DNA of 64,000 nt, taken from Iodidimonas nitroreducens. Lineage in GTDB: Bacteria; Pseudomonadota; Alphaproteobacteria; Sphingomonadales; Rhodothalassiaceae. Position numbers and translations under genes: made by a program. A model generated the notes under the pieces. That model was given only the letters and a program-made list of their open reading frames with translations. It did not search any database and was not told the DNA's origin. The DNA is taken from assembly GCA_000710935.1 (NCBI GenBank), contig BAYV01000008.1:1-64000 (forward strand), given 5' to 3'. Below are positions 1-64,000 of the stretch, piece by piece. Each line of letters begins with the position of its first letter. The first letter of the stretch is position 1.

Positions 1-252
1 CTTCCTGGCCGCAATCAAACTCGCTTCAATCCGTATTTGGCTTAGATTTTATGAGTCTACGGCCTAGGACTGAACGCCACCGATTGGGGACAGCGTGACG
101 GATTCGACCAAAACCGTCTGTTTGCGGGTGGTGCGTGGCATATCAAAAACAAGCTGCGTCTGGAAATGGGATATCTCAATAACCGCCTTGGGCAAGCGGG
201 GGATGATCAAACCAATCACAATATCTCGCTGAGCCTGTTTTTGAACCTTTAG
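1..252 (+). pseudogene. DUF2490-like outer-membrane protein, broken C-terminal remnant
   Basis: The frame ending with TAG at 250-252 reads as the end of a DUF2490 family protein, with a segment FDQNRLFAGGAWHI followed by a predicted beta-strand ending in alternating hydrophobics (SLSLFLNL). DUF2490 proteins are outer-membrane beta-barrels of unknown role. In the same frame there are stops at 43-45 and 52-54, just where the family would carry its preceding strand. Bases 2-63 in the next frame stay open (through a YES-containing stretch), which suggests a frameshift. The family call rests on a short match. The gene begins outside the window, so a remnant or decayed copy is the most that can be claimed. 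Confidence 0.45.
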
Positions 253-394
253 GGCATCATCCGATCGTCAGGCACCGGCTCTATGAGAAGGAAACGCCCC
301 TTGATGAGAGGGCCCATGGACATTTCTGACGCCAAATCCATTTGATGCATATCGGCTAACAGCAACACGCCTTGGTGACAGAGTAACCATTAAT

Positions 395-436
395 TTTGTT
401 GCCAAGCGATCTTGCCGCGACTAGCTTGGCAACAAA
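395..436. promoter_or_regulatory. 13-bp perfect inverted repeat upstream of fic
   Basis: TTTGTTGCCAAGC at 395-407 is repeated in perfect reverse complement at 424-436, with a 16-bp spacer. It lies 28 bp before the ATG chosen for the Fic gene and would fall inside the coding region if the upstream TTG at 396 were used. This arrangement fits an operator, or a leader hairpin, better than coding sequence. No regulator gene is next to it; the winged-helix-like C-terminus of the Fic protein itself is a possible binder (inference). Confidence 0.5.
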
Positions 437-464
437 TCCCGTTGATGACAGAATCGACGCAAAT

Positions 465-1598
465 ATGATCGCCAAATCCTATGATCTGACAGAAGCCGTC
501 ACCTACCATCTTGGCGCCTTCCCCCCATTGACCCTCGACTACGAGGTTCTGCTCGGGCCACTCGAGGAGGCGGCCACCTCCCTCGCGCGGTACGATGCCA
601 AGATGTCGGGCATGGTGAATAGCGCTTTGTTCCTTGCACCCCTGCGCCGCCAGGATGCGGTCGCATCTTCGCGCATGGAAGGAACAATCTCGACCATCGA
701 GGAACTCTATCGGCTCGAGGCCGAAGAGGATGCAGGCAGTACCGATCCCTATCGCGAAGCGCGCAACGACGATGTGGAGACCTTTCTCTATTCGCGCGCG
801 CTTAGAAATGCCCAGCAGGCCCTCGCCGAAGGCGCACCGCTTGGCGAACACCTGATCCGGACAGCGCACCAGCAGTTGCTGTTCTTCGGTCGCGGTGCTC
901 GCAAACGACCTGGAAGCTATAAGGTGGAGCAGAACTATATCGGGGACGAGCGCCGCGGGAAAATCCACTATGTGCCGATCGCGCCCGAGCAGCTTGGCCC
1001 TGCGATGGTTGAGCTTGTGCGCTACATCAATGAAAGCACGATGCGGCCGCTGATCCGGACGGCCATCGCGCATGTCGAATTCGAGGCCCTGCACCCCTTT
1101 GAAGACGGCAATGGGCGAATTGGTCGCATGCTGATCACCCTGATGCTTTGGAAGCTCGGCGTCCTGCATCAGCCGAACTTTTTCGTCTCTGGTTATTTCG
1201 AAGCCCATAAAGACATCTATATCGAGCGGATGCGCGCGGTCTCCGCCAGCGGCGACTGGACCGGCTGGGTCGCGTTCTTCTTGGAGGCGATGCACGCCCA
1301 GGCGACCGTCAACATTGAGACGGCAGACGCAATCTTCGGCCTTCATGGCGAGATGCGAGAGCGGTTCCGTGAAGTGCTGAATTCGCAGTTCCACGATCAG
1401 GCATTGGACTTTGTGTTCGCCAGTCCGATCTTCCGCAACGACCGGTTTGTGGATCGCTCCGGAATCCCGGAATCCTCGGCGCGCGCCCTGTCGCGGCGCC
1501 TTGTCGACGCGGGCCTGCTCCGCACGATCAGGGCAGCCTCGGGTCGTCGCGCCGCCATGTACGCCTTCGATCCGCTGCTTGATCTGCTAAAAATCTGA
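465..1598 (+). CDS. Fic family protein (probable AMP transferase)
   Basis: A 377-residue Fic/DOC protein, predicted to transfer AMP (or another nucleotide monophosphate) from a nucleotide to a target hydroxyl. The catalytic motif HPFEDGNGRIGR is complete at about residues 210-221. An N-terminal SSRMEG (about 68-73) fits the inhibitory [S/T]xxxE[G/N] helix, so it is a self-inhibited class II Fic. The last ~70 residues look like a winged helix (ESSARALSRRLVDAGLL). The frame opens at a TTG at 396, but that would place the perfect inverted repeat at 395-436 in the gene; ATG 465 is preferred, although it has no clear Shine-Dalgarno. It stands alone beside a broken gene, consistent with an acquired gene. 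Targets cannot be inferred. Confidence 0.85.
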   Translation: MIAKSYDLTEAVTYHLGAFPPLTLDYEVLLGPLEEAATSLARYDAKMSGMVNSALFLAPLRRQDAVASSRMEGTISTIEELYRLEAEEDAGSTDPYREARNDDVETFLYSRALRNAQQALAEGAPLGEHLIRTAHQQLLFFGRGARKRPGSYKVEQNYIGDERRGKIHYVPIAPEQLGPAMVELVRYINESTMRPLIRTAIAHVEFEALHPFEDGNGRIGRMLITLMLWKLGVLHQPNFFVSGYFEAHKDIYIERMRAVSASGDWTGWVAFFLEAMHAQATVNIETADAIFGLHGEMRERFREVLNSQFHDQALDFVFASPIFRNDRFVDRSGIPESSARALSRRLVDAGLLRTIRAASGRRAAMYAFDPLLDLLKI

Positions 1599-1769
1599 AG
1601 CGCAAGGGGTTCGCGCCTTCAGGTCTCATTAATGGGCCCAAGCACAGCTCAGCTCAGGGACAGAGAAATAGGGAACGAGGGCAAAGCAGGATCACAGCAT
1701 TTCCGGTCAGCGGATGTTAATCTTGTATCGATATACTGATGTCCTTGGTCCCATAAACAAGGAAAAACA

Positions 1770-2501
1770 ATGCCTTCCCGTTTTTTCCCGCTGATCATCT
1801 TATCTCTTGGGCTCGCTTTTTCCGCCTTACCGGCCAAGGCGGCGATGGATGGCGTTTCCCCATCGCAGCTTTTACGACAATTTGATGATGTGGTCTTTGG
1901 GGCTGAAAACGGATATGAAAATCCCACGGTAAAACGCTGGGGCCAATCACTCGATTTCGCAATTTTTGCGTCCGATGAAACCGATATGATCCCCCCTGTT
2001 GATCAGATCGAACAGATTTTGGGCGAAATCAGTACCATCACCGGGGTTGAGATCAAACGCAGCCCCGAACCCGCCAATGCCAATCTGCGACTGGGTTATT
2101 TCCCCCGCCGGGATTTTGCGGCCCTTCCCGCCCGGGATCGCGAGGATGAACGCTATCAGAATTTCATCAATAAAAGCGCCTGTCTTGGGGTTTTACAGGC
2201 CAGCGAACAGAAAGTGGAAGGCGGCGTGATCATGATCGGCACCGATATTTCCGCCCCCCTGCAAGGCCATTGCCTGATCGAAGAACTGGTGCAGATGATG
2301 GGCCTGCCCAATGATGCCTGCAATTATCAGCCATCGCTATTTTGCGAGGCCGATCATGTGAGCGAAATGACCGATGCCGATAAAATCCTGCTGTCTTTGC
2401 TTTATGATGCCCGCTTGCAGCATGGCATGAGCCGCCATGATGCAATGCCGCTGGTGGCCCATATGATCAATGAATTGATGCCCTTTGAGGACCCCCAATA
2501 A
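1770..2501 (+). CDS. Secreted DUF2927 family protein
   Basis: 243 residues. A signal peptide is clear (basic start, hydrophobic core, AKA-A cleavage near residue 25). The middle and C-terminal parts match DUF2927: a CLIEELVQMMGLPND segment, then SLFCEADHVSEMTDADKILLSLLYD and GMSRHDA. Members are exported alphaproteobacterial proteins that resemble metzincin-like folds, but no zinc-binding HExxH is visible here, so no activity is assigned. AAGGA lies 6 bp before the ATG. It is a single gene, with a GNAT gene ending 11 bp after it on the other strand. Confidence 0.75.
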   Translation: MPSRFFPLIILSLGLAFSALPAKAAMDGVSPSQLLRQFDDVVFGAENGYENPTVKRWGQSLDFAIFASDETDMIPPVDQIEQILGEISTITGVEIKRSPEPANANLRLGYFPRRDFAALPARDREDERYQNFINKSACLGVLQASEQKVEGGVIMIGTDISAPLQGHCLIEELVQMMGLPNDACNYQPSLFCEADHVSEMTDADKILLSLLYDARLQHGMSRHDAMPLVAHMINELMPFEDPQ

Positions 2502-2512
2502 AGCCCATCGGA

Positions 2513-3004
2513 TCACAGGATTTTTTCAAAATAGCGCACATCATCGAACGGATTGTGATTATAGGGCGCGCAGGGCTGATAGCCCAATTTTCGATAAAGC
2601 CTGTTGGCAGCATCCAGCCGGGCCAGCGTATCCAGCTTCATCAGCCGATAGCCCCGCGCCCGCGCCTCATCTTCCAGCGCCCGGCATAAAGCCGCCGATA
2701 ACCCAAGACCGCGCCGGGATGGCCCGATGAACAGGCGTTTCATCTCGCACACCCCATCGCCCAAAGCGGGCAGGGCTTTCAGGGCCACGATCCCCACCGC
2801 CTGTGTTTCAAATTCGGCCAGCAGGATCGTGCCTTGGGGCTCGGCATAGGGGCCGGGGAGTGTTTCCAATTCGCGATCAATATCCTGAAACGACAGATCA
2901 AGATCAAGCTCCCGCAGATAAGCGGCGAAAAGCCTGCGCGCCATGGCCATATCGCTTGGCCCGAAGGCCCGCCTGATCTGCCAATCCAAAGCGTTCAGAT
3001 CCAT
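2513..3004 (-). CDS. GNAT family N-acetyltransferase
   Basis: 163 residues spanning one GNAT domain. The acetyl-CoA binding region reads MKRLFIGPSRRGLGLSAALC (about residues 88-107), the usual V/IxxxxRGxGxG/A loop. A helix EDEARARGYRLMKLDTL and a C-terminal LYRKLGYQP complete the fold. The substrate is unknown. The start ATG lies inside the end of the zntB-like gene (10-bp overlap), so the two are co-transcribed and probably translationally coupled. Confidence 0.8.
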   Translation of the reverse strand: MDLNALDWQIRRAFGPSDMAMARRLFAAYLRELDLDLSFQDIDRELETLPGPYAEPQGTILLAEFETQAVGIVALKALPALGDGVCEMKRLFIGPSRRGLGLSAALCRALEDEARARGYRLMKLDTLARLDAANRLYRKLGYQPCAPYNHNPFDDVRYFEKIL

Positions 3005-3981
3005 TTCAAAAACCGGAAAATCAAAAGCTCGACGATCACCAGCCCCGCCATGCCAAAAACGAAGAAGAAAAAGGCACCCGGGCTTTCAACGCCCGGCATC
3101 CCGCCGATATTAACCCCAAAAAGCCCGGTGAGAAAGCTGATCGGCAGAAAAATCCCGGTGATCACGGTGAGCATATAAACGATGCGGTTCATCCGATCCG
3201 ATAATTGCGAATAAAGCTCATCCTGCAACACAAAAGCCCGCTCGCGGATCATATCCAGATCTTCCATATAGCGGGTCACCCGGTCCACCTGTTCATTCAA
3301 TCGCACGCGATCATCTTCATCGAGCCAAGCCGGCCGCGCCGCGCCCAATTCCGCCAGGGCTTCGCGCTGAGAACCGATATAGCGGCGCAAGCCAATGGCC
3401 CGGCGGCGCAAGGCCCCCAGTTCCTTGCGCATGGGGCTGGCCGCCTGCTCCAGCATCCGCTCTTCCAGCACGCTCAGTTCATCCTGCAACTGCTCGAGCG
3501 TTGGCTCCATGCGTTCGGTGAGCCGGGCGGCAAGGCGGGCGATGAACTGCCCCACCGTTTTCGGACCCTGCCCCGCATCAAGGCTTTGGCGAATATCGGC
3601 AATGGCCGCGATTTTGTAAAGCCGTGCGGAAATGATCCGCTCCGGTGTGATCCACAGGCGAATGGCGACCATATTATCCGCTTCAGCATCGGGATCGAGA
3701 TTGACGCCGCGCAGATTGAGCAAAACCCCATCATCGAACCGGGTGCAGCGCGGCCGCGTTTCTTCCGCCAGCAAGGCCCGGATGGCGGTTTCATCGAGGC
3801 CGCTTTTTTCATGAAGCCATATCTGCGCTGTGGGATGGGTGCGCTCCAGATGCACCCAGCGCAGGGCCTGCGGCGCATCCGGCAGCGGCTGATCGATCCC
3901 GGCCCAGCTCAAAGGACGAGCGCCGCCCGCCCCATCAAGATCATAGGCACAGATCAAACCGTCTTGCGCATCCGCCATCAT
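2995..3981 (-). CDS. zntB: CorA-family divalent cation transporter, ZntB-like
   Basis: 328 residues. A cytoplasmic N-terminal domain with a long coiled-coil helix (about 150-255) leads to two C-terminal membrane helices. Between them sits GVNIGGMPG, the ZntB form of the CorA GMN selectivity loop (GVN followed by a Pro-Gly loop). ZntB proteins move zinc or other divalent cations across the inner membrane, and the direction is debated for the family. AGGAAGG stands 4 bp before the first of two ATGs. A GNAT gene overlaps its end. Confidence 0.85.
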   Translation of the reverse strand: MMADAQDGLICAYDLDGAGGARPLSWAGIDQPLPDAPQALRWVHLERTHPTAQIWLHEKSGLDETAIRALLAEETRPRCTRFDDGVLLNLRGVNLDPDAEADNMVAIRLWITPERIISARLYKIAAIADIRQSLDAGQGPKTVGQFIARLAARLTERMEPTLEQLQDELSVLEERMLEQAASPMRKELGALRRRAIGLRRYIGSQREALAELGAARPAWLDEDDRVRLNEQVDRVTRYMEDLDMIRERAFVLQDELYSQLSDRMNRIVYMLTVITGIFLPISFLTGLFGVNIGGMPGVESPGAFFFFVFGMAGLVIVELLIFRFLKWI

Positions 3982-4061
3982 TCCACCTTCCTAACAGCCA
4001 CTATATCCCTTATAGGAATGTAGGTTGAATGGCAGAGTTTTCCTTTTGAAGAAAGATTTTC

Positions 4062-4826
4062 ATGATTTTGGAATATCTCACATCGCCCGAAATCTGGGCC
4101 AGCTTTCTCACACTCTCTTTGCTGGAAATCGTTTTAGGCATCGATAATCTGGTCTTTTTATCGGTCGTTACGGAAAAGCTGCCGCCCGAACAGGCAAAAA
4201 AGGCCCGCCGGATCGGCCTTGCCGGGGCTTTGCTGATGCGCATTGCCCTTTTATTCATGCTGTCATGGATTATCGGGCTCACCGCGCCGCTTTTGACTAT
4301 TGCCGATTTTACCCTGTCATGGCGCGATGTCATTCTGGGCGCGGGCGGCTTGTTCCTGCTGTATAAGGGAACGCGGGAAATCCATGCCGAGGTCGAGGGG
4401 CGCGATGACCATGGCGAGGCCAAAGTGGCTTTGGGTATGGCCGCCGCCATCACCCAGATCATGATTTTGGATGCCGTTTTTTCATTGGATAGCGTGATCA
4501 CCGCCGTGGGTATGACCAGCGATCTGCCGGTGATGGTGGCGGCGGTTGTGTTTGCCATATTGGTGATGCTGTTTGCCGCCGAGCCGGTGGCCGCCTTCAT
4601 CCACAAGCATCCCACCACCAAAATGCTGGCTTTAAGCTTTTTATTGCTGGTGGGGGTGGCCTTGGTTGCCGATGGCCTGCATTTCCATATTCCGCGCGGT
4701 TATCTTTATTTCGCGATCTTCTTCTCGCTCACGGTCGAGGTTTTCAATCTTGTCGCCAGCAATCGGCGCAAGAAACTGCGTGCCGTGGAGGCTGCCGCGT
4801 CTGGCGAAGATCAGTCCAGCCGATAG
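4062..4826 (+). CDS. TerC family integral membrane protein
   Basis: 254 residues with about seven predicted membrane helices. The TerC hallmarks are present: LLEIVLGIDNLVFLSVV near residue 20 and ILDAVFSLDSVITAVGM near 140, each with an Asp-bearing helix (GIDN, SLDS). TerC/Alx proteins are linked to manganese efflux and to metal loading of exported proteins; the original tellurite role is not general. The 3' end overlaps the 3' end of thiD by 16 bp in convergent orientation. Confidence 0.88.
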   Translation: MILEYLTSPEIWASFLTLSLLEIVLGIDNLVFLSVVTEKLPPEQAKKARRIGLAGALLMRIALLFMLSWIIGLTAPLLTIADFTLSWRDVILGAGGLFLLYKGTREIHAEVEGRDDHGEAKVALGMAAAITQIMILDAVFSLDSVITAVGMTSDLPVMVAAVVFAILVMLFAAEPVAAFIHKHPTTKMLALSFLLLVGVALVADGLHFHIPRGYLYFAIFFSLTVEVFNLVASNRRKKLRAVEAAASGEDQSSR

Positions 4827-5602
4827 CTATGATTAAGCGGGCCATGCCCTGCCCCATAGCCCGGCGCCTTCAGGATGGCCCCCTGCACATAGCCATGGGC
4901 GCGGCTGATGGCATCGTCTAAAGCCATCCCTTGGGCAAGGCCCGTGGCAATGGCCGATGCCAGGGTGCAGCCGGTGCCATGGGTGTGGCGGCTTTTAATC
5001 CTTTTGGCCTTGTAAAAGCGGGCTTTATCCCCATCCACCAACAGATCGACCAGCTCATCACCGGGCAGATGGCCGCCTTTTGCCAGCACCGCGCAGCCCG
5101 CCTGCCGGGCAAAGCTCCGGGCGGCGGCTTCCATATGGTCTGCGTTTTCAATTTCTTGCCCCGTCAGCGCCGCCAATTCCGGCGCATTGGGGGTGATCAG
5201 ATGGGCTATGGGCACCATAGCCCCGATCAGGGCATCAAGAGCCGCCGGGGGCAAAAGCGCCGCCCCGCCTTTGGCGATCATCACCGGATCGAGCACGATG
5301 GGGATGCCCGGCGCTTTATGCTTTAAGCAATCGGCCACGGCATGGATGGTTTGTTCATCCCCCAGCATCCCGATTTTGATGCAATCGGCCCCGATATCAT
5401 CCAAAACAGCACAAATCTGCTGGGGTATGATCGCAAGGGGCACCGGATGAATGGCGCTGACGCCCAGGGTATTTTGCACGGTGATGGCGGTGATCGCGGT
5501 GGCCGCATAGCCCCCCAGCATAGTGATCGTTTTGATATCCGCCTGAATCCCGGCCCCGCCGCCACTATCCGATCCGGCAATCACCAGAACCCGGCCCCGC
5601 AT
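4811..5602 (-). CDS. thiD: Hydroxymethylpyrimidine / phosphomethylpyrimidine kinase
   Basis: 263 residues of the ribokinase fold. It phosphorylates HMP and HMP-P to HMP-PP, the pyrimidine half of thiamine. Seen: VLVIAGSDSGGGAGIQADIK at the N-terminus (HMP pocket, GSDSxGGAGIQAD), DPVM in the middle, and the anion hole and catalytic Asp in HTHGTGCTLASAIA. The frame runs upstream, but the ATG at 5602 is one base after the glmM stop and gives the normal family length. It is last in the glmM-thiD tail of the long minus-strand block and shows no TPP riboswitch of its own. Confidence 0.93.
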   Translation of the reverse strand: MRGRVLVIAGSDSGGGAGIQADIKTITMLGGYAATAITAITVQNTLGVSAIHPVPLAIIPQQICAVLDDIGADCIKIGMLGDEQTIHAVADCLKHKAPGIPIVLDPVMIAKGGAALLPPAALDALIGAMVPIAHLITPNAPELAALTGQEIENADHMEAAARSFARQAGCAVLAKGGHLPGDELVDLLVDGDKARFYKAKRIKSRHTHGTGCTLASAIATGLAQGMALDDAISRAHGYVQGAILKAPGYGAGHGPLNHSYRLD

Positions 5603-5603
5603 A

Positions 5604-6947
5604 TCAAACCGCGCTTTCCACCGAATGGCAGATATCATCCACCACGCGATGCACCAAAACCGGATCATCGCCTTCGGCCATCACCCGCACCAAAGGTTCG
5701 GTGCCCGATTTTCGGATCACCAGCCGCCCGGCATTGCCCAGCCGCAGCCGCCCCTGATCGATGGCGGCCCGGATATCTTCATGATCCAAAGGATGGGGCA
5801 CTTGAAAGCGCACGCTTTTGAGGCATTGGGGCACGGTTTCAAAGCAGGTCGTGGCTTCGCTGGCTTTTCGCCCCGTTGAAACCAGATTGGATAAAATCTG
5901 CAATCCGGCAATCAGGCCATCCCCGGTGGTGGTATAATCCGACATCACGATATGGCCCGATTGTTCACCCCCCAGATTAAAGCCATGGCGGCGCATATGG
6001 GCCACCACATAGCGATCCCCCACATCGGTGCGCGCAAGGCTCAGCCCCTTTTCAGCCAGATAGCGTTCCAGCCCCAGATTCGACATGCTGGTGGCCACCA
6101 ATCCGCCCCCCTTGAGCAGATTGCGTTCCTGCCAGCTTGTGGCGATCAGAGCCATCAACTGATCACCATCCACGATCCGGCCCGTTTCATCGGCCAGAAT
6201 CAGCCGATCCGCATCACCATCAAGGGCAATGCCCAGATCAGCCCCTTCCTCGACCACCGATTTTGCCATGCGTTCGGGGGCAGTGGAACCACAGCTATCA
6301 TTGATGTTGAAGCCATTGGGCTTCACCCCGATGGGGATCACCTCGGCCCCCAATTCCCATAAAACCGTGGGGGCTACCTTATAGGCCGCCCCATGGGCGC
6401 AATCGATCACCACCTTCATCCCATCCAGGGTAAGGCCCGCAGGCAGGGTTGCTTTGGCAAATTCGATATAGCGCCCTTCCGCATCGGCCAAACGGCTGGC
6501 CCGGCCCAGCTTTTCCGGGGCCACCAATCCTTCATCCAGCCCATTGGCCATCAGGCGTTCGATATCCTGTTCCATGTGATCAGACAGCTTGAACCCATCG
6601 GGTCCAAACAGCTTGATCCCATTATCCTGATGCGGATTATGCGATGCCGAAATCATCACCCCCAGATCGGCCCGCAGGGATCGGGTGAGCATGGCCACCG
6701 CAGGCGTGGGCATGGGCCCCACCAAAATCACATCCATGCCGGTGGCAACGAAGCCCGCTGTCAAGGCAGGCTCGAACATATAGCCCGAAAGCCGGGTATC
6801 CTTGCCAATCACCACCCGATGCCGATGATCCCCACGGCGAAAGATGCGCCCGGCCGCGATCCCCACCCGCATGGCGATATCTGCGGTCATCGGCACGATA
6901 TTGACCGTGCCCCTGATCCCATCCGTTCCGAAATATGTTCTGCTCAT
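5604..6947 (-). CDS. glmM: Phosphoglucosamine mutase
   Basis: 447 residues, the normal length. It converts glucosamine-6-phosphate to glucosamine-1-phosphate for UDP-GlcNAc, and so for peptidoglycan and lipid A. The active-site phosphoserine is Ser102 in [11 protein letters not shown]; the metal loop is LDGDADR near residue 240; the phosphate-binding loop [12 protein letters not shown] lies near the C-terminus. It begins inside the folP stop (4-bp ATGA overlap). The downstream thiD start is one base away, so folP-glmM-thiD are coupled. Confidence 0.95.
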
Positions 6948-8134
6948 CGCGTGCCTGTTCCGTTTCCTTGAAAGCTATCACTTTCCCGACCCTGTTGATC
7001 CTTTATCCCGGATTGCATCGCAAGCCCAAGCAAGGCGCTATCGGAAAGCCCTTGATAGACCCGCAGGGCTTGTGCGGTTTCACCCACATCATGCACCCGC
7101 AGGATATGAACACCCCGGCTCCAGCCCATAAGCCCTGCCGCAAGGGAGCCGGGCAGGCGCTGATCCGCCGGTTCTTCGCGCGATAGAGCCCCGATGAACC
7201 GTTTTCTTGAAACGCCGAGCAAAAGCGGCACCCCCAAAGCATGAAAAGCCGCCAATCCATTGATCAGATCAAGATTATGCCGCAGTGATTTGCCAAAGCC
7301 GATCCCGGGATCGATCAGCAACCGACCGGCATTGATCCCATGATCGATACACAGCCTGATGCGCGCATCCAGCCAGCGATAGACATCAAACAGCACATCG
7401 CCATAGCGGGGATCATCCTGCATCGTTGCGGGTTCGCCCAAAGCGTGCATCAAGATCACCGGCACATCGGCTTCCCGCACCAGATCAAGGCTTTGATCAT
7501 CATAACTCAGGGCCGAAACATCATTGATGATCTGCGCCCCTGCCTGCAAAGCCGCCGCCATCACTTCGGCGCGCCGCGTATCCACGGAAATGACCGCGCC
7601 GCTGCCTGCCAGCCCCTCGATCACCGGGATGATCCGCCTGCGCTCTTCTTCGGGCCACACCGGTTTTGCCCCGGGGCGGGTGCTTTCCCCCCCGATATCA
7701 ACAAGATCGGCCCCCGCTGCCATCAGGGCATGGGCCTGCGCGATGGCCTGATCCACATGATAGAATTTCCCCCCATCCGAAAAGCTGTCGGGGGTGACAT
7801 TGACAATTCCCATGATCAAGGGGCGATGAAAAGCCAAAGGAAAGGACCGCCCCGCCAAAGGCATGGGGGGCCGGGCCGTTGTCAGCAAATCCAGCCGATG
7901 ATCAAAGGATGCACGCTGAGGCCCATCGAGCCCTTCACGATAAGCGCCAAGTTCGGCTGCTGATACCACCATGGATGGGGCTGCATGGGCGGAAAAGAGG
8001 GTGATGGAAAGATGGGTGAAGCGCAAAGGCCCCCCCGCCAAAGCCAGAGACGGCGACCCCGCATCGAGGGCCGGAGCAAGGGGGTTCAACAAAAAATCAG
8101 GCCTGACCTGCTTTGGGTCTTCACGCCCCGTCAT
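6944..8134 (-). CDS. folP: Dihydropteroate synthase
   Basis: 396 residues. It joins p-aminobenzoate to dihydropterin pyrophosphate in folate synthesis and is the sulfonamide target. Motifs: [26 protein letters not shown], a VSVDT-like strand, and SRKRFIG. The TIM-barrel core begins near residue 105. The ~100-residue N-terminal extension is longer than in E. coli (282 aa) but common in alphaproteobacterial FolP. It sits between ftsH and glmM, with a 153-bp gap to ftsH that contains inverted repeats. Confidence 0.93.
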
Positions 8135-8166
8135 AGTGTATTCCCATCGCCCGCGCTTTTATCATG

Positions 8167-8212
8167 CCACGCCTTTTGAGACCCCCGCATGAACAGGCGT
8201 GGCCCCGGCCAC
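8167..8212. other. Two overlapping inverted repeats between ftsH and folP
   Basis: CCACGCCT (8167-8174) pairs perfectly with AGGCGTGG (8195-8202), and GTGGCC (8199-8204) pairs with GGCCAC (8207-8212). The two stems share bases, so they are mutually exclusive, like an attenuator. No T-run follows on either strand, so it is not a standard terminator. The rest of the 8135-8287 gap shows nothing I recognise. Confidence 0.3.
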
Positions 8213-8287
8213 TTGATAAGATCAAGGGGTGCGGCGCTTTGCGAACCTCACCCCCTGAAAACTTCAGCACAGCCTGTTGCGCCAGAA

Positions 8288-10207
<1,920 letters not shown>

Positions 10208-10285
10208 GCCAGTTCCTTCCTTGTCGCGGCGGCCCATGCCAGACTATGGCCATCAGCTTTGACACGCCGCCTGATTTAAACAGCC

Positions 10286-10316
10286 TATATAAACATTCTT
10301 TGACGCCAGATTCCAA
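10286..10316 (-). promoter_or_regulatory. Weak candidate promoter for ftsH
   Basis: On the minus strand TTGGAA (plus 10311-10316) precedes TTTATA/TATATA (plus about 10286-10293) with a 17-19 bp spacing, 80 bp before the ftsH start. It lies in the largest gap of the tilS-ftsH region. The match to a sigma-70 site is poor. FtsH is often heat-shock controlled, but no clear RpoH site was seen. Confidence 0.2.
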
Positions 10317-10417
10317 CAGATAAGCGCTTCCGGGCCATCTGCAAGGGTGCACAAGGCCCCAAGGCATGCTGATCCCCACCAATTGAGCACGGCTTTGTGG
10401 CCACAGAGAGGCCCCGT

Positions 10418-11794
10418 TTAAAGTGAAAGCACCCGGAAAGGTCGTGATAAGCGCGCCTCAAACCCCCCTTGCGCGCCCCCCCCTTGCGCATCCGGGAAAT
10501 CAAGAAAAGGCGCCGCCACCAACCGATCTTCGCGCCACAGCCCCGGCAGACCAAGGCGCACCGGATGGGGCAGGCGATCCCCCCCTTCATCCATCACAAA
10601 AGGCCTGATCTGCTGCCAACCCCGCGCGCCGATGGCCATCACCCGACCCCGGGCCGCATTTTGCGCCAAAACCACCTGAAACCGACCATCCCATAAAGCC
10701 TGCTCGCCCGGCTGCAAATCAAGAGCCGGGGCACAGGCCGCAGGCTCGCGACAGATCAGCACATCACCCGCAGTTTCAGGCGATCCCCCTTTGATGGGCG
10801 CCAAAAGGCAGCCCGCAAGGGTTTGGCCCGCAAATTTGCCCGCCCTGATCTGCGCCCACAGGCTTTCAAGAGGCCGCAAGCGTGGGGGATGGCCCAATCC
10901 CCCCACATGAACCAGCAGATCAGATAACAGCCGCAGAATAATCTCGTCCGGAGCCTCATCAAGCCGCTTTGTTGCCAGAATCACATAGCCCGCCGCCGCA
11001 GGCTTCACGCAGGTTTGGGCGAGCCGCGCCGTGTAAAAAGCCAGTGCCGCATCGGCCCGGCGCAGATGAAGCGCCGTATCGGCCAACCGGGCGGCGTTCA
11101 ACCCCGGCAACGGATGGCTGGCCAGCAAAGATCGCGCCGCCGTGCGATCAAAAGCCGGATTATGATTGCTCAGATCCTCGATCCACGCCAACCCGCGATC
11201 AACACAGGTGGCAACCAATCGGGCTTTGGGGATCGCCAACAAAGGACGATAGCGCAAAGGGCTATTTGCCTGAGTGACATCTTCATGCGGGGGGCTGAGG
11301 GGCGGGGCCACCGGAGCCATCGCCGCCAATCCCCGCACCCCCGAGCCCCGCGCCAGCCGCAGCAGAAATGTTTCTGCCTGATCATCTTGATGATGGGCCA
11401 GAAAAAGCGCCCCGATGCCCAACCGGCGGCAGTGTTCCTCCAAAAGCCGATAGCGCGCATCCCGGGCGGTTGCCTGCACAGCACGGGTGGGCTTTTCGCA
11501 ACGCCATGGCAAAATATCATGGGGAATGCCAAGCGCCGCCATCTGTTCGGCCACCGCTTCAAGCTCGGCTGCAGAATCGTACCGCAAGCCATGATCCACG
11601 CTCATGGCCCGCACCGGGATCGCGCGCGCCGCCCCCCAGCGCGCCAACAGGGCCAGCAGGGCCATGCTATCCGCCCCGCCCGAAAGCCCCACAGCCACAC
11701 CCTGCCGCAGGGGCTGGGCTAAGGCGGGATCAGCCTCGAAATCCGCCATCAGGCCCGCAAATTCGGCATCGAGAAGAGGCGGATCAAGGGCCAT
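10418..11794 (-). CDS. tilS: tRNA(Ile)-lysidine synthase
   Basis: 458 residues. It attaches lysine to C34 of tRNA-Ile(CAU) so that it reads AUA. The N-terminal PP-loop ATPase motif GLSGGADSMALLA is near residue 35, and FLAHHQDDQAETFLLRLARG follows near 130. The C-terminal third is weakly conserved, as is usual for TilS. GTG-ATG start codons are adjacent; the ATG has GGGGG 5 bp upstream. It is 12 bp downstream of cpoB and in the same transcript as the tol-pal genes, the usual alphaproteobacterial position. Confidence 0.9.
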   Translation of the reverse strand: MALDPPLLDAEFAGLMADFEADPALAQPLRQGVAVGLSGGADSMALLALLARWGAARAIPVRAMSVDHGLRYDSAAELEAVAEQMAALGIPHDILPWRCEKPTRAVQATARDARYRLLEEHCRRLGIGALFLAHHQDDQAETFLLRLARGSGVRGLAAMAPVAPPLSPPHEDVTQANSPLRYRPLLAIPKARLVATCVDRGLAWIEDLSNHNPAFDRTAARSLLASHPLPGLNAARLADTALHLRRADAALAFYTARLAQTCVKPAAAGYVILATKRLDEAPDEIILRLLSDLLVHVGGLGHPPRLRPLESLWAQIRAGKFAGQTLAGCLLAPIKGGSPETAGDVLICREPAACAPALDLQPGEQALWDGRFQVVLAQNAARGRVMAIGARGWQQIRPFVMDEGGDRLPHPVRLGLPGLWREDRLVAAPFLDFPDAQGGGAQGGFEARLSRPFRVLSL

Positions 11795-11806
11795 CACATC
11801 CCCCGA

Positions 11807-12817
11807 TCAGGAACAGGATAAACGGCTACGCTCGCTGGCCATCAGATTTTTGATCCGCTTTTCCGCATCGGGATAGCGCTGATCCAGTTCATCAAAAGCC
11901 GCGCAGGCATCCGCTGTCTGACCCAGGGCTGCCAAGGTCATCCCCAGCTTCAAAAGGCTATCGGGGGCTTTGGAACTGGTGCCATAATCCTGATAGCCGG
12001 TGAGAAAAGCCTGAGCCGCGCGGCCATAATCCCCGCGCACATAATAGCTTTCACCCAGCCAATATTGGGCATTGCCTGCCAGCGCATGATCGCGATGCGC
12101 CCCAAGAAAGCCCTGAAACGCCTTTTCCGCTGGCTCGAACTGACCCCGCCGCAACAGATCATAAGCCGCATCATAGCGCGCCTGAGGAGATTGAGATGGA
12201 GGTGATTGGGTATTCTGGGCCTGCAAATCCGCCGCCGTTCCTGCCGGTTGATTCAAAAGCGCCTGTGCATCTTCCGGGGTGGGGGTTGCGATCAAACCCC
12301 TTGGCCCATTCGCCGATGCTGCCGAGCCCATTGCCGCCCCGGCATTGGCGGGCGAGCCCGCACCCGTCGTTCCTTCCAGCATCTGAAGCCGCAGGGCGGT
12401 ATCTTTTTCAAAGCGATCAAGCCGGTCGGTGAGGCGACGGTTTTCAAATTGCAAGGCCTCGATCTGTCCGGTTAAGGCCAATAATTGCCGCTCCAGTTCA
12501 TTGATCTGTACCGACATCGACGCCAATAAAGGCGATCCCTGCGCGCCGCCAGCAGGCGACCCACTATCCAACGACTCGGTTGCCACCGCTGCCGGGGCGT
12601 TTTCATTCTGCGGGAAATAGGTGCCATCGCCATTGAAAACCCGGCGCTGCACCGCCTGAAGCTGCTTTTCAAGATTTTCGATTTTCTGATTGATCTCGGC
12701 CCGCGATTGCGCCTGCGCGGCCCCAGGAACGATCAAAGGGGTTACCAAAGGAACCATCAACAGCATCAACAACCCCATGGCCAAGGGGGTCATCGACCGG
12801 TCATTGAAAACGTTCAT
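11807..12817 (-). CDS. cpoB: Tol-Pal system coordinator CpoB (YbgF)
   Basis: 336 residues from the ATG at 12817, which has AGGAAG 6 bp upstream. A signal peptide ends at AQAQ. A coiled coil follows (INQKIENLEKQLQAVQRR; a second in NRRLTDRLDRFEKDTALRLQ), then an Ala/Gly/Pro-rich linker, then three TPR repeats (RYDAAYDLLRRGQFEPAEKA onward). CpoB is periplasmic, binds TolA and couples outer-membrane constriction to PBP1B activity. It lies downstream of pal after a 257-bp gap with strong dyads, so its level may be set separately. Confidence 0.9.
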   Translation of the reverse strand: MNVFNDRSMTPLAMGLLMLLMVPLVTPLIVPGAAQAQSRAEINQKIENLEKQLQAVQRRVFNGDGTYFPQNENAPAAVATESLDSGSPAGGAQGSPLLASMSVQINELERQLLALTGQIEALQFENRRLTDRLDRFEKDTALRLQMLEGTTGAGSPANAGAAMGSAASANGPRGLIATPTPEDAQALLNQPAGTAADLQAQNTQSPPSQSPQARYDAAYDLLRRGQFEPAEKAFQGFLGAHRDHALAGNAQYWLGESYYVRGDYGRAAQAFLTGYQDYGTSSKAPDSLLKLGMTLAALGQTADACAAFDELDQRYPDAEKRIKNLMASERSRLSCS

Positions 12818-12903
12818 AACCAGCTTCCTAACAAAGGCCTGAGGCACAATCAAAACTCCGATATTCAGTACAGGCGAAGCAAAAAACAGCGCCCAAAAAC
12901 CGC

Positions 12904-12992
12904 ATCATGAAAAACGATAAAAGCGCCCCGCACCCCACAGCCAAACCATATTTGTTTGGCAAAAGCGAGGCACAGGGCGCTTCCTTCATGAT
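12904..12992. terminator. Nested inverted repeats in the pal-cpoB gap
   Basis: Outer arms ATCATGA (12904-12910) and TCATGAT (12986-12992), middle arms AAGCGCCC (12921-12928) and GGGCGCTT (12975-12982), and an inner hairpin GCCAAAC (12940-12946) / GTTTGGC (12954-12960). All are perfect and concentric. It could end or attenuate transcription after pal. A short A-run precedes the middle arm, but no long T-run follows on the minus strand, so a terminator is likely but not certain. Confidence 0.4.
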
Positions 12993-13015
12993 CAGGCCAG
13001 CAAGATCGACAGCAC

Positions 13016-13065
13016 ATCGGCATTCATCCAGGGATCAATCCCTGCCATGCGCACAATGCCGATGA
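13016..13065. repeat. Second nested dyad just downstream of pal
   Basis: CATCGGCATT (13016-13025) pairs perfectly with AATGCCGATG (13056-13065), enclosing CAGGGAT (13030-13036) / ATCCCTG (13039-13045). It starts 10 bp after the pal stop. It may protect the 3' end of the pal mRNA or form a two-part attenuator with the dyads at 12904-12992. A 44-codon reading frame also crosses it (12992-13126, minus). Confidence 0.45.
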
Positions 13066-13074
13066 CGCAAAAGA

Positions 13075-13641
13075 TCAGGCGCCAGAGCGTCCGACTGTCA
13101 GCACAGCGCGCCGATTTTGCCGCCATACATTTTCGCCGCTACCCAAAACAGCCGGGCGTTCCTTGCCATAGCTGATGGTATCCAAACGATCAGGCGCGAT
13201 CCCTAAGGCAACGAGATAATTTTTAGCCGCTGCCGCCCGGCGTTCACCAAGGGCAAGGTTATATTCCCGGGTGCCGCGCTCATCGGCGTGGCCTTCGACC
13301 GTGGCTTTAACCGAACGGTGCTTTTGCAGCCATTCCGCCTGACGCTGCAGCGTTTGGCGGGCGGTGGGGCTCAGTTCCGAGCTATCGAAAGCAAAAAAGA
13401 CCCGGTCGCCCGCATAATTTTCCAAAGAAGATTGCGTGGCATCACCAAAGGGATCAGTGATCTGCTCTTCTTCCACCACGGGGGCGGGAACCGCCTGCGG
13501 CTGGGTAGCTTGCTCTGCCGCATCAGCAGCGGCTCTTGCCGTTGCTTCATCATCGGCCGGATTGGTGCTGGCACATGCAGCAAGAAAAAGCGCGGCCGAG
13601 GCAACCGTCAGCGCCTGCAGACCAAAAGTTTTGGCGATCAT
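13075..13641 (-). CDS. pal: Peptidoglycan-associated lipoprotein Pal
   Basis: 188 residues. A lipoprotein signal peptide has lipobox LAAC (Cys23), putting it on the outer membrane. An Ala/Gln-rich linker follows. The OmpA-like domain binds peptidoglycan, with VEGHADERGTREYNLALGER carrying the conserved Asp and Arg that hold diaminopimelate. Pal is the outer-membrane anchor of the Tol-Pal constriction machine. A 186-bp gap to tolB holds a good sigma-70 promoter, so pal is probably expressed above the rest of the operon. Confidence 0.95.
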   Translation of the reverse strand: MIAKTFGLQALTVASAALFLAACASTNPADDEATARAAADAAEQATQPQAVPAPVVEEEQITDPFGDATQSSLENYAGDRVFFAFDSSELSPTARQTLQRQAEWLQKHRSVKATVEGHADERGTREYNLALGERRAAAAKNYLVALGIAPDRLDTISYGKERPAVLGSGENVWRQNRRAVLTVGRSGA

Positions 13642-13752
13642 TTTACGTGGTCTCCGTCATATCTAAGCTGAGGCCCGAGCTACTAAAGATCACTATGGCA
13701 CGGGGCAGCCCACCAACCCGCGCATAACAGAACGGCGATCTCATACTGAACC

Positions 13753-13781
13753 GTTATATCCCCCGCAAGAGCGACATTCAA
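13753..13781 (-). promoter_or_regulatory. Sigma-70-type promoter for pal
   Basis: On the minus strand TTGAAT (plus 13776-13781) and TATAAC (plus 13753-13758) are separated by exactly 17 bp. They lie in the tolB-pal gap, about 110 bp before the pal start. This is the best promoter match in the tol region and fits the high copy number expected of Pal. Confidence 0.55.
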
Positions 13782-13827
13782 GGGGCCTAATCGCTCAAAA
13801 ATAAAAGCAATTTTTCCCAGTTTGCGC

Positions 13828-15183
13828 TTATTTGTCGAGAATGGGCGACCAGGCGGGGTCGGATGCCTCCAAAGGCGTGGGAACCTGGCGTTCATTATAG
13901 CCGGTCAAATCCACCGACCATAAGGTGGTTTCACCGGATTCCTGTGATAATCTGAAAAACATCAGAACCCGGCCATTGGGCGACCATGTGGGCCCTTCAT
14001 CCTGATAGCTGTTGGTGAGCACCCGCTCGCCACTGCCATCCGGGCGCATCACCCCGATGCGGAATTTCGAATCACCGATTTTGGTGAAAGCGATCAGATC
14101 GCCGCGCGGCGACCAGACCGGCGTGGCATAGCGGCCATTGCCGAATGAAATCCGCTCGACCTGCGACCCATCGCTGCGCATCACATAAATCTGCTGGCTG
14201 CCGCCCCGGCTGGAATTAAAGACGATATGGCTTCCATCGGGGGAATAGGATGGCGAGGTATCGATCCCGGGATGGGTGGTCAGCCGCCGCACGCCCCGCG
14301 TGCGCAGATCCATTTCATAAATATCGGAATTGCCATTTTCCGCCAGCGACAGGATCACCCGATTGCCATCAGGAGAAAAGCGGGGCGCAAAGGTCATATT
14401 CGGGAAATCGCCCAGCACCTCATGCTTGCCGGTATCAAGATTATAAAGATACACCCTTGGCTGATTATTATAATAGGCAAGATAGGTGATTTCCTGCCGA
14501 TTGGGGGAAAAGCGCGGGGTGAGTACCAGATCATCCCCATTGGTCAGGAACATATGATTATGGCCATCCTGATCCATGATCGCCAAACGCTTGCGGCGAT
14601 TAAGCTTGTTCCCGCTTTCGGCGATATAAACCACCCGGCTATCGAAATAACCGGCCTCGCCGGTCAGCCGTTCATAGATGGCATCGGCGATCTTGTGAGC
14701 GATTCGCCGCCAATCGCCGGGCTGGGCGGTATAGCGCAGGCCCGTGAGCTGGGCTTCGGCCAACACATCCCACAGCCGAAATTCCGCCACCAAAAGCCCA
14801 TCGCTGCGCTGATCCACCTGCCCGGTGACCAAAGCCTGGCTGGCAATCGCCCGCCAATTGGCAAAGCGTGGCCGCACATCGGCCGATTGCGGCTCTGAAA
14901 TGAAAGCCGCCGGATCAAGGGGACGAAACAATCCCGACCGGCGCAGATCGGCGGCGATCACCGCCGCCACATTGGCACCGATCTCCTGCATCGAACCGGC
15001 CGGGGTGGCAAGCGCCCGCCGGGGAATGAAATCAGGCACGGCAATGGGCAAAGGATCAACCGTTCCGCGATTGACATCCACCTTCAGGTTCGCCAGCGCC
15101 GGGCCGATCAAACCCAAAAAGACGACAAGGCCCAAAAGCCCCCTGAACATCGCCACAAGCCCGTGCTTCATCATCAACCTCAC
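13828..15183 (-). CDS. tolB: Tol-Pal system beta-propeller protein TolB
   Basis: 451 residues from a GTG at 15183 that has AAAGGAG 8 bp upstream; an ATG at 15174 and one at 15219 are alternatives. The signal peptide ends at PALA before NLKVDVNRG. An N-terminal alpha/beta domain follows, then WD40-like PD40 repeats, visible as [54 protein letters not shown] and [11 protein letters not shown]. TolB is periplasmic and contacts Pal and TolA. Its stop is 186 bp before pal. Confidence 0.95.
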
Positions 15184-15225
15184 GCCACCGTCTCCTTTAA
15201 AGCCATCGTCAAAAGCCATCCCATC

Positions 15226-16098
15226 TCAGCCCCCCAGCATATCGGCGGCATCAAAGGTGAAATCGATCTGACGCCATAGATCATATTGCGCCAGCGGCAG
15301 ATTTTCATAAGGCTCGCAATTCTGCACGGCCCGGCGGGCGCTTTCCGCGAAAATCCGGTAAAATTCCCGGCCCGGTCCGCTCATATCCCCGGCATCGATG
15401 AATTGCGGCGGCCGCAGCAATTGGCCATCCTGACGCAGATAAATCCGGATACGCACCTGCATATCGGCCACATCCTTGCCGCCGCTGGGCAGATACCAGC
15501 ATTCCTGCACCCTTTGCCTGATCGCGGCTTGCAAGGTTGCGGTGGCCACCCGATCCGACAGGGCCGTGATGCTTTTTTGCCGCTCCGCCTCTTTTTGCGT
15601 TTCCGCATCGTCTTTTTGCGGCTGGGGCGGCGGCGCTTCTTCCTTGATCGAGCGATCAATCAGAGCCGCTACCTTTGACGCATCAAAGCGGGAGGGCGGG
15701 CGCGGTTTTGCCCTTGGGGCCACATCGATCCGGGCCCGGGGCGGGGTTGGTTTCGGCTCGGGCGCAGGCTTGATCTCGGGCTTTGGTTCCTGCTCTGGCG
15801 CGGGTTTTTCCTGCGGCAAGGGCACGGCATCCGCCGGGGCCGGGGCCGGAGCAGGCTCATTGGCAGCATAAGCCTGCTCGGGTTCCGGCTCGGGCGCGGG
15901 TTCGGGTTCAGGCTCGGGTTCGGGCTGGGGCGCATCGGTGCGGGTGACATCCGCAATCTCCACAAAACTCACCGGCACGATTTCAGCCATATCGGGCGGC
16001 GGACGGGAAAAGCGCGGCAGCCCAAAAACGATCACCGCCAGCAAACCCAGATGCACCAGCGCCGAAAGCGCCAAGCCTTCACCATAGAATTTTTTCAC
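15226..16098 (-). CDS. tolA: Tol-Pal system protein TolA
   Basis: 290 residues from the GTG at 16098 (GAGG about 5 bp upstream); an ATG at 16113 is the alternative. One N-terminal membrane helix (ALSALVHLGLLAVIVFGL) is followed by a Pro/Glu-rich spacer of PEPEPEP repeats and basic stretches, then a C-terminal TolA/TonB-like domain (VQECWYLPSGGKDVADMQVR). It spans the periplasm and transmits the TolQR proton-motive movement to TolB-Pal. It is short compared with E. coli TolA (421 aa), as is normal in this class. Confidence 0.9.
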   Translation of the reverse strand: MKKFYGEGLALSALVHLGLLAVIVFGLPRFSRPPPDMAEIVPVSFVEIADVTRTDAPQPEPEPEPEPAPEPEPEQAYAANEPAPAPAPADAVPLPQEKPAPEQEPKPEIKPAPEPKPTPPRARIDVAPRAKPRPPSRFDASKVAALIDRSIKEEAPPPQPQKDDAETQKEAERQKSITALSDRVATATLQAAIRQRVQECWYLPSGGKDVADMQVRIRIYLRQDGQLLRPPQFIDAGDMSGPGREFYRIFAESARRAVQNCEPYENLPLAQYDLWRQIDFTFDAADMLGG

Positions 16099-16250
16099 GC
16101 CGCCCTCAGGCATAAGATTGCATATGCCCCCCCTGATCCGCTTGCGGCCCGGCCGGTCAAACGCCCGCAATCAAGCATGATTTGATGCTGGCTGGCCTGA
16201 TATAAACAGATCTTTTGCATGGCTGTGCCTGTTCCTGAGCTATTCTCGGA

Positions 16251-16694
16251 CTATTCCGGACGATCGGCGACCAGCGCAACCTTGGTGAATCCCGCACCAT
16301 TCACCGCCGACATGACCTCCATCACCCGGCCATAGTTCAATTGCCGGGCGCCCCGCACATAGATCCGCGTTTCCAGAAGGTCCCGCGTTTCGGCAATGGC
16401 CGTAAGGCGAGGCACCAATTCATTAAGGGCGATTTCAGTATCCTCGATAAATATGGCGCCAGTTTGATCCAGTGAAATCGTCAGCGGTGTGCTGTCATGC
16501 TGAAGCTGCGGGGCTTCGGCTTTGGGCAGATCCACCGGTACCCCGGTTTGCAACAGGGGGGCGGTGACCATGAACACGATCAGCAAAACCAGCATCACAT
16601 CCACAAAGGGGGTGACATTGATTTCCGCCATGGGGCGATAGCGGGTCACCCCGCGCGGGTCTTTGCCCCGCATCTGAAATTGCATTCCGGCCAT
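16251..16694 (-). CDS. tolR: Tol-Pal system protein TolR (ExbD family)
   Basis: 147 residues. One membrane helix near residues 27-45 (INVTPFVDVMLVLLIVFMVT) contains the proton-carrying Asp of the ExbD/TolR family (FVDVMLVLL). A periplasmic domain follows. With TolQ it forms the proton-driven stator. Its ATG overlaps the tolQ stop by one base (TGATG). A gap of about 150 bp separates it from tolA. Confidence 0.95.
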   Translation of the reverse strand: MAGMQFQMRGKDPRGVTRYRPMAEINVTPFVDVMLVLLIVFMVTAPLLQTGVPVDLPKAEAPQLQHDSTPLTISLDQTGAIFIEDTEIALNELVPRLTAIAETRDLLETRIYVRGARQLNYGRVMEVMSAVNGAGFTKVALVADRPE

Positions 16695-17416
16695 CAGGCG
16701 CTCCGTTCATCAAGCTGGCGGGATAAAATGGCTGAAAACTCATCGGAAAAGCCTTCAAGCCGCCCGGCAAACCGCGAAAGATCGGTGGCGTGTTTATTAT
16801 AGGCAATCACCGCAGGGATGGCCGCCACAAGGCCAAGGGCCGTGGCCAGCAAAGCTTCGGCAATGCCCGGCGCCACCACCGCCAAACTGGTATTGGAGGT
16901 GAGCGCGATGGATTGAAAGCTGTTCATGATCCCCCACACGGTTCCAAACAATCCGATAAAGGGCGCGGCTGATCCCAAAGTCGCCAGAAATCCCACCTGG
17001 CCTTCCAGTCGCTCCATCTCTCTGGAGATCGAGACCCGGATCACTTTCCCCACCCGATCTTCCACGCTCATCCGCTCCACAAAGCCACGGCCCGGACTTT
17101 TGGTGGAGCGCTGCCATTCGCGCATCGCCGCCACAAAAACCATCGCCAAAGGGTGGCTGATCCGGTTTTTCAGGTCTTCATAAAGATCTTCGGGCGAAGC
17201 CCCCGACCAGAAGCGATCCTCGAAGGCATCGGCCGCCCGATTAACCTTGCGCAGCCGCAGCCATGTGGAAAATATAACCGTCCAGCTCCAAAGCGATGCC
17301 AAAATAAGCGCCAGCATCACCGATTGCACAACGATATCGGCCTGTGAAAACATCCCCCAGACAGAGAAGTCGGCGCGACTTCCCGCCAGCATCACTTCTT
17401 CAACCTGTCCGTCCAT
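16694..17416 (-). CDS. tolQ: Tol-Pal system protein TolQ (ExbB family)
   Basis: 240 residues from the ATG at 17416, which has AAAGGAG 5 bp upstream (a clear choice over an earlier in-frame ATG). Three membrane helices: one near residue 25-45 and two in the MotA/TolQ/ExbB domain, with LATLGSAAPFIGLFGTVWGI and VAPGIAEALLATALGLVAAI. It forms the pentameric proton channel around TolR. It is 11 bp after ybgC. Confidence 0.95.
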   Translation of the reverse strand: MDGQVEEVMLAGSRADFSVWGMFSQADIVVQSVMLALILASLWSWTVIFSTWLRLRKVNRAADAFEDRFWSGASPEDLYEDLKNRISHPLAMVFVAAMREWQRSTKSPGRGFVERMSVEDRVGKVIRVSISREMERLEGQVGFLATLGSAAPFIGLFGTVWGIMNSFQSIALTSNTSLAVVAPGIAEALLATALGLVAAIPAVIAYNKHATDLSRFAGRLEGFSDEFSAILSRQLDERSA

Positions 17417-17427
17417 ATCCACTCCTT

Positions 17428-17934
17428 TTAAAAGCCTGAAGCCTCTTCGGATGGGCTCACGCCTTCCAAAGTTTTCAATATCCGCCGCCACGCTTTCGGT
17501 AAGCGGCAGGGCAAACCCTGATCATTGACCAAAGCCACCCGCAGGCGCGCCGAAACCAAATGATCATCCGCACGCCAGATGCTTTGCCCAGCATCAACAT
17601 AGGCCGCCCCCACATGCAACACCGTGCTGCGCACCATCAAGGCATCATCGAGCCGGGCCGGGCGCAGATAATCCACGGAAACATGGCGCACTGCAAAGCC
17701 CATGCGCGGCCCATCCGCCGGTTCTGAACCGGGCCCATCCCTTGACCCTAGCCATGCGGCAATATGATCAATCCCCAGCAGGCGCAACATTTCTCCGCGC
17801 GCCCGTTCAAAATAGCGCAGATAATTGGCGTGATACACGATCCCCCCGGCATCGGTATCCTCATAATAAACCCTGAGCGGCAGATAATGCGCGCCCGCAT
17901 CCAGATATCCGCTTTCGGGGCCGGGGGCGTTCAT
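17428..17934 (-). CDS. ybgC: Tol-Pal associated acyl-CoA thioesterase YbgC
   Basis: 168 residues with a hotdog fold. The active-site segment [20 protein letters not shown] carries the conserved Asp and His-Asn of the 4HBT family. It hydrolyses acyl-CoA or acyl-ACP thioesters; its exact role beside Tol-Pal is unclear in all bacteria. The start overlaps the ruvB stop by 4 bp, which joins the DNA-repair and envelope genes in one transcript. Confidence 0.93.
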
Positions 17935-18977
17935 GCGTCTGGCTCATCGGTTGAAAAAAGGTCCATCCCGGCAGCCGGGCCGCTTCTGGGTGGGGCCAGC
18001 CCCAGATGGCCATAAGCCGCAGGCATCAGCATCCGCCCGCGTGGGGTGCGCTGCACCAGCCCACGCTGGATCAGATAGGGCTCGATTATATCCTCGATGG
18101 CATCGCGCGGCTCCGACAGCGCCGCCGCCAGTGTTTCCACCCCCACCGGGCCGCCACCATAAGACACCCCGATCAAACGCAGATAGCGATGATCCATGGC
18201 ATCAAGACCAAAGGAATCCACCTCGAGCCGGGTGAGGGCCGCATCCGCCGCCAATCGCCCCACCCGTTCATGGCCCGCCACCAAAGCAAAATCGCGCACC
18301 CGGCGCAAAAGCCGCCCGGCGATCCGGGGGGTGCCCCGTGATCGGGCGGCAATTTCCCGGGCACCATCCTCATCCAGCGCCAGATCGAGGATACGGGCCC
18401 CACGCCGCACCACCTTGATCAGATCATCCACATCATAAAAATCAAGGCGCGTGGGAATGCCAAAGCGATCGCGCAAAGGATTGGTCAAAAGGCCCATGCG
18501 GGTGGTGGCCCCCACAAGGGTAAAGGGCGGCAGATCGATCTTTACCGATCGCGCCGCCGGACCTTCGCCAATGATCAGATCAAGCTGAAAATCTTCCATG
18601 GCAGGATATAAAATCTCTTCCACGGCAGGATTAAGGCGGTGGATTTCATCGATGAACAAAACATCGCGCACTTCCAGATTGGTGAGTAGCGCCGCCAGAT
18701 CACCGGCGCGGGCAATCACCGGGCCGGATGTGGCACGAAAGCCCACCCCCAATTCCCGTGCCACGATCTGCGCCAAAGTGGTTTTGCCAAGGCCGGGGGG
18801 GCCATAAAGCAACACATGATCAAGGGCATCGGCCCGGGTGCGGGCGGCTTCGATAAACACCCGCAAATTATCCCGCGCCTGCCGCTGGCCGATGAAATCA
18901 TCAAGCCTTTGGGGCCGCAGATCGCCGCTGCCGGCATCCGCCTCATTTTCCAGGGGGGTCACGATCCGATCCGTCAT
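17931..18977 (-). CDS. ruvB: Holliday junction branch migration DNA helicase RuvB
   Basis: 348 residues. An AAA+ motor with Walker [12 protein letters not shown] (near residue 60), Walker [11 protein letters not shown], sensor [16 protein letters not shown], and a C-terminal winged helix ending in [18 protein letters not shown]. It drives branch migration on RuvA-bound junctions. Start and stop both overlap neighbours by 4 bp (ruvA and ybgC). The ~25-residue tail after GHLGL is a little long. Confidence 0.97.
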
Positions 18978-19660
18978 CGGGCCAGTTCCTTCAACCCGGC
19001 GCGGATCAGCCCTTGTAAACTAAGGGTTTCATCGCTCTGTTGCTGCGCCACCACCGAAAGGGCGGCAAAGGCATCGGATCGCCCATAGCCCAGATTAACC
19101 AGCGCACTGATCGCATCTTCAAGCAGCGCAGCCCGCTCATCCGGGGCGCGCCCGGGCCCGCTTCCACCCGAACCACCATCCGAACCGCCAGCCATCGGTG
19201 CCGAGCCACCCTGCGCACCATCGGCAGGCGAAAGCCCGGGAACCGCAGCAAAGGCCACGCCCGCCACTTTATCTTTTAATTCCGTGACCACCCTTTGGGC
19301 AAGGCGCGGCCCCACACCCTGCGCCCGGGCCACCGCCACTTTATCCTGAGCGGCAATGGCATGGGCCAGCGCGTGAGGCTCCATCACCGATAAAATGGCC
19401 AAAGCCACCTTCGCCCCCACCCCGGAAACCGAAATCAGCAGGCGAAACATATCCCGTTCATGGCTATCGGAAAAACCATAAAGATGAATATGATCTTCGC
19501 GCACATGGGTTTCCACCACCAGCACCAAAGGCTCGCCTAAGCGGGGCAAGGCCGAAAGGGTGCGGCCCGAGGCAAAAACCAGATAGCCCACACCCCCCAC
19601 ATCGATCACCAGCCAATCGCTGCCCGTTTGATCGAGAAGGCCTTTCAGTTTCGCGATCAT
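18974..19660 (-). CDS. ruvA: Holliday junction DNA helicase subunit RuvA
   Basis: 228 residues. Begins MIAKLKGLL with an OB fold; two helix-hairpin-helix motifs follow ([18 protein letters not shown] and [19 protein letters not shown]). A Gly/Ser-rich linker leads to the C-terminal domain III that touches RuvB ([16 protein letters not shown]). The linker of about 45 residues is longer than in E. coli (203 aa protein). It overlaps ruvC and ruvB by 4 bp each. Confidence 0.96.
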
Positions 19661-20226
19661 CGCCGTCTCCCGATGCGGCTATGGCTGGCTGCCCCGCCTT
19701 GAAGCGCGCCCGGCTCCCCTGCCGCTGCCGCACATTCCGCCGCGCGCAAGGCCACACCGCCCCGCTGATGGGCATGGCAGATGGCGACCGCCAAGGCATC
19801 AGCGGCATCGGCGCCTGAGATGGCAACGCCCGGCAAGAGCACGGTGACCATGGCATGGATCTGTTCTTTGGCGGCATGGCCCGCGCCCACCACCGATTTC
19901 TTGATATGATTGGGGGCATATTCCGCCACCCTCAGCCCCTTCAGGGCGGGCACCAGCAAAGCCACGCCGCGCGCCTGCCCCAGCTTCAGGGTCGAAAGCG
20001 GGTTTTTATTGACAAAAGTTTCCTCAACCGCCGCTTCATGGGGGGACCATGTTTCCAGCACCGCCATCAAACCATCATGCAATTCCACCAATCGTTCGGC
20101 CAAAGATCGGGCCGCATCGGTGCGCACCACGCCATTGGCCACATGGCGCAAGGCCGTGCCCTCGCTTTCGATGATCCCCCAGCCGGTGAGGCGAAGGCCC
20201 GGGTCCAGTCCTAAAAGCCGCATCAT
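19657..20226 (-). CDS. ruvC: Crossover junction endodeoxyribonuclease RuvC
   Basis: 189 residues with an RNase H fold. The catalytic acids are visible: Asp in [13 protein letters not shown] (residue 8), Glu in [12 protein letters not shown] (near 70), and the paired Asp near 140 in [17 protein letters not shown]. It resolves Holliday junctions moved by RuvAB. It heads the ruvCAB-tol run after a 63-bp gap from yebC, so the two may share a transcript. Confidence 0.95.
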
Positions 20227-20289
20227 GCTCCCATTCTGCAGGTCAATCCCGGCGCATCCCTGAAAACCCCAAAGCCAATGGCCAGAGCA

Positions 20290-21039
20290 TCAGGCCGCAT
20301 CCAGCTTGGCCATGATCTCATCAGAAATCTCGTAATTGCCGAACACTTCCTGCACATCATCATTATCATCAAGGGCATCAAGGAGCTTCAAAAGCTTTTC
20401 CGCATCCTCTTGCGATACCGGGATCAGATCTTTTGCTTTCCAGATGAGCTTGGCGCTTTCCGGCGCGCCGAAACGATCCTCAAGCTGTTTGGCCACGGCG
20501 TGCAGCTCTTCGGAGGATGTCAGCACCTCATGGATGTCGTCATCGCTCTCCACATTGTCGGCACCGGCTTCCACCGCCGCTTCAAACAGATCATCGGGCG
20601 ATCCCACTTCAGCCTTGAAGCTGATCGCGCCCACCCGATCGAACATGAAATTCGCCGAACCGGTTTCCCCCAGATTGCCGCCATTCTTGGAAAAAATAGT
20701 GCGCACATCGGATGCCGAACGATTTTTATTATCCGTGAGCACATCAACGATCAAAGCGATGCCGCCGGGGCCAAAGCCTTCATAGCGCAATTCATCATAA
20801 TTTTCCGCATCGCCGCCCTGGGATGAGGCAATGGCCCGCTCGATCCGATCTTTCGGCATGGATTGGGTTTTGGCGGCCAGAATGGCCGTGCGCAAACGCG
20901 GGTTCATATCAGGATCGGGCAGGCCCATCTTGGCCGCCACGGTGATTTCCCGCCCCAGCTTGGCAAAGATTTTGGCCCGCTTTGCATCCTGGGCGCCTTT
21001 GCGATGCATGATATTTTTAAATTTGGAATGCCCTGCCAT
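20290..21039 (-). CDS. yebC: YebC/PmpR family (TACO1) protein
   Basis: 249 residues, starting [23 protein letters not shown], the family's invariant N-terminus. Three domains, with [20 protein letters not shown] in the middle. Members have been described as DNA-binding regulators and, for TACO1 and YebC, as translation factors at difficult sequences such as polyproline. It commonly lies upstream of ruvC, as here. Confidence 0.95.
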
Positions 21040-21174
21040 GATATCCTCTTGCGATTTGGCTCACCATCATGGGCGGCATCGGATGCTGCCCGTTTCCCTG
21101 CTTTCTATAGATTTAAGCGGATCGGGCAAGAGGCAGGCGCAAAAGAAAGCCGCCATGGCCCCAAAATGCCGCGC

Positions 21175-22665
21175 TCAGCAGGTTTTTACCCGGTCCACCG
21201 CATTTTGCCAGCCATGGATCAGCCCCTTGCGGGCCTCGGGCTCCATCTTTGGGGTAAAGCGATGTTCCAAAGCCCAATTCTGTTCGATGTCGGCCAGATT
21301 TTCATAAATCCCGCATTGCAGGCCAGCCAGATAGGCCGCCCCCAAAGCCGTGGTTTCCCGCACGGCAGGCCGCTCGACGGTGATATTTAAAATATCGGCC
21401 AGAAACTGCATGGCCCAATCATTGCCCACCATGCCCCCATCCACCCGCAGGGATTGCGGGGCAAGGCCATCGCTTTCCATGGCCGCCAACAGATCATGGG
21501 TTTGATAGCACACCGCTTCCAATGCGGCCCGGGCGATCTGCGCCGGACCGGTGGCCCGGGTCAGCCCCAAAAGCGCGCCCCGGGCATCGGGATCCCAATG
21601 CGGCGCCCCAAGGCCGGTGAAGGCGGGCACCAGATACACCCCGGAATTATCCGCAAGGCCTGAAGCCAAAGCTTCGCTTTCCGCAGCACTGTCGATAATC
21701 TTCAGGCCATCACGCAGCCATTGCACCGCCGCCCCGGCAATGAAGATCGAGCCTTCAAGGGCATAGGCGGTTTGCCCTTTCAAGCGATAGGCAACAGTCG
21801 AAAGCAACCGGTTTTGCGATACCGGCGGACGGCTGCCCGCATTCATCAGAACGAAACAGCCGGTGCCATAGGTGCTTTTGATCGATCCGGGGGCGAAACA
21901 ACACTGGCCAATGCTGGCCGCCTGCTGATCCCCAGCCATGCCGCAGATGGGGATGGATGCACCAAAAAGGGCGGGATCGCTGGCCCCGAAATCATCGGCG
22001 CAATCCTTGATTTGGGGCAGGATCGCAGCTGGAATCCGAAACAGCCGCAGCAGCTCGTCATCCCATTCCAGGGTTTCCAGATTCAAAAGCCCGGTGCGGG
22101 CGGCATTGGTCACATCGGTGGCATGTTCCCTGCCGCCGGTCAGATTCCACAGCAAAAAGCTATCCACCGTGCCGAAGGCCAGATCGCCATTTTCTGCCGC
22201 CCTGCGCGCCCCATCCACATGATCGAGCAACCAGGCGATTTTGCTGACCGAAAAATAGGGATCGAGCAACAGCCCCGTGCGGGCCCGGAACATCTCTTCC
22301 ACCCCATCGGCCTTCAGATCGCGGCATCTTTGGGCGGTGCGGCGATCCTGCCACACGATGGCCTTATGGATCGGCTTGCCGCTTTGGCGATCCCAGATGA
22401 TCGTGGTTTCCCGCTGATTGGTGATCCCGATGGCCGCCACCTCATAGCCCCGCGCCTGCGCCTGTTCATAGGCCCGGCGTGCCACCTTCAGGCTGCTTGA
22501 CCACAGATCGTCGGGATCATGCTCCACCCAGCCCTGGGCCGGATAATGCTGTTCAAACTCCATCTGATCGGCGGCCACCACCTGCCCCGCCTTATCAAAG
22601 ATCATGGCCCGGCTCGAGGTTGTCCCCTGATCGAGCGCCATCAATGCCGTCGTTTTCCTGCTCAT
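21175..22665 (-). CDS. glpK: Glycerol kinase
   Basis: 496 residues from the ATG at 22665 (GGGGG upstream). FGGY fold: [16 protein letters not shown] at the N-terminus, the middle motif [13 protein letters not shown], and a C-terminal [19 protein letters not shown] with the nucleotide-binding Gly-Gly. It phosphorylates glycerol to sn-glycerol-3-phosphate. The aquaglyceroporin gene (49369-50178) is 27 kb away, so glycerol genes are scattered here. No glpD or glpR is in the window. Confidence 0.95.
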
Positions 22666-22733
22666 CACTATCCCCCAGATAAGGTCTTTGTCATTCACTA
22701 TGGCCCGGGCCAGGGGACCAACGCTTTGATAGC

Positions 22734-23165
22734 CTAATTCCTGAATTTGGGTGGTTCAATTTTTTTAGCGCCCCTCGCTTTTTTAGGCATGTCTTTTTCA
22801 GCCTTCTCTTTTTCAATTTTGGATATTTTGGCCTTGCCGACTTTTTCCGCCTTATCCGCCTTGCCCGAGAGATCGGCCTTGTCCATCATCTCCGCCCGTT
22901 CGCGCTGATGCCGTTCTTCCATCGCCTTGCGCTCATCTGTCGATGCGCCCTTCATGATTTTACGCTCTTCCTTGTGGCGGGCATTCATCGCCTTGCGCAT
23001 GTCCGCCATATTGGCCTTCATCTTTTCGGGTTGGGAGCGCATCTCTTGTTGGGCTTCGTTGGATTGGCCCTTTTGTGCTATGGCAGGGAAAGCCGAGACC
23101 ACGACAAAAGCCCCCGCAATCAGGCAGGATAAGCGAGATTTGCCGTTCCTTCTCTTGACGGGCAT
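22734..23165 (-). CDS. Exported lysine/glutamate/methionine-rich protein, unknown
   Basis: 143 residues from the ATG at 23165 (AAAGGA 8 bp upstream). A signal peptide ends at AIAQ. The rest is highly charged and predicted helical: repeated E-R-K-A-M-E-E-R-H patterns ([36 protein letters not shown]) and then a lysine-rich tail with [20 protein letters not shown]. Spaced Met and His residues are reminiscent of periplasmic metal-binding or Spy-like proteins, but I do not recognise the family. It lies alone between glpK and an enoyl-CoA hydratase. Confidence 0.6.
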
Positions 23166-23281
23166 AGCGACATTCCTTTCTGCTTCGTTCATAGGTTATA
23201 GTTGGACGCCAAGCACTTTAGCACAAAAATCCGCCCACATATGGCGATCTTCAAGCCCAATTGATCAAGGGACCAGAGCCG

Positions 23282-24061
23282 ATGCCCGATAGCCCGGAAG
23301 ACATTCTTATCACCCGAAATGCCACCATCCTCGAAATCGCCTTCAACCGCGTGCCCAAGAAAAACGCCCTGACCGATGCCATGTATCGCCAGATTGCCGA
23401 TCAGCTTGAAGCCGCCGCCGATGATGAGGGGATCAGGGCCGTGCTTTTTCGCGGCGAAGGCGGGGTTTTCACATCGGGCAATGATATTCATGATTTCAGC
23501 CTGATCGCCACCGGCCAGCGGGATGCCAAGGATATGCAGGTGATGCGGCTTTTGCGGATTTTGGCGCATTATGAAAAGCCTGTGATTGCGGCTGTCGAGG
23601 GGTTGGCCGTGGGCATCGGCCTCACCTTGCTTTTACATTGCGATCTTGTTTATGTGGCCAAAGATGCGCGGCTTTCGGTGCCTTTTGTGGATCTGGCGCT
23701 GGTGCCGGAAGCCGCATCGAGCCTTTTGCTGCCCCAGATCATCGGCCCCCGCCGGGCCTATGCCATGTTTGCCTGTGGTGCCGTGATGGAGGGGGCCGAG
23801 GCCGCCGAACTGGGGCTGGCCAATGAAGCCCTTGATGCGGCGCATGTGCTTGTCACGGCGCGGGAAAAGGCCCATATGCTAAGCCAGAAAGCCCCCGGCG
23901 CTTTGGCTTTGACCAAAAGGCTGATGCGCGATGGGGCGTTGATCGCCGCGCAGATGGACCGCGAGGGAGCCTTGTTTGCCGAACGTCTCGTCTCCCCCGA
24001 AGCGCGGGAAGCTTTTATGGCCTTTGCGCAGAAGCGGCGCCCAGATTTCAGTCAATTCTGA
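23282..24061 (+). CDS. Enoyl-CoA hydratase/isomerase family protein
   Basis: 259 residues from the ATG at 23282, with AGGGA 9 bp upstream; a TTG at 23261 is less likely. Crotonase fold: N-terminal LEIAFNRVPKKNALTDAMY, the oxyanion-hole segment REGEGGVFTSGNDIHDF-like (FRGEGGVFTSGNDIHDF), and EKPVIAAVEGLAVGIGLTLL. The second glutamate position is in VDLALVPEAASSLLLP. It may act in fatty-acid or related CoA-ester breakdown. It precedes the formaldehyde genes by 58 bp; a functional link is not evident. Confidence 0.85.
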   Translation: MPDSPEDILITRNATILEIAFNRVPKKNALTDAMYRQIADQLEAAADDEGIRAVLFRGEGGVFTSGNDIHDFSLIATGQRDAKDMQVMRLLRILAHYEKPVIAAVEGLAVGIGLTLLLHCDLVYVAKDARLSVPFVDLALVPEAASSLLLPQIIGPRRAYAMFACGAVMEGAEAAELGLANEALDAAHVLVTAREKAHMLSQKAPGALALTKRLMRDGALIAAQMDREGALFAERLVSPEAREAFMAFAQKRRPDFSQF

Positions 24062-24119
24062 TTTCAGCAAATTCTGATTTTAGCCGCCATCAACCGCATG
24101 AAAAACGGAGAGAACAACC

Positions 24120-25229
24120 ATGGACGTAAAAGCCGCAATCGCCTTTGAAGCCGGCAAGCCTTTGGAGATCGAAACCGTTCAACTCGATGGCCCGAAACGG
24201 GGCGAGGTGCTGGTGGAAATCAAAGCCACCGGGGTGTGCCATACCGATCAGTTCACCCTGTCGGGGGCCGACCCGGAAGGGGCCTTTCCGGCCATTCTGG
24301 GCCATGAAGGCGCAGGCGTGGTGGTGGAAACCGGCCCCGGGGTCACGAGTCTCAAGCCCGGCGATCATGTCATCCCGCTTTATACCCCGGAATGCCGGGA
24401 ATGCGATTATTGCCTCAATCCCAAAACCAATCTGTGCCAGGCCATTCGCAACACCCAAGGCCAAGGGCTGATGCCCGATGGCACCTCGCGCTTTTCCTAT
24501 AAAGGCAAGCCGATCCTGCATTATATGGGCACATCCACCTTTGCCAACTATACCGTGCTGCCGGAAATCGCCCTAGCCAAAATCTCCAAAGATGCGCCCT
24601 TTGATAAGGTCTGCACCATCGGCTGTGGGGTTACCACCGGCATTGGCGCGGTGATCTATACCGCCAAGGTCGAGCCCGATAGCACCGCCGTCGTTTTCGG
24701 CCTTGGGGGCATTGGCTTGAATGTTATTCAGGGGCTGAAAATGGTGGGGGCGAAACGCATCATCGGGGTGGATATCAACCCCGCCAAAAAGGCGCTGGCG
24801 CAGCACTTCGGCATGACCGAATTCGTCAATCCCAAAGAGGTGAAAGGCGATCTGGTGGGCCATCTGGTGGAATTGACCGGCGGCGGGGCGGATTACAGCT
24901 TTGAATGTATCGGCAAGCCCGCCACCATGCGCGCCGCCCTTGAATGCTGCCACAAGGGCTGGGGCGAAAGCGTGATCATCGGCGTGGCCGGGGCGGGCGA
25001 GGAAATTTCCACCCGGCCCTTCCAGCTTGTCACCGGGCGGGTGTGGCGCGGCTCGGCTTTCGGCGGGGCGCGGGGCCGCACCGATGTGCCGAAAATCGTC
25101 GATATGTATCTGGATGGGCGGATCAATCTCGATGATCTGGTGACCCATAAAATGCCCCTCGATGAGATCAATACCGCCTTCGATCTGATGCGCAGCGGTG
25201 ACAGTATCCGTTCCGTCATTGTTTATTGA
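24120..25229 (+). CDS. adhC: S-(hydroxymethyl)glutathione dehydrogenase / class III alcohol dehydrogenase
   Basis: 369 residues of zinc-dependent MDR type. Catalytic zinc: Cys40 (GVCHTDQ), His62 (GHEGAG) and a Cys near 169 ([11 protein letters not shown]). Structural zinc: Cys92, 95, 98 and 106 ([15 protein letters not shown]). The Rossmann segment is [14 protein letters not shown]. It oxidises S-hydroxymethylglutathione, formed from formaldehyde, to S-formylglutathione using NAD. GGAGAG precedes the start. The next gene, fghA, completes the pathway 20 bp on. No frmR-type repressor is nearby. Confidence 0.95.
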
Positions 25230-25249
25230 TGCCAAAGGGTAAGGCTGAC

Positions 25250-26113
25250 ATGCAGATTCTCTCCGATCACAAGATGTTTGAAGGCCATCAGCGCATTTAT
25301 CTCCATGAAAGCGAGGCCTGCCGGACCGAGATGCGCTTTGGCCTTTATGTGCCGCCCGATGTGGATGCCGCCACCGCCCCGATCCTGATCTGGCTTTCGG
25401 GGCTGACCTGCACTGAGCAGAATTTCATCACCAAAGCCGGGGCGCAGCGCAAGGCGGCCGAATTGGGCATGATCCTTGTGGCCCCCGATACCAGCCCGCG
25501 CGGCGATGCTGTGCCCGATGCGCCCGATGCCGCTTATGATCTGGGCTTGGGCGCGGGCTTTTATGTGGATGCCACCCAAAAGCCGTGGGACCAGCATTAT
25601 CGGATGGAGCACTATATCGCCCGGGAATTACCGGCTTTGCTGGCGCAAGAACTGGGGCTGGGTTCAGCGCAGGAAGGCAGCGGAAAAATGGGCATTGCGG
25701 GGCATTCCATGGGCGGGCATGGGGCGCTGGTGCTGCATTTCCGGCATCCTGATCTGTTCAAAACCGTCTCTGCCTTTGCCCCCATCGTCGCTCCCACCAT
25801 GGTGCCATGGGGGGAAAAGGCGTTCACCGCCTATCTGGGGGCGGATCGCGAGAAATGGCGCGCTTATGATGCCTGCGCCCTTGTGGGCACCTATAAAAGC
25901 ACGGCCCATATTCTGATCGATCAAGGGCTGGCCGATGATTTTCTCGACAGCCAGTTACAGCCTCATCTGTTCGAGCAGGCCTGTGCCGAGGCAGGCCAGG
26001 CGCTGACCTTGCGCCGGCTGGATGGCTATGATCACAGCTATTATTTCATCGCCAGCTTCATCGATGATCACCTGATCCACAATGCCCGCGGGCTGACAGG
26101 CGCAACCGGCTGA
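25250..26113 (+). CDS. fghA: S-formylglutathione hydrolase
   Basis: 287 residues from the ATG at 25250 (GGGTAAGG upstream); an ATG at 25229 would overlap the adhC stop. Esterase D family alpha/beta hydrolase with nucleophile motif GHSMGGHGAL (near residue 150), Asp in IDQGLADDFLD, and His in DGYDHSYYF. It hydrolyses S-formylglutathione to formate and glutathione. It is the second gene of the glutathione-dependent formaldehyde detoxification pair. It ends 2 bp from a convergent esterase gene. Confidence 0.94.
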   Translation: MQILSDHKMFEGHQRIYLHESEACRTEMRFGLYVPPDVDAATAPILIWLSGLTCTEQNFITKAGAQRKAAELGMILVAPDTSPRGDAVPDAPDAAYDLGLGAGFYVDATQKPWDQHYRMEHYIARELPALLAQELGLGSAQEGSGKMGIAGHSMGGHGALVLHFRHPDLFKTVSAFAPIVAPTMVPWGEKAFTAYLGADREKWRAYDACALVGTYKSTAHILIDQGLADDFLDSQLQPHLFEQACAEAGQALTLRRLDGYDHSYYFIASFIDDHLIHNARGLTGATG

Positions 26114-26115
26114 AC

Positions 26116-27087
26116 CTAAAATTCATCATCGATCAAGTGCGCCATCGCCGCTCCCAGCCAGTTACGGGCAGCTTGGGCCGCCCTGAATTGATGGAAGGAC
26201 AGGAAGGCATGGATCGCCCCCTCAAAGCAGCGATCATGGGTCTTCACCCCGGCATGTTTGAGGCGCGCGACGAAAATTTCATTCTCGGAACGCAAAGGAT
26301 CATGCCCGGCAGCGATCAGAAAAGTGGGCGGAAGAACAGAAACATCCTCGATAAAAAGGGGAGAAAGAGCCGGATCGGCGCGGTTGATGGTGGCATCGGG
26401 CACATACCAATCCGCTGTGGTATCGATGGCATCCCGATCCAGAAGATAGCCGCCGCCGCCCCAATCCATGCGCGATGGATAGGCCTCATGCGGGCGGCTG
26501 ATATCCAGCATTGGATAGATCAGATATTGCGCCCTGAGCGCCAATTCGCCACCGCCATGCAGCCGATGCGCCACCACAGCGGCAAGATTGCCACCGGCGC
26601 TATCGCCCATCACCCCAAGCCGGGCCGGGTCGATACCAAGCATTGATGCATGGCGCACCACCCAACGCAGGCTATCGATACAATCATGAAGCCCGGCGGG
26701 AAAAGGGTGCTCCGGCGCAAGGCGATAATCCACCGAAAGCAGCGCAACGCCGCTGCGGTCGCACAGATCACCAGCCAGTTCATGATAGCTGTCAAGATCA
26801 CCCATCGCCCAGCCGCCACCATGAAAAAACACGACGAGTGGAATCGCCCGCTCGGTTGCCACAGGACCGGCAGGCCGATAAAAGCGGGCGCCGATCGGCC
26901 CATCGCGCCCCATCAGGGACAGATCCTCACTCTGACAGGCTGGCACCCTGGACGACACCAAACCGGTAAACAAAGCATGGCTCATCTCGCGCGCGGCCAC
27001 GATACCAAGCTCGGCAAAGCTCGGCCCATCCGCCGCTGCCGCGTTCATTTCCCGCAAAAAAGCCGCGGCATCATCATCCAAAGTCAT
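26116..27087 (-). CDS. Alpha/beta hydrolase, hormone-sensitive-lipase family esterase
   Basis: 323 residues. The HSL (family IV) signature HGGGWAMGD near residue 90 forms the oxyanion hole; the nucleophile is GDSAGGNLAA (near 165); His lies in EGAIHAFLSFHQF near the C-terminus. It should cleave short-chain or bulky carboxyl esters in the cytoplasm. It follows the TonB receptor gene by 10 bp on the same strand, so both are likely controlled by the divergent AraC regulator. Confidence 0.88.
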   Translation of the reverse strand: MTLDDDAAAFLREMNAAAADGPSFAELGIVAAREMSHALFTGLVSSRVPACQSEDLSLMGRDGPIGARFYRPAGPVATERAIPLVVFFHGGGWAMGDLDSYHELAGDLCDRSGVALLSVDYRLAPEHPFPAGLHDCIDSLRWVVRHASMLGIDPARLGVMGDSAGGNLAAVVAHRLHGGGELALRAQYLIYPMLDISRPHEAYPSRMDWGGGGYLLDRDAIDTTADWYVPDATINRADPALSPLFIEDVSVLPPTFLIAAGHDPLRSENEIFVARLKHAGVKTHDRCFEGAIHAFLSFHQFRAAQAARNWLGAAMAHLIDDEF

Positions 27088-27097
27088 CTATTGGCCC

Positions 27098-29416
27098 CTA
27101 AAAGTGATAAAACAGCCGCAGATCCCAGCTCCGGCGATTGCTGAAAAATGCTGTTTCCACGCCCGGAAATTCCGCCAGATTAAAGCCCTGCACGCGGATT
27201 TCCCGACCGGTGATATTCTTGCCGCCCGCGCGCAGTTCCCATCTGTCGTCATCGGTTTTCACCGAAATAAAGGCATTGAGCAGAATATATTCGTCCTGAC
27301 GCAGCGTCGGTGAATCGGTGATTTCATTAGCCACATCACCGCGATAGGCGGCATCCAGATGAAAAACGCCGAGCAGGCCATTGCCAACCGGCTGTTCCCA
27401 TGTTGCCCCCAAACTGGCATTCCATTTCGGTGAGTTGATCAGGTCACGATCACTGACATCTTCCGGCACACCATTCACCAATGTGATGAACTCTTTATAT
27501 TCGGCATCCAGAAAGCCAACCGTGGCATTGATGGAAAGCCGATCCAAGGGCCGAGCTGCAAGCTCAAACTCCACGCCCTGAATACGAGCTGCGGCTGCGT
27601 TGCTGAACAGACTCTGGAAAAAGCCGGTCTCGGCATCCCGCCCGAAAGACGTGACCTGCAAATCGCGATAACGGCTGTAAAAATAGGTGGCGTTCATAGC
27701 CAGCCGATTTTCCAGCCAGCTTGATTTCACACCCCCCTCGAAGGTCCAAACCTTTTCCGGGGAGAAAGGCTGAAATTCAAATTCCGTGGAACCCCGCCCG
27801 TCAAATCCACCGCTTTTGAAGCCGCGTGAAACTGAAGCGTAAGTAAGCAGCCCATCCCTTGGCGCATAGGACAAGGCGATCTTCGGTGTCAGCGCATCCC
27901 AATCCTCCTTGCCCGAAATGGTGTTGAGCGGCGTACCAACGCCTGCAAGGAAAGGCGGAAAATCCTGCGCCACCCGAATATCGGGCGCAAACAGCTCGAA
28001 CCGTCTGCGGGAGCTTTTTTCATCATAGGTATAGCGCAATCCCAGTTCCAAACTGAGGCTGTCGCTCAGATCGATGGTGGAATGGCCAAATACGGCGATG
28101 GAATCGGTCCGCTGATCGGTATCGGCGAGCTGGCTATTGGGGGCAAACAGGGCCAGCGGCAATCCGAAAGCCGGCAGCGCCCCTGCCTGCGCATCAAAGC
28201 CCGACAAGGTGAGATCAGAATCATGGAAGTAAAAAACGCCGCCGGTGAAGGTAAAGCCCCTGCCATTATCATAGCTGGCCCGAAACTCCTGACTGACCTG
28301 CCACTGATCTTGAAACAATGACACATCCAGCACCGGCAGGGGCGAGCCATCGGTATCCAGCACCAGATCGAAATCCATGTCCCGATAAGCCGAAATCGAT
28401 TCTAAAGACCAGCTTTCGGAAATCTGCCAGTCGGCTTTCAAGGTAAAGCCAAAGCTGGTCAGATCATTCAACCCATTGGCATTGGTCTCAACCACGAAGG
28501 GATCATCATTCGGCGGCAGAATCACCCCTTCGCTCGGTGCATTGAAGGCATCTGGAAAGGCCAGCAACGGCGTTTCGCGGATGGGGCTTTTCGATGTATC
28601 GGGGCGATCCAGCTTGCCATCGGCCGTCAGGGTCACGGTCAGGTCATCATTAGGCGTGAAGGTCAGCGCCCCGCGCCAGGCAAGGGATTCGGTATCACCA
28701 TCACGTTTTCCGGTAAAACTGTTGCGGTTGATGCCATCATGATTGGTCAGTGCAACCGCCAGCTTGGCATGCAGCTTGTCCTTGATGATAGGGCCGCCAA
28801 CCCGTCCCTTCAGGGTCAGAAATTCGAAACGGCCGCCGCCAATCTCGAAATCCGCCTCAAAAGCATCTGGCGGGGCGCTAGAGATGAACTTGATGGCGCC
28901 ACCGGGCGAATTGCGGCCATAAAGCGTGCCCTGGGGGCCACGCAAAACCTCCACCCGTTCCACATCGAACAAATCCAGGAAAGCGGCCTGCGTTCGGGAA
29001 ATGAACACATCATCCACATAAACGGCGACACCCGATTCGACGAAGGCAAGGGAATCATTCTGCCCCACACCGCGCAGAAAGATAACGGCATTCGATGCAT
29101 CGCCTTCTTCCAGATACAGATTGGGCACGGCATATTGCAGACCGCTAAGATCATCAGCCTGCAAATTTCCGATCAGATTTTCCGAAAAAGCAGAAACCGC
29201 CCCGGGCACTTCCTGCAGCGTTTCCGACCGCCGCCGTGCTGTGACAATGATTTCCTCAAGAACCGGCTGCCGCGCAGAAAAATCCGCCTGCGCCTGCGCC
29301 TGCGCCTGCTCCTGCGCCTGAGCCATCACCGGGAAAAGCGCAATGGCAGCGCAGGCCAACCCCGTCACGGATAAAACACAGTGGCCCAGATGGCCTTGCG
29401 CCGGGCTGCATCTCAT
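27098..29416 (-). CDS. TonB-dependent outer-membrane receptor (772 aa)
   Basis: Signal peptide ending at AQAQ, then a Gln/Ala repeat, then a TonB-box-like LEEIIVTARRR and plug domain (VERVEVLRGPQGTLYGRNSPGGAIKF). The barrel ends RRSWDLRLFYHF with the C-terminal aromatic needed for outer-membrane insertion. These receptors import large or scarce substrates with TonB energy. Pairing with an HSL-type esterase and an AraC regulator suggests an ester-bearing organic compound rather than iron (inference). Many weak matches of this kind occur in Sphingomonad-like genomes. Confidence 0.92.
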   Translation of the reverse strand: MRCSPAQGHLGHCVLSVTGLACAAIALFPVMAQAQEQAQAQAQADFSARQPVLEEIIVTARRRSETLQEVPGAVSAFSENLIGNLQADDLSGLQYAVPNLYLEEGDASNAVIFLRGVGQNDSLAFVESGVAVYVDDVFISRTQAAFLDLFDVERVEVLRGPQGTLYGRNSPGGAIKFISSAPPDAFEADFEIGGGRFEFLTLKGRVGGPIIKDKLHAKLAVALTNHDGINRNSFTGKRDGDTESLAWRGALTFTPNDDLTVTLTADGKLDRPDTSKSPIRETPLLAFPDAFNAPSEGVILPPNDDPFVVETNANGLNDLTSFGFTLKADWQISESWSLESISAYRDMDFDLVLDTDGSPLPVLDVSLFQDQWQVSQEFRASYDNGRGFTFTGGVFYFHDSDLTLSGFDAQAGALPAFGLPLALFAPNSQLADTDQRTDSIAVFGHSTIDLSDSLSLELGLRYTYDEKSSRRRFELFAPDIRVAQDFPPFLAGVGTPLNTISGKEDWDALTPKIALSYAPRDGLLTYASVSRGFKSGGFDGRGSTEFEFQPFSPEKVWTFEGGVKSSWLENRLAMNATYFYSRYRDLQVTSFGRDAETGFFQSLFSNAAAARIQGVEFELAARPLDRLSINATVGFLDAEYKEFITLVNGVPEDVSDRDLINSPKWNASLGATWEQPVGNGLLGVFHLDAAYRGDVANEITDSPTLRQDEYILLNAFISVKTDDDRWELRAGGKNITGREIRVQGFNLAEFPGVETAFFSNRRSWDLRLFYHF
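29285..29320. repeat. Hexanucleotide repeat encoding Gln-Ala dipeptides
   Basis: CGCCTG is repeated about six times, with one interruption (CTCCTG). It codes on the minus strand for alternating Gln-Ala just after the signal peptide of the TonB receptor. A change of one unit would alter linker length by two residues without shifting the frame. Confidence 0.7.
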
Positions 29417-29441
29417 ATCATCCTCCCCTCATTCATGTGCG

Positions 29442-29459
29442 CGACCCTCGGAAGGGTCG
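29442..29459. promoter_or_regulatory. Hairpin or operator between TonB receptor and AraC genes
   Basis: CGACCCT (29442-29448) and AGGGTCG (29453-29459) are perfect reverse complements around a CGGA loop. The site is 25 bp upstream of the receptor start within the 160-bp divergent promoter region. It would form a stem in the receptor mRNA leader or serve as a protein-binding dyad. Confidence 0.4.
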
Positions 29460-29576
29460 TCTGTGATTAAACACATCATAAACCGGTGGATATGGCGGCG
29501 ACGAGGACAGCCCGGATCAAACAGGGTGTACAATTTCGCTCATGTCGTCGAAACTACGTCAGCAAGGGAGGATCAG

Positions 29577-30626
29577 ATGGCCCGAACCTTAGGCTTCGAC
29601 GGTGGTTATGCCGTGCCGATCATGACGCTGAAATCGCTCTCTATCATGACAGCGGCATCGGGCGATATTGTCGCGCGGATCATGCGTGATCTGGGCCTGC
29701 CCCAAAATCTGGAGCATGCCGGGCCAGAAGACGAGATCAATCTGGCTGATTATTTCCGTGTTCTGGAACAGGTATCGCTGGAAATCGGGGACGAAACCTG
29801 CAGGCTGTCGCAGCGCTCGCTGATGCCGGGATCAACGCATTTCGTCTGGTCGGGCGCGGCAGGCGAAGGTGAACTGCGCGCCGCGATGAAGCGAGTGGCA
29901 CAGGCCTATAACATGCTGCATGGCGGCCATTATAATGGCGTGCGCGAAGATGCCGACAGCATCACCTATCTGATCGATGATCGCGGCTTTCCCTATATGC
30001 GGCAGGATGAACAGGGCTATATCCATATCTTTCTGGAATGCGTGCTGGTTTTCCTGCACTGCACGCTCATGCTGCTCGCTGGCGACGCGTTGGACGGCAA
30101 GCTGCGCAAGGTCTGGACGCGGCGTCCACGCCCCGAGGGGCACCGAGCGCATCTGGAATTTCTTGGTGTTCCGATCCGATGGAACGCGCGCACCTATGCC
30201 CTGAGCTATGATGTTTCTGCTGCCAGCCTATCTGTGACGGGCAGTCCGACCGGATTGCCTGCGGAAAATGCCGTCTATCGCAAGATCGTCGATCTGATCG
30301 AAGCGCGTGGCCCGAAACAGCCGACGCGGATGTCGATAGCCGACCGGGTTTGCGCACAATTTGAACATGGCATCAGCGAGCAATCCCTGATCGCGCGTGC
30401 GCTGGGAATGAGCGTTGCAACCCTGCGCCGCAGACTTGCGGATGAGGGTGTGGATTTTCGCGGCCTGAAACAGCGGGCGCTCAATGACAGGGCAAAAATC
30501 CTGCTGCGGCAGGGTTATGATCTTGCCGAGATCGCAGACTTACTGGATTACGCAGATTTTCGCAGCTTCACACGTGCTTTCAAGGCGCAAAATGGCCTTA
30601 CCCCCGCGCAATATAAGCAAGGATGA
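29577..30626 (+). CDS. AraC family transcriptional regulator
   Basis: 349 residues from the ATG at 29577, which has GGGAGG 5 bp upstream; the open frame extends far upstream, antisense to the receptor, without a ribosome site. The N-terminal ~200 residues resemble the PF12625-type ligand domain (begins MTLKSLSIMTAASGDIVARI after a short lead). The C-terminus has two helix-turn-helix motifs: QSLIARALGMSVATLRRRL and LAEIADLLDYADFRSFTRAF. It is divergent from the TonB receptor and esterase genes and is their likely regulator. Confidence 0.88.
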   Translation: MARTLGFDGGYAVPIMTLKSLSIMTAASGDIVARIMRDLGLPQNLEHAGPEDEINLADYFRVLEQVSLEIGDETCRLSQRSLMPGSTHFVWSGAAGEGELRAAMKRVAQAYNMLHGGHYNGVREDADSITYLIDDRGFPYMRQDEQGYIHIFLECVLVFLHCTLMLLAGDALDGKLRKVWTRRPRPEGHRAHLEFLGVPIRWNARTYALSYDVSAASLSVTGSPTGLPAENAVYRKIVDLIEARGPKQPTRMSIADRVCAQFEHGISEQSLIARALGMSVATLRRRLADEGVDFRGLKQRALNDRAKILLRQGYDLAEIADLLDYADFRSFTRAFKAQNGLTPAQYKQG

Positions 30627-30639
30627 GCGCGAGATCAAA

Positions 30640-30888
30640 ATGCCTCTTTCTCCGGGGGCGGGTGTGCCAGCTCTGGTTACGGTTGGAGCATGCGATCCAC
30701 AGGGCGGGTTCCGACACACTGAAGACAAACGGCTAGAAAATATGAACGAATTGTTGTTGGAAGCGGGTGCCGATAGCGGGGCGGTGGATAGCATGGGAAA
30801 TTCGGTGCTCTGGTATCTCGAACGGAATGAGCAGTTGACGACCGATGAACGGCAATCGCTCCATACTCTCCTTGGGTCGCAGCCCTAG
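30640..30888 (+). CDS. Small ankyrin-like fragment
   Basis: A possible 82-residue product (ATG at 30640; the frame is open from 30484 inside the AraC gene). The C-terminal half has an ankyrin-type pattern: MNELLLEAGADSGAVDSMGN, then SVLWYLERNE. One repeat cannot fold alone, so it is more likely the tail of a lost ankyrin protein, or a chance frame, than a working gene. It lies at the edge of the hipBA region. Between its stop and hipA (30889-31003) I see nothing. Confidence 0.3.
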   Translation: MPLSPGAGVPALVTVGACDPQGGFRHTEDKRLENMNELLLEAGADSGAVDSMGNSVLWYLERNEQLTTDERQSLHTLLGSQP

Positions 30889-31003
30889 CGTTCACATGGC
30901 GGAGAGCTTATGAGCCATGCGTAAAAGCCACTGCCATGGAAACGGTATCACCGCCGCTTTGTTCAGGCATCACACCAACCTCATACAACGAGCATGGCTG
31001 GTA

Positions 31004-32335
31004 TCAGCCATTCAAATACGCTTCGATCTGCTTCGCTCTCGTGCTTGCGCCAGTCATGATAGCCTCTGCCATGGCGGCTGGCACGCGGGCGTCCAGTTGA
31101 GCTGTCAGGGCTTCTGAGGCGCGTGGCAGCGCGCTCACGATCTCGCCCATCACCTCATGCAACACGTCGAGCGGGAAGCCTGCGCGCTTTGCGGTCTGCG
31201 CAAAATGGCGTGGTGCAATTTCCGTCACCTTGTATCTGCGCTTGTTGCCGATCGCCATGGCAAGCCGGAATGCCTTGCGGGGTATCTGGCGGCGATCATG
31301 CTGCCACTGGGTGGACAGAATGTCGTAGAGCGGTGTCAGCCTGAAGCGCCCCTGCGGTCCCAGAAACAGGGAAAAATTCTTCGCGTGGCCGTCGGTCGCA
31401 CCGATCAGCCAAAAGATGATCTGCGCCTTCATGAACGCGCGCCGGTCGGCGTCCGGGTGATCGCTCGATTTCAGGAGGGCGATGCAGTTTTCGATGCCGG
31501 GGCCGCCGTCGCTTTCATATTTGCCGGTCGGCAGGATGCCGAGCGCCTGACATAGATCTTCCTGAGGAAGCCGCAGGAGACGCCCTTTGCCGTCAAGGCG
31601 GCGATCAAAGCGCTCAATGCTGAGAACAAGAAGATCATCGTCAAGCTGAAGGATTTCAGTCGGGGCCACGGCCAGCCCAAGGGCACGGCAAAGCGCCATA
31701 GAGACATGCTCGTTCTGCACGCTTTCGGAGAGGTCCACCTCACCATCGGGGGTTTGGACCCTCCCGATCTGGGGCTTCAGGATATGGGTGGTCGGGGTGG
31801 TGCCGGTCGGCACCATCCACTTGCCCCCATGATAAAGAAGGGCGGTTTTGTCCTGTGCGCCCGCCAGCGAAACCCGAAAGCTATCATCGCCGCCACGCAT
31901 GCCAAGAGGCGCGACGCTGAGCAAGCGAATGCGCTCGGCGATTGCCTCTGCGGTTATGGGCTCGCCTTCCGGCGGGCCGGGCCGCGCAGGCGGCATGTCT
32001 TCGGGCAGGAATTGAAGCGCGCCGACGCAATCGCGGCCAAGCGCGGCGAGCATTGAGAAGGCATCTGTCCCGTCCGCGCCCACTCTTGCCGCGATCCGTG
32101 CCCGGATGCGATCATCGTCTGGAAGCAGATTGTCGAAGACCGCCCTAACGGCGAGGCCGGTAAAGGGGCGGTCCACCAGCGGCATGGAGCGGGAGACCGG
32201 GATCGCATACTCCCAATCGAGCCAGTCCTGGACGTAGCCGAAGCGCGTCGCACCATCGGCGGCGCGCGCAAGCCTGCCTACAACGCGCCCGTTCAGCGCG
32301 ACAGTGAGCACGCCGGATTTGCGCCTCCGGCCCAT
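31004..32335 (-). CDS. hipA: HipA-type serine/threonine kinase toxin
   Basis: 443 residues. The N-terminal Couple_hipA domain is followed by the kinase. The P-loop-like segment RVSLAGAQDKTALL (about 154-167) has Ser156 at the position of the regulatory autophosphorylated serine of E. coli HipA. The catalytic Asp315 is in DGHAKNFS and the metal Asp338 is in YDILST. HipA kinases phosphorylate a glutamyl- or other aminoacyl-tRNA synthetase, stalling translation. The start overlaps the hipB stop by one base (TGATG). All catalytic residues are present, so the toxin looks intact. Confidence 0.92.
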   Translation of the reverse strand: MGRRRKSGVLTVALNGRVVGRLARAADGATRFGYVQDWLDWEYAIPVSRSMPLVDRPFTGLAVRAVFDNLLPDDDRIRARIAARVGADGTDAFSMLAALGRDCVGALQFLPEDMPPARPGPPEGEPITAEAIAERIRLLSVAPLGMRGGDDSFRVSLAGAQDKTALLYHGGKWMVPTGTTPTTHILKPQIGRVQTPDGEVDLSESVQNEHVSMALCRALGLAVAPTEILQLDDDLLVLSIERFDRRLDGKGRLLRLPQEDLCQALGILPTGKYESDGGPGIENCIALLKSSDHPDADRRAFMKAQIIFWLIGATDGHAKNFSLFLGPQGRFRLTPLYDILSTQWQHDRRQIPRKAFRLAMAIGNKRRYKVTEIAPRHFAQTAKRAGFPLDVLHEVMGEIVSALPRASEALTAQLDARVPAAMAEAIMTGASTRAKQIEAYLNG

Positions 32336-32580
32336 CAGAACAAGTCCTCAAGGCTCGGCGTGGTTTTGCCGTCGCGCGGACTGAGCGCCACCTCAAGGCC
32401 AAGGGCGGCCATGATCTCGAAGATAACCTGAAGCTCGGAGCGCGGCTTGCCACCCTCAACGGCTGAAATCGTCTGCTGGCGCAGTCCGGCTTTTTCGGCG
32501 AGCTGTGTCTGGGTCAGGCCCTGACGCTTTCGCTCCCGTTGAAGCGCTGCGCCGAGCTGTTGGGGATCGCGTATTGGCAT
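32335..32580 (-). CDS. hipB: HipB-type antitoxin, Xre family repressor
   Basis: 81 residues from the ATG at 32580, with GGAGG 6 bp upstream; a longer frame exists but would run through the operators. One Xre helix-turn-helix: LGAALQRERKRQGLTQTQLA followed by EKAGLRQQTISAVEGG. HipB binds and neutralises HipA and represses the operon. Three operator-like sites matching the known HipB pattern lie immediately upstream, one over the promoter. First gene of hipBA. Confidence 0.93.
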   Translation of the reverse strand: MPIRDPQQLGAALQRERKRQGLTQTQLAEKAGLRQQTISAVEGGKPRSELQVIFEIMAALGLEVALSPRDGKTTPSLEDLF

Positions 32581-32598
32581 GGTGTTCCTCCACCGTTG

Positions 32599-32627
32599 AA
32601 TATACGCGATCGCGGATAAAAAGGCAA
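32599..32627 (-). promoter_or_regulatory. hipBA promoter
   Basis: On the minus strand TTGCCT (plus 32622-32627) and TATATT (plus 32599-32604) are 17 bp apart, about 20 bp before the hipB ATG. Operator O1 (32601-32618) covers the -10 box and spacer, so bound HipB would exclude RNA polymerase. Confidence 0.6.
32601..32618. promoter_or_regulatory. HipB-type operator O1
   Basis: TATAC-N8-GGATA, against the TATCC-N8-GGATA pattern known for E. coli HipB. The central eight bases GCGATCGC are themselves palindromic. It overlaps the -10 element. Confidence 0.65.
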
Positions 32628-32645
32628 TATCCGCGTTCGATGATA
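32628..32645. promoter_or_regulatory. HipB-type operator O2
   Basis: TATCC-N8-TGATA, one half-site exact. It starts exactly 27 bp after O1. Its TATCCGCG half is also the mirror of the CGCGGATA half of O1. Confidence 0.55.
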
Positions 32646-32654
32646 AAATGACTT

Positions 32655-32672
32655 TATCCGCAAGCGCGGATG
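32655..32672. promoter_or_regulatory. HipB-type operator O3
   Basis: TATCC-N8-GGATG, 9 of 10 consensus positions. It starts exactly 27 bp after O2, so the three sites repeat at about two and a half helical turns. Confidence 0.65.
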
Positions 32673-32737
32673 AAAAGCCGATGCCAACAAAAGCTGCTGA
32701 CAAGCGCCAAGGGAATTATTTTATAGGAGGGGGAAAA

Positions 32738-32814
32738 TGGCGCGCTCGGAGAGATTCGAACTCCCGACCCCCAGATTCGTAGTCTGGTGCTCTATCCAGC
32801 TGAGCTACGAGCGC
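32738..32814 (-). tRNA. tRNA-Arg(ACG)
   Basis: 77 nt including an encoded CCA (plus 32738-32740). The acceptor stem GCGCTCG pairs with CGAGCGC. The D arm reads AGCTCAGCTGGATAGAGC and the T arm GGGAGTTCGAATCTCTC-like. Anticodon ACG at plus 32778-32780 sits in a CCAGA/TCTGG stem; A34 is normally edited to inosine to read CGU, CGC and CGA. The hipBA region starts just beyond its 3' end. Confidence 0.95.
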
Positions 32815-32964
32815 GTGATCATCATCAATTTTCAGCCGCACAGCATTGCGGTGAGGTGGCGGACCATATAAACATCCATGAAGGCTGGCAAGCCCTTTAT
32901 TCACAGAAATCACAGTTCTGTGGCACGATAAGGATATGGCCGCTTTTCATCAGGGGATATCCGC

Positions 32965-33558
32965 ATGCGCATCATAACCATCGCCAAAAGCTTCAAACAT
33001 ATAAGCACCACGAAAAGCAGCATCCCGTTCATGGCCATGCTCTTTGTGGCTGGCTGCTCTGCCAATGAGGGATCATGGCCACCGCTAGCAGGGGATCCCC
33101 CCGCCAGCGAGGTGACCCTGCTGCCCGCCGTTGCGATGCCACCGCCTTCGCCTTTCAGCCAAAACCAAAGCCCCCTTGAAGCCAAGGCCGTGCTTGCTGA
33201 ACTGCCGACCCGCCTTGAGGCCCTGCTCGAGGACGCTGCCAAAAATCGCCGCCAATATGAAGAGGCCAAACAAGCGTTAACGATTGAAGAGAATACACAA
33301 TTACAAGGCATGAGCTATCGCACGGCCCAACTTGCGCTTTCACGCTTGAGCCAAGTGGAAAGCCGGCTTTCCGCCCTGTGGCGCACCACCGATACGGCCC
33401 GCGTCACCCTTTATGCCGGCCAAAATAATAGCGATGATGTGCCAAGCCAAAATCTCGAGAGCAGCCTGCAAAGGCTGGAACAGGCCGTGGCCGGGCTTAA
33501 TAGCTATCTCAAGGAAGAACGGCAGGCCTTGATCCAACCATCAACGGCCGAGAATTAA
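32965..33558 (+). CDS. Putative lipoprotein with coiled coil, unknown
   Basis: 197 residues. The signal peptide ends in the lipobox VAGC with Cys31. A Pro-rich stretch (about 35-70) is followed by a long helical region rich in Glu, Gln and Arg (LEALLEDAAKNRRQYEEAKQ onward) that looks like a coiled coil. I do not recognise the family. It starts 150 bp after tRNA-Arg and is not in an operon; ptsN converges on it. Confidence 0.65.
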   Translation: MRIITIAKSFKHISTTKSSIPFMAMLFVAGCSANEGSWPPLAGDPPASEVTLLPAVAMPPPSPFSQNQSPLEAKAVLAELPTRLEALLEDAAKNRRQYEEAKQALTIEENTQLQGMSYRTAQLALSRLSQVESRLSALWRTTDTARVTLYAGQNNSDDVPSQNLESSLQRLEQAVAGLNSYLKEERQALIQPSTAEN

Positions 33559-33595
33559 TCAGCCCGCATCAGCCCAAAAATCGGACAGCCGATGA

Positions 33596-34054
33596 TCAGG
33601 CCGCCGCCGCCTTGCGCAAAAGCAGGGCATGAAGGGCATCGCCGCCCTCAGCCCCACGCAATTTTTCACACAGGGCCTTATCCCGAAACAAACGCGAAAC
33701 CCGCGCCAAAGCCTTGAGATGATCGGCCCCTGCCCCTTCGGGGGCAAGCAGCAGAAAATACAGATCGACCGGCCGATCATCCATGGATTCAAAATCGATA
33801 GGCTCGTTGGTGCGCGCAAACAGCCCAAAAACCTTATCAAGACTCGGCACTTTCCCATGGGGAATCGCCACGCCCTGGCCCACACCGGTGGTGCCCAAAC
33901 GCTCGCGCTCGGTCAGAATGTCGAAGAGAGTTCGCTCCGGCATTCCGATAAGCTCGGCCGCATGTGCAGACAGATCTTGCAGAACCTGCCTTTTGCTTCT
34001 GGATTTGAGCCCCGGCAAAATGCTTGCGGGCCCGATCAGATCGTCGATTTCCAT
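33596..34054 (-). CDS. ptsN: Nitrogen-regulatory PTS enzyme IIA
   Basis: 152 residues. The phosphorylated histidine is in GVAIPHGKVPSLDKVFGLFA (near residue 66). EIIA-Ntr takes phosphate from NPr and signals nitrogen, carbon and potassium status rather than carrying sugar. It is last in the lptCAB-rpoN-hpf-ptsN order typical of proteobacteria, 57 bp after hpf. Confidence 0.94.
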   Translation of the reverse strand: MEIDDLIGPASILPGLKSRSKRQVLQDLSAHAAELIGMPERTLFDILTERERLGTTGVGQGVAIPHGKVPSLDKVFGLFARTNEPIDFESMDDRPVDLYFLLLAPEGAGADHLKALARVSRLFRDKALCEKLRGAEGGDALHALLLRKAAAA

Positions 34055-34111
34055 CCCGCTCCAACCTGTGTCTGAACACTGAGTGCAGCCCTAAAAAGGG
34101 CCTGCGCATCC

Positions 34112-34732
34112 TTAAATCTTCGTTTCAGCGGGATCAACCCAACCGATATTGCCATCCGGCCTGCGATACACAACATTGAACTGGCCATTTTTGCGATTGC
34201 GAAACATCAAAGCCGGCTGATCGGACAAATCCATCAGCATCACCGCATCCCCAACCGAGACATGGGGAATTTCGGTGCGCGTTTCCGCCACGATCACCGG
34301 CTGATCATCTGCCACATCGCCATCACCATGGGCGCCATTCAAATCTGCCGCATCATCGGCATCTTCTTCATCAGGCTGCAAAACATAAGCCTGAGCGATC
34401 AGCGCCACTTCTTCTTCCATCCCGGCGCGACCGGATGTATGGCGATCTTTAAGGCGTCGTTTATGCCGACGCAACTGCTTTTCCAGTTTATCCAGTGCCA
34501 GATCAAAAGCCGCATGGGCATCATCGGCTTCAGCGCTGCTTTGCATATGAATGCCCTGGCGCACATGCAAGGAACAATCGACATGGAAAAAAGGCCCGGT
34601 TTTCGAAAGGGTGACATGGGCTTCGATCGAGCGACTGAAATATTTCTCGACCATCGCCTCAAGGCGATCATCGATATAGGTTTTCAGTGCATCACCAACA
34701 TTAATTTTCCGCCCGGAAACATTGATCTGCAT
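34112..34732 (-). CDS. hpf: Ribosome hibernation promoting factor, long form
   Basis: 206 residues from the ATG at 34732; an earlier in-frame codon would add 14 residues. The N-terminal domain MQINVSGRKINVGDALKTYI binds the 30S decoding site. A linker with RRLKDRHTSG leads to the C-terminal dimerisation domain (QPALMFRNRKNGQFNVVYRR). Long HPF alone dimerises ribosomes to 100S in stationary phase. In this position it is likely part of the rpoN transcript; it lies 172 bp after rpoN, so it may also have its own promoter. Confidence 0.93.
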   Translation of the reverse strand: MQINVSGRKINVGDALKTYIDDRLEAMVEKYFSRSIEAHVTLSKTGPFFHVDCSLHVRQGIHMQSSAEADDAHAAFDLALDKLEKQLRRHKRRLKDRHTSGRAGMEEEVALIAQAYVLQPDEEDADDAADLNGAHGDGDVADDQPVIVAETRTEIPHVSVGDAVMLMDLSDQPALMFRNRKNGQFNVVYRRPDGNIGWVDPAETKI

Positions 34733-34904
34733 CCTGTCAGCCTTTCCATCCGTTTGATTGAACCAAAGAAACATCTGTCGCTGGTGGTTGAGACATAGAA
34801 TGCGACGACCCGATCATATTAGCACAAACCCCCATGGGGGCTGCAATCACATCCGCGATCAATTCTGTAAACAATGCGGCGATGGCTTATCAAAAAAGCC
34901 GGGA

Positions 34905-36482
<1,578 letters not shown>

Positions 36483-36485
36483 GAG

Positions 36486-37274
36486 CTACAGACTGAAAGC
36501 CTCCCCCAGATAAATACGCCGCACATCAGGGCTGGCCAATATTTCCTCGGCATTGCCTTCCATCAGCACCCGGCCATCATGAATAATATAAGCGCGATCA
36601 ATGATATCAAGAGTTTCACGCACATTATGATCGGTGATCAAAACCCCGATCCCGCGATCCTTCAGATGCGCGGTGAGCGAGCGAATATCGGCAATGGCAA
36701 TAGGATCGATCCCGGCGAAAGGCTCATCAAGCAAAACGAATGATGGCTCAGACGCCAAAGCGCGGGCAATTTCACAGCGCCGCCGCTCCCCCCCGGAAAG
36801 AGCGAGCGAAGGGGAATGCCGCAAATGAGCGATGGAAAATTCATCGAGCAATTCTTCAAGCTTTTGATCGCGTCGTTTGCGCGAAGGCTCGTTCACTTCC
36901 AGCACCGCAAGGATATTTTCTTCGACCGTCATCCCCCGAAAAATCGAGGCTTCCTGTGGCAGGTAGCCGATCCCAAGGCGGGCGCGGCGATACATCGGCA
37001 GCTTTGAAATATCGCGACCATCCAGCATGATCGAACCATGATCCCCGGCCACAAGGCCCACGAGCGTATAAAAACAGGTGGTTTTCCCGGCACCATTGGG
37101 CCCAAGCAGGCCCACCACCTCGCCACGCTGCACATGCAGGGATAAATCCCGCAAAATCAGCCGACCGCCAAAGCTTTTGCCAATCCCACGCGCCACCAGC
37201 CCACTTTCCGGCAGGGCGGAACCCGCGTCTTTGGCGTGTTCAGGTGAAAGTTTATCCATCTCTTGCAAGGTCAT
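36486..37274 (-). CDS. lptB: LPS export ABC transporter ATP-binding protein
   Basis: 262 residues. Walker [13 protein letters not shown] (near residue 60), signature [16 protein letters not shown], Walker [14 protein letters not shown]. LptB2FG extracts lipopolysaccharide from the inner membrane and pushes it along the LptC-LptA bridge. An N-terminal extension of about 25 residues precedes the usual start. lptF and lptG are not in the window. It sits 163 bp after lptA. Confidence 0.96.
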
Positions 37275-37437
37275 AAGATCACGATCATGTCTGGGATATG
37301 CTTAATAAATGATGAGCCGCACCCCGGAAAAAAGGCTTAACTGTAAAAACTGGCGCATTTCCTGCATAGGCATGTCTTGCATAGACGGGCCCAAAATGCG
37401 CGCTCGATCAGCTATCGCCAGATTTCAGCACCAGATT

Positions 37438-38115
37438 TCACCGACTGGCCCCATCTTTTTGCGGCTCTGGCCCGGGCTTGTTTTCCCCCTCATTCCCGCG
37501 TTCACTTCCCCTTTCCGGTAAAACAAAACGCCCGCGCACCCGGGCACCGGAATCATCGCCCGGCTGATTTTCGCCATCAAGCTTGGTCACCCCCGATACC
37601 AGATCGATCAGAAGCCGCTCGCCCGCCAGCCGGGTTTCCCCCCGCAGCAAAACCACGCCACCGCCCAAAGTGATGGTGCGATTGGGGATATCATAAACCC
37701 CCCATTCCGCAGTTGCCACCTCGCTTGGGCTGGTGATTTTAACATTCCCGGTTACATCCAACCGCTCCATTTCAGGGGTATTTTGCCCATCGATGCTTTT
37801 GAAAAACACATGCATCCGATCAGATGTCAGATTCAAGGAGCCCTGATCCACCTTCACATTGCCGATCAAAAGGGCGACATCCTCGCGCCCGAGAATTTCC
37901 GAGCGATCCGCCGACCATTCGATCGGCTGATCGATATCATGATCCTTCAAAGCCGAAAGGCCCTGCGCCATGGCTGCCGAGCCAGCCCCAGAGGCCAGAG
38001 TGAAAAACAGAGTGAAACACAGAACCAGACTCAAAGCCGGGGCCAAACGCAAAGCCGGGGCCCGCATGCCACGCCCGATAGGCGCCCAAAGCGCCAAAGA
38101 AGGCCAATGGTTCAT
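37438..38115 (-). CDS. lptA: LPS transport periplasmic protein LptA
   Basis: 225 residues. An extended N-terminus leads to a signal peptide ending AMAQG. The OstA/LptA beta-jellyroll domain follows: IEWSADRSEILGREDVALLI, LNLTSDRMHVFF, NVKITSPSEVATAEWGVYD. The C-terminal ~45 residues are low-complexity Glu/Gly/Pro/Arg. It polymerises into the periplasmic bridge for LPS. It overlaps lptC by 4 bp. Confidence 0.92.
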   Translation of the reverse strand: MNHWPSLALWAPIGRGMRAPALRLAPALSLVLCFTLFFTLASGAGSAAMAQGLSALKDHDIDQPIEWSADRSEILGREDVALLIGNVKVDQGSLNLTSDRMHVFFKSIDGQNTPEMERLDVTGNVKITSPSEVATAEWGVYDIPNRTITLGGGVVLLRGETRLAGERLLIDLVSGVTKLDGENQPGDDSGARVRGRFVLPERGSERGNEGENKPGPEPQKDGASR

Positions 38116-38951
38116 CTGTTATCCTTCCTATTTGGTGACGATGGGGCTGGCGATGATGGATCTGCTGAGGATGGCGCATCAGTCGCACTTTGACCAGAGC
38201 GCGCCGCAGGCACCGTGCGCATGCGCATATTGCCATCCAATTTCATGATCCGCTTGTCGATATCGAGGGTGAAGCTATCCGCCCGCAAGCTGCCAAGGGG
38301 CCCTGTGCCCTCGACCGGGCGATCACTGCTGATGATCTTTTTTTCCAGATCGAGACGCGCCCCAAAACTATCGAGACGATAGCCATCGCTGGTTTCCAGA
38401 TGCATCAGGCCCGGCACTTCGATGCTTTGGGAGGCGGTATCATAGATCCCGCTTTCTGCCACCACTTCAGCAGTGCGGCCTTCTTCCAAAGTCATCTGGG
38501 CCCGCAATTCCTGTAATGCGACCCGGGGTGCATCGGGGCTGGATTGTACAGCTTCCCGGGCGCTGATGAAAAACAGGCGGTTTTGTTCATCGGTCCCGCG
38601 ATAGGTGGCCCCCACCACCCGCACTTCCTGATCCCCGCGCGGCATGGTTTCGCGATTGAACACGAAGGAGGATTTTTCATCCACAAACAGCGGCCATAAA
38701 AAGCTTAATCCCGCGCTCAGCACGGCCACAAAGATCAGCAGCGGCTTCATCAGCCGCACATAGCGATCATAGGCGGTGATCGGGCGATAGGGGCGCACCC
38801 CATCCGGCTTTAAGCGCCGACCGCCCCGCCCCCGCGACCGTCGGCCATCAGCCGCCTGATCATCAGATTTTGGGCCAGCTTGATCATGGCCGGATTGATC
38901 ATGGCCAGACTGATCATGGCCAGACTGATCATGAATGGGCAAAGAGATCAT
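38112..38951 (-). CDS. lptC: LPS export protein LptC
   Basis: 279 residues from the ATG at 38951 (GGAGAGG 3 bp upstream, 23-bp overlap with the end of the RNase D-like gene). The cytoplasmic N-terminus starts with HDQSG repeats and a basic stretch (RRSRGRGGRRLK). One membrane helix (LLIFVAVLSAGLSFLWPLF, near 80) precedes the periplasmic LptC domain. LptC docks LptA to LptB2FG. The N-terminus is about 65 residues longer than in E. coli LptC (191 aa) because of the repeats. Confidence 0.85.
   Translation of the reverse strand: MISLPIHDQSGHDQSGHDQSGHDQAGPKSDDQAADGRRSRGRGGRRLKPDGVRPYRPITAYDRYVRLMKPLLIFVAVLSAGLSFLWPLFVDEKSSFVFNRETMPRGDQEVRVVGATYRGTDEQNRLFFISAREAVQSSPDAPRVALQELRAQMTLEEGRTAEVVAESGIYDTASQSIEVPGLMHLETSDGYRLDSFGARLDLEKKIISSDRPVEGTGPLGSLRADSFTLDIDKRIMKLDGNMRMRTVPAARSGQSATDAPSSADPSSPAPSSPNRKDNR
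38882..38933. repeat. 15-bp tandem repeat in the lptC 5' end
   Basis: Units GATCATGGCCGGATT (38882-38896) and GATCATGGCCAGACT (38897-38911, 38912-38926), then a partial GATCATG (38927-38933). Each unit codes on the minus strand for five residues (HDQSG or HDQAG). The array runs into the overlap with the RNase D-like stop codon. Confidence 0.9.
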
Positions 38952-39543
38952 AATCCTCTCCGGCCAAAAGATCGATCCGGGCGCGGGTAGGCAGAAAAGT
39001 GAATGCGGCGCGGGCAATCTCCATCCGCCCTTCGCGTTCCAACAGGGGATCGAGCGCCGCGCGCAAGGCATGAAGATGCAAAACATCCGAAGCCGCATAG
39101 GCCTGCTGCGCCTCGTTCAATTCTGCCGCCCCCCAATCCGAGCTTTGCTGAATTTTTGAAATCTCGACCCCCAAAAGCTCGCGGCACAGGTCTTTCAGCC
39201 CATGGCGATCCGTATAGGTGCGGATCAATCTTGATGCGATTTTCGTGCAATAAACCGGGCCCGCCATCACCCCTAAGGCATGATATAAAACCGCCAGATC
39301 AAAGCGGCCAAAATGAAACAGCTTGGTGACCGCCTGATCCGCCAAAAGGGCGCTCAACCGCGGTGCATCATAGCCCCGACCATCGAATTTCACCAGATGC
39401 GCGGTTCCATCACCGGCCGAAAGCTGCACCAAACACAAACGATCCCGATGCGGCTTCAGCCCCATGGTTTCGGTATCGATGGCAACGGACGATCCGAAAT
39501 CAATATCGTCTGGCACATCGCCATGATGCAGATAAATGGTCAT
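38929..39543 (-). CDS. rnd: RNase D-like 3'-5' exonuclease
   Basis: 204 residues, a single DEDDy exonuclease domain: Exo I VAIDTETMGL, Exo II LFHFGRFDLAVL, Exo III with Tyr in YAASDVLHLHAL. It lacks the HRDC domains of full-length RNase D (375 aa in E. coli), as do many alphaproteobacterial members. Likely role: tRNA or small-RNA 3' trimming. It heads the lptC-lptA-lptB-rpoN run and overlaps lptC. Confidence 0.9.
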   Translation of the reverse strand: MTIYLHHGDVPDDIDFGSSVAIDTETMGLKPHRDRLCLVQLSAGDGTAHLVKFDGRGYDAPRLSALLADQAVTKLFHFGRFDLAVLYHALGVMAGPVYCTKIASRLIRTYTDRHGLKDLCRELLGVEISKIQQSSDWGAAELNEAQQAYAASDVLHLHALRAALDPLLEREGRMEIARAAFTFLPTRARIDLLAGEDYDLFAHS

Positions 39544-39622
39544 GTCACCTCTCGACAGCTTGGTAAAAACAGCACCTTATAGCGAATAAGGGGCTATGGC
39601 GCGGGACGCAAGACGCAAAACA

Positions 39623-39780
39623 GCCTTGAGCACGCTTCATGTGAGCCGCAAGGCGAGCGGAAGCAGCAGACAATAAAGCCCTGAGCACGCTTCATGTGAG
39701 CCGCAAGGCGAGCGGAAGCAGCAGACGATAAAGCCCTGAGCACGCTTCATGTGAGCCGCAAGGCGAGCGGAAGCAGCAAA
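39623..39780. repeat. 55-bp tandem repeat array, about three copies
   Basis: Copies start at 39623, 39678 and 39733, almost identical over the shared 46 bp; the third lacks its last bases. Each contains GCTTC...GAAGC arms around CCGC...GCGG, so each could fold as a hairpin. No coding sense is evident. It fills most of the 260-bp gap between the exonuclease and glutathione transferase genes. Confidence 0.92.
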
Positions 39781-39803
39781 AAAAGCCGCGCCCCCATCCC
39801 GGA

Positions 39804-40460
39804 TCAGTCAAGGCGCGCCCCTTTGGGCAGGCGCATGGCCCGTTGCACTGCCGGACGAGCGCCGATCCGCTGATGCCAGGCAAAAAGATGGGGAAAATCA
39901 GCGAGCCGCAAACCCGTCCATGCGCTTTCATCGATCCATGGATAAGCCGCGATATCCGCCAGCGAATAATCCGCTGCCAGATAGGGCCGATCCGCCAGAT
40001 GAGCATCAAGCATCCGATAGACCCGAGCCACAAGGCCCTGATGATGCCGGAGCGCAGCCAAAGGCTTTTCATCGGCCAGTTCTGTCCAGTGATGGGCTTG
40101 ACCCGACATCGGCCCCACCGATGTGAGGGCGACCATCAGCCATTGCATGACCGCATCGCGCGCCATCGCATCATCTGGCAAAAAGCGCCCGAACCGTTCA
40201 GCAAAGCGGATCAGGATCGCCCCGGATTCCCATAAAACATGGCGCTGGCCAGCTTCATGTCCGGCTTTTTGTTCCGGCTCTATCCAGGTGACGATCGGCA
40301 GCTTGCCATAAGGGTTGAGCGCCAGAATTTCAGGAGCAAACTGCGCGCCCGTCCGAATATTCACCGCATGGATATGATAGGAAAGACCCAGTTCCTCAAA
40401 CAGGATCGTCACCCGGCGGGAATTGGGTGTGGCCCATAAATATGCTTCGATCTGATCCAT
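39804..40460 (-). CDS. Glutathione S-transferase family protein
   Basis: 218 residues. The N-terminal thioredoxin-like domain has TPNSRRVTILFEEL (a TPN motif like the Nu-class YfcG/YghU) and NPYGKLPIV with the cis-Pro. An all-alpha C-terminal domain ends near LADFPHLFAWHQRI. Such proteins bind glutathione and often act as disulfide-bond oxidoreductases. Single gene with its own upstream region. Confidence 0.87.
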   Translation of the reverse strand: MDQIEAYLWATPNSRRVTILFEELGLSYHIHAVNIRTGAQFAPEILALNPYGKLPIVTWIEPEQKAGHEAGQRHVLWESGAILIRFAERFGRFLPDDAMARDAVMQWLMVALTSVGPMSGQAHHWTELADEKPLAALRHHQGLVARVYRMLDAHLADRPYLAADYSLADIAAYPWIDESAWTGLRLADFPHLFAWHQRIGARPAVQRAMRLPKGARLD

Positions 40461-40827
40461 TGTGCCTTGCCTTGAGTATCTTTATTGCGTCTGTTTCACT
40501 AATAATATTGTATTTATAGCAAAGGCAGGCTGAAATGCAGGCCCAAAGCACCCATATAACGCATGGATCTGTGATTTCCCTATGACATTAAACCACCGCC
40601 CGATTTTAAATGATCCCATGATTTTTAATTTTCCCATGAATTGTTGTTTTTTTCATATGATCTGATATTGAGTTAACTCAGTTAGATGTCTATAACAATT
40701 AACCAAATGACCGGCTCAGGATAATGAGCCTGCCGGAACGGATCTGCGGGGAGCAGAAAAGTTAATCAGGTGAGAACAGCGCATTGGCTGGAAAAAGCAG
40801 CCATCCAGCACAAGGGGACATGATGAC
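40461..40827. promoter_or_regulatory. Intergenic region with palindromes upstream of the 985-aa receptor
   Basis: This 367-bp AT-rich gap separates divergent genes. It holds the perfect palindrome TGAGTTAACTCA (40669-40680) and a hairpin GGCTCA / TGAGCC (40713-40718 / 40725-40730), extended on both sides by CCGG. A T7 run lies near 40647-40653. The palindrome is a candidate operator for the receptor operon. No regulator gene is adjacent. Confidence 0.4.
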
Positions 40828-43785
40828 ATGCTGAAAACATCCGCATCAGCGCTTGCAATTGCAATTGTAAGCGCCACAGGCTCTGGCACGGTTTATGCCC
40901 AGACCCAAGCCAATGAAACAACCGGCGAAGAAACCGTGATCGAGGAAATCGTCGTCACCGGCTCGCGATTGGCACGATCCGCGCGCTCCGCATCGGTCCC
41001 CATTGCCGCCGTGACCGAGCAGAATTACAAGCTCGCCGGCGCGCTCAATGCCGAAGATCTGCTCAATACCATGCCGCAATTCGTGCCCGCGACCACGGCC
41101 GCATCGAATTCGCTGGCCAGCGCCACCGGCACCGGGGCGGCAACTCTTGATCTGCGGGGCCTTGGGGCCACCCGCAATCTGGTTCTGGTCAATGGTCGGC
41201 GGTTCGTCTTTTTCGATGGCAGTCAGGTCACCAATATCAACGCCATCCCCACGGCCCTCATCGAACGCACCGAAGTGGTGACGGGCGGTTCTTCTGCGGT
41301 TTATGGCTCGGATGCCATCGCCGGGGTCGTCAATTTCATCCTGCGGGATGATTTCGAGGGGATCGAAGCCCGCGCTCAGGGCAATCTCAACAGCCGGGGC
41401 GATGGCTTCACCAATGACATCACCCTTACGGCCGGGGGCAATTTTGCCGATGGCCGGGGCAATGCGGTGATTTCGGTCAATTATTTCAAACGTGACCCCA
41501 TCCTGACCGATGAACGCAGCTTTTCCGATGGGGTTCTGGGCGATGTCACCATCCCCGGACAGGCCCAGCGGGAATTGGGCGTGGGCGGCAGTTCCTTCGT
41601 TCCCAATGGCCGGTTTTCGGGGCTTCCGTTCACGGATGCGGCGCTGGCGGCAAGGCCGGGATTGGCCGAGGCTCTGGCCGCTGCCAATCTATCGGGCCTG
41701 GGGGCCGATGGCTTCATTCCCGGCAATCAGGGCCAATCCGTGCGCCCCTTCGCAAGACCCGATGATCTGTTTGATTATTCCGCCGACAATTTCCTGCAAG
41801 TGCCGCAGGAACGCTGGTCGATCAACAGCATGGCCCATTATGATCTCAACGATCATGCCACCGGCTATCTGGAAGGCCATTTCAGCAATAATCGCACCAC
41901 TGTGGGCTTTGCTTCCAGCTTCATCAATGCGTCCATGCCCTTCGAGGTGGATAATCCCTTCCTGAGCCCTGAACTGCGAAATGTTTTGTCGATCGTTGAT
42001 TCCTTTGAAGCCGGGGCAGCGGCCAATGATGGTCTGGTGGCTTTGAACCCCAATCGGCGGCTTTCAGAAGTGGGGCCGCGCCGCAATGAGGATAATCGTG
42101 ATGCGTGGCGGGTTGTGGTGGGATTGAGGGGTGATCTTCCCGATCTCGGCGACAGCGTTCTGAAAAATATCGATTATGACCTCTATTATTCCTTCGCACG
42201 AACGGAAAACACCCAGACCCAAATCGGGAATGTCTCGCTGTCTGCCTTCCGCGAAGGCGTGCTGTCGGGCTCGGGCGGACCGGATGGGGCGCCCATCGTC
42301 AATCCTTTTGGCCCCAATATCAACCAGGCGGGGATCGATTTCATTGCCGTTGATTCGGTGAATATCGATGTCACCGAATTGCAGGTCGCCTCGGCCAACC
42401 TCACAGCCGATCTTTTTGAACTGCCCGCCGGGGTGGTCCGCACCTCATTCGGCGCGGAATGGCGGTCGAGCTCGGTCAATTTCAATCCCGATCGATTGCT
42501 GGAAATCGGCGATGTCGCGGGCTTCAACCCCATCACCGCCACCGCCGGCTCCATCGAGGTCTGGGAGCTGTTTGCCGAAGCCCGTATCCCCATTCTGCGC
42601 GATGCCCCCCTTATTGAATCCCTCGATTTGAACAGCGCCGTTCGCTATTCCGATTATGATCTGGATAATGTCGGCGCGGTCTGGACCTATCTGGGCGGGG
42701 TGGATTGGCGGGTGAATGGCCAGATCGCTTTTGGCGGCCAGTTCCAGCGCGCCATCCGCGCCCCCAATGTGGGGGAAGCCTTTGGCGGTCAGCGGCAATT
42801 CCCGGTCAATGCCACTGATCCCTGCGCCACCGCCGCCGCTGCCACTGATGCCGCTTTGCGCGATCTGTGCATTGCGAGCGGGGTTCCCGCCAATCTGGTG
42901 GGCAATGCAGCGGTGCGGCCCAATCCTGAAATCCCGGGCCTGTTTGGGGGCAATCCCGATCTGGAGGAAGAACGGTCCGATACCATCACCTTCGGGGCGA
43001 TCCTCACCCCCGATTTCGCCCCCGGCCTGCGCATCAGCCTCGATTATTTCGATATCGAGGTGAAAGATGCCATTTCGCCCTTTGCCGGTGGGGTGAACAA
43101 TATCCTTGATCTGTGCTTCAATCAGATCCGCGATATCAACAGCCCGGCCTGTCAGGCCATCGCCCGCAATCCCGAGAATGGCATCATCCAAAGCCCGTTT
43201 CTGGTGAATGCCGCCAATGCCAATATCGGCCGTCTTGAAACATCGGGGGTGGATCTTCAGGTCACCTACAGCCTTGCCGCAAACTGGGGCCTGTTTGGCC
43301 ATGACAGCAGCTTTGATGTCTCGCTGAATGGCACCTGGACCGACAGTTTCAAACAAACCCCGATTGCCGATCTGCCAGACAATGTCGATGATTGCCTGGG
43401 CCTTTTCGGCCCCACCTGCGGCGAGCCCAAGGCTGAATTCCGCACCACCTCGCGGGTGACATGGACCAGCGGCAAGATCGGTCTTTCGGCCCGTCATCGC
43501 TGGATCGATGGCACCGGTCTCGATGTCGTCAATCTGCCCCTGCGTCGGGGTGAAGCGGCCCCGGCGGTCCTCCCTGCCGTCACCCGCTTTGGCTCGGAAC
43601 ATTATCTCGATCTGTCATTCACCTATGATCTGAGCGAGCGGATCAATCTTTGGGGTGGGGCGAATAATGTGCTGGATAATGGTCCGCCGCTTTTGGGGGC
43701 CAATCAGCGCCGGGCCAATACCTTCCCCGACACCTTCGATGCTTTTGGCACCCAGTTCTTTCTGGGCGCATCGGTTGCCTTCTAA
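40828..43785 (+). CDS. TonB-dependent outer-membrane receptor (985 aa)
   Basis: Signal peptide ending VYAQ, then a TonB-box-like VIEEIVVTGSR. The plug has ATLDLRGLGATRNLVLVNGR and VVTGGSSAVYGSDAIAGVVN, the pattern of large TonB receptors common in Sphingomonad-like bacteria. The C-terminal strand ends GTQFFLGASVAF with the terminal Phe needed for outer-membrane assembly. The next gene, an oligopeptide-type binding lipoprotein, starts one base after its stop, so the imported substrate is probably a peptide or peptide-like molecule (inference). Confidence 0.93.
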   Translation: MLKTSASALAIAIVSATGSGTVYAQTQANETTGEETVIEEIVVTGSRLARSARSASVPIAAVTEQNYKLAGALNAEDLLNTMPQFVPATTAASNSLASATGTGAATLDLRGLGATRNLVLVNGRRFVFFDGSQVTNINAIPTALIERTEVVTGGSSAVYGSDAIAGVVNFILRDDFEGIEARAQGNLNSRGDGFTNDITLTAGGNFADGRGNAVISVNYFKRDPILTDERSFSDGVLGDVTIPGQAQRELGVGGSSFVPNGRFSGLPFTDAALAARPGLAEALAAANLSGLGADGFIPGNQGQSVRPFARPDDLFDYSADNFLQVPQERWSINSMAHYDLNDHATGYLEGHFSNNRTTVGFASSFINASMPFEVDNPFLSPELRNVLSIVDSFEAGAAANDGLVALNPNRRLSEVGPRRNEDNRDAWRVVVGLRGDLPDLGDSVLKNIDYDLYYSFARTENTQTQIGNVSLSAFREGVLSGSGGPDGAPIVNPFGPNINQAGIDFIAVDSVNIDVTELQVASANLTADLFELPAGVVRTSFGAEWRSSSVNFNPDRLLEIGDVAGFNPITATAGSIEVWELFAEARIPILRDAPLIESLDLNSAVRYSDYDLDNVGAVWTYLGGVDWRVNGQIAFGGQFQRAIRAPNVGEAFGGQRQFPVNATDPCATAAAATDAALRDLCIASGVPANLVGNAAVRPNPEIPGLFGGNPDLEEERSDTITFGAILTPDFAPGLRISLDYFDIEVKDAISPFAGGVNNILDLCFNQIRDINSPACQAIARNPENGIIQSPFLVNAANANIGRLETSGVDLQVTYSLAANWGLFGHDSSFDVSLNGTWTDSFKQTPIADLPDNVDDCLGLFGPTCGEPKAEFRTTSRVTWTSGKIGLSARHRWIDGTGLDVVNLPLRRGEAAPAVLPAVTRFGSEHYLDLSFTYDLSERINLWGGANNVLDNGPPLLGANQRRANTFPDTFDAFGTQFFLGASVAF

Positions 43786-43786
43786 G

Positions 43787-45400
43787 ATGGATTTCCATCC
43801 CAACCGGCGCACCATCCTGTCAGGCTTCGGCCTGACAGGGGTCTGGGCCGGCAGCCTGATGCTGGGGGGCTGCACCCCCATTGATGACAGCGATGTCCTG
43901 CGGGTCGTGCCCTATGCCGATCTGCAATCCATTGATCCGGTGGTCACCACCATCGGGATCGTGCAAAGACACAGTATTCTCACCCATGATTTTCTTTTTG
44001 GCCGGGATCGGGATCAAAACCCGCAGCCGCAAATGGTCGATACATGGTCGGTCAGCGATGATGGGCTTTTATGGCGCTTTCATCTGCGCGATGGCCTTGC
44101 CTTTCATGATGGCAGCCCCGTTACGGCGGGCGATGTGGTGGCGTCCCTCAAGCGTTGGGGGGCGCGCGATGCCTATGGGCGGCAGATCTTTGCCATCACC
44201 CGAACGTTCGAGGCCATCGATGCGCGCACGGTTTTATGGCAGCTGGATCGGCCTTATGGGTTGATGCTGCATGCCTTGTCGAAAACCGGCGGGCCGGTCC
44301 CGGCGATCATGCCTGCCCGATTGGCGCAAACCCCGGCCACAACACCCTTGCATGAGGTGATGGGATCAGGCCCTTACCGGTTCGTCGCCGAAGAATGGAT
44401 CCCCGGCAGCAAGGTCGTTTATCGCCGCAATGATGCCTATATCCCGCGCGCCGAATCCCCCAATGGCATGGCCGGGGGCAAAATCGCGCGGGTGGGTACC
44501 ATCGAATGGCTCAATATCCGTGATCCGCAATCGGCGGTGCTGGCCTTGGCCAGTGGCGAGATCGATTTCGTGGAAAATCCGGCCCCTGAATTTCTGCCCA
44601 TGCTCGCCCGCGAGGGGCTGCGGATCGAGCGCACCGATCCCCTGGGCACCCAGGGCATGTTGCGGATGAACCATCTGCATCCGCCCTTTGATGATCCGCG
44701 CGCCCGCCAGGCGCTGTTTTATCTGGTCAATCAGGCGGATTTTCTGCAGGCCATGTTCGGCAATCCCGATATCACCGAAATCTGCCACAGCTTTTTTGGC
44801 TGCGGATCGCCTTTATCCACCCAAGCGGGAGTGCCGCCCGGCATCGGCCATGATCGTGAAAAAGCCAAAGCCCTGATGGCTGCGGCGGGCTATGATGGCC
44901 GCCCCATCGTGATTTTGCACCCCACGGATATCCAATTCATGAATATCGCCACTTTGGTGCTGGGCGAAGCGCTGAAATCCATCGGCATGACGGTGGATCT
45001 GCAGGCCATGGATTTTGGCGCCATGAGCAGCCGCCGCACCAATCGCGCCGCCCCCGAGAATGGGGGCTGGCATATCGGCCTTACCTATTGGCCGGGCAAT
45101 GATATTGCCGATCCGGTTGGCAATATCCCCTTGCAGGCCAATGGCGATCAGGCCTGGCCCGGCTGGCCCGATGATCCTGTGCTGCAGGCGATGATCGATC
45201 GCTTTCCTTATGTGCAAAGCCCAAAGCAGCGCCAAAGCCTGGCCGATCAGATCCAGATCCGCGCCTATCAATCGGTTCCTTATGTGCCCATCGGCCAATG
45301 GCATGTGCCGGTGGCCTATAGCCCCCGCCTTTCGGGGGTGCTGAGCGTGCCGGGCACCACGGTTTTTTGGAATATCGAAAAAGGCCCACGGGTTTATTGA
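43787..45400 (+). CDS. ABC transporter solute-binding lipoprotein, peptide/nickel type (SBP_bac_5)
   Basis: 537 residues from the ATG at 43787, one base after the receptor stop. A twin Arg (residues 7-8, NRRTIL) precedes a hydrophobic stretch and lipobox LGGC (Cys29), so it may be a Tat-exported lipoprotein. Family 5 binding-protein features: SIDPVVTT, then LRDGLAFHDGSPVTAGDVVA, and MGSGPYRFVAEEW. It should deliver an oligopeptide-like ligand to the permease encoded convergently just downstream. Its stop is 15 bp from the oppF stop. Confidence 0.92.
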   Translation: MDFHPNRRTILSGFGLTGVWAGSLMLGGCTPIDDSDVLRVVPYADLQSIDPVVTTIGIVQRHSILTHDFLFGRDRDQNPQPQMVDTWSVSDDGLLWRFHLRDGLAFHDGSPVTAGDVVASLKRWGARDAYGRQIFAITRTFEAIDARTVLWQLDRPYGLMLHALSKTGGPVPAIMPARLAQTPATTPLHEVMGSGPYRFVAEEWIPGSKVVYRRNDAYIPRAESPNGMAGGKIARVGTIEWLNIRDPQSAVLALASGEIDFVENPAPEFLPMLAREGLRIERTDPLGTQGMLRMNHLHPPFDDPRARQALFYLVNQADFLQAMFGNPDITEICHSFFGCGSPLSTQAGVPPGIGHDREKAKALMAAAGYDGRPIVILHPTDIQFMNIATLVLGEALKSIGMTVDLQAMDFGAMSSRRTNRAAPENGGWHIGLTYWPGNDIADPVGNIPLQANGDQAWPGWPDDPVLQAMIDRFPYVQSPKQRQSLADQIQIRAYQSVPYVPIGQWHVPVAYSPRLSGVLSVPGTTVFWNIEKGPRVY

Positions 45401-45402
45401 AC

Positions 45403-45417
45403 GAGGCCCGTTGCCTC
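45403..45417. terminator. Short dyad between convergent binding-protein and oppF genes
   Basis: GAGGC (45403-45407) and GCCTC (45413-45417) flank a CCGTT loop and lie between, and partly on, the two stop codons. The stem is only five base pairs and lacks a T-run, so a bidirectional terminator is a weak suggestion. Confidence 0.2.
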
Positions 45418-46420
45418 AAGAGGCCGGCAGGGGCCCGGCTGCCGCGAAATGACAGGCGGCCTGATGGTCTTCCCCATGCGTCCGCAAAGGCGGGTCTTCG
45501 GCAGCGCAAATGGCCTCGGCCATGGGGCAGCGGGTCCGAAACCGACATCCCGAAGGCGGGGCCACCGGGCTTGGGATATCGCCTTTTAAAACGATCCTGT
45601 GCGAAACCGCATCGGGATCAGCCGATGGCACCGCCGAAAGCAGGGCCTTGGTATAGGGATGATGCGGCGCTGCAAACAAGCGGCGCTTGGGGGCGATTTC
45701 AACGATCCTCCCCAGATACATCACCGCCACCCGATCGCTGATATGCTCGACCACTGCCAGATCATGGGCGATGAACAGATAGGCCATGCCAAATTCCGCC
45801 TGCAGATCCATCAGCAGATTGATCACCTGCGCCTGTACCGAAACATCAAGGGCCGAAACCGGCTCATCCAGAATGATCAGTCTGGGGCGTGTGGCCAGCG
45901 CCCGGGCAATGCCGATCCGCTGGCGCTGGCCGCCCGAAAATTCATGGGGATAGCGATCCGCCTGATCGGCCCGCAGGCCCACCCGCTCTAACAGGCCGAT
46001 CACCTCTGCGCGGAGTGCCGGGCCTTTGGCCAGACCATAATTGCTGATCGGCTCGGCCACCGCCTGGGCAATGGTGCGGCGGGGATTGAGCGAGGCAAAA
46101 GGATCCTGGAACACGACCTGCAAATCCCGCCGCATGGCCCGCAACTGGCGGCGTTTGGCCTCGCCCATGGAGTGTCCGGCAAGGCTGATAGCCCCCGCTG
46201 TGGGTTCGGTCAGGCGCAGGATGGCGCGGCCCACGGTTGATTTGCCACAGCCGCTTTCCCCCACCAGCCCCACAGTCTCGCCTCGGTTGATGGTCAGATC
46301 GATGCCATCCACGGCCCGCACCCATTGCCGCGGCTCCCCCAGCAGGCGTTTTATTAAGCCACCGCCCAGATCATAATGCTTGACCAGCCCATCGATACGC
46401 AAAAGGGGATCATCAGACAT
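45416..46420 (-). CDS. Oligopeptide ABC transporter ATP-binding protein, OppF/DppF type
   Basis: 334 residues. Walker A GESGCGKSTVGRAIL, signature FSGGQRQRIGIARALA, Walker B LIILDEPVSALD. The C-terminal oligo_HPY extension has YTKALLSAVPSADP and a cysteine-bearing CRFRTRCPMAEAICA, as in Opp/Dpp ATPases with an iron-sulfur or metal site. Start overlaps the oppD-like stop by one base. Last gene of oppBCDF. Confidence 0.94.
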   Translation of the reverse strand: MSDDPLLRIDGLVKHYDLGGGLIKRLLGEPRQWVRAVDGIDLTINRGETVGLVGESGCGKSTVGRAILRLTEPTAGAISLAGHSMGEAKRRQLRAMRRDLQVVFQDPFASLNPRRTIAQAVAEPISNYGLAKGPALRAEVIGLLERVGLRADQADRYPHEFSGGQRQRIGIARALATRPRLIILDEPVSALDVSVQAQVINLLMDLQAEFGMAYLFIAHDLAVVEHISDRVAVMYLGRIVEIAPKRRLFAAPHHPYTKALLSAVPSADPDAVSHRIVLKGDIPSPVAPPSGCRFRTRCPMAEAICAAEDPPLRTHGEDHQAACHFAAAGPLPAS

Positions 46421-47439
46421 CAGAGCGGCTCCATTTCATGGGCACGCCAGCACGCCGCCAGATGGCCGGGATCGCGGGCTTCAAGAGGGGGCCTTTCCCG
46501 ATGGCAGCGATCCACGGCATATGCACAGCGCGGGGCAAAGGCACAGCCGATGATCGGCTGATCCAATCGCGGCACGGTGCCGGGAATTTCGAGCAATCGG
46601 CCGGCTTTTTCCGCTTTCAGGCTCGCCCCCAATCTGGGCACCGCCCCCAATAAGCCACGGGTGTAGGGATGCCGGGGACAGCGCAGCAGATCGCGCACCG
46701 GGCCTTCTTCCACTTTGCGCCCGGCATAGATCACAATCACCCGTTCCGCCATTTCAGCCACCACCCCCAGATCATGGGTGATCAGCAAAATGGCGGCTTT
46801 GGTGCGATCCTTCAGATCCCGCATCAGATCCAGCACCTGCGCCTGAATGGTCACATCCAGCGCGGTTGTCGGCTCATCGGCGATCAGAATGCGGGGCCCA
46901 CAGGCCAGGGCCATGGCAATCATTACCCGCTGGCGCATGCCCCCAGACAGCGCATGGGGATAGGCATCAAGGCGCTTTTCGGCTTCGGGGATCTGCACCA
47001 GCCGCAGCATATCCAGCGCCCGCGCCCGGGCTTCGGGCCGATCGGCCCCCTGATGCAGCCTGATGGCCTCGCCAATCTGCTGGCCGATGCTAAGCACGGG
47101 ATTAAGGCTGGTCATCGGCTCTTGAAAGATCATCGAAATATCATTCCCGCGCAGTTGCCGCATCTGCCGTTCGGAAAAGCCAAGCAGGGATTGCCCCTGA
47201 TAAAGAATATCGCCGCCGGTGATTTTTCCCGGCGGATCGGGGATCAGGCGCATAACCGATAGGGCGCTGACGCTCTTGCCCGATCCCGATTCCCCAACGA
47301 TGGCCAAAGTCTCACCGGCCCCAAGGGTAAATGATAGCCCCTGCACCGCACGCAGCCATCCGCCCTCAGTGCGAAAGGACACATCCAGATCACGCAATTC
47401 AAGCAAAGGGGCAGCGGGCAAAGGAACAGCGGGGCTCAT
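46420..47439 (-). CDS. Oligopeptide ABC transporter ATP-binding protein, OppD/DppD type
   Basis: 339 residues from the ATG at 47439, which overlaps the permease stop by 4 bp; the open frame runs further upstream in the permease gene, without support. Walker [16 protein letters not shown], signature [16 protein letters not shown], Walker [14 protein letters not shown]-terminal [13 protein letters not shown] and [14 protein letters not shown] match the oligo_HPY tail. Paired with the OppF-type subunit as a heterodimer. Confidence 0.94.
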
Positions 47440-48278
47440 AGGCGGCTCACAAATCGGGGATCGAGATGATCGCGCAGGCCATCCCCAACAAGATTGACCG
47501 CCAGCACGGTGATCGACAGGGCCAGCCCCGGCAGCAAAACCAGATGGGGCGCGATATGAAAAACCGTTCGGCCTTCCGCGATGATATTGCCCCAGCTTGG
47601 GATGGCGGGCGGCGTGCCCGCCCCGATGAAGCTCAAGATCGCCTCGGTCAGCACGGCTGAAGCAAAAATATAGGTACCCTGCACCAAAAGGGGGGCCAGC
47701 ATATTGGGCAGCACATGACGCCACAGGATCGCCAGAAAAGGCGTGCCAGCGGTGACCGCGGCTTCCAGAAACGGCTGTTCTTTCAATGACAGCACAACAC
47801 TGCGCGCCAGCCGGGCCACCCGGGGCACTTCGGCCACCGTGATGGCGATGATGACATTGGTGAGGCTGGCACCGGTCAGGGCGATCAGGGCCACCGCCAG
47901 AAGAATCGATGGAATCGCCATGATCCCATCCATCACCCGCATCAGGATCTGATCGATCAGCCGCACAAAACCGCTCAGCAAACCAACAGCCAGCCCCAAA
48001 ATAATGCTGAACAGCGCCACCCCCAATCCCACCGCCAGCGATATCCGCGCCCCATAAACCGTGCGGCTATAAACATCCCGGCCGATCAGATCGCCGCCGA
48101 ACCAGAATTGCCCATCGGGGGGGCGCAGGCGATCGAAAGGCGCGATTGTCTGGGGATCGATGGTGCCCAGAACAGGGGCGGCCACCGCTGCCAAACCCAT
48201 CAGCAGCAGCAAAAGCCCCCCGATGATCAGGGTGGGATGACGGCGCCACAAACGCCCAAAGGATTGGCGCGGGCTCAA
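47436..48278 (-). CDS. Oligopeptide ABC transporter permease, OppC/DppC type
   Basis: 280 residues with six predicted membrane helices; an N-terminal helix (LIIGGLLLLLMGLAAVAAPV) and the EAA loop around EAAVTAGTPFLAILWRHVLPN. GGDLIGRDVYSRTVYGARIS near residue 60 is the usual DppC/OppC element. Start and stop each overlap neighbours by 4 bp. Confidence 0.94.
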   Translation of the reverse strand: MSPRQSFGRLWRRHPTLIIGGLLLLLMGLAAVAAPVLGTIDPQTIAPFDRLRPPDGQFWFGGDLIGRDVYSRTVYGARISLAVGLGVALFSIILGLAVGLLSGFVRLIDQILMRVMDGIMAIPSILLAVALIALTGASLTNVIIAITVAEVPRVARLARSVVLSLKEQPFLEAAVTAGTPFLAILWRHVLPNMLAPLLVQGTYIFASAVLTEAILSFIGAGTPPAIPSWGNIIAEGRTVFHIAPHLVLLPGLALSITVLAVNLVGDGLRDHLDPRFVSRL

Positions 48279-49216
48279 TATCTGATCCTTGGATCAAACA
48301 GGCCATAGCTGAGATCAACCAGCAGATTGATCAGAACATAGGCCATGGAAAAAATCAGGATGATCCCCTGGATCACCGGATAATCGCGGCGCAAAATGGC
48401 ATCCACCACCAAGCGCCCCATGCCCGGAATATTGAACACCGTTTCGGTGACGACAACCCCGCTGATGAGCAGGGCAAAGCTGATACCGATCACCGTGATG
48501 ATCGGCACCGCAGCATTTTTGAGGGCATGGCGGATCAGGATCGCCGGGGCCGACAACCCCTTGGCCCGCGCCGTGCGAATATAATCCTGACCCAGAATTT
48601 CCAGCATCGAGGCCCGGGTGATCCGGGCGATCAGGGCCGCATTGACGATCCCCAAAGACAAAGCCGGCAGCAAAAGATGCGTCGCCCAAGGCCAAAATCC
48701 ATAAGCGATCGGCACATAGCCCTGCACCGGCAGCACATTCCATTCCACAGACAACAGCATGATCAAAAGATAAGACAAAACGAACACCGGCATCGAAAAG
48801 CCCAGCACCGCAAAGCCCATCGCCAAACGATCGATAATGCGCCCGGATTGCCAGGCAGCCACCACCCCCAAAGGCACGGCGATCAAAACAGCGATGAACA
48901 GCGATGCCGCCGTCAGGGCCACGGTCGGCTCCAGCCTTTGCACGATCAGATCCAGCACCGGCCGATTGGAAAAAACAGAGGTGCCCAGATCGCCGCGCAA
49001 TACGCCCGCCACCCAATGACCAAAGCGCACGAGAAAAGGATCATCAAGGCCCAGAGCCAGCCGCAGGCGGGCGATATCGTCCGCCGTTGCCTGTTCACCG
49101 GCCAGAACCGCTGCGGGATCCCCCGGGGTGAGATAGAGCAGGGAAAACACGATGATGGCAACGATCACCATCACCGGGATCGTCGCCAATAAGCGGCGGA
49201 TCGCATAGGCAAGCAT
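48275..49216 (-). CDS. Oligopeptide ABC transporter permease, OppB/DppB type
   Basis: 313 residues with six membrane helices; starts YAIRRLLATIPVMVIVAIIVFSLL, as is usual for DppB. LTPGDPAAVLAGEQAT follows. The EAA loop contains YIRTARAKGLSAPAILIRHA. First gene of the oppBCDF operon. No binding protein precedes it; the convergent lipoprotein at 43787 most likely serves it. The gap before it (49217-49368) shows nothing recognisable. Confidence 0.94.
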   Translation of the reverse strand: MLAYAIRRLLATIPVMVIVAIIVFSLLYLTPGDPAAVLAGEQATADDIARLRLALGLDDPFLVRFGHWVAGVLRGDLGTSVFSNRPVLDLIVQRLEPTVALTAASLFIAVLIAVPLGVVAAWQSGRIIDRLAMGFAVLGFSMPVFVLSYLLIMLLSVEWNVLPVQGYVPIAYGFWPWATHLLLPALSLGIVNAALIARITRASMLEILGQDYIRTARAKGLSAPAILIRHALKNAAVPIITVIGISFALLISGVVVTETVFNIPGMGRLVVDAILRRDYPVIQGIILIFSMAYVLINLLVDLSYGLFDPRIRY

Positions 49217-49368
49217 CAGGCCCGGCCCCCCAATGCGGCTGCTGCCCGGGGATCAGCGCTCATGGGCAAAAAACTGAAATTCGTGGATAATCCGGTCATC
49301 AAAGCAGATGACCATCGAAGCCCCATCAAGTCAATATTGGTTGCATGATGTTTAAAAGCCGCAAGGCC

Positions 49369-50178
49369 TTATTCCGGCTTGGGCGCGCGTTCTTTGCGCG
49401 ATTGCAGCGCGAAAAACCCCGCGATCACGATCAGCAGCGCCAAAAAGCCCCCAATGGCCAGAGGATTGGGGGCAACGAACACCGTTCGATAGAAAATGCC
49501 CCCCAAAAGCCCCCCGATACAGGGGCCAACCACCGGCACCCAGGCATAGCGCCAGTCCGATGGCCCTTTTCCGGGAATGGGCAGCAGGGCATGGGCGATG
49601 CGCGGCCCCAGATCGCGCGCCGGATTGATCGCATAGCCGGTGGTGCCGCCCAAAGACAGGCCAATGGCAAACACCAGCAAACCCACCACCAGCGGCAACA
49701 TGCCTTCGGTGAATGTGTTGGCACCAATGGCCAGAACACCCAGCACCAGAATGAAGCTGCCCAGCACCTCGCTCAACAGATTGGCGGGCCCATGGGCAAT
49801 AGCGGGCGCGGTGGCAAAAACGGCGCGCTTGGCCTCGGGGTCGGGCGTTGTCGCCCAATGGGGATAATAATGCAGCCACACCAGCACCGCGCCGATGAAG
49901 GCCCCCAAAAGCTGCCCGGCGATATAAAGCGGCACATCGGCCCAGGGAAAGGCATTGGAGATGGCCAGACCCAAAGTGACCGCCGGATTGATATGCGCAC
50001 CGGAAATGCCGCCCACCATATAAACGGCAACCGCCACCCCCATGCCCCAACCCGCCGTGATAACGATCCACCCCGCCCCTTCGGCCTTGGAATGACGGAG
50101 CACAACCCCGCCCACAACCCCGCCGCCGAACAGGATAAGAACCATCGTGCCGATAAGTTCGCCCAGAAATGGTGTCAT
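49369..50178 (-). CDS. glpF: Aquaglyceroporin (glycerol facilitator, MIP family)
   Basis: 269 residues from the ATG at 50178 (GGGGGC upstream). Six membrane helices with the two NPA loops: HINPAVTLGLAIS (near residue 68) and AINPARDLGPR (near 200). The Asp after NPAR marks the glycerol-conducting subgroup. It lets glycerol and small polyols in for GlpK, which is encoded far away at 21-22.7 kb. Confidence 0.93.
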   Translation of the reverse strand: MTPFLGELIGTMVLILFGGGVVGGVVLRHSKAEGAGWIVITAGWGMGVAVAVYMVGGISGAHINPAVTLGLAISNAFPWADVPLYIAGQLLGAFIGAVLVWLHYYPHWATTPDPEAKRAVFATAPAIAHGPANLLSEVLGSFILVLGVLAIGANTFTEGMLPLVVGLLVFAIGLSLGGTTGYAINPARDLGPRIAHALLPIPGKGPSDWRYAWVPVVGPCIGGLLGGIFYRTVFVAPNPLAIGGFLALLIVIAGFFALQSRKERAPKPE

Positions 50179-50515
50179 GCAATGCCCCCGCTTCTCATGG
50201 AATCTGTACTGTTTTTTTAGGTTCGTTAGGCCCGCCAAAGCCCTTGCGGCCTCGATGGGCGCGCAGTCTAACCCCTTTTTTCCGCCCTGTCCGCAACAGG
50301 ATGACGCTTTCAATCTGGATCATCCAAAGCCGCCCTCAAAGCCCGGGGGGTAAGGAAAGAGAGGGAGGGGCGACTTGATGATTGACCCTTGTTGCGCGAA
50401 AAATGCACCTTAAAGATGGACACCACAGGGCCAAGGGGCCAAACTCGCTTATGACTTCGCTCACTTCCCGCGACCTCAAACACAAGATCAAAATCAACCG
50501 CATAAAGGCAGCGTG
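50179..50515. other. Intergenic entry to the island
   Basis: 337 bp with no convincing gene. A T7 run lies at about 50212-50218. From about 50340 the sequence becomes unlike its neighbours and includes the left copy of the direct repeat (50450-50515). No integrase or insertion sequence was seen. Confidence 0.5.
50450..50515. repeat. Left copy of an imperfect direct repeat
   Basis: It matches 51319-51384 at an offset of 868-869 bp: TATGACTTC, then CAAACACAAGATCAA (CAAACATAAGATCAA in the right copy), then similar purine-rich sequence up to the next start codon. The copies are perhaps 75 % identical with small indels. The left copy ends at the start of the nuclease-like gene. Confidence 0.65.
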
Positions 50516-51373
50516 ATGGAAACCACCGAGCGCATCGTAGAAGCCTATGTCCGCCATGTTAAAGGCTGGGCCACGATCCCAAACATTCGCTGTGCAAAAC
50601 AAAATGAGATCGATTTAGTGGCCATCGATGCAGTTTCCCTCAGTCGTTATCACATTGAGGTCAGCATTTCGATTTCGCAAGGGTTCCGAAACTTGACGGC
50701 GATGCCTTTTGATGCGGAAAAAATGAAGGATCGTGGCCAACAGCCGACCCAACGTCGAACAGTGGGGTTCTTTGCAGAACGCAAATTCAATGCCCCAACT
50801 GTAGTGGATCGCCTGCGACAGTTCGGGTTCGAACCTGACGGGTATACGCGGATCATCGTTACATGGGGGTGGACGGAGGACGCAGCGAAAGAGGCGATGG
50901 ACGCTAAAATCGAGCTATGGGATTTTCGAAATATCATTCGGGAATTAGCCGAAGCCATAAGGGGATCGCATGAATATTTCACAGACGACACGCTTAGAAC
51001 CCTAAACCTTTTCATCCATGCGAGCGATGAAGCAGACCAGAACGAACACCGGGAGACTGCGGAACAACATAAGCCAAGCCACAGCGCTCCGGTGAGAGCC
51101 GCCAATGAACAATTTTGGGTCTATGAAAACTGGACAAACCAATGCGCGACTTTGCATCGAGAGACATGCTCTTTCTGCAACGATGGCCGTGGAATGCACG
51201 GCAAGTCAGCCACATCTAGCGGGCAATGGCTGGGGCCGTTCACAGACGAGGCAAAAGCTTGGGAAAGGGCAAAAGACACTCACAGACGAGACATTCGCCG
51301 CTGCGGAATTTGCTTGCCTATGACTTCTCCTAGTCCAGCGATCCCAAACATAAGATCAAGGTCAAACGGGTGA
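50516..51373 (+). CDS. Predicted nuclease-like protein with two CxxC motifs
   Basis: 285 residues; a GTG three bases earlier is possible. N-terminal part: YVRHVKGWATIPNIRC, then EIDLVAID and YHIEVSIS. This looks like a restriction-endonuclease fold, with Asp33 and Glu48 as the acids, but the Lys expected two residues after Glu48 is Ser50, so activity is doubtful. A conserved-looking RIIVTWGWTEDA and LWDFRNIIRELAEAI follow. The C-terminal ~70 residues carry CSFC (218-221) and CGIC (263-266), a likely zinc-binding pair, with a WLGPFTDEAKA stretch between. I recall similar hypothetical proteins in alphaproteobacteria but no named family. It is bracketed by direct repeats; the right copy overlaps its last codons. 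Confidence 0.6.
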   Translation: METTERIVEAYVRHVKGWATIPNIRCAKQNEIDLVAIDAVSLSRYHIEVSISISQGFRNLTAMPFDAEKMKDRGQQPTQRRTVGFFAERKFNAPTVVDRLRQFGFEPDGYTRIIVTWGWTEDAAKEAMDAKIELWDFRNIIRELAEAIRGSHEYFTDDTLRTLNLFIHASDEADQNEHRETAEQHKPSHSAPVRAANEQFWVYENWTNQCATLHRETCSFCNDGRGMHGKSATSSGQWLGPFTDEAKAWERAKDTHRRDIRRCGICLPMTSPSPAIPNIRSRSNG

Positions 51374-51384
51374 AAGCGGCATGG
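51319..51384. repeat. Right copy of an imperfect direct repeat
   Basis: Partner of 50450-50515. It contains the last 18 codons of the nuclease-like gene in one frame, while another frame reads DPKHKIKVKRVKAAW before a stop. The left copy reads DLKHKIKINRIKAA before a stop in its matching frame, so the shared sequence may derive from the end of a coding region. Confidence 0.65.
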
Positions 51385-51500
51385 TGAACGAGCCTATCTT
51401 TTGCCTGGTGTTTGGTCCGTTTCGTGACTGTACCGGTCTCACATGGCATGATTTCGAATGCCCCAAAACATATACTTTTAGTTATTTTTTTATATCTTGA
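51384..51500 (+). pseudogene. Possible truncated reading frame at the island junction
   Basis: A GTG-started frame of 38 codons begins directly after the right repeat, just as the nuclease-like gene begins after the left one. Its first ~28 codons have ordinary composition, then it runs into AT-rich DNA near 51470 and stops. It may be a gene cut off where the AT-rich module joined. No family is recognised, so this is speculative. Confidence 0.2.
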
Positions 51501-51525
51501 ATTGAATGTATACAAAAAATTTAAT
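51497..51525 (+). promoter_or_regulatory. Candidate promoter of the DUF262-HEPN pair
   Basis: TTGAAT (51497-51502) and TTTAAT (51520-51525) are 17 bp apart, 33 bp before the DUF262 start. The region is AT-rich, so chance matches are likely, but spacing and position are right. Confidence 0.4.
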
Positions 51526-51558
51526 TGTGCTATCTTAACGAGAATAAGAGGAGAGATT

Positions 51559-52644
51559 ATGACCAAAGATAAAAACGAAGAGATCTTAGTAGAAGACGAG
51601 CCAGAAGAAGATGAGTGTGGAACACACGTAGAGTTTGATATTGCGACTTATCCCTCCGATCTAACGTTGGCAGTTATCCATGAAATGTGGAAAAATGAGG
51701 ACATCACGATTCCTTCTTTTCAACGTAACTTTGTATGGAAAATTAAGCAGTCTAGCCTTCTAATTGAAAGTTTTCTTCTAGGATTACCTGTTCCCCAGGT
51801 ATTTTTTTACATCGACAATGAGAGTAGAAATCTCGTCATTGATGGACAACAACGTATAATGAGCGTCATCTATTTTCTTGAGGGCTATTTTGGCACTGAA
51901 AATATGCAAGGTAGACGTGCAGTATTCCGTCTCACTGGACTGTCTGAGAAAAGTCCATATGCCAAAAAAAGATTTATTGATTTATCTTCACAGGACCAGC
52001 GACGAATAAAGGGAGCAGTCCTTCGCGCAGTAAACATTAAGCAACTAGCACCTGCAAATCAAAGCACTAGCATGTACCACATCTTCGAACGACTAAACAC
52101 TGGTGGCACGCCGCTTCGGCCTCAAGAAATACGGAACTGTATTTTTCATGGCCCGTTAGTTGAGAGGCTTCAAGAACTCAATGAAGATGCCAACTGGCGG
52201 ACGATACTAGCCAGCAAGCCACGCGATAAACATCAAAGAGATGTGGAAATGATTCTTCGTATATTTGCGATGACAGAGCGTGGAAGTGCCTACGAAAAAC
52301 CTATGAAGGAATTTCTTAATCAGCAAATGCATATTCACGACGGCAGCAAAATTTCTCCTAAGGTTGAGCAATTTGTAAAGGGCTTTTCTACGGTAACAGA
52401 TGTTATAAGAAAAGAACTAAATCCAAAACCTTTTCATATTCGTGGACCATTGAACCTCGCTGCAATGGATTCGATAATGGCTGTGCTAATTCAGAATTCG
52501 GGCAAAATACCTAAAGATATAGCAATACGATTTAAAAATCTTACCGAAAATGATGATTATCGTAAATTTATATTTTTTAATACTAGTGATGCATCAGCAG
52601 TTAAGGAAAGACTGTATTTGGCTGAAAGGCATCTAATTTTATGA
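51559..52644 (+). CDS. DUF262 domain protein (GmrS-like N-terminal domain, no HNH nuclease)
   Basis: 361 residues from the ATG at 51559, with GAGGAG 5 bp upstream. An acidic start (EDEPEEDE) is followed by the DUF262 signature: IPSFQRNFVWKIKQSSLLIE (51-70), the VIDGQQR motif (93-99) and FERLNTGGTPLRPQEIRN (176-193). In GmrSD and related systems DUF262 binds or hydrolyses nucleotides and is fused to a DUF1524 HNH nuclease that cuts modified phage DNA. Here no DUF1524 (HxxP...) region is present; instead the next gene encodes a HEPN RNase. Codon use is strongly AT-rich compared with the flanks, a sign of transfer. It overlaps the HEPN gene by 4 bp (ATGA). Confidence 0.9.
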   Translation: MTKDKNEEILVEDEPEEDECGTHVEFDIATYPSDLTLAVIHEMWKNEDITIPSFQRNFVWKIKQSSLLIESFLLGLPVPQVFFYIDNESRNLVIDGQQRIMSVIYFLEGYFGTENMQGRRAVFRLTGLSEKSPYAKKRFIDLSSQDQRRIKGAVLRAVNIKQLAPANQSTSMYHIFERLNTGGTPLRPQEIRNCIFHGPLVERLQELNEDANWRTILASKPRDKHQRDVEMILRIFAMTERGSAYEKPMKEFLNQQMHIHDGSKISPKVEQFVKGFSTVTDVIRKELNPKPFHIRGPLNLAAMDSIMAVLIQNSGKIPKDIAIRFKNLTENDDYRKFIFFNTSDASAVKERLYLAERHLIL

Positions 52645-53150
52645 ATAACTATAATAATAGATTTTTAATTGTTGAAGATTACCTAAAACATATAGATCCA
52701 ATGATGAGTTCAATAAAGGATGAATTTATACAAACTCGCTATATAGGCTTCATAACCATATCAGCAGTCACAGCATACGAATTGGCGATTAAAGACATAT
52801 TTTACGCATTTGCAGATAAGAAGCACTCTGTTCTAGCAGACGTGACACGTGCAAGATTTTCTCGACTAAATGGAAAAATAAAAATAGATGACTTAAAAAA
52901 AGAACATGTTAAGATGTTTGGAGATAAATACTTGAATCGCTTTAAGAAAAAAATAGATGAAATGGAAAATAAACACTTAAGATCTTATCGGAAAAGTCCA
53001 AAATCAGCATATAACAATGTTATTACGTGGCGCAATCAATTTGCTCATGAAGGATCCCTGCCAAATACGACAAACTATAATGAAATTAAAGAGCAATATA
53101 ACATAGGAAAAGAAGTAATACATTGCTTATGTCAAAGCATGGTTAGATAA
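52641..53150 (+). CDS. HEPN-domain protein (MAE_28990/MAE_18760-like putative RNase)
   Basis: 169 residues, mostly helical. A C-terminal-half motif WRNQFAHEG gives Arg131-x4-His136, the HEPN RNase signature. An earlier helix AYELAIKDIFYAF supplies a conserved Glu (47). The closest match I can name is the MAE_28990/MAE_18760 HEPN group, which is known to neighbour DUF262 genes. The ATG lies in the DUF262 stop (ATGA), so synthesis of the two is coupled. It is predicted to be the RNA-cleaving effector controlled by the DUF262 partner. It is AT-rich like its partner and followed by 87 bp of AT-rich DNA before tRNA-Arg(CCT). Confidence 0.8.
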   Translation: MNNYNNRFLIVEDYLKHIDPMMSSIKDEFIQTRYIGFITISAVTAYELAIKDIFYAFADKKHSVLADVTRARFSRLNGKIKIDDLKKEHVKMFGDKYLNRFKKKIDEMENKHLRSYRKSPKSAYNNVITWRNQFAHEGSLPNTTNYNEIKEQYNIGKEVIHCLCQSMVR

Positions 53151-53237
53151 ATTATTAAAATAATAATATTAATGGTTTCTAAATTATTTAGATAATAGAC
53201 TAAATTATAAACATTAAATAATAACCATAACAAAAAC

Positions 53238-53314
53238 TGGTGCGCCCGACAGGATTTGAACCTGTGACCCCCAGATTAGGAATCTGGTGCTCTATCCTGC
53301 TGAGCTACGGGCGC
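53238..53314 (-). tRNA. tRNA-Arg(CCT)
   Basis: 77 nt including encoded CCA (plus 53238-53240). The acceptor stem GCGCCCG pairs with CGGGCGC. Anticodon CCT at plus 53278-53280 lies in a CCAGA/TCTGG stem. The T arm is CAGGTTCAAATCCTG. It reads AGG codons. Its 3' end faces the AT-rich island, the side that tRNA-targeting integrases use. Confidence 0.95.
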
Positions 53315-53425
53315 CCTGATGCATCATGATCTGCCTTCATTTGCCCCATGCGTTTCGGCTTGTCAAATGAACGATCCATCGCAGCGCTTGACAAGTGGCA
53401 CGGCATCTTGGCACTAGCTGCTCCC

Positions 53426-55258
53426 ATGGCCGCACCCCCTTTGCTCACACTTGCCGGTATTCGCCTCGAATTGGGGGCCACCACCCTGTTCAGCGGGGTG
53501 GATATGGCCGTGGGGCCGAGTGATCGCCTGTGCCTTTTGGGCCGCAATGGGGCGGGCAAATCAACCCTTTTGAAAATCATCGAAGGCATCACCGAAGCCG
53601 ATGGCGGCGAGCGTTTCGTGCGCCCCGGAACCGAGATCGCCACCGTGCGTCAGGAAGCCGATCTGGCGGGCTTTTCCCGGCTTTTCGATTATCTGGAAAG
53701 CGGCCTGCCGCCTTCCATGCGCGATGATCTTTATCGGGTGGAAGCCGCCCTTGATGAAGTGGGGCTTTCGGGCGAGCGCGACCCCCTTACCCTTTCGGGC
53801 GGCGAGCAGCGCAAGGCGGCGATCATCCGCGCCTTTCTGGCGGAGCCGGATATAATCCTGCTCGATGAGCCAACCAATCATCTGGATCTGCCCGGCATTG
53901 AATGGCTCGAAGACCGCCTGGCCGAATTTCGCGGGGCGATCATCATCATCAGCCATGATCGAACCTTTTTATCGCGGCTGACCAGCGCCTGTTTATGGCT
54001 GGATCGCGGCGTGGTGAAACGGCTGGATAAAGGCTTTGCCGCTTTTGAAGAATGGGTGGAGCTTGAATTCGAGCGCGAGGCCGCCAATACCGCCAAGCTC
54101 GACAAGCTGATCGCCGAGGAAACCCGCTGGTCACGCGAGGGCATATCGGCCCGGCGCACCCGCAATCAGGGGCGTTTGCGCCGCCTTCATGCTTTGCGCC
54201 AAAGCCGCCGCGAGATCATCGCCCGCAGCGGTACGGCGGCCCTTGTCGCCGCAGATGGCCGCACATCGGGCAAGCTGGTGATCGAAGCCGAACATGTGTG
54301 CAAGGCTTTTGATGACCATGTGATTGCCGATGATTTTTCCACCCGCATTCTGCGCGGCGATCGCGTGGGGATCATTGGCCCGAATGGGGCCGGGAAATCC
54401 ACCCTTTTAAAAATGCTGATCGGCGAGATCGAACCCGATGCCGGGGTGATCCGGCGCGGCACCAATCTTGACATGCTGGTCATCGATCAAAAGCGCGACA
54501 GCCTCGATCCCAATCTCACCTTGTGGGAAACGCTGACCGGCGGCAGTTCCGATCAGGTGATGGTGCGCGGCACGCCCAAGCATGTGGTGGCCTATCTGAA
54601 AGATTTTCTGTTCAGCCCGGCGCAGGCGAGAAGCCCGGTTCATGCCCTTTCAGGGGGCGAGAAAAACCGCCTGATGCTGGCCCGGGCGCTGACCAAGCCA
54701 TCGAACCTGATGGTGCTGGATGAGCCCACCAATGATCTGGACATGGAAACCCTTGATCTTTTGCAGGATGTGCTGGCCGATTATGAAGGCACCATTTTGC
54801 TGGTGAGCCATGATCGCGATTTCCTTGATCGGCTGGTGACTAGCACTTTGATGTTTGAAGGCGAAGGCCGGATCGAAGATTATGCGGGCGGCTATAGCGA
54901 TATGATGCGCCAGCGTGCACAAAGCCGCAGCCAAAAGCATCAGGTGCCACAAAAAACCGACAGCCGAAAAAGCGAATCCGAAAAACCCGAGCCCGCAAAA
55001 ACCCGGGCAGACAGCGCCAATCGCCTGAGCTTTAACCAGAAACATCGCCTGAAAACTCTGCCAAACGAGATCAGCGCCCTGCTCGATGCGATTTCAAAGC
55101 TTGAAAAACTGCTCGCAGACCCGCAAGCCTATAGCCGAGACCCGGCGAAATATGCGCTGGCGGGCAAAACATGCGATCAATATCGCAAGGATCTGGCTTC
55201 AAAGGAAGAAGAATGGCTCCATCTGGAAATGCTGCGCGAAGAAATCGAAGGCCCCTGA
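53426..55258 (+). CDS. uup: ABC-F family ATPase, Uup type
   Basis: 610 residues from the ATG at 53426. Two ABC domains without membrane helices: Walker A GRNGAGKSTLLK and GPNGAGKSTLLK, signatures LSGGEQRKAAI and LSGGEKNRLML, Walker B LLDEPTNHLDL and VLDEPTNDLDM. The interdomain linker is basic (ARRTRNQGRLRRLHALRQSR). A C-terminal coiled coil follows (about 525-605, LLDAISKLEKLLADP). Uup proteins bind ribosomes or branched DNA. No drug-resistance linker is apparent. A kelch-lipoprotein start lies inside its 3' end. Confidence 0.92.
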   Translation: MAAPPLLTLAGIRLELGATTLFSGVDMAVGPSDRLCLLGRNGAGKSTLLKIIEGITEADGGERFVRPGTEIATVRQEADLAGFSRLFDYLESGLPPSMRDDLYRVEAALDEVGLSGERDPLTLSGGEQRKAAIIRAFLAEPDIILLDEPTNHLDLPGIEWLEDRLAEFRGAIIIISHDRTFLSRLTSACLWLDRGVVKRLDKGFAAFEEWVELEFEREAANTAKLDKLIAEETRWSREGISARRTRNQGRLRRLHALRQSRREIIARSGTAALVAADGRTSGKLVIEAEHVCKAFDDHVIADDFSTRILRGDRVGIIGPNGAGKSTLLKMLIGEIEPDAGVIRRGTNLDMLVIDQKRDSLDPNLTLWETLTGGSSDQVMVRGTPKHVVAYLKDFLFSPAQARSPVHALSGGEKNRLMLARALTKPSNLMVLDEPTNDLDMETLDLLQDVLADYEGTILLVSHDRDFLDRLVTSTLMFEGEGRIEDYAGGYSDMMRQRAQSRSQKHQVPQKTDSRKSESEKPEPAKTRADSANRLSFNQKHRLKTLPNEISALLDAISKLEKLLADPQAYSRDPAKYALAGKTCDQYRKDLASKEEEWLHLEMLREEIEGP

Positions 55259-56382
55259 TCGGCGGACCGGCGCAAAAATCGGCACGCGGCCCAAAAGCCG
55301 CCTTTGGCCGGGTAATCAGGCTGGGTTTTATCCCCCTTCTGGCTGCCCTCACCGCCGCCTGTATCCAAACGCCTGCACCCACAGCCCTGCCCCCTTCGCC
55401 CTTTTCCCCGATGCCCGAAGCCCACAGCAATAATGCCACAGCCGTGCTGATCCGCGATCAGGGCCCGGTTTTCTACAGCTTCATGGGGCTGAAATCCGGC
55501 AAAAGCCAAAGTGACATTTCCACCGCTGCCTTTGCCTATGATCTTACCACCGATCAGTGGCAGCGGATCAATCCCGTGCCGGTGCCCGAAGGCCGCCTGG
55601 CCTCGGTGGCGGTGCCCTTGAATGGCGCCATCTATCTCTTTGGCGGCTATCGGGTGCTGGCTGATGGCCATGAAATCTCAACCCCCCATGTTTTTCGTTA
55701 CGAACCCGAAACGGGCACCTATCACCGGCTGGCTGATATTCCAAAGCCGGTGGATGATAGTGTCGCTTTCGGCTATGCGGATCGCTATATCTATCTGGTT
55801 TCCGGCTGGCATATGGATGGCAATGTGGCCACTGTGCAGGTTTTCGATAGCGTGGAAGGGGTGTGGTTCAATGCCACCGAATTTCCCGGCATCCCGGTTT
55901 TCGGCCATGCGGGCGGCATCGTATCTGATCGTTTCCTGATCATCGATGGGGTTGCGGTTTTAGGCGAACAGGATGGCAAACGGCAGTTCGGGCTGGTGAA
56001 ACAGGCCTGGGTGGGGCACATCAATCCCGATGATCCATCGGATATTCAATGGCAAAAAGCCCCCGATCATGGGGGCGCACCCCTCTACCGCGCCGCTGCC
56101 ACAGGATCGGAAGATCGCGGGATGGTTCTGTTCGCTGGCGGATCAGCCACCGCCTATAATTATAATGGCATTGGCTATGATGGCACCCCGGCGGCCCCAT
56201 CGGCTCGGGTTTTTGGCTATGATCCCTTCAATGATCTGTGGATGGGCTTTGCCGATAAGCCGATCCCAAGCATGGATCACCGCGCTTTGCTGCCTGCAAA
56301 TGGTGCGTTCTGGACCATCGGTGGCATGATTGCCGGGCAGAAGGTCAGCCCGCTTGTGGATCGGATCGACGCGATCGAATAA
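55213..56382 (+). CDS. Putative kelch-repeat lipoprotein
   Basis: 389 residues from the ATG at 55213 (AAAGGA 6 bp upstream, within uup). A long basic n-region leads to the hydrophobic LGFIPLLAALTAAC, a lipobox with Cys50; the true start may be later at a codon I cannot pick. Kelch-type beta-propeller repeats: AIYLFGGYRVLADG, IYLVSGWHMDG, FGHAGGIVSDRFLIIDG, MVLFAGGSA and FWTIGGMIAG, each with W and paired Gly. Similar to N-acetylneuraminate-epimerase-like propellers, but no enzyme call is possible. Likely periplasmic or outer-membrane facing. Confidence 0.7.
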   Translation: MAPSGNAARRNRRPLIGGPAQKSARGPKAAFGRVIRLGFIPLLAALTAACIQTPAPTALPPSPFSPMPEAHSNNATAVLIRDQGPVFYSFMGLKSGKSQSDISTAAFAYDLTTDQWQRINPVPVPEGRLASVAVPLNGAIYLFGGYRVLADGHEISTPHVFRYEPETGTYHRLADIPKPVDDSVAFGYADRYIYLVSGWHMDGNVATVQVFDSVEGVWFNATEFPGIPVFGHAGGIVSDRFLIIDGVAVLGEQDGKRQFGLVKQAWVGHINPDDPSDIQWQKAPDHGGAPLYRAAATGSEDRGMVLFAGGSATAYNYNGIGYDGTPAAPSARVFGYDPFNDLWMGFADKPIPSMDHRALLPANGAFWTIGGMIAGQKVSPLVDRIDAIE

Positions 56383-56406
56383 TCGCATCTTTCGCGCGGC
56401 GCATTT

Positions 56407-57186
56407 TTATGAGCGGCTATCCGGGCGCAGAAAGGTCCAATGATGGGGCTTGGATGCCTTGGGCGCGAAGCGATAACCATCAAGATCGAAATCCTTCAGA
56501 TCCTCGGCCCGCTCGATTTTATTCACCGCAATATAGCGGGCCATCAGGCCCCGGGCTTTTTTGGCAAAAAAGCTGATCATCCTGAATTGGCCATCCCGAT
56601 CTTCACGAAAATCAATCTGATAAACCGGCACCCCCAGCGCTTTGGGGTCCACCGCCTTGAAATATTCCTGGCTTGCCAGATTGATCAGGCAATCATGGCC
56701 ATCCTCTTGCAGATCCCGGGCGAGGGCTTTGGTGATCTTGTCGCCCCAAAATCCATAAAGATCGGCGGCTTTTGTGGTTTTGAACCGGGTGCCCATTTCA
56801 AGACGATAGGGCTGCATCAGATCAAGGGGCCGCAAAAGCCCATAAAGCCCTGATAAAATGCGCAGATGCTTTTGGGCGTGGGCCAGCCCATCCGCATCCA
56901 GATGATCGGCATCCAATCCCTGATACACATCGCCCTTGAAAGTGAAAATCGCCGGTTTGGCATTGGTGGGATCAAAGGGCGGGGAAAACGCCTTGAACCC
57001 CTGATAGGTTTTTTCGGCCAAAGCATCGGACAAATGCATCAGCCCCTGCAAATGGGCCGCCCCCATGCGGGCCCCATCCTGCGCCAGCGCCGTGGCGTCT
57101 TCCAGAAAGCGCGGCTGGCTATAATCCGCACTGGGCGGTGCTGAGTCGGCATCGAGTTTTTTGGCAGGGGACAAAACAGCAAGCAT
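56407..57186 (-). CDS. yaaA: Peroxide stress protein YaaA (DUF328/UPF0246)
   Basis: 259 residues. Starts MLAVLSPAKKLD, the hallmark of the family, and continues through LSGLYGLLRPLDLMQPYRLEMG and the C-terminal FFAKKARGLMARYIAVNKI. In E. coli YaaA lowers free iron under peroxide stress and binds DNA. Single gene, convergent with the kelch gene. Confidence 0.93.
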   Translation of the reverse strand: MLAVLSPAKKLDADSAPPSADYSQPRFLEDATALAQDGARMGAAHLQGLMHLSDALAEKTYQGFKAFSPPFDPTNAKPAIFTFKGDVYQGLDADHLDADGLAHAQKHLRILSGLYGLLRPLDLMQPYRLEMGTRFKTTKAADLYGFWGDKITKALARDLQEDGHDCLINLASQEYFKAVDPKALGVPVYQIDFREDRDGQFRMISFFAKKARGLMARYIAVNKIERAEDLKDFDLDGYRFAPKASKPHHWTFLRPDSRS

Positions 57187-57360
57187 CTCAAATGGCCCTC
57201 ATTATGAAGGATGGAAAAAGCGGATGGGTCTTTCATCGCAATATCTTGTCGTTCTTGTCAAAACGCATGGCAAGGCTTTTCATCTGGGGCTATGACTAAA
57301 GCCTGTCAAGGAATGGCCATAATATGCAGCTTTTAAACCCCAAGCGATCAAGGATCAGAG

Positions 57361-58650
57361 ATGAGCGATAAAACCAAGAATTTCCGCCGTCGCACCATTG
57401 GCAATCATGTGCTGAAGCCGGAAACACAGATGATGGGCTATGGTTTTGACCCCAGCCTTTCCGAAGGATCGCTCAAGCCACCGGTTTTCCTCACCTCGAC
57501 CTTTGTTTTTGAATCTGCCGAACATGGCCGCGATTTTTTCGATGTGGTCAGCGGTCGCCGTGAAGCCCGACCCGATGAAGTTTCAGGGCTGATTTATTCG
57601 CGCTTCAATAATCCCGATATGGAAGTGCTGGAAGATCGCCTTTCCCTTTGGGAAGATGCCGAAATGGCGATTGTCTATTCCTCGGGCATGGCCGCCATTT
57701 ATTCCGCCATCATGGCCCATTTGCAGCCCGGCGAAGTGCTGATCTATTCCCAGCCCATTTATGGCGGCACCGAAACGCTTTTGCTCAATCTGCTGCCCAA
57801 ATGGGGCATCAAAACCGTTGGTTTCATTGCCAATGACAGCCACAAGGCCGTGGATGACGCCTTTGCCAAAGCCCAAAAGCTGGGCCCCATCGGCATGGTT
57901 CTGGCTGAAACGCCGGCCAATCCCACCAATGGGCTGGTGGATATCCATTATCTGGCCGAAAAGGTGAAAGACGCCCGCAATACCGCCGGGGAACGCCCGC
58001 CCTTGGCGCTGGACAACACCTTTTTAGGCCCGGTTTGGCAAAAGCCCCTGTTGCACGGGGCCGATATCGTTCTCTATTCGATGACCAAATATATCGGTGG
58101 CCATTCCGATCTGGTGGCCGGTGCCGCCATGGGATCGAGCCGTTGGCTCAAGCCAATGAAAGCCCTGCGCGGGGCCATTGGCAATCAGATCGATCCCCAT
58201 ACCTGCTGGATGGTTCTGCGCAGCCTTGAAACGCTGAAAATCCGCATGGAAAAAGCCACCGAAAATGCCCGCATCGTTGCCGAATATCTTGATGGGCATG
58301 AAAAGGTTGAAAAAGTGCATTATCTGGGCTTTTTAAAGCCCGGCAGCCCGGCCCATGCGGTTTATGAAAAACAGTGCCTTGCGCCGGGGTCCACCTTTGC
58401 CTTCGATGTCAAGGGCGGCGAGGCGGAAGCTTTCCGCTTTCTCAATGCACTCACCGTTTTAAAGCTGGCTGTCAGCCTTGGTGGCACAGAAACCCTGATC
58501 AGCCACCCGGCCTCTACCACCCATTCCGGGGTGCCGAAAGATCTGCGCGATCTGGCCGGGATTTCCGGGGCTTTATGCCGGGTTTCGGTGGGTATTGAAG
58601 ATGCCGATGATCTGATCGCCGATCTGAAACAGGCTTTGGAAAAAATCTGA
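57361..58650 (+). CDS. PLP-dependent trans-sulfuration enzyme (cystathionine gamma-synthase / methionine gamma-lyase family)
   Basis: 429 residues, fold type I. The PLP lysine is Lys243 in SMTKYIGGHSD. Other family signals: YSRFNNPDMEVLEDRL, VYSSGMAAI, YGGTETLLL and LAETPANPTN. The C-terminus reads SLGGTETLISHPAST. It may act as cystathionine gamma-synthase, O-acetylhomoserine sulfhydrylase or methionine gamma-lyase; sequence alone does not decide. The N-terminus is longer than E. coli MetB. I saw no SAM riboswitch in the 174-bp upstream gap. Confidence 0.9.
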   Translation: MSDKTKNFRRRTIGNHVLKPETQMMGYGFDPSLSEGSLKPPVFLTSTFVFESAEHGRDFFDVVSGRREARPDEVSGLIYSRFNNPDMEVLEDRLSLWEDAEMAIVYSSGMAAIYSAIMAHLQPGEVLIYSQPIYGGTETLLLNLLPKWGIKTVGFIANDSHKAVDDAFAKAQKLGPIGMVLAETPANPTNGLVDIHYLAEKVKDARNTAGERPPLALDNTFLGPVWQKPLLHGADIVLYSMTKYIGGHSDLVAGAAMGSSRWLKPMKALRGAIGNQIDPHTCWMVLRSLETLKIRMEKATENARIVAEYLDGHEKVEKVHYLGFLKPGSPAHAVYEKQCLAPGSTFAFDVKGGEAEAFRFLNALTVLKLAVSLGGTETLISHPASTTHSGVPKDLRDLAGISGALCRVSVGIEDADDLIADLKQALEKI

Positions 58651-58658
58651 TCGCGCAC

Positions 58659-58710
58659 CCCCGGATCGGCAGGATGGCGATCTCAACTTGTCATTCTGTC
58701 GCATCCGGGG
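58659..58710. terminator. Inverted repeat between convergent genes
   Basis: CCCCGGAT (58659-58666) is the exact reverse complement of ATCCGGGG (58703-58710), with 36 bp between. It sits between the convergent stops of the PLP enzyme and the DUF885 gene. There is no T-run, so a bidirectional terminator is only plausible. Confidence 0.35.
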
Positions 58711-58719
58711 AGCCTGTAG

Positions 58720-60543
58720 TCAGGGGGCGAGGGACGCCGCGATAAAGGCATCGATCTGTTGATCCAGAACCGGCAAAGGCAAAGAGCCATTCCCCAAAAG
58801 AGCATCATGGAACAGGCGCAGATCAAAACGATCCCCCAAAGCCTTTTCCGCCCGCGCCCGTAAATCCAGAATTTTCATCTCGCCCAGCTTATAGCCCAGC
58901 GCCTGCCCCGGCCATGAGATATAGCGATCCACTTCGGTTTCGATATTATGCTGAGACAGGGCGGAGTTTTCCTGAAAAAAGGCCACTGCCTGCGCCCGGC
59001 TCCAGCCCATGGCATGAAGGCCGGTATCCACCACCAGCCGCCCGGCACGCCAAATTTCATAGGTCAGGCGGCCAAAATGTTCATAGGGTGTTTGGTAGAT
59101 GCCCATCTCCTGACCCAGCTTTTCGCTATAAAGCCCCCAACCCTCGCCAAAGGCCACCACATACATCGCCTTGCGAAACTCCGGCACATCCTGATTTTCC
59201 CGGGCGAGGGCCGTTTGCAGATGATGGCCGGGCACACCTTCATGCAGGGTCAAAGCGGGCAGATTATATAAGGGGCGCTTTCCCAGATCATAGGTATTGA
59301 CCATGAACAGCCCCCCGCGCACGCCATCCACCGGCCCCCAATAGCGGCCCGTGGTATAGTTGGGGGCAATCGCATCGGGCACCGCCCGCACCCCATAAGG
59401 AATGCGCGGCAGGGTCTTGAAAAAGGCGGGCAGCTTTTCATCGATCTGTTTGGCGATCCAGGCGGCCCTGTTCAGCAATTCCTGAGATGTTTGGGCATAA
59501 AATTGCGGATCAGTGCGCAGGAAAGCGAGAAAATCGGCAAAGCTGCCTTCAAAGCTCAGATCATCGATGATCACCTGCATCTCGGCGCGAATACGCGCCG
59601 CTTCATCCAAACCGATCTGATGAATTTCGGCTGCTGAAAGATCCAATGTGGTATAGGATCGGATGAGCATGGCATAATAATCTTCGCCATCGGGCAGGGC
59701 TGTGGCCCCCAATGTTTCGCGGGCGGCGGGGCTGTAATCTTCGACGAAAAAGCGATGCAGCGCCCCCAAGACGGGCAAAAGATCCTGCCTTAGAATGGCC
59801 TCGGCCTCGGCCCGCAGCCTTTTCTGATCCGCCGCCGTGATGCTGCCGGGCATCTGCGCGAAGGGTTTGTAAAAGGCGCTGTCTTCGGGCTTTTCCACTG
59901 CCAAAGCCGCAAAGCCGGGGGCAACATTGGGCAGAATGGCCCGGGGCATGGTAAAGCCATCCGCCATGCCCTGCCGCATATTGCCCATGCCTTGGGCGAA
60001 ATAGGGGGCAAGCTTTGAAAGCCGCGCAAGATAGGCTTCATACTGCGCCAGAGTTTGAAACGGTATGGCTTCCACCGACATCACCGCCGCCGTATGAAAG
60101 CCGCTATCCGAGACAAAGGGAATCCGCCAGGGCCGATAGGCACCCCGATCAAGGCGCCCCCGCAGCAGATGCGCAAAAAGATCGGCATTAAGGCGATCCT
60201 CGGCATCCAGATCGCTGCGTGCAATCTCATCAAGCCGTTCGAGAAACTGGCGATCCTCGGCCAAAGCCGCCATCTGCGCCGCTTCTGATAGATCGGGAAC
60301 CTCTGAATCCGCAGCCCTCACCCCGCGCTGGCTGGCCATGAAAGGCTGCCTTTGTAGCCGTGCCTGCCATTCATCGGCAAAAAGCTGATGCAGGGCTGTG
60401 GCCGCCGCATCCGGTTTCATCGCAGGCGTGGAAGGCTGGTTCGGGGCGGCTTGCCCGGCCTTCGCAGGCCCGCCCCCCCAAGAAGACAAGCCAAAAGCGG
60501 CAAACATAAAAAGCACCGGGATCAAGGCTTTGAAGCGAGGCAT
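58720..60543 (-). CDS. DUF885 family protein, predicted zinc carboxypeptidase-like
   Basis: 607 residues from the ATG at 60543. A signal peptide ends near GPAKA. The DUF885 domain fills the rest. HEGVPGHHLQ carries the HExxxGHH-like metal site, followed by a downstream helix with EGWGLYSEKL supplying a glutamate. Members resemble M32-like peptidases and are often exported; substrates are mostly unknown. Convergent with the PLP enzyme; upstream of ATP12 the gene order is on the same strand but 46 bp apart. Confidence 0.88.
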   Translation of the reverse strand: MPRFKALIPVLFMFAAFGLSSWGGGPAKAGQAAPNQPSTPAMKPDAAATALHQLFADEWQARLQRQPFMASQRGVRAADSEVPDLSEAAQMAALAEDRQFLERLDEIARSDLDAEDRLNADLFAHLLRGRLDRGAYRPWRIPFVSDSGFHTAAVMSVEAIPFQTLAQYEAYLARLSKLAPYFAQGMGNMRQGMADGFTMPRAILPNVAPGFAALAVEKPEDSAFYKPFAQMPGSITAADQKRLRAEAEAILRQDLLPVLGALHRFFVEDYSPAARETLGATALPDGEDYYAMLIRSYTTLDLSAAEIHQIGLDEAARIRAEMQVIIDDLSFEGSFADFLAFLRTDPQFYAQTSQELLNRAAWIAKQIDEKLPAFFKTLPRIPYGVRAVPDAIAPNYTTGRYWGPVDGVRGGLFMVNTYDLGKRPLYNLPALTLHEGVPGHHLQTALARENQDVPEFRKAMYVVAFGEGWGLYSEKLGQEMGIYQTPYEHFGRLTYEIWRAGRLVVDTGLHAMGWSRAQAVAFFQENSALSQHNIETEVDRYISWPGQALGYKLGEMKILDLRARAEKALGDRFDLRLFHDALLGNGSLPLPVLDQQIDAFIAASLAP

Positions 60544-60589
60544 AGACCATTCCACAGTTGATTTTCAAAAAATCAGCTTGGCATATCCT

Positions 60590-61288
60590 TCATAAAAGCG
60601 ATAGCCAGCAATCCAGATCGTCAAATTCGCGGAGCAGACTTTGGCGCTTGGCCAGCGCCTCTGCATCCTCGCCCCAGCGGGCCATCTGATGATCTTCATC
60701 CACCATGGCCGCAGCCCAAAATCCATCGCGATCCAGCCGCCCACAAACATAGGCCAGCCCTAAAACCACCGATCCGCTCAGGGTGGTGGCGCTATGAAGG
60801 GCCATCAGCCGATGATCATCCAATCCGGCGATCAACGCCCGCAAGGCCCCCAGCGCCTGTTCATCCTGCGCCACCGGGCTGACCCCGCAGGTAACGGCCA
60901 GCGAGATATGATGGGTGCTTTCGAGCCAGGAAAGCGGCGGGTTCCAATGGTCTTTCTGGGCAGCCACCAAAGACTCCGGAGCCTCGGCGCGATAGCAGGT
61001 GAGATCGGTGGCACCAAAAGCGGCGATCTCATCGATCACCGATGGGCGGCGGCCCTTGACCCGATCAAGGCTGCTGTTCAAAAAACGGGTGATGGGCATC
61101 TGCGCGGGATCGATGCGATCCCCCACGCTTTGCCATTCCGCCACAATGGCATCGGCCATGGCGGCGGTGGGGGCGATCAGATCGGCTTTCAATGGGGTTT
61201 TGACCGGGCGACCATCAAGGGCGATACAAAAGCCCGATCCTGCGGCCACTTTATCCGCCTGCCGGTAAAAGCGCTTGATTGCCGCCAT
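60590..61288 (-). CDS. ATP12-family F1-ATPase assembly chaperone
   Basis: 232 residues. FYRQADKVAAGSGFCIALDGRPVKTPLK at the start and AEWQSVGDRIDPAQMPITR (near 55) are typical; LLCYRAEAPESL-like DLTCYRAEAPESLVAAQ marks the middle. In mitochondria and alphaproteobacteria ATP12 protects the free F1 alpha subunit before assembly. It belongs to a minus-strand run with a small membrane protein, a HAD phosphatase and rarA. Confidence 0.92.
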   Translation of the reverse strand: MAAIKRFYRQADKVAAGSGFCIALDGRPVKTPLKADLIAPTAAMADAIVAEWQSVGDRIDPAQMPITRFLNSSLDRVKGRRPSVIDEIAAFGATDLTCYRAEAPESLVAAQKDHWNPPLSWLESTHHISLAVTCGVSPVAQDEQALGALRALIAGLDDHRLMALHSATTLSGSVVLGLAYVCGRLDRDGFWAAAMVDEDHQMARWGEDAEALAKRQSLLREFDDLDCWLSLL

Positions 61289-61293
61289 CGGGT

Positions 61294-61698
61294 CTATGAT
61301 CCGTTTTTTTCAGGGTGCTGCCGATAGCGGCGACGCTGATGCCTTTGCTGCTTGCGCCTTGTGGCCTGCTTTTTTTCATCCATTCCGCTTTCCACATGCA
61401 CCCCAAACAGGCCCAGATGCCGGAAAGGCACCGCCCAGGCATCGCGCAGATATTGAAACCGCCGGGTGATCGCCGCCCCCAAACGGGCATTGGAAAAGCA
61501 CATCACCATCAAAAGGGTTGCCGCCACCAGCAGCATCAGGATCAATGTCAGCACCGTAAAAAGGGCGGTGAGGATTTCATTCGATCCCACATAATCCATC
61601 TGATCCAGCACCACATAATCGAGCAGGGCAAAAAACAGAAACAACCCCGCAAGCTGGAGAAAATAAAATCGGCGCTTTGGTGGTTCCGGCGGTGTCAT
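61294..61698 (-). CDS. Small membrane protein, unknown
   Basis: 134 residues. Two hydrophobic helices are predicted: LQLAGLFLFFALLDYVVL (about 13-30) and ALFTVLTLILMLLVAATLLMV (about 45-66). The tail is very basic (ATRRKQQRHQRRRYRQH). I do not recognise a family. The start overlaps the HAD gene stop by 4 bp (ATGA) and the stop is 5 bp before the ATP12 gene, so it is a genuine operon member. Confidence 0.7.
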   Translation of the reverse strand: MTPPEPPKRRFYFLQLAGLFLFFALLDYVVLDQMDYVGSNEILTALFTVLTLILMLLVAATLLMVMCFSNARLGAAITRRFQYLRDAWAVPFRHLGLFGVHVESGMDEKKQATRRKQQRHQRRRYRQHPEKNGS

Positions 61699-62396
61699 GC
61701 TGTGGCCTTTGCCAATAAATTGCTGATATCATGGGGTAGTTCATCCCCATTGCGGCTGATGGCATGGGCCCCTGCGGCCAGCAGATCGGCGGTCGCATGA
61801 TAGCCCCATGAAACACCCAAGCCCCAGGCCCCTGCGGCCCGGGCCATCAGTATATCATAGCTTGTATCACCGATAAGGATGGTTTTTTCAGGGGCCATAC
61901 CAGCTTCATCCATCGCCGCCAGAAGCATCGAGGGATGCGGTTTCGAGGGATGGGTATCCGCCGTTTGCAGGCTGATGAAATAATCCGCCAGATTATGGTG
62001 GGCGAGGATCGAATTGAGGCCCCGGATCGATTTTCCGGTGGCCACCGCCAATAAAACACCCTCATTCCGCAAATGATCGAGGGTGCTTTTGATGCCGGGA
62101 TAAAGCGGTTCCTGCCGATGCCCATCTCTTGCCCGCAAATCCACAAAAGCCTGTTTATAGGCATCCGCCAAAAGCCCGGGCAAAGCCGGATCGGGATCGC
62201 GATCGGCCGTGATTTTGGCACCGCCCTGCAAAAGAGCGGTCATCGCTTCGGGCAAGGACAAACCCACGATCTGGCGGATCTGCGCATCCGAAGGGGCGGC
62301 CCGATCATTGGCGGCAAAAGCCATCCGCATGGCGCTGATGATTACATGCTGGCTATCCACCAGCGTTCCATCACAATCAAAAACAGCAAGCATCAT
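61695..62396 (-). CDS. HAD superfamily hydrolase, phosphoglycolate phosphatase-like
   Basis: 233 residues. Motif I VFDCDGTLVDS with nucleophile Asp7 and acid Asp9; motif II VATGKS; motif III Lys near KPHPSM; motif IV LIGDTSYDILMARAAGAW. The helical cap lies between motifs I and II. Such enzymes remove phosphate from small metabolites, and phosphoglycolate is the commonest guess. Part of the rarA operon, 7 bp after rarA. Confidence 0.9.
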   Translation of the reverse strand: MMLAVFDCDGTLVDSQHVIISAMRMAFAANDRAAPSDAQIRQIVGLSLPEAMTALLQGGAKITADRDPDPALPGLLADAYKQAFVDLRARDGHRQEPLYPGIKSTLDHLRNEGVLLAVATGKSIRGLNSILAHHNLADYFISLQTADTHPSKPHPSMLLAAMDEAGMAPEKTILIGDTSYDILMARAAGAWGLGVSWGYHATADLLAAGAHAISRNGDELPHDISNLLAKATA

Positions 62397-62403
62397 TCAC
62401 GCC

Positions 62404-63723
62404 TCATTCTTTATTCTTTTTCTGGGATCGCAGGCGGTCCCAATAGGCCAGCCTTTTGGCGATATCCCGCTCAAAGCCGCGCTCGGGCGGCTGGTAAAAA
62501 CTTTGGCGCGGCAGATCATCGGGAAAACAATTCTGGCCGGAAAAGCCATCTTCATGATCATGATCATAAAGATAGCCCGCCCCATAGCCCAGATCCTTCA
62601 TCATCTTGGTGGGGGCATTCATAAGATGCGCCGGGGGCATCAGCCCGCCATGATCGCGGGCCGCCTGCAGCGCCGCCTTCGAGGCTTTATAGGCGGCATT
62701 GGATTTTGGCGCGGTGGCCAGATAAAGCGCGGCTTCAAAAATCGCCAGTTCCCCTTCAGGGCTGCCCAGAAACTGATAGGCTTCTTTTGCCGCCAGGGCC
62801 TGCCTGAGCGCCTGCGGATCGGCCAGCCCCACATCCTCGCTGGCAAAGCGCACCAGTCTGCGCAGGATGAACAGGGGATTTTCCCCGGCGTCCAGTGCCC
62901 GGGCCAGCCAATAAAGGGCGGCATCCGCATCCGAACTGCGCAAGGATTTATGAAGGGCAGAGGCCAGATTATAATGCCCATCGCGATCTTTATCATGGCT
63001 GGGGGCACGCTTTTGCAAAAGGCTTGTGAGCGCATCGCCGTCCAATGGCTGATCGCCCCCCAGATCATGAAGGACTTCCACCTGATTGAGCAGCATCCGG
63101 CCATCGCCATCGGCCATGGCAATCAGCATATCGCGCGCGGCAGGCGTGAGCTGCAAAGGCTGGGGCAGATGGGCTTCGGCGCGGGCCAGCAGGGCCTGCA
63201 GGGCCACATCATCAAGGCGCTTTAGCTGCAAAACCTGCATCCGCGACAATAAAGCGCCATTGATTTCAAAGGACGGATTTTCCGTCGTCGCGCCGATCAG
63301 GGTCAGGGTACCATCCTCGACATAAGGGAGGAAGCTATCCTGCTGAGACCGGTTGAAGCGATGAATTTCATCCACAAACAGCAAGGTGGCCTGTCCCATC
63401 TGGCGATGATGACGGGCCGCTTCAAAAATTTTCTTGAGATCGGCAACACCCGATAAAATCGCAGAAATCTGCACGAACCGAAGCGCACCCATCGCCGCCA
63501 AAAGCCGGGCGATGGTGGTCTTACCCGTCCCCGGCGGGCCCCACAGAATGACCGAGCTGATGGTTGATCTGGCGATCATCCGACCAAGGGGGGCATCATC
63601 TGCCAAAAGATGATCCTGGCCTACCACGTCCCCTAACTGCTGCGGACGCAGGCGATCCGCCAAAGGTGCAGGTTTCGCGCCTGCCTCTGTCGCCGGATCC
63701 GCTCTGGCAAAAAGATCACTCAC
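62404..63723 (-). CDS. rarA: Replication-associated recombination protein A (MgsA)
   Basis: 439 residues from a GTG at 63723, 4 bp after the protease stop; longer in-frame ATG starts would overlap the protease gene by 64 bp or more. AAA+ ATPase: Walker [16 protein letters not shown], Walker B LLFVDEIHRFN, sensor ATTENPSFEINGALLSR. C-terminal MgsA tetramerisation region with MNAPTKMMKDLGYGAGY near 360. It acts at stalled replication forks. In many alphaproteobacteria crcB and rluC lie between rarA and the HAD gene; they are absent here. Confidence 0.93.
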   Translation of the reverse strand: MSDLFARADPATEAGAKPAPLADRLRPQQLGDVVGQDHLLADDAPLGRMIARSTISSVILWGPPGTGKTTIARLLAAMGALRFVQISAILSGVADLKKIFEAARHHRQMGQATLLFVDEIHRFNRSQQDSFLPYVEDGTLTLIGATTENPSFEINGALLSRMQVLQLKRLDDVALQALLARAEAHLPQPLQLTPAARDMLIAMADGDGRMLLNQVEVLHDLGGDQPLDGDALTSLLQKRAPSHDKDRDGHYNLASALHKSLRSSDADAALYWLARALDAGENPLFILRRLVRFASEDVGLADPQALRQALAAKEAYQFLGSPEGELAIFEAALYLATAPKSNAAYKASKAALQAARDHGGLMPPAHLMNAPTKMMKDLGYGAGYLYDHDHEDGFSGQNCFPDDLPRQSFYQPPERGFERDIAKRLAYWDRLRSQKKNKE

Positions 63724-63727
63724 CCTG

Positions 63728-64000
63728 TCATCCCGCGACGCGGCACTCCGCAGAGCCGTTTTTGAAAACTGCACAATCAAGAAGCCGCCCATTGCGGCGC
63801 ACCCGATAAACCCATTCCTCCCATGGCTGTTGGGTGATCGCAAGCAGATCGGCAACGGTTGTCATCGCCTCATTTTGCAGATTCATGATCTCGTCGCCGG
63901 GGCGAACATAGCCATAGCGTGCCGCCGGGCTGCGATTGGCAATCTCCAGCACGATCACCCCTTTGCGCATGGGATCAAGGCCCAATTCTTCGGCATAGCG
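63728..64000 (-). CDS. Do/DegP-like serine protease, C-terminal part (runs off the window)
   Basis: Only the last ~90 residues are visible, open to the window edge. They form a PDZ domain: KGVIVLEIANRSPAARYGYV, then RPGDEIMNLQNEAMTTVADLLAI. That matches the second PDZ of DegP/DegQ-type periplasmic proteases, which sit upstream of rarA in many alphaproteobacteria. The catalytic domain is beyond 64000, so the protease assignment rests on position and the PDZ. Confidence 0.75.
   Translation of the reverse strand, partial: RYAEELGLDPMRKGVIVLEIANRSPAARYGYVRPGDEIMNLQNEAMTTVADLLAITQQPWEEWVYRVRRNGRLLDCAVFKNGSAECRVAG

Follow-up and report, generated by a model that had tools for sequence, protein, structure and literature searches.

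What sets the distance between neighbouring operators in a toxin-antitoxin promoter? The question is raised by a 64,000-nucleotide stretch of DNA from Iodidimonas nitroreducens (contig BAYV01000008.1, positions 1 to 64,000; hereafter the window), in which three HipB-type palindromes precede a hipBA operon, starting at 32601, 32628 and 32655. The preliminary description of this DNA had reported exact 27-bp steps between them, and these are borne out, all three sites matching TATCC-N8-GGATA in nine of ten positions. The locus itself is an ordinary hipBA; the interest lies in the spacing rule.

The hipBA locus and its operator array

Both genes lie on the minus strand. The first, hipB (32335..32580), encodes an HTH_3 antitoxin/repressor of 81 residues and is preceded by a Shine-Dalgarno-like GGAGG (32587..32591, minus strand; a direct sequence reading) 6 nt upstream of its ATG. 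The second, hipA (31004..32335), encodes a predicted kinase toxin of 443 residues, and its ATG overlaps the hipB stop codon. Gene order, overlap and shared strand are those of a hipBA type II toxin-antitoxin operon, as are the HipA domains, Couple_hipA (PF13657, 88.9 bits) and HipA_C (PF07804, 174.5 bits). HipA aligns to E. coli HipA over 12-426 with 323 bits and retains the SLAGAQDKTAL loop and the DGHAKNFS motif, and the best PDB relatives of the two proteins are E. coli HipB and HipA. HipB scores below the cut-offs for the E. coli HipB equivalog (NCBIfam NF007271; 47.3 vs 79) and for Y4mF-type HipB (TIGR03070; 61.2 vs 71.65). From its Pfam HTH_3 domain, its context and its nearest PDB matches it is predicted to be HipB-like, and not an equivalog of the E. 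coli type.

Putative operator 1 (TATACGCGATCGCGGATA, 32601..32618) adjoins the hipB side and is followed by putative operators 2 (TATCCGCGTTCGATGATA, 32628..32645) and 3 (TATCCGCAAGCGCGGATG, 32655..32672). The 64-kb window holds no other match to TATCC-N8-GGATA with one mismatch. With up to two mismatches there are 25 matches in the window and 20.3 are expected; this is no more than chance would give, so a single site carries little weight and the signal lies in the clustering. Read together, the three sites yield a longer palindrome, TATCCGCG-NN-CGCGGATA, and only these three come within two mismatches of it in the whole 3.08-Mb genome. Could HipB also govern a genome-wide regulon? At up to one mismatch the genome has 88 places that fit TATCC-N8-GGATA, vs 42 with the reversed pattern, and the positions are scattered among the matches listed. 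No regulon is proposed, since sequence composition may account for this surplus and the longer palindrome has no such surplus: TATCCGCGNNCGCGGATA with up to three mismatches occurs at 11 places in the genome, vs 30 for its reversed control.

The array is interleaved with a sigma-70-like promoter, TTGCCT-N17-TATATT, on the minus strand (32627..32599; 9/12 match). The putative -35 element TTGCCT (32622..32627, minus strand) falls within the 9-bp gap separating operator 1 from operator 2, while the putative -10 element TATATT (32599..32604, minus strand) overlaps the inner edge of operator 1, which occupies most of the spacer between them.

In the species collection, the nearest hipA genes are those of Parvularcula mediterranea (89%), Hyphobacterium indicum (82%) and an Aestuariivita MAG (79%). 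Each of these loci has three sites at steps of 27 and 27, and operators 1 and 2 of the window are kept in loci L018-L020. Among the four loci, invariant columns number 24/30 in the arms, 14/24 in the inner positions, 12/18 in the gaps and 7/70 in the flanks; the preliminary description had named sites unconserved in close homologues as grounds for giving the idea up, and this contrast between arms and flanks gives none. DNA homology to the Parvularcula locus (L018; 90%) runs from 31004, at the end of hipA, to 32677, 5 bp beyond operator 3, and homology to the other two stops at 32658 and 32671. Because DNA homology ends at or just beyond the operators, the array marks the outer boundary of the conserved unit.

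Where did this unit come from? In a genome of the same genus (G002), an AraC-like gene lies about 50 bp from tRNA-Arg; both flank the hipBA module in the window, so that G002 has the empty site. Relative to it the window carries about 2.1 kb extra with the hipBA module and its array (approximate limits 30632..32730), and the tRNA-Arg(ACG) gene (32738..32814, minus strand) lies upstream of hipBA, in the flank outside the module. The second same-genus genome (G001) has the tRNA, and the AraC-like gene and hipBA were not found in the 6 kb compared. A search for HipA at E<=1e-20 found none in the two same-genus and four same-family genomes, two of the latter being less than 90% complete. The simplest reading of these comparisons is horizontal acquisition of the module beside tRNA-Arg. 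The two end stretches compared share no exact att-like direct repeat of at least 10 bp and no inverted repeat of at least 9 bp. No tRNA stands beside homologous hipBA in the stretches examined of L018-L020, L007 and L009, and hence the tRNA site is no part of the module.

A 27-bp period in hipBA promoters

Does the 27-bp period belong to this promoter or to its family? The spacing of homologous hipBA promoters, a comparison suggested at the outset, was studied by a motif-free scan in which, at each lag, two 18-bp windows are taken and their four 5-base half-sites intercompared (threshold 17/20). The first sample was picked by similarity to the window HipA and comprises 76 non-redundant regions: 74 loci from the best 80 of 225 homologues, the window and E. 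coli. For the second, 398 Pseudomonadota genomes were searched for PF07804, and 156 had a match; 110 of the matches, among the best-scoring listed, and 11 further loci make up 121 loci. Of these, 79 encode a window-like HipA preceded by a HipB, giving 74 non-redundant regions, and the 42 loci without a window-like HipA (by phmmer) were excluded from the main count. The samples are partly dependent (the proteins of L008 and L031, for example, are identical).

In the first sample, 56/76 regions score at lag 27 vs 1.8 expected from dinucleotide shuffles, 20/76 at lag 28 (1.3 expected) and 44/76 at lag 54 (1.6 expected). Scores are raised at lags 25 and 29 too, with 11 and 10 of 76 (1.4 and 1.3 expected), probably through register slips in the A+T-rich arms. 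The period stands out in the stretch upstream of hipB: it scores there in 53/72 regions, vs 1/74, 2/74, 4/73, 5/72 and 1/71 in control stretches inside hipA, downstream and further upstream. The second sample gives 37/74 regions at lag 27 (1.0 expected), 30/74 at lag 54 and 9/74 at lag 28, with a further peak at lag 50 (13/74; 0.9 expected). The 27-bp spacing is therefore a family rule and no local curiosity.

Named loci with arrays of 27 or 28 bp come from Pseudomonadota, Bdellovibrionota, Myxococcota, Spirochaetota, Thermodesulfobacteriota and Verrucomicrobiota, each of the five phyla other than Pseudomonadota being represented by one to three loci, several of them from MAGs. The sole cyanobacterial locus has no 27/28 array above threshold. 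The preliminary description had pointed to several HipB operators in E. coli, correctly, as K-12 has four with steps of 28, 39 and 28 bp, and had thought 27 bp striking at such a distance from that species. The comparison reverses this judgement: 27 bp is the usual spacing, and the 28/39/28 layout of E. coli belongs to the smaller group.

Explicit arrays, with steps of 26-28 bp and at most three sites called, were sought in 159 loci including near-copies. Beyond the 99% point of mononucleotide shuffles lie 116/159, of which 107 have three sites; 27-bp steps were called 184 times, 28-bp steps 37 times and 26-bp steps twice. The window, with its like palindromes at such steps upstream of hipB, falls within the 27/28-bp operator-array clade as defined in this analysis. 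The half-site consensus takes 27 forms (TATAC 33, TATCC 24, TATAG 7, TAGAC 7, TATGC 6, and others), some of which are probably register errors.

Which protein reads these sites? In 94 of the 116 loci, with HipB less than 80% identical, operator letters were paired with HipB columns and their mutual information ranked against permutations. The first two ranks fall to HipB Q36 and S39 (window numbering) with operator position 3, R34 follows at ranks 6, 13 and 16 with positions 6, 4 and 5, and nine of the top 20 pairs lie within residues 34-39. Q36, S39 and R34 align with A40, S43 and K38 of E. coli HipB, which we take to be DNA-contacting residues of its recognition helix. Two columns outside the helix, R15 and G10, rank third and fourth, which indicates that shared ancestry contributes and inflates all covariation values; yet the helix leads. 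With the top covariations in the recognition helix, the repeats most likely serve HipB as operators throughout the family, covariation being the main evidence. The earlier view of the window sites as HipB operators over the hipBA promoter is likewise well supported by this covariation and by conservation in homologues.

The promoter keeps step with the array as well. A strong promoter-like pair is present in 49/94 loci, and its -35 element begins between phases 18 and 26 of the 27-bp unit in 45/49 (the phase is taken modulo 27 throughout and is approximate for 28-bp arrays). These starts lie in the gap phase, so promoter and array stand in one register.

Spacing along the HipB-HipA tree

How does the spacing vary with descent? 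A FastTree phylogeny of HipB and the N-terminal part of HipA (158 rows; rooted for display only, and flagged by the program for four pairs of meeting long branches) contains a split with local support 95. On side A, 130 rows comprise 89 with 27 bp, 26 with 28 bp, two with 50 bp and 13 with none; the 28 rows of side B comprise 16 with 50 bp, one with 27 bp and 11 with none. Of the 28-bp rows, 22/26 fall inside one 26-row group that includes E. coli. Arrays in this group read 28/39/28 (L117), 28/37/28 (L151) and 28/28/38/28 (L097), the enlarged gap adding 10-11 bp to 28, about one helical turn. One larger inner gap is a trait of the E. coli-like arrays L117, L151, L097 and L086, being 37-39 bp long, or 52 bp in L086.

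Side B has another operator. Two or three copies of TTCCCG-NN-CGGGAA (at least 9/12) at 49-50-bp steps were found in 16/28 rows, representing 13 distinct loci, and some of these rows bear the label none in the tree count. By the stricter measure of at least 10/12, two such palindromes occur in none of the 130 side-A rows. One side-B locus is the second hipBA of the Iodidimonas genome itself (L017, G000:C105, 1117-1229), where the palindrome stands at 1117, 1167 and 1216, vs 0.04 expected by chance; with steps of 50 and 49 bp, it differs from the window locus in both operator and period. Side B thus resembles the window in its hipB-hipA operon and its regular palindrome array upstream, and differs in operator sequence, step and side of the tree.

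A sub-branch of the 50-bp clade (L127, L149 and L156) is labelled 50 and lacks the TTCCCG palindrome; L127 and L156 have TCCTC-type repeats at 50-51 bp.

Further periods appear in more distant Hip kinase operons, among 36 regions from loci outside the main count. Palindromes stand 31 bp apart in 5/36 (L187, L171, L120, L211 and L144) and 40 bp apart in 3/36 (L112, L179 and L146), with 0.06 expected per lag and 70 lags tried. These values are possibly further clade-specific constants.

What the fixed distance may serve

Why should a distance be kept while the sequence at its ends changes? A fixed distance with a free sequence points to contact between adjacent bound complexes, and the constant spacing is best explained by their cooperative assembly. 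The looping suggested in the preliminary description found no support and is unneeded with sites 9 bp apart. On balance, the evidence favours a model in which the repeats are HipB operators interleaved with the promoter, and the conserved 27 bp fixes how neighbouring complexes meet. HipB and the HipB-HipA complex would repress their own operon through the three operators. The recognition sequence would drift along with the recognition helix of HipB while the distance stays constant, as complexes on neighbouring sites would have to contact each other in a single arrangement, probably with HipA facing HipA as described for E. coli. The promoter would then act like a ruler, making repression cooperative, and may also hold the bound toxin molecules together, restraining them. 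A higher-order assembly of HipA, HipB and promoter is known from E. coli to lie behind the classical high-persister mutants. Huang et al. (PMC7029023) mention such an E. coli assembly.

The contact need not run through HipA. Instead, the spacing might serve HipB-HipB contact, or cooperativity by DNA bending between HipB dimers, without HipA touching HipA. E. coli HipB binds its four sites cooperatively and bends DNA by 70 degrees, according to PMC3376134 and PMC3920265; the steps of 27, 28 and 37-39 bp differ by at most about one helical turn, which fits a phase-dependent effect; and the HipA contact residues are variable. Set against this, the spacing tracks the kinase clade (27/28 vs 50) while HipB is a small HTH protein throughout, and direct contact would be unlikely across 50 bp, some 4.8 turns. 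HipB and HipA diverge together, so a clade-linked spacing does not separate HipA bridging from HipB-HipB contact. Residues involved in HipA-HipA dimerization are reported in PMC6581861, and the two-site E. coli oligonucleotide published in PMC3376134 contains two sites 28 bp apart; such points favour HipA bridging, with HipB-HipB or bending cooperativity as its main rival, somewhat unlikely on the evidence as a whole.

Three further accounts would dispense with contact. The period could be set by promoter architecture, the 9-bp gap having to hold the -35 element and the 18-bp site filling the spacer. The gap phase of the -35 element in 45/49 strong pairs and the like layout of the window agree with this, and yet the next upstream gap is equally long without a promoter element, 107/116 arrays have three sites, and the -35 element lies in the inner gap at some loci and in the next gap at others, so that the idea is quite improbable. 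Were the repeats instead a recent tandem duplication, or iteron-like, the period would be the length of the duplicated unit, and the window copies do form a three-member family of 28-nt direct repeats, 71-79% alike, at steps of 27 and 27. Over 144 neighbouring pairs at 27 bp, however, identity falls from 0.85 in the arms to 0.55 in the inner eight positions and 0.37 in the gaps (figures that stand without a background value), the arms covary with the HipB recognition helix, and one period runs through lineages with differing half-sites; duplication has very little to recommend it. As for the idea that weak consensus matches fell into line by chance in a promoter richer in A+T, the two-mismatch matches in the window are indeed at the shuffled level, and the notion is refuted, as nearly as may be, by conservation, by the uniqueness of the extended sites in the genome, by lag 27 in 56/76 and 37/74 regions vs 1-5 of 71-74 in controls, and by 116/159 called arrays.

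HipA bridging, the preferred form of contact, meets a difficulty of its own. P86 and D88 of E. coli HipA are positions of high-persister mutants. In the window protein they are replaced by A92 and S94; D88 is constant in the 28-bp group only (26/26), and P86 is likewise characteristic of that group only. As neither is kept in the window, the contact surface would have to differ there, a real weakness of the bridging model. G22, whose change to serine is listed among the E. coli high-persister mutants in PMC7029023, is kept in the window (G28) and in 74/90 rows with 27 bp, 24/26 with 28 bp and 11/18 with 50 bp. As a marker of 27/28 vs 50 bp the HipA contact residues were tried and set aside, giving mixed evidence and no clean separation.

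A more general proposal, offered tentatively, is that the spacing is a constant of each Hip-kinase clade (27, 28 or 50 bp, perhaps also 31 and 40 in more distant families), retained through changes of operator sequence because the promoter joins the toxin-restraining assembly as a DNA ruler, keeping toxin kinases pressed to one another. If so, spacing could predict the geometry of toxin assembly from DNA sequence alone. Its retention across Pseudomonadota and five other phyla despite sequence change would argue, on evolutionary grounds, that cells generally use such assemblies, and the second clade, with its own constant in the same genome, makes a ready comparison. The rule would also offer a cheap means of finding and classing Hip operons and of predicting their operators.

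How far were such arrays known before? The E. coli K-12 operon shares with the window its TATCC-N8-GGATA half-sites, its 18-bp site, several copies over the promoter, gene order and gene overlap; it has four sites at 28/39/28 bp, whereas the window has three at 27/27. For the hipBA1 and hipBA2 promoters of Caulobacter crescentus, the authors of PMC7029023 remarked on identical inverted repeats whose spacing is compatible with the higher-order complex of E. coli. This is an alphaproteobacterial precedent for regular spacing, from one species and, in the available text, with neither a figure for the interval nor a family-wide analysis. Legionella HipBST likewise carries three operators at even intervals ahead of its Hip kinase operon, as described in PMC10653801, and differs from the window in its HipT/HipS kinase family, 6-nt arms, 53-bp gaps and sequence. 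No family-wide or clade-specific spacing rule for hipBA was found in the available text of the literature searched (including PMC8262856, PMC10653801, PMC3920265, PMC3376134, PMC7029023, PMC10627512, PMC11487325, PMC4803016 and PMC6581861); an earlier statement may stand in the E. coli structural papers or in the supplement of PMC7029023.

A close likeness to E. coli was noticed at operator 1. Judged by eye, 23/24 positions of window 32601-32624 (TATACGCGATCGCGGATAAAAAGG) are identical to the outermost HipB site of E. coli K-12 and its flank (L001, 3060-3083). Convergence on a perfect palindrome is the likely cause, the shared flank lying beyond that account. The two sites have the same orientation to hipB, and the HipB proteins are distant (36 bits).
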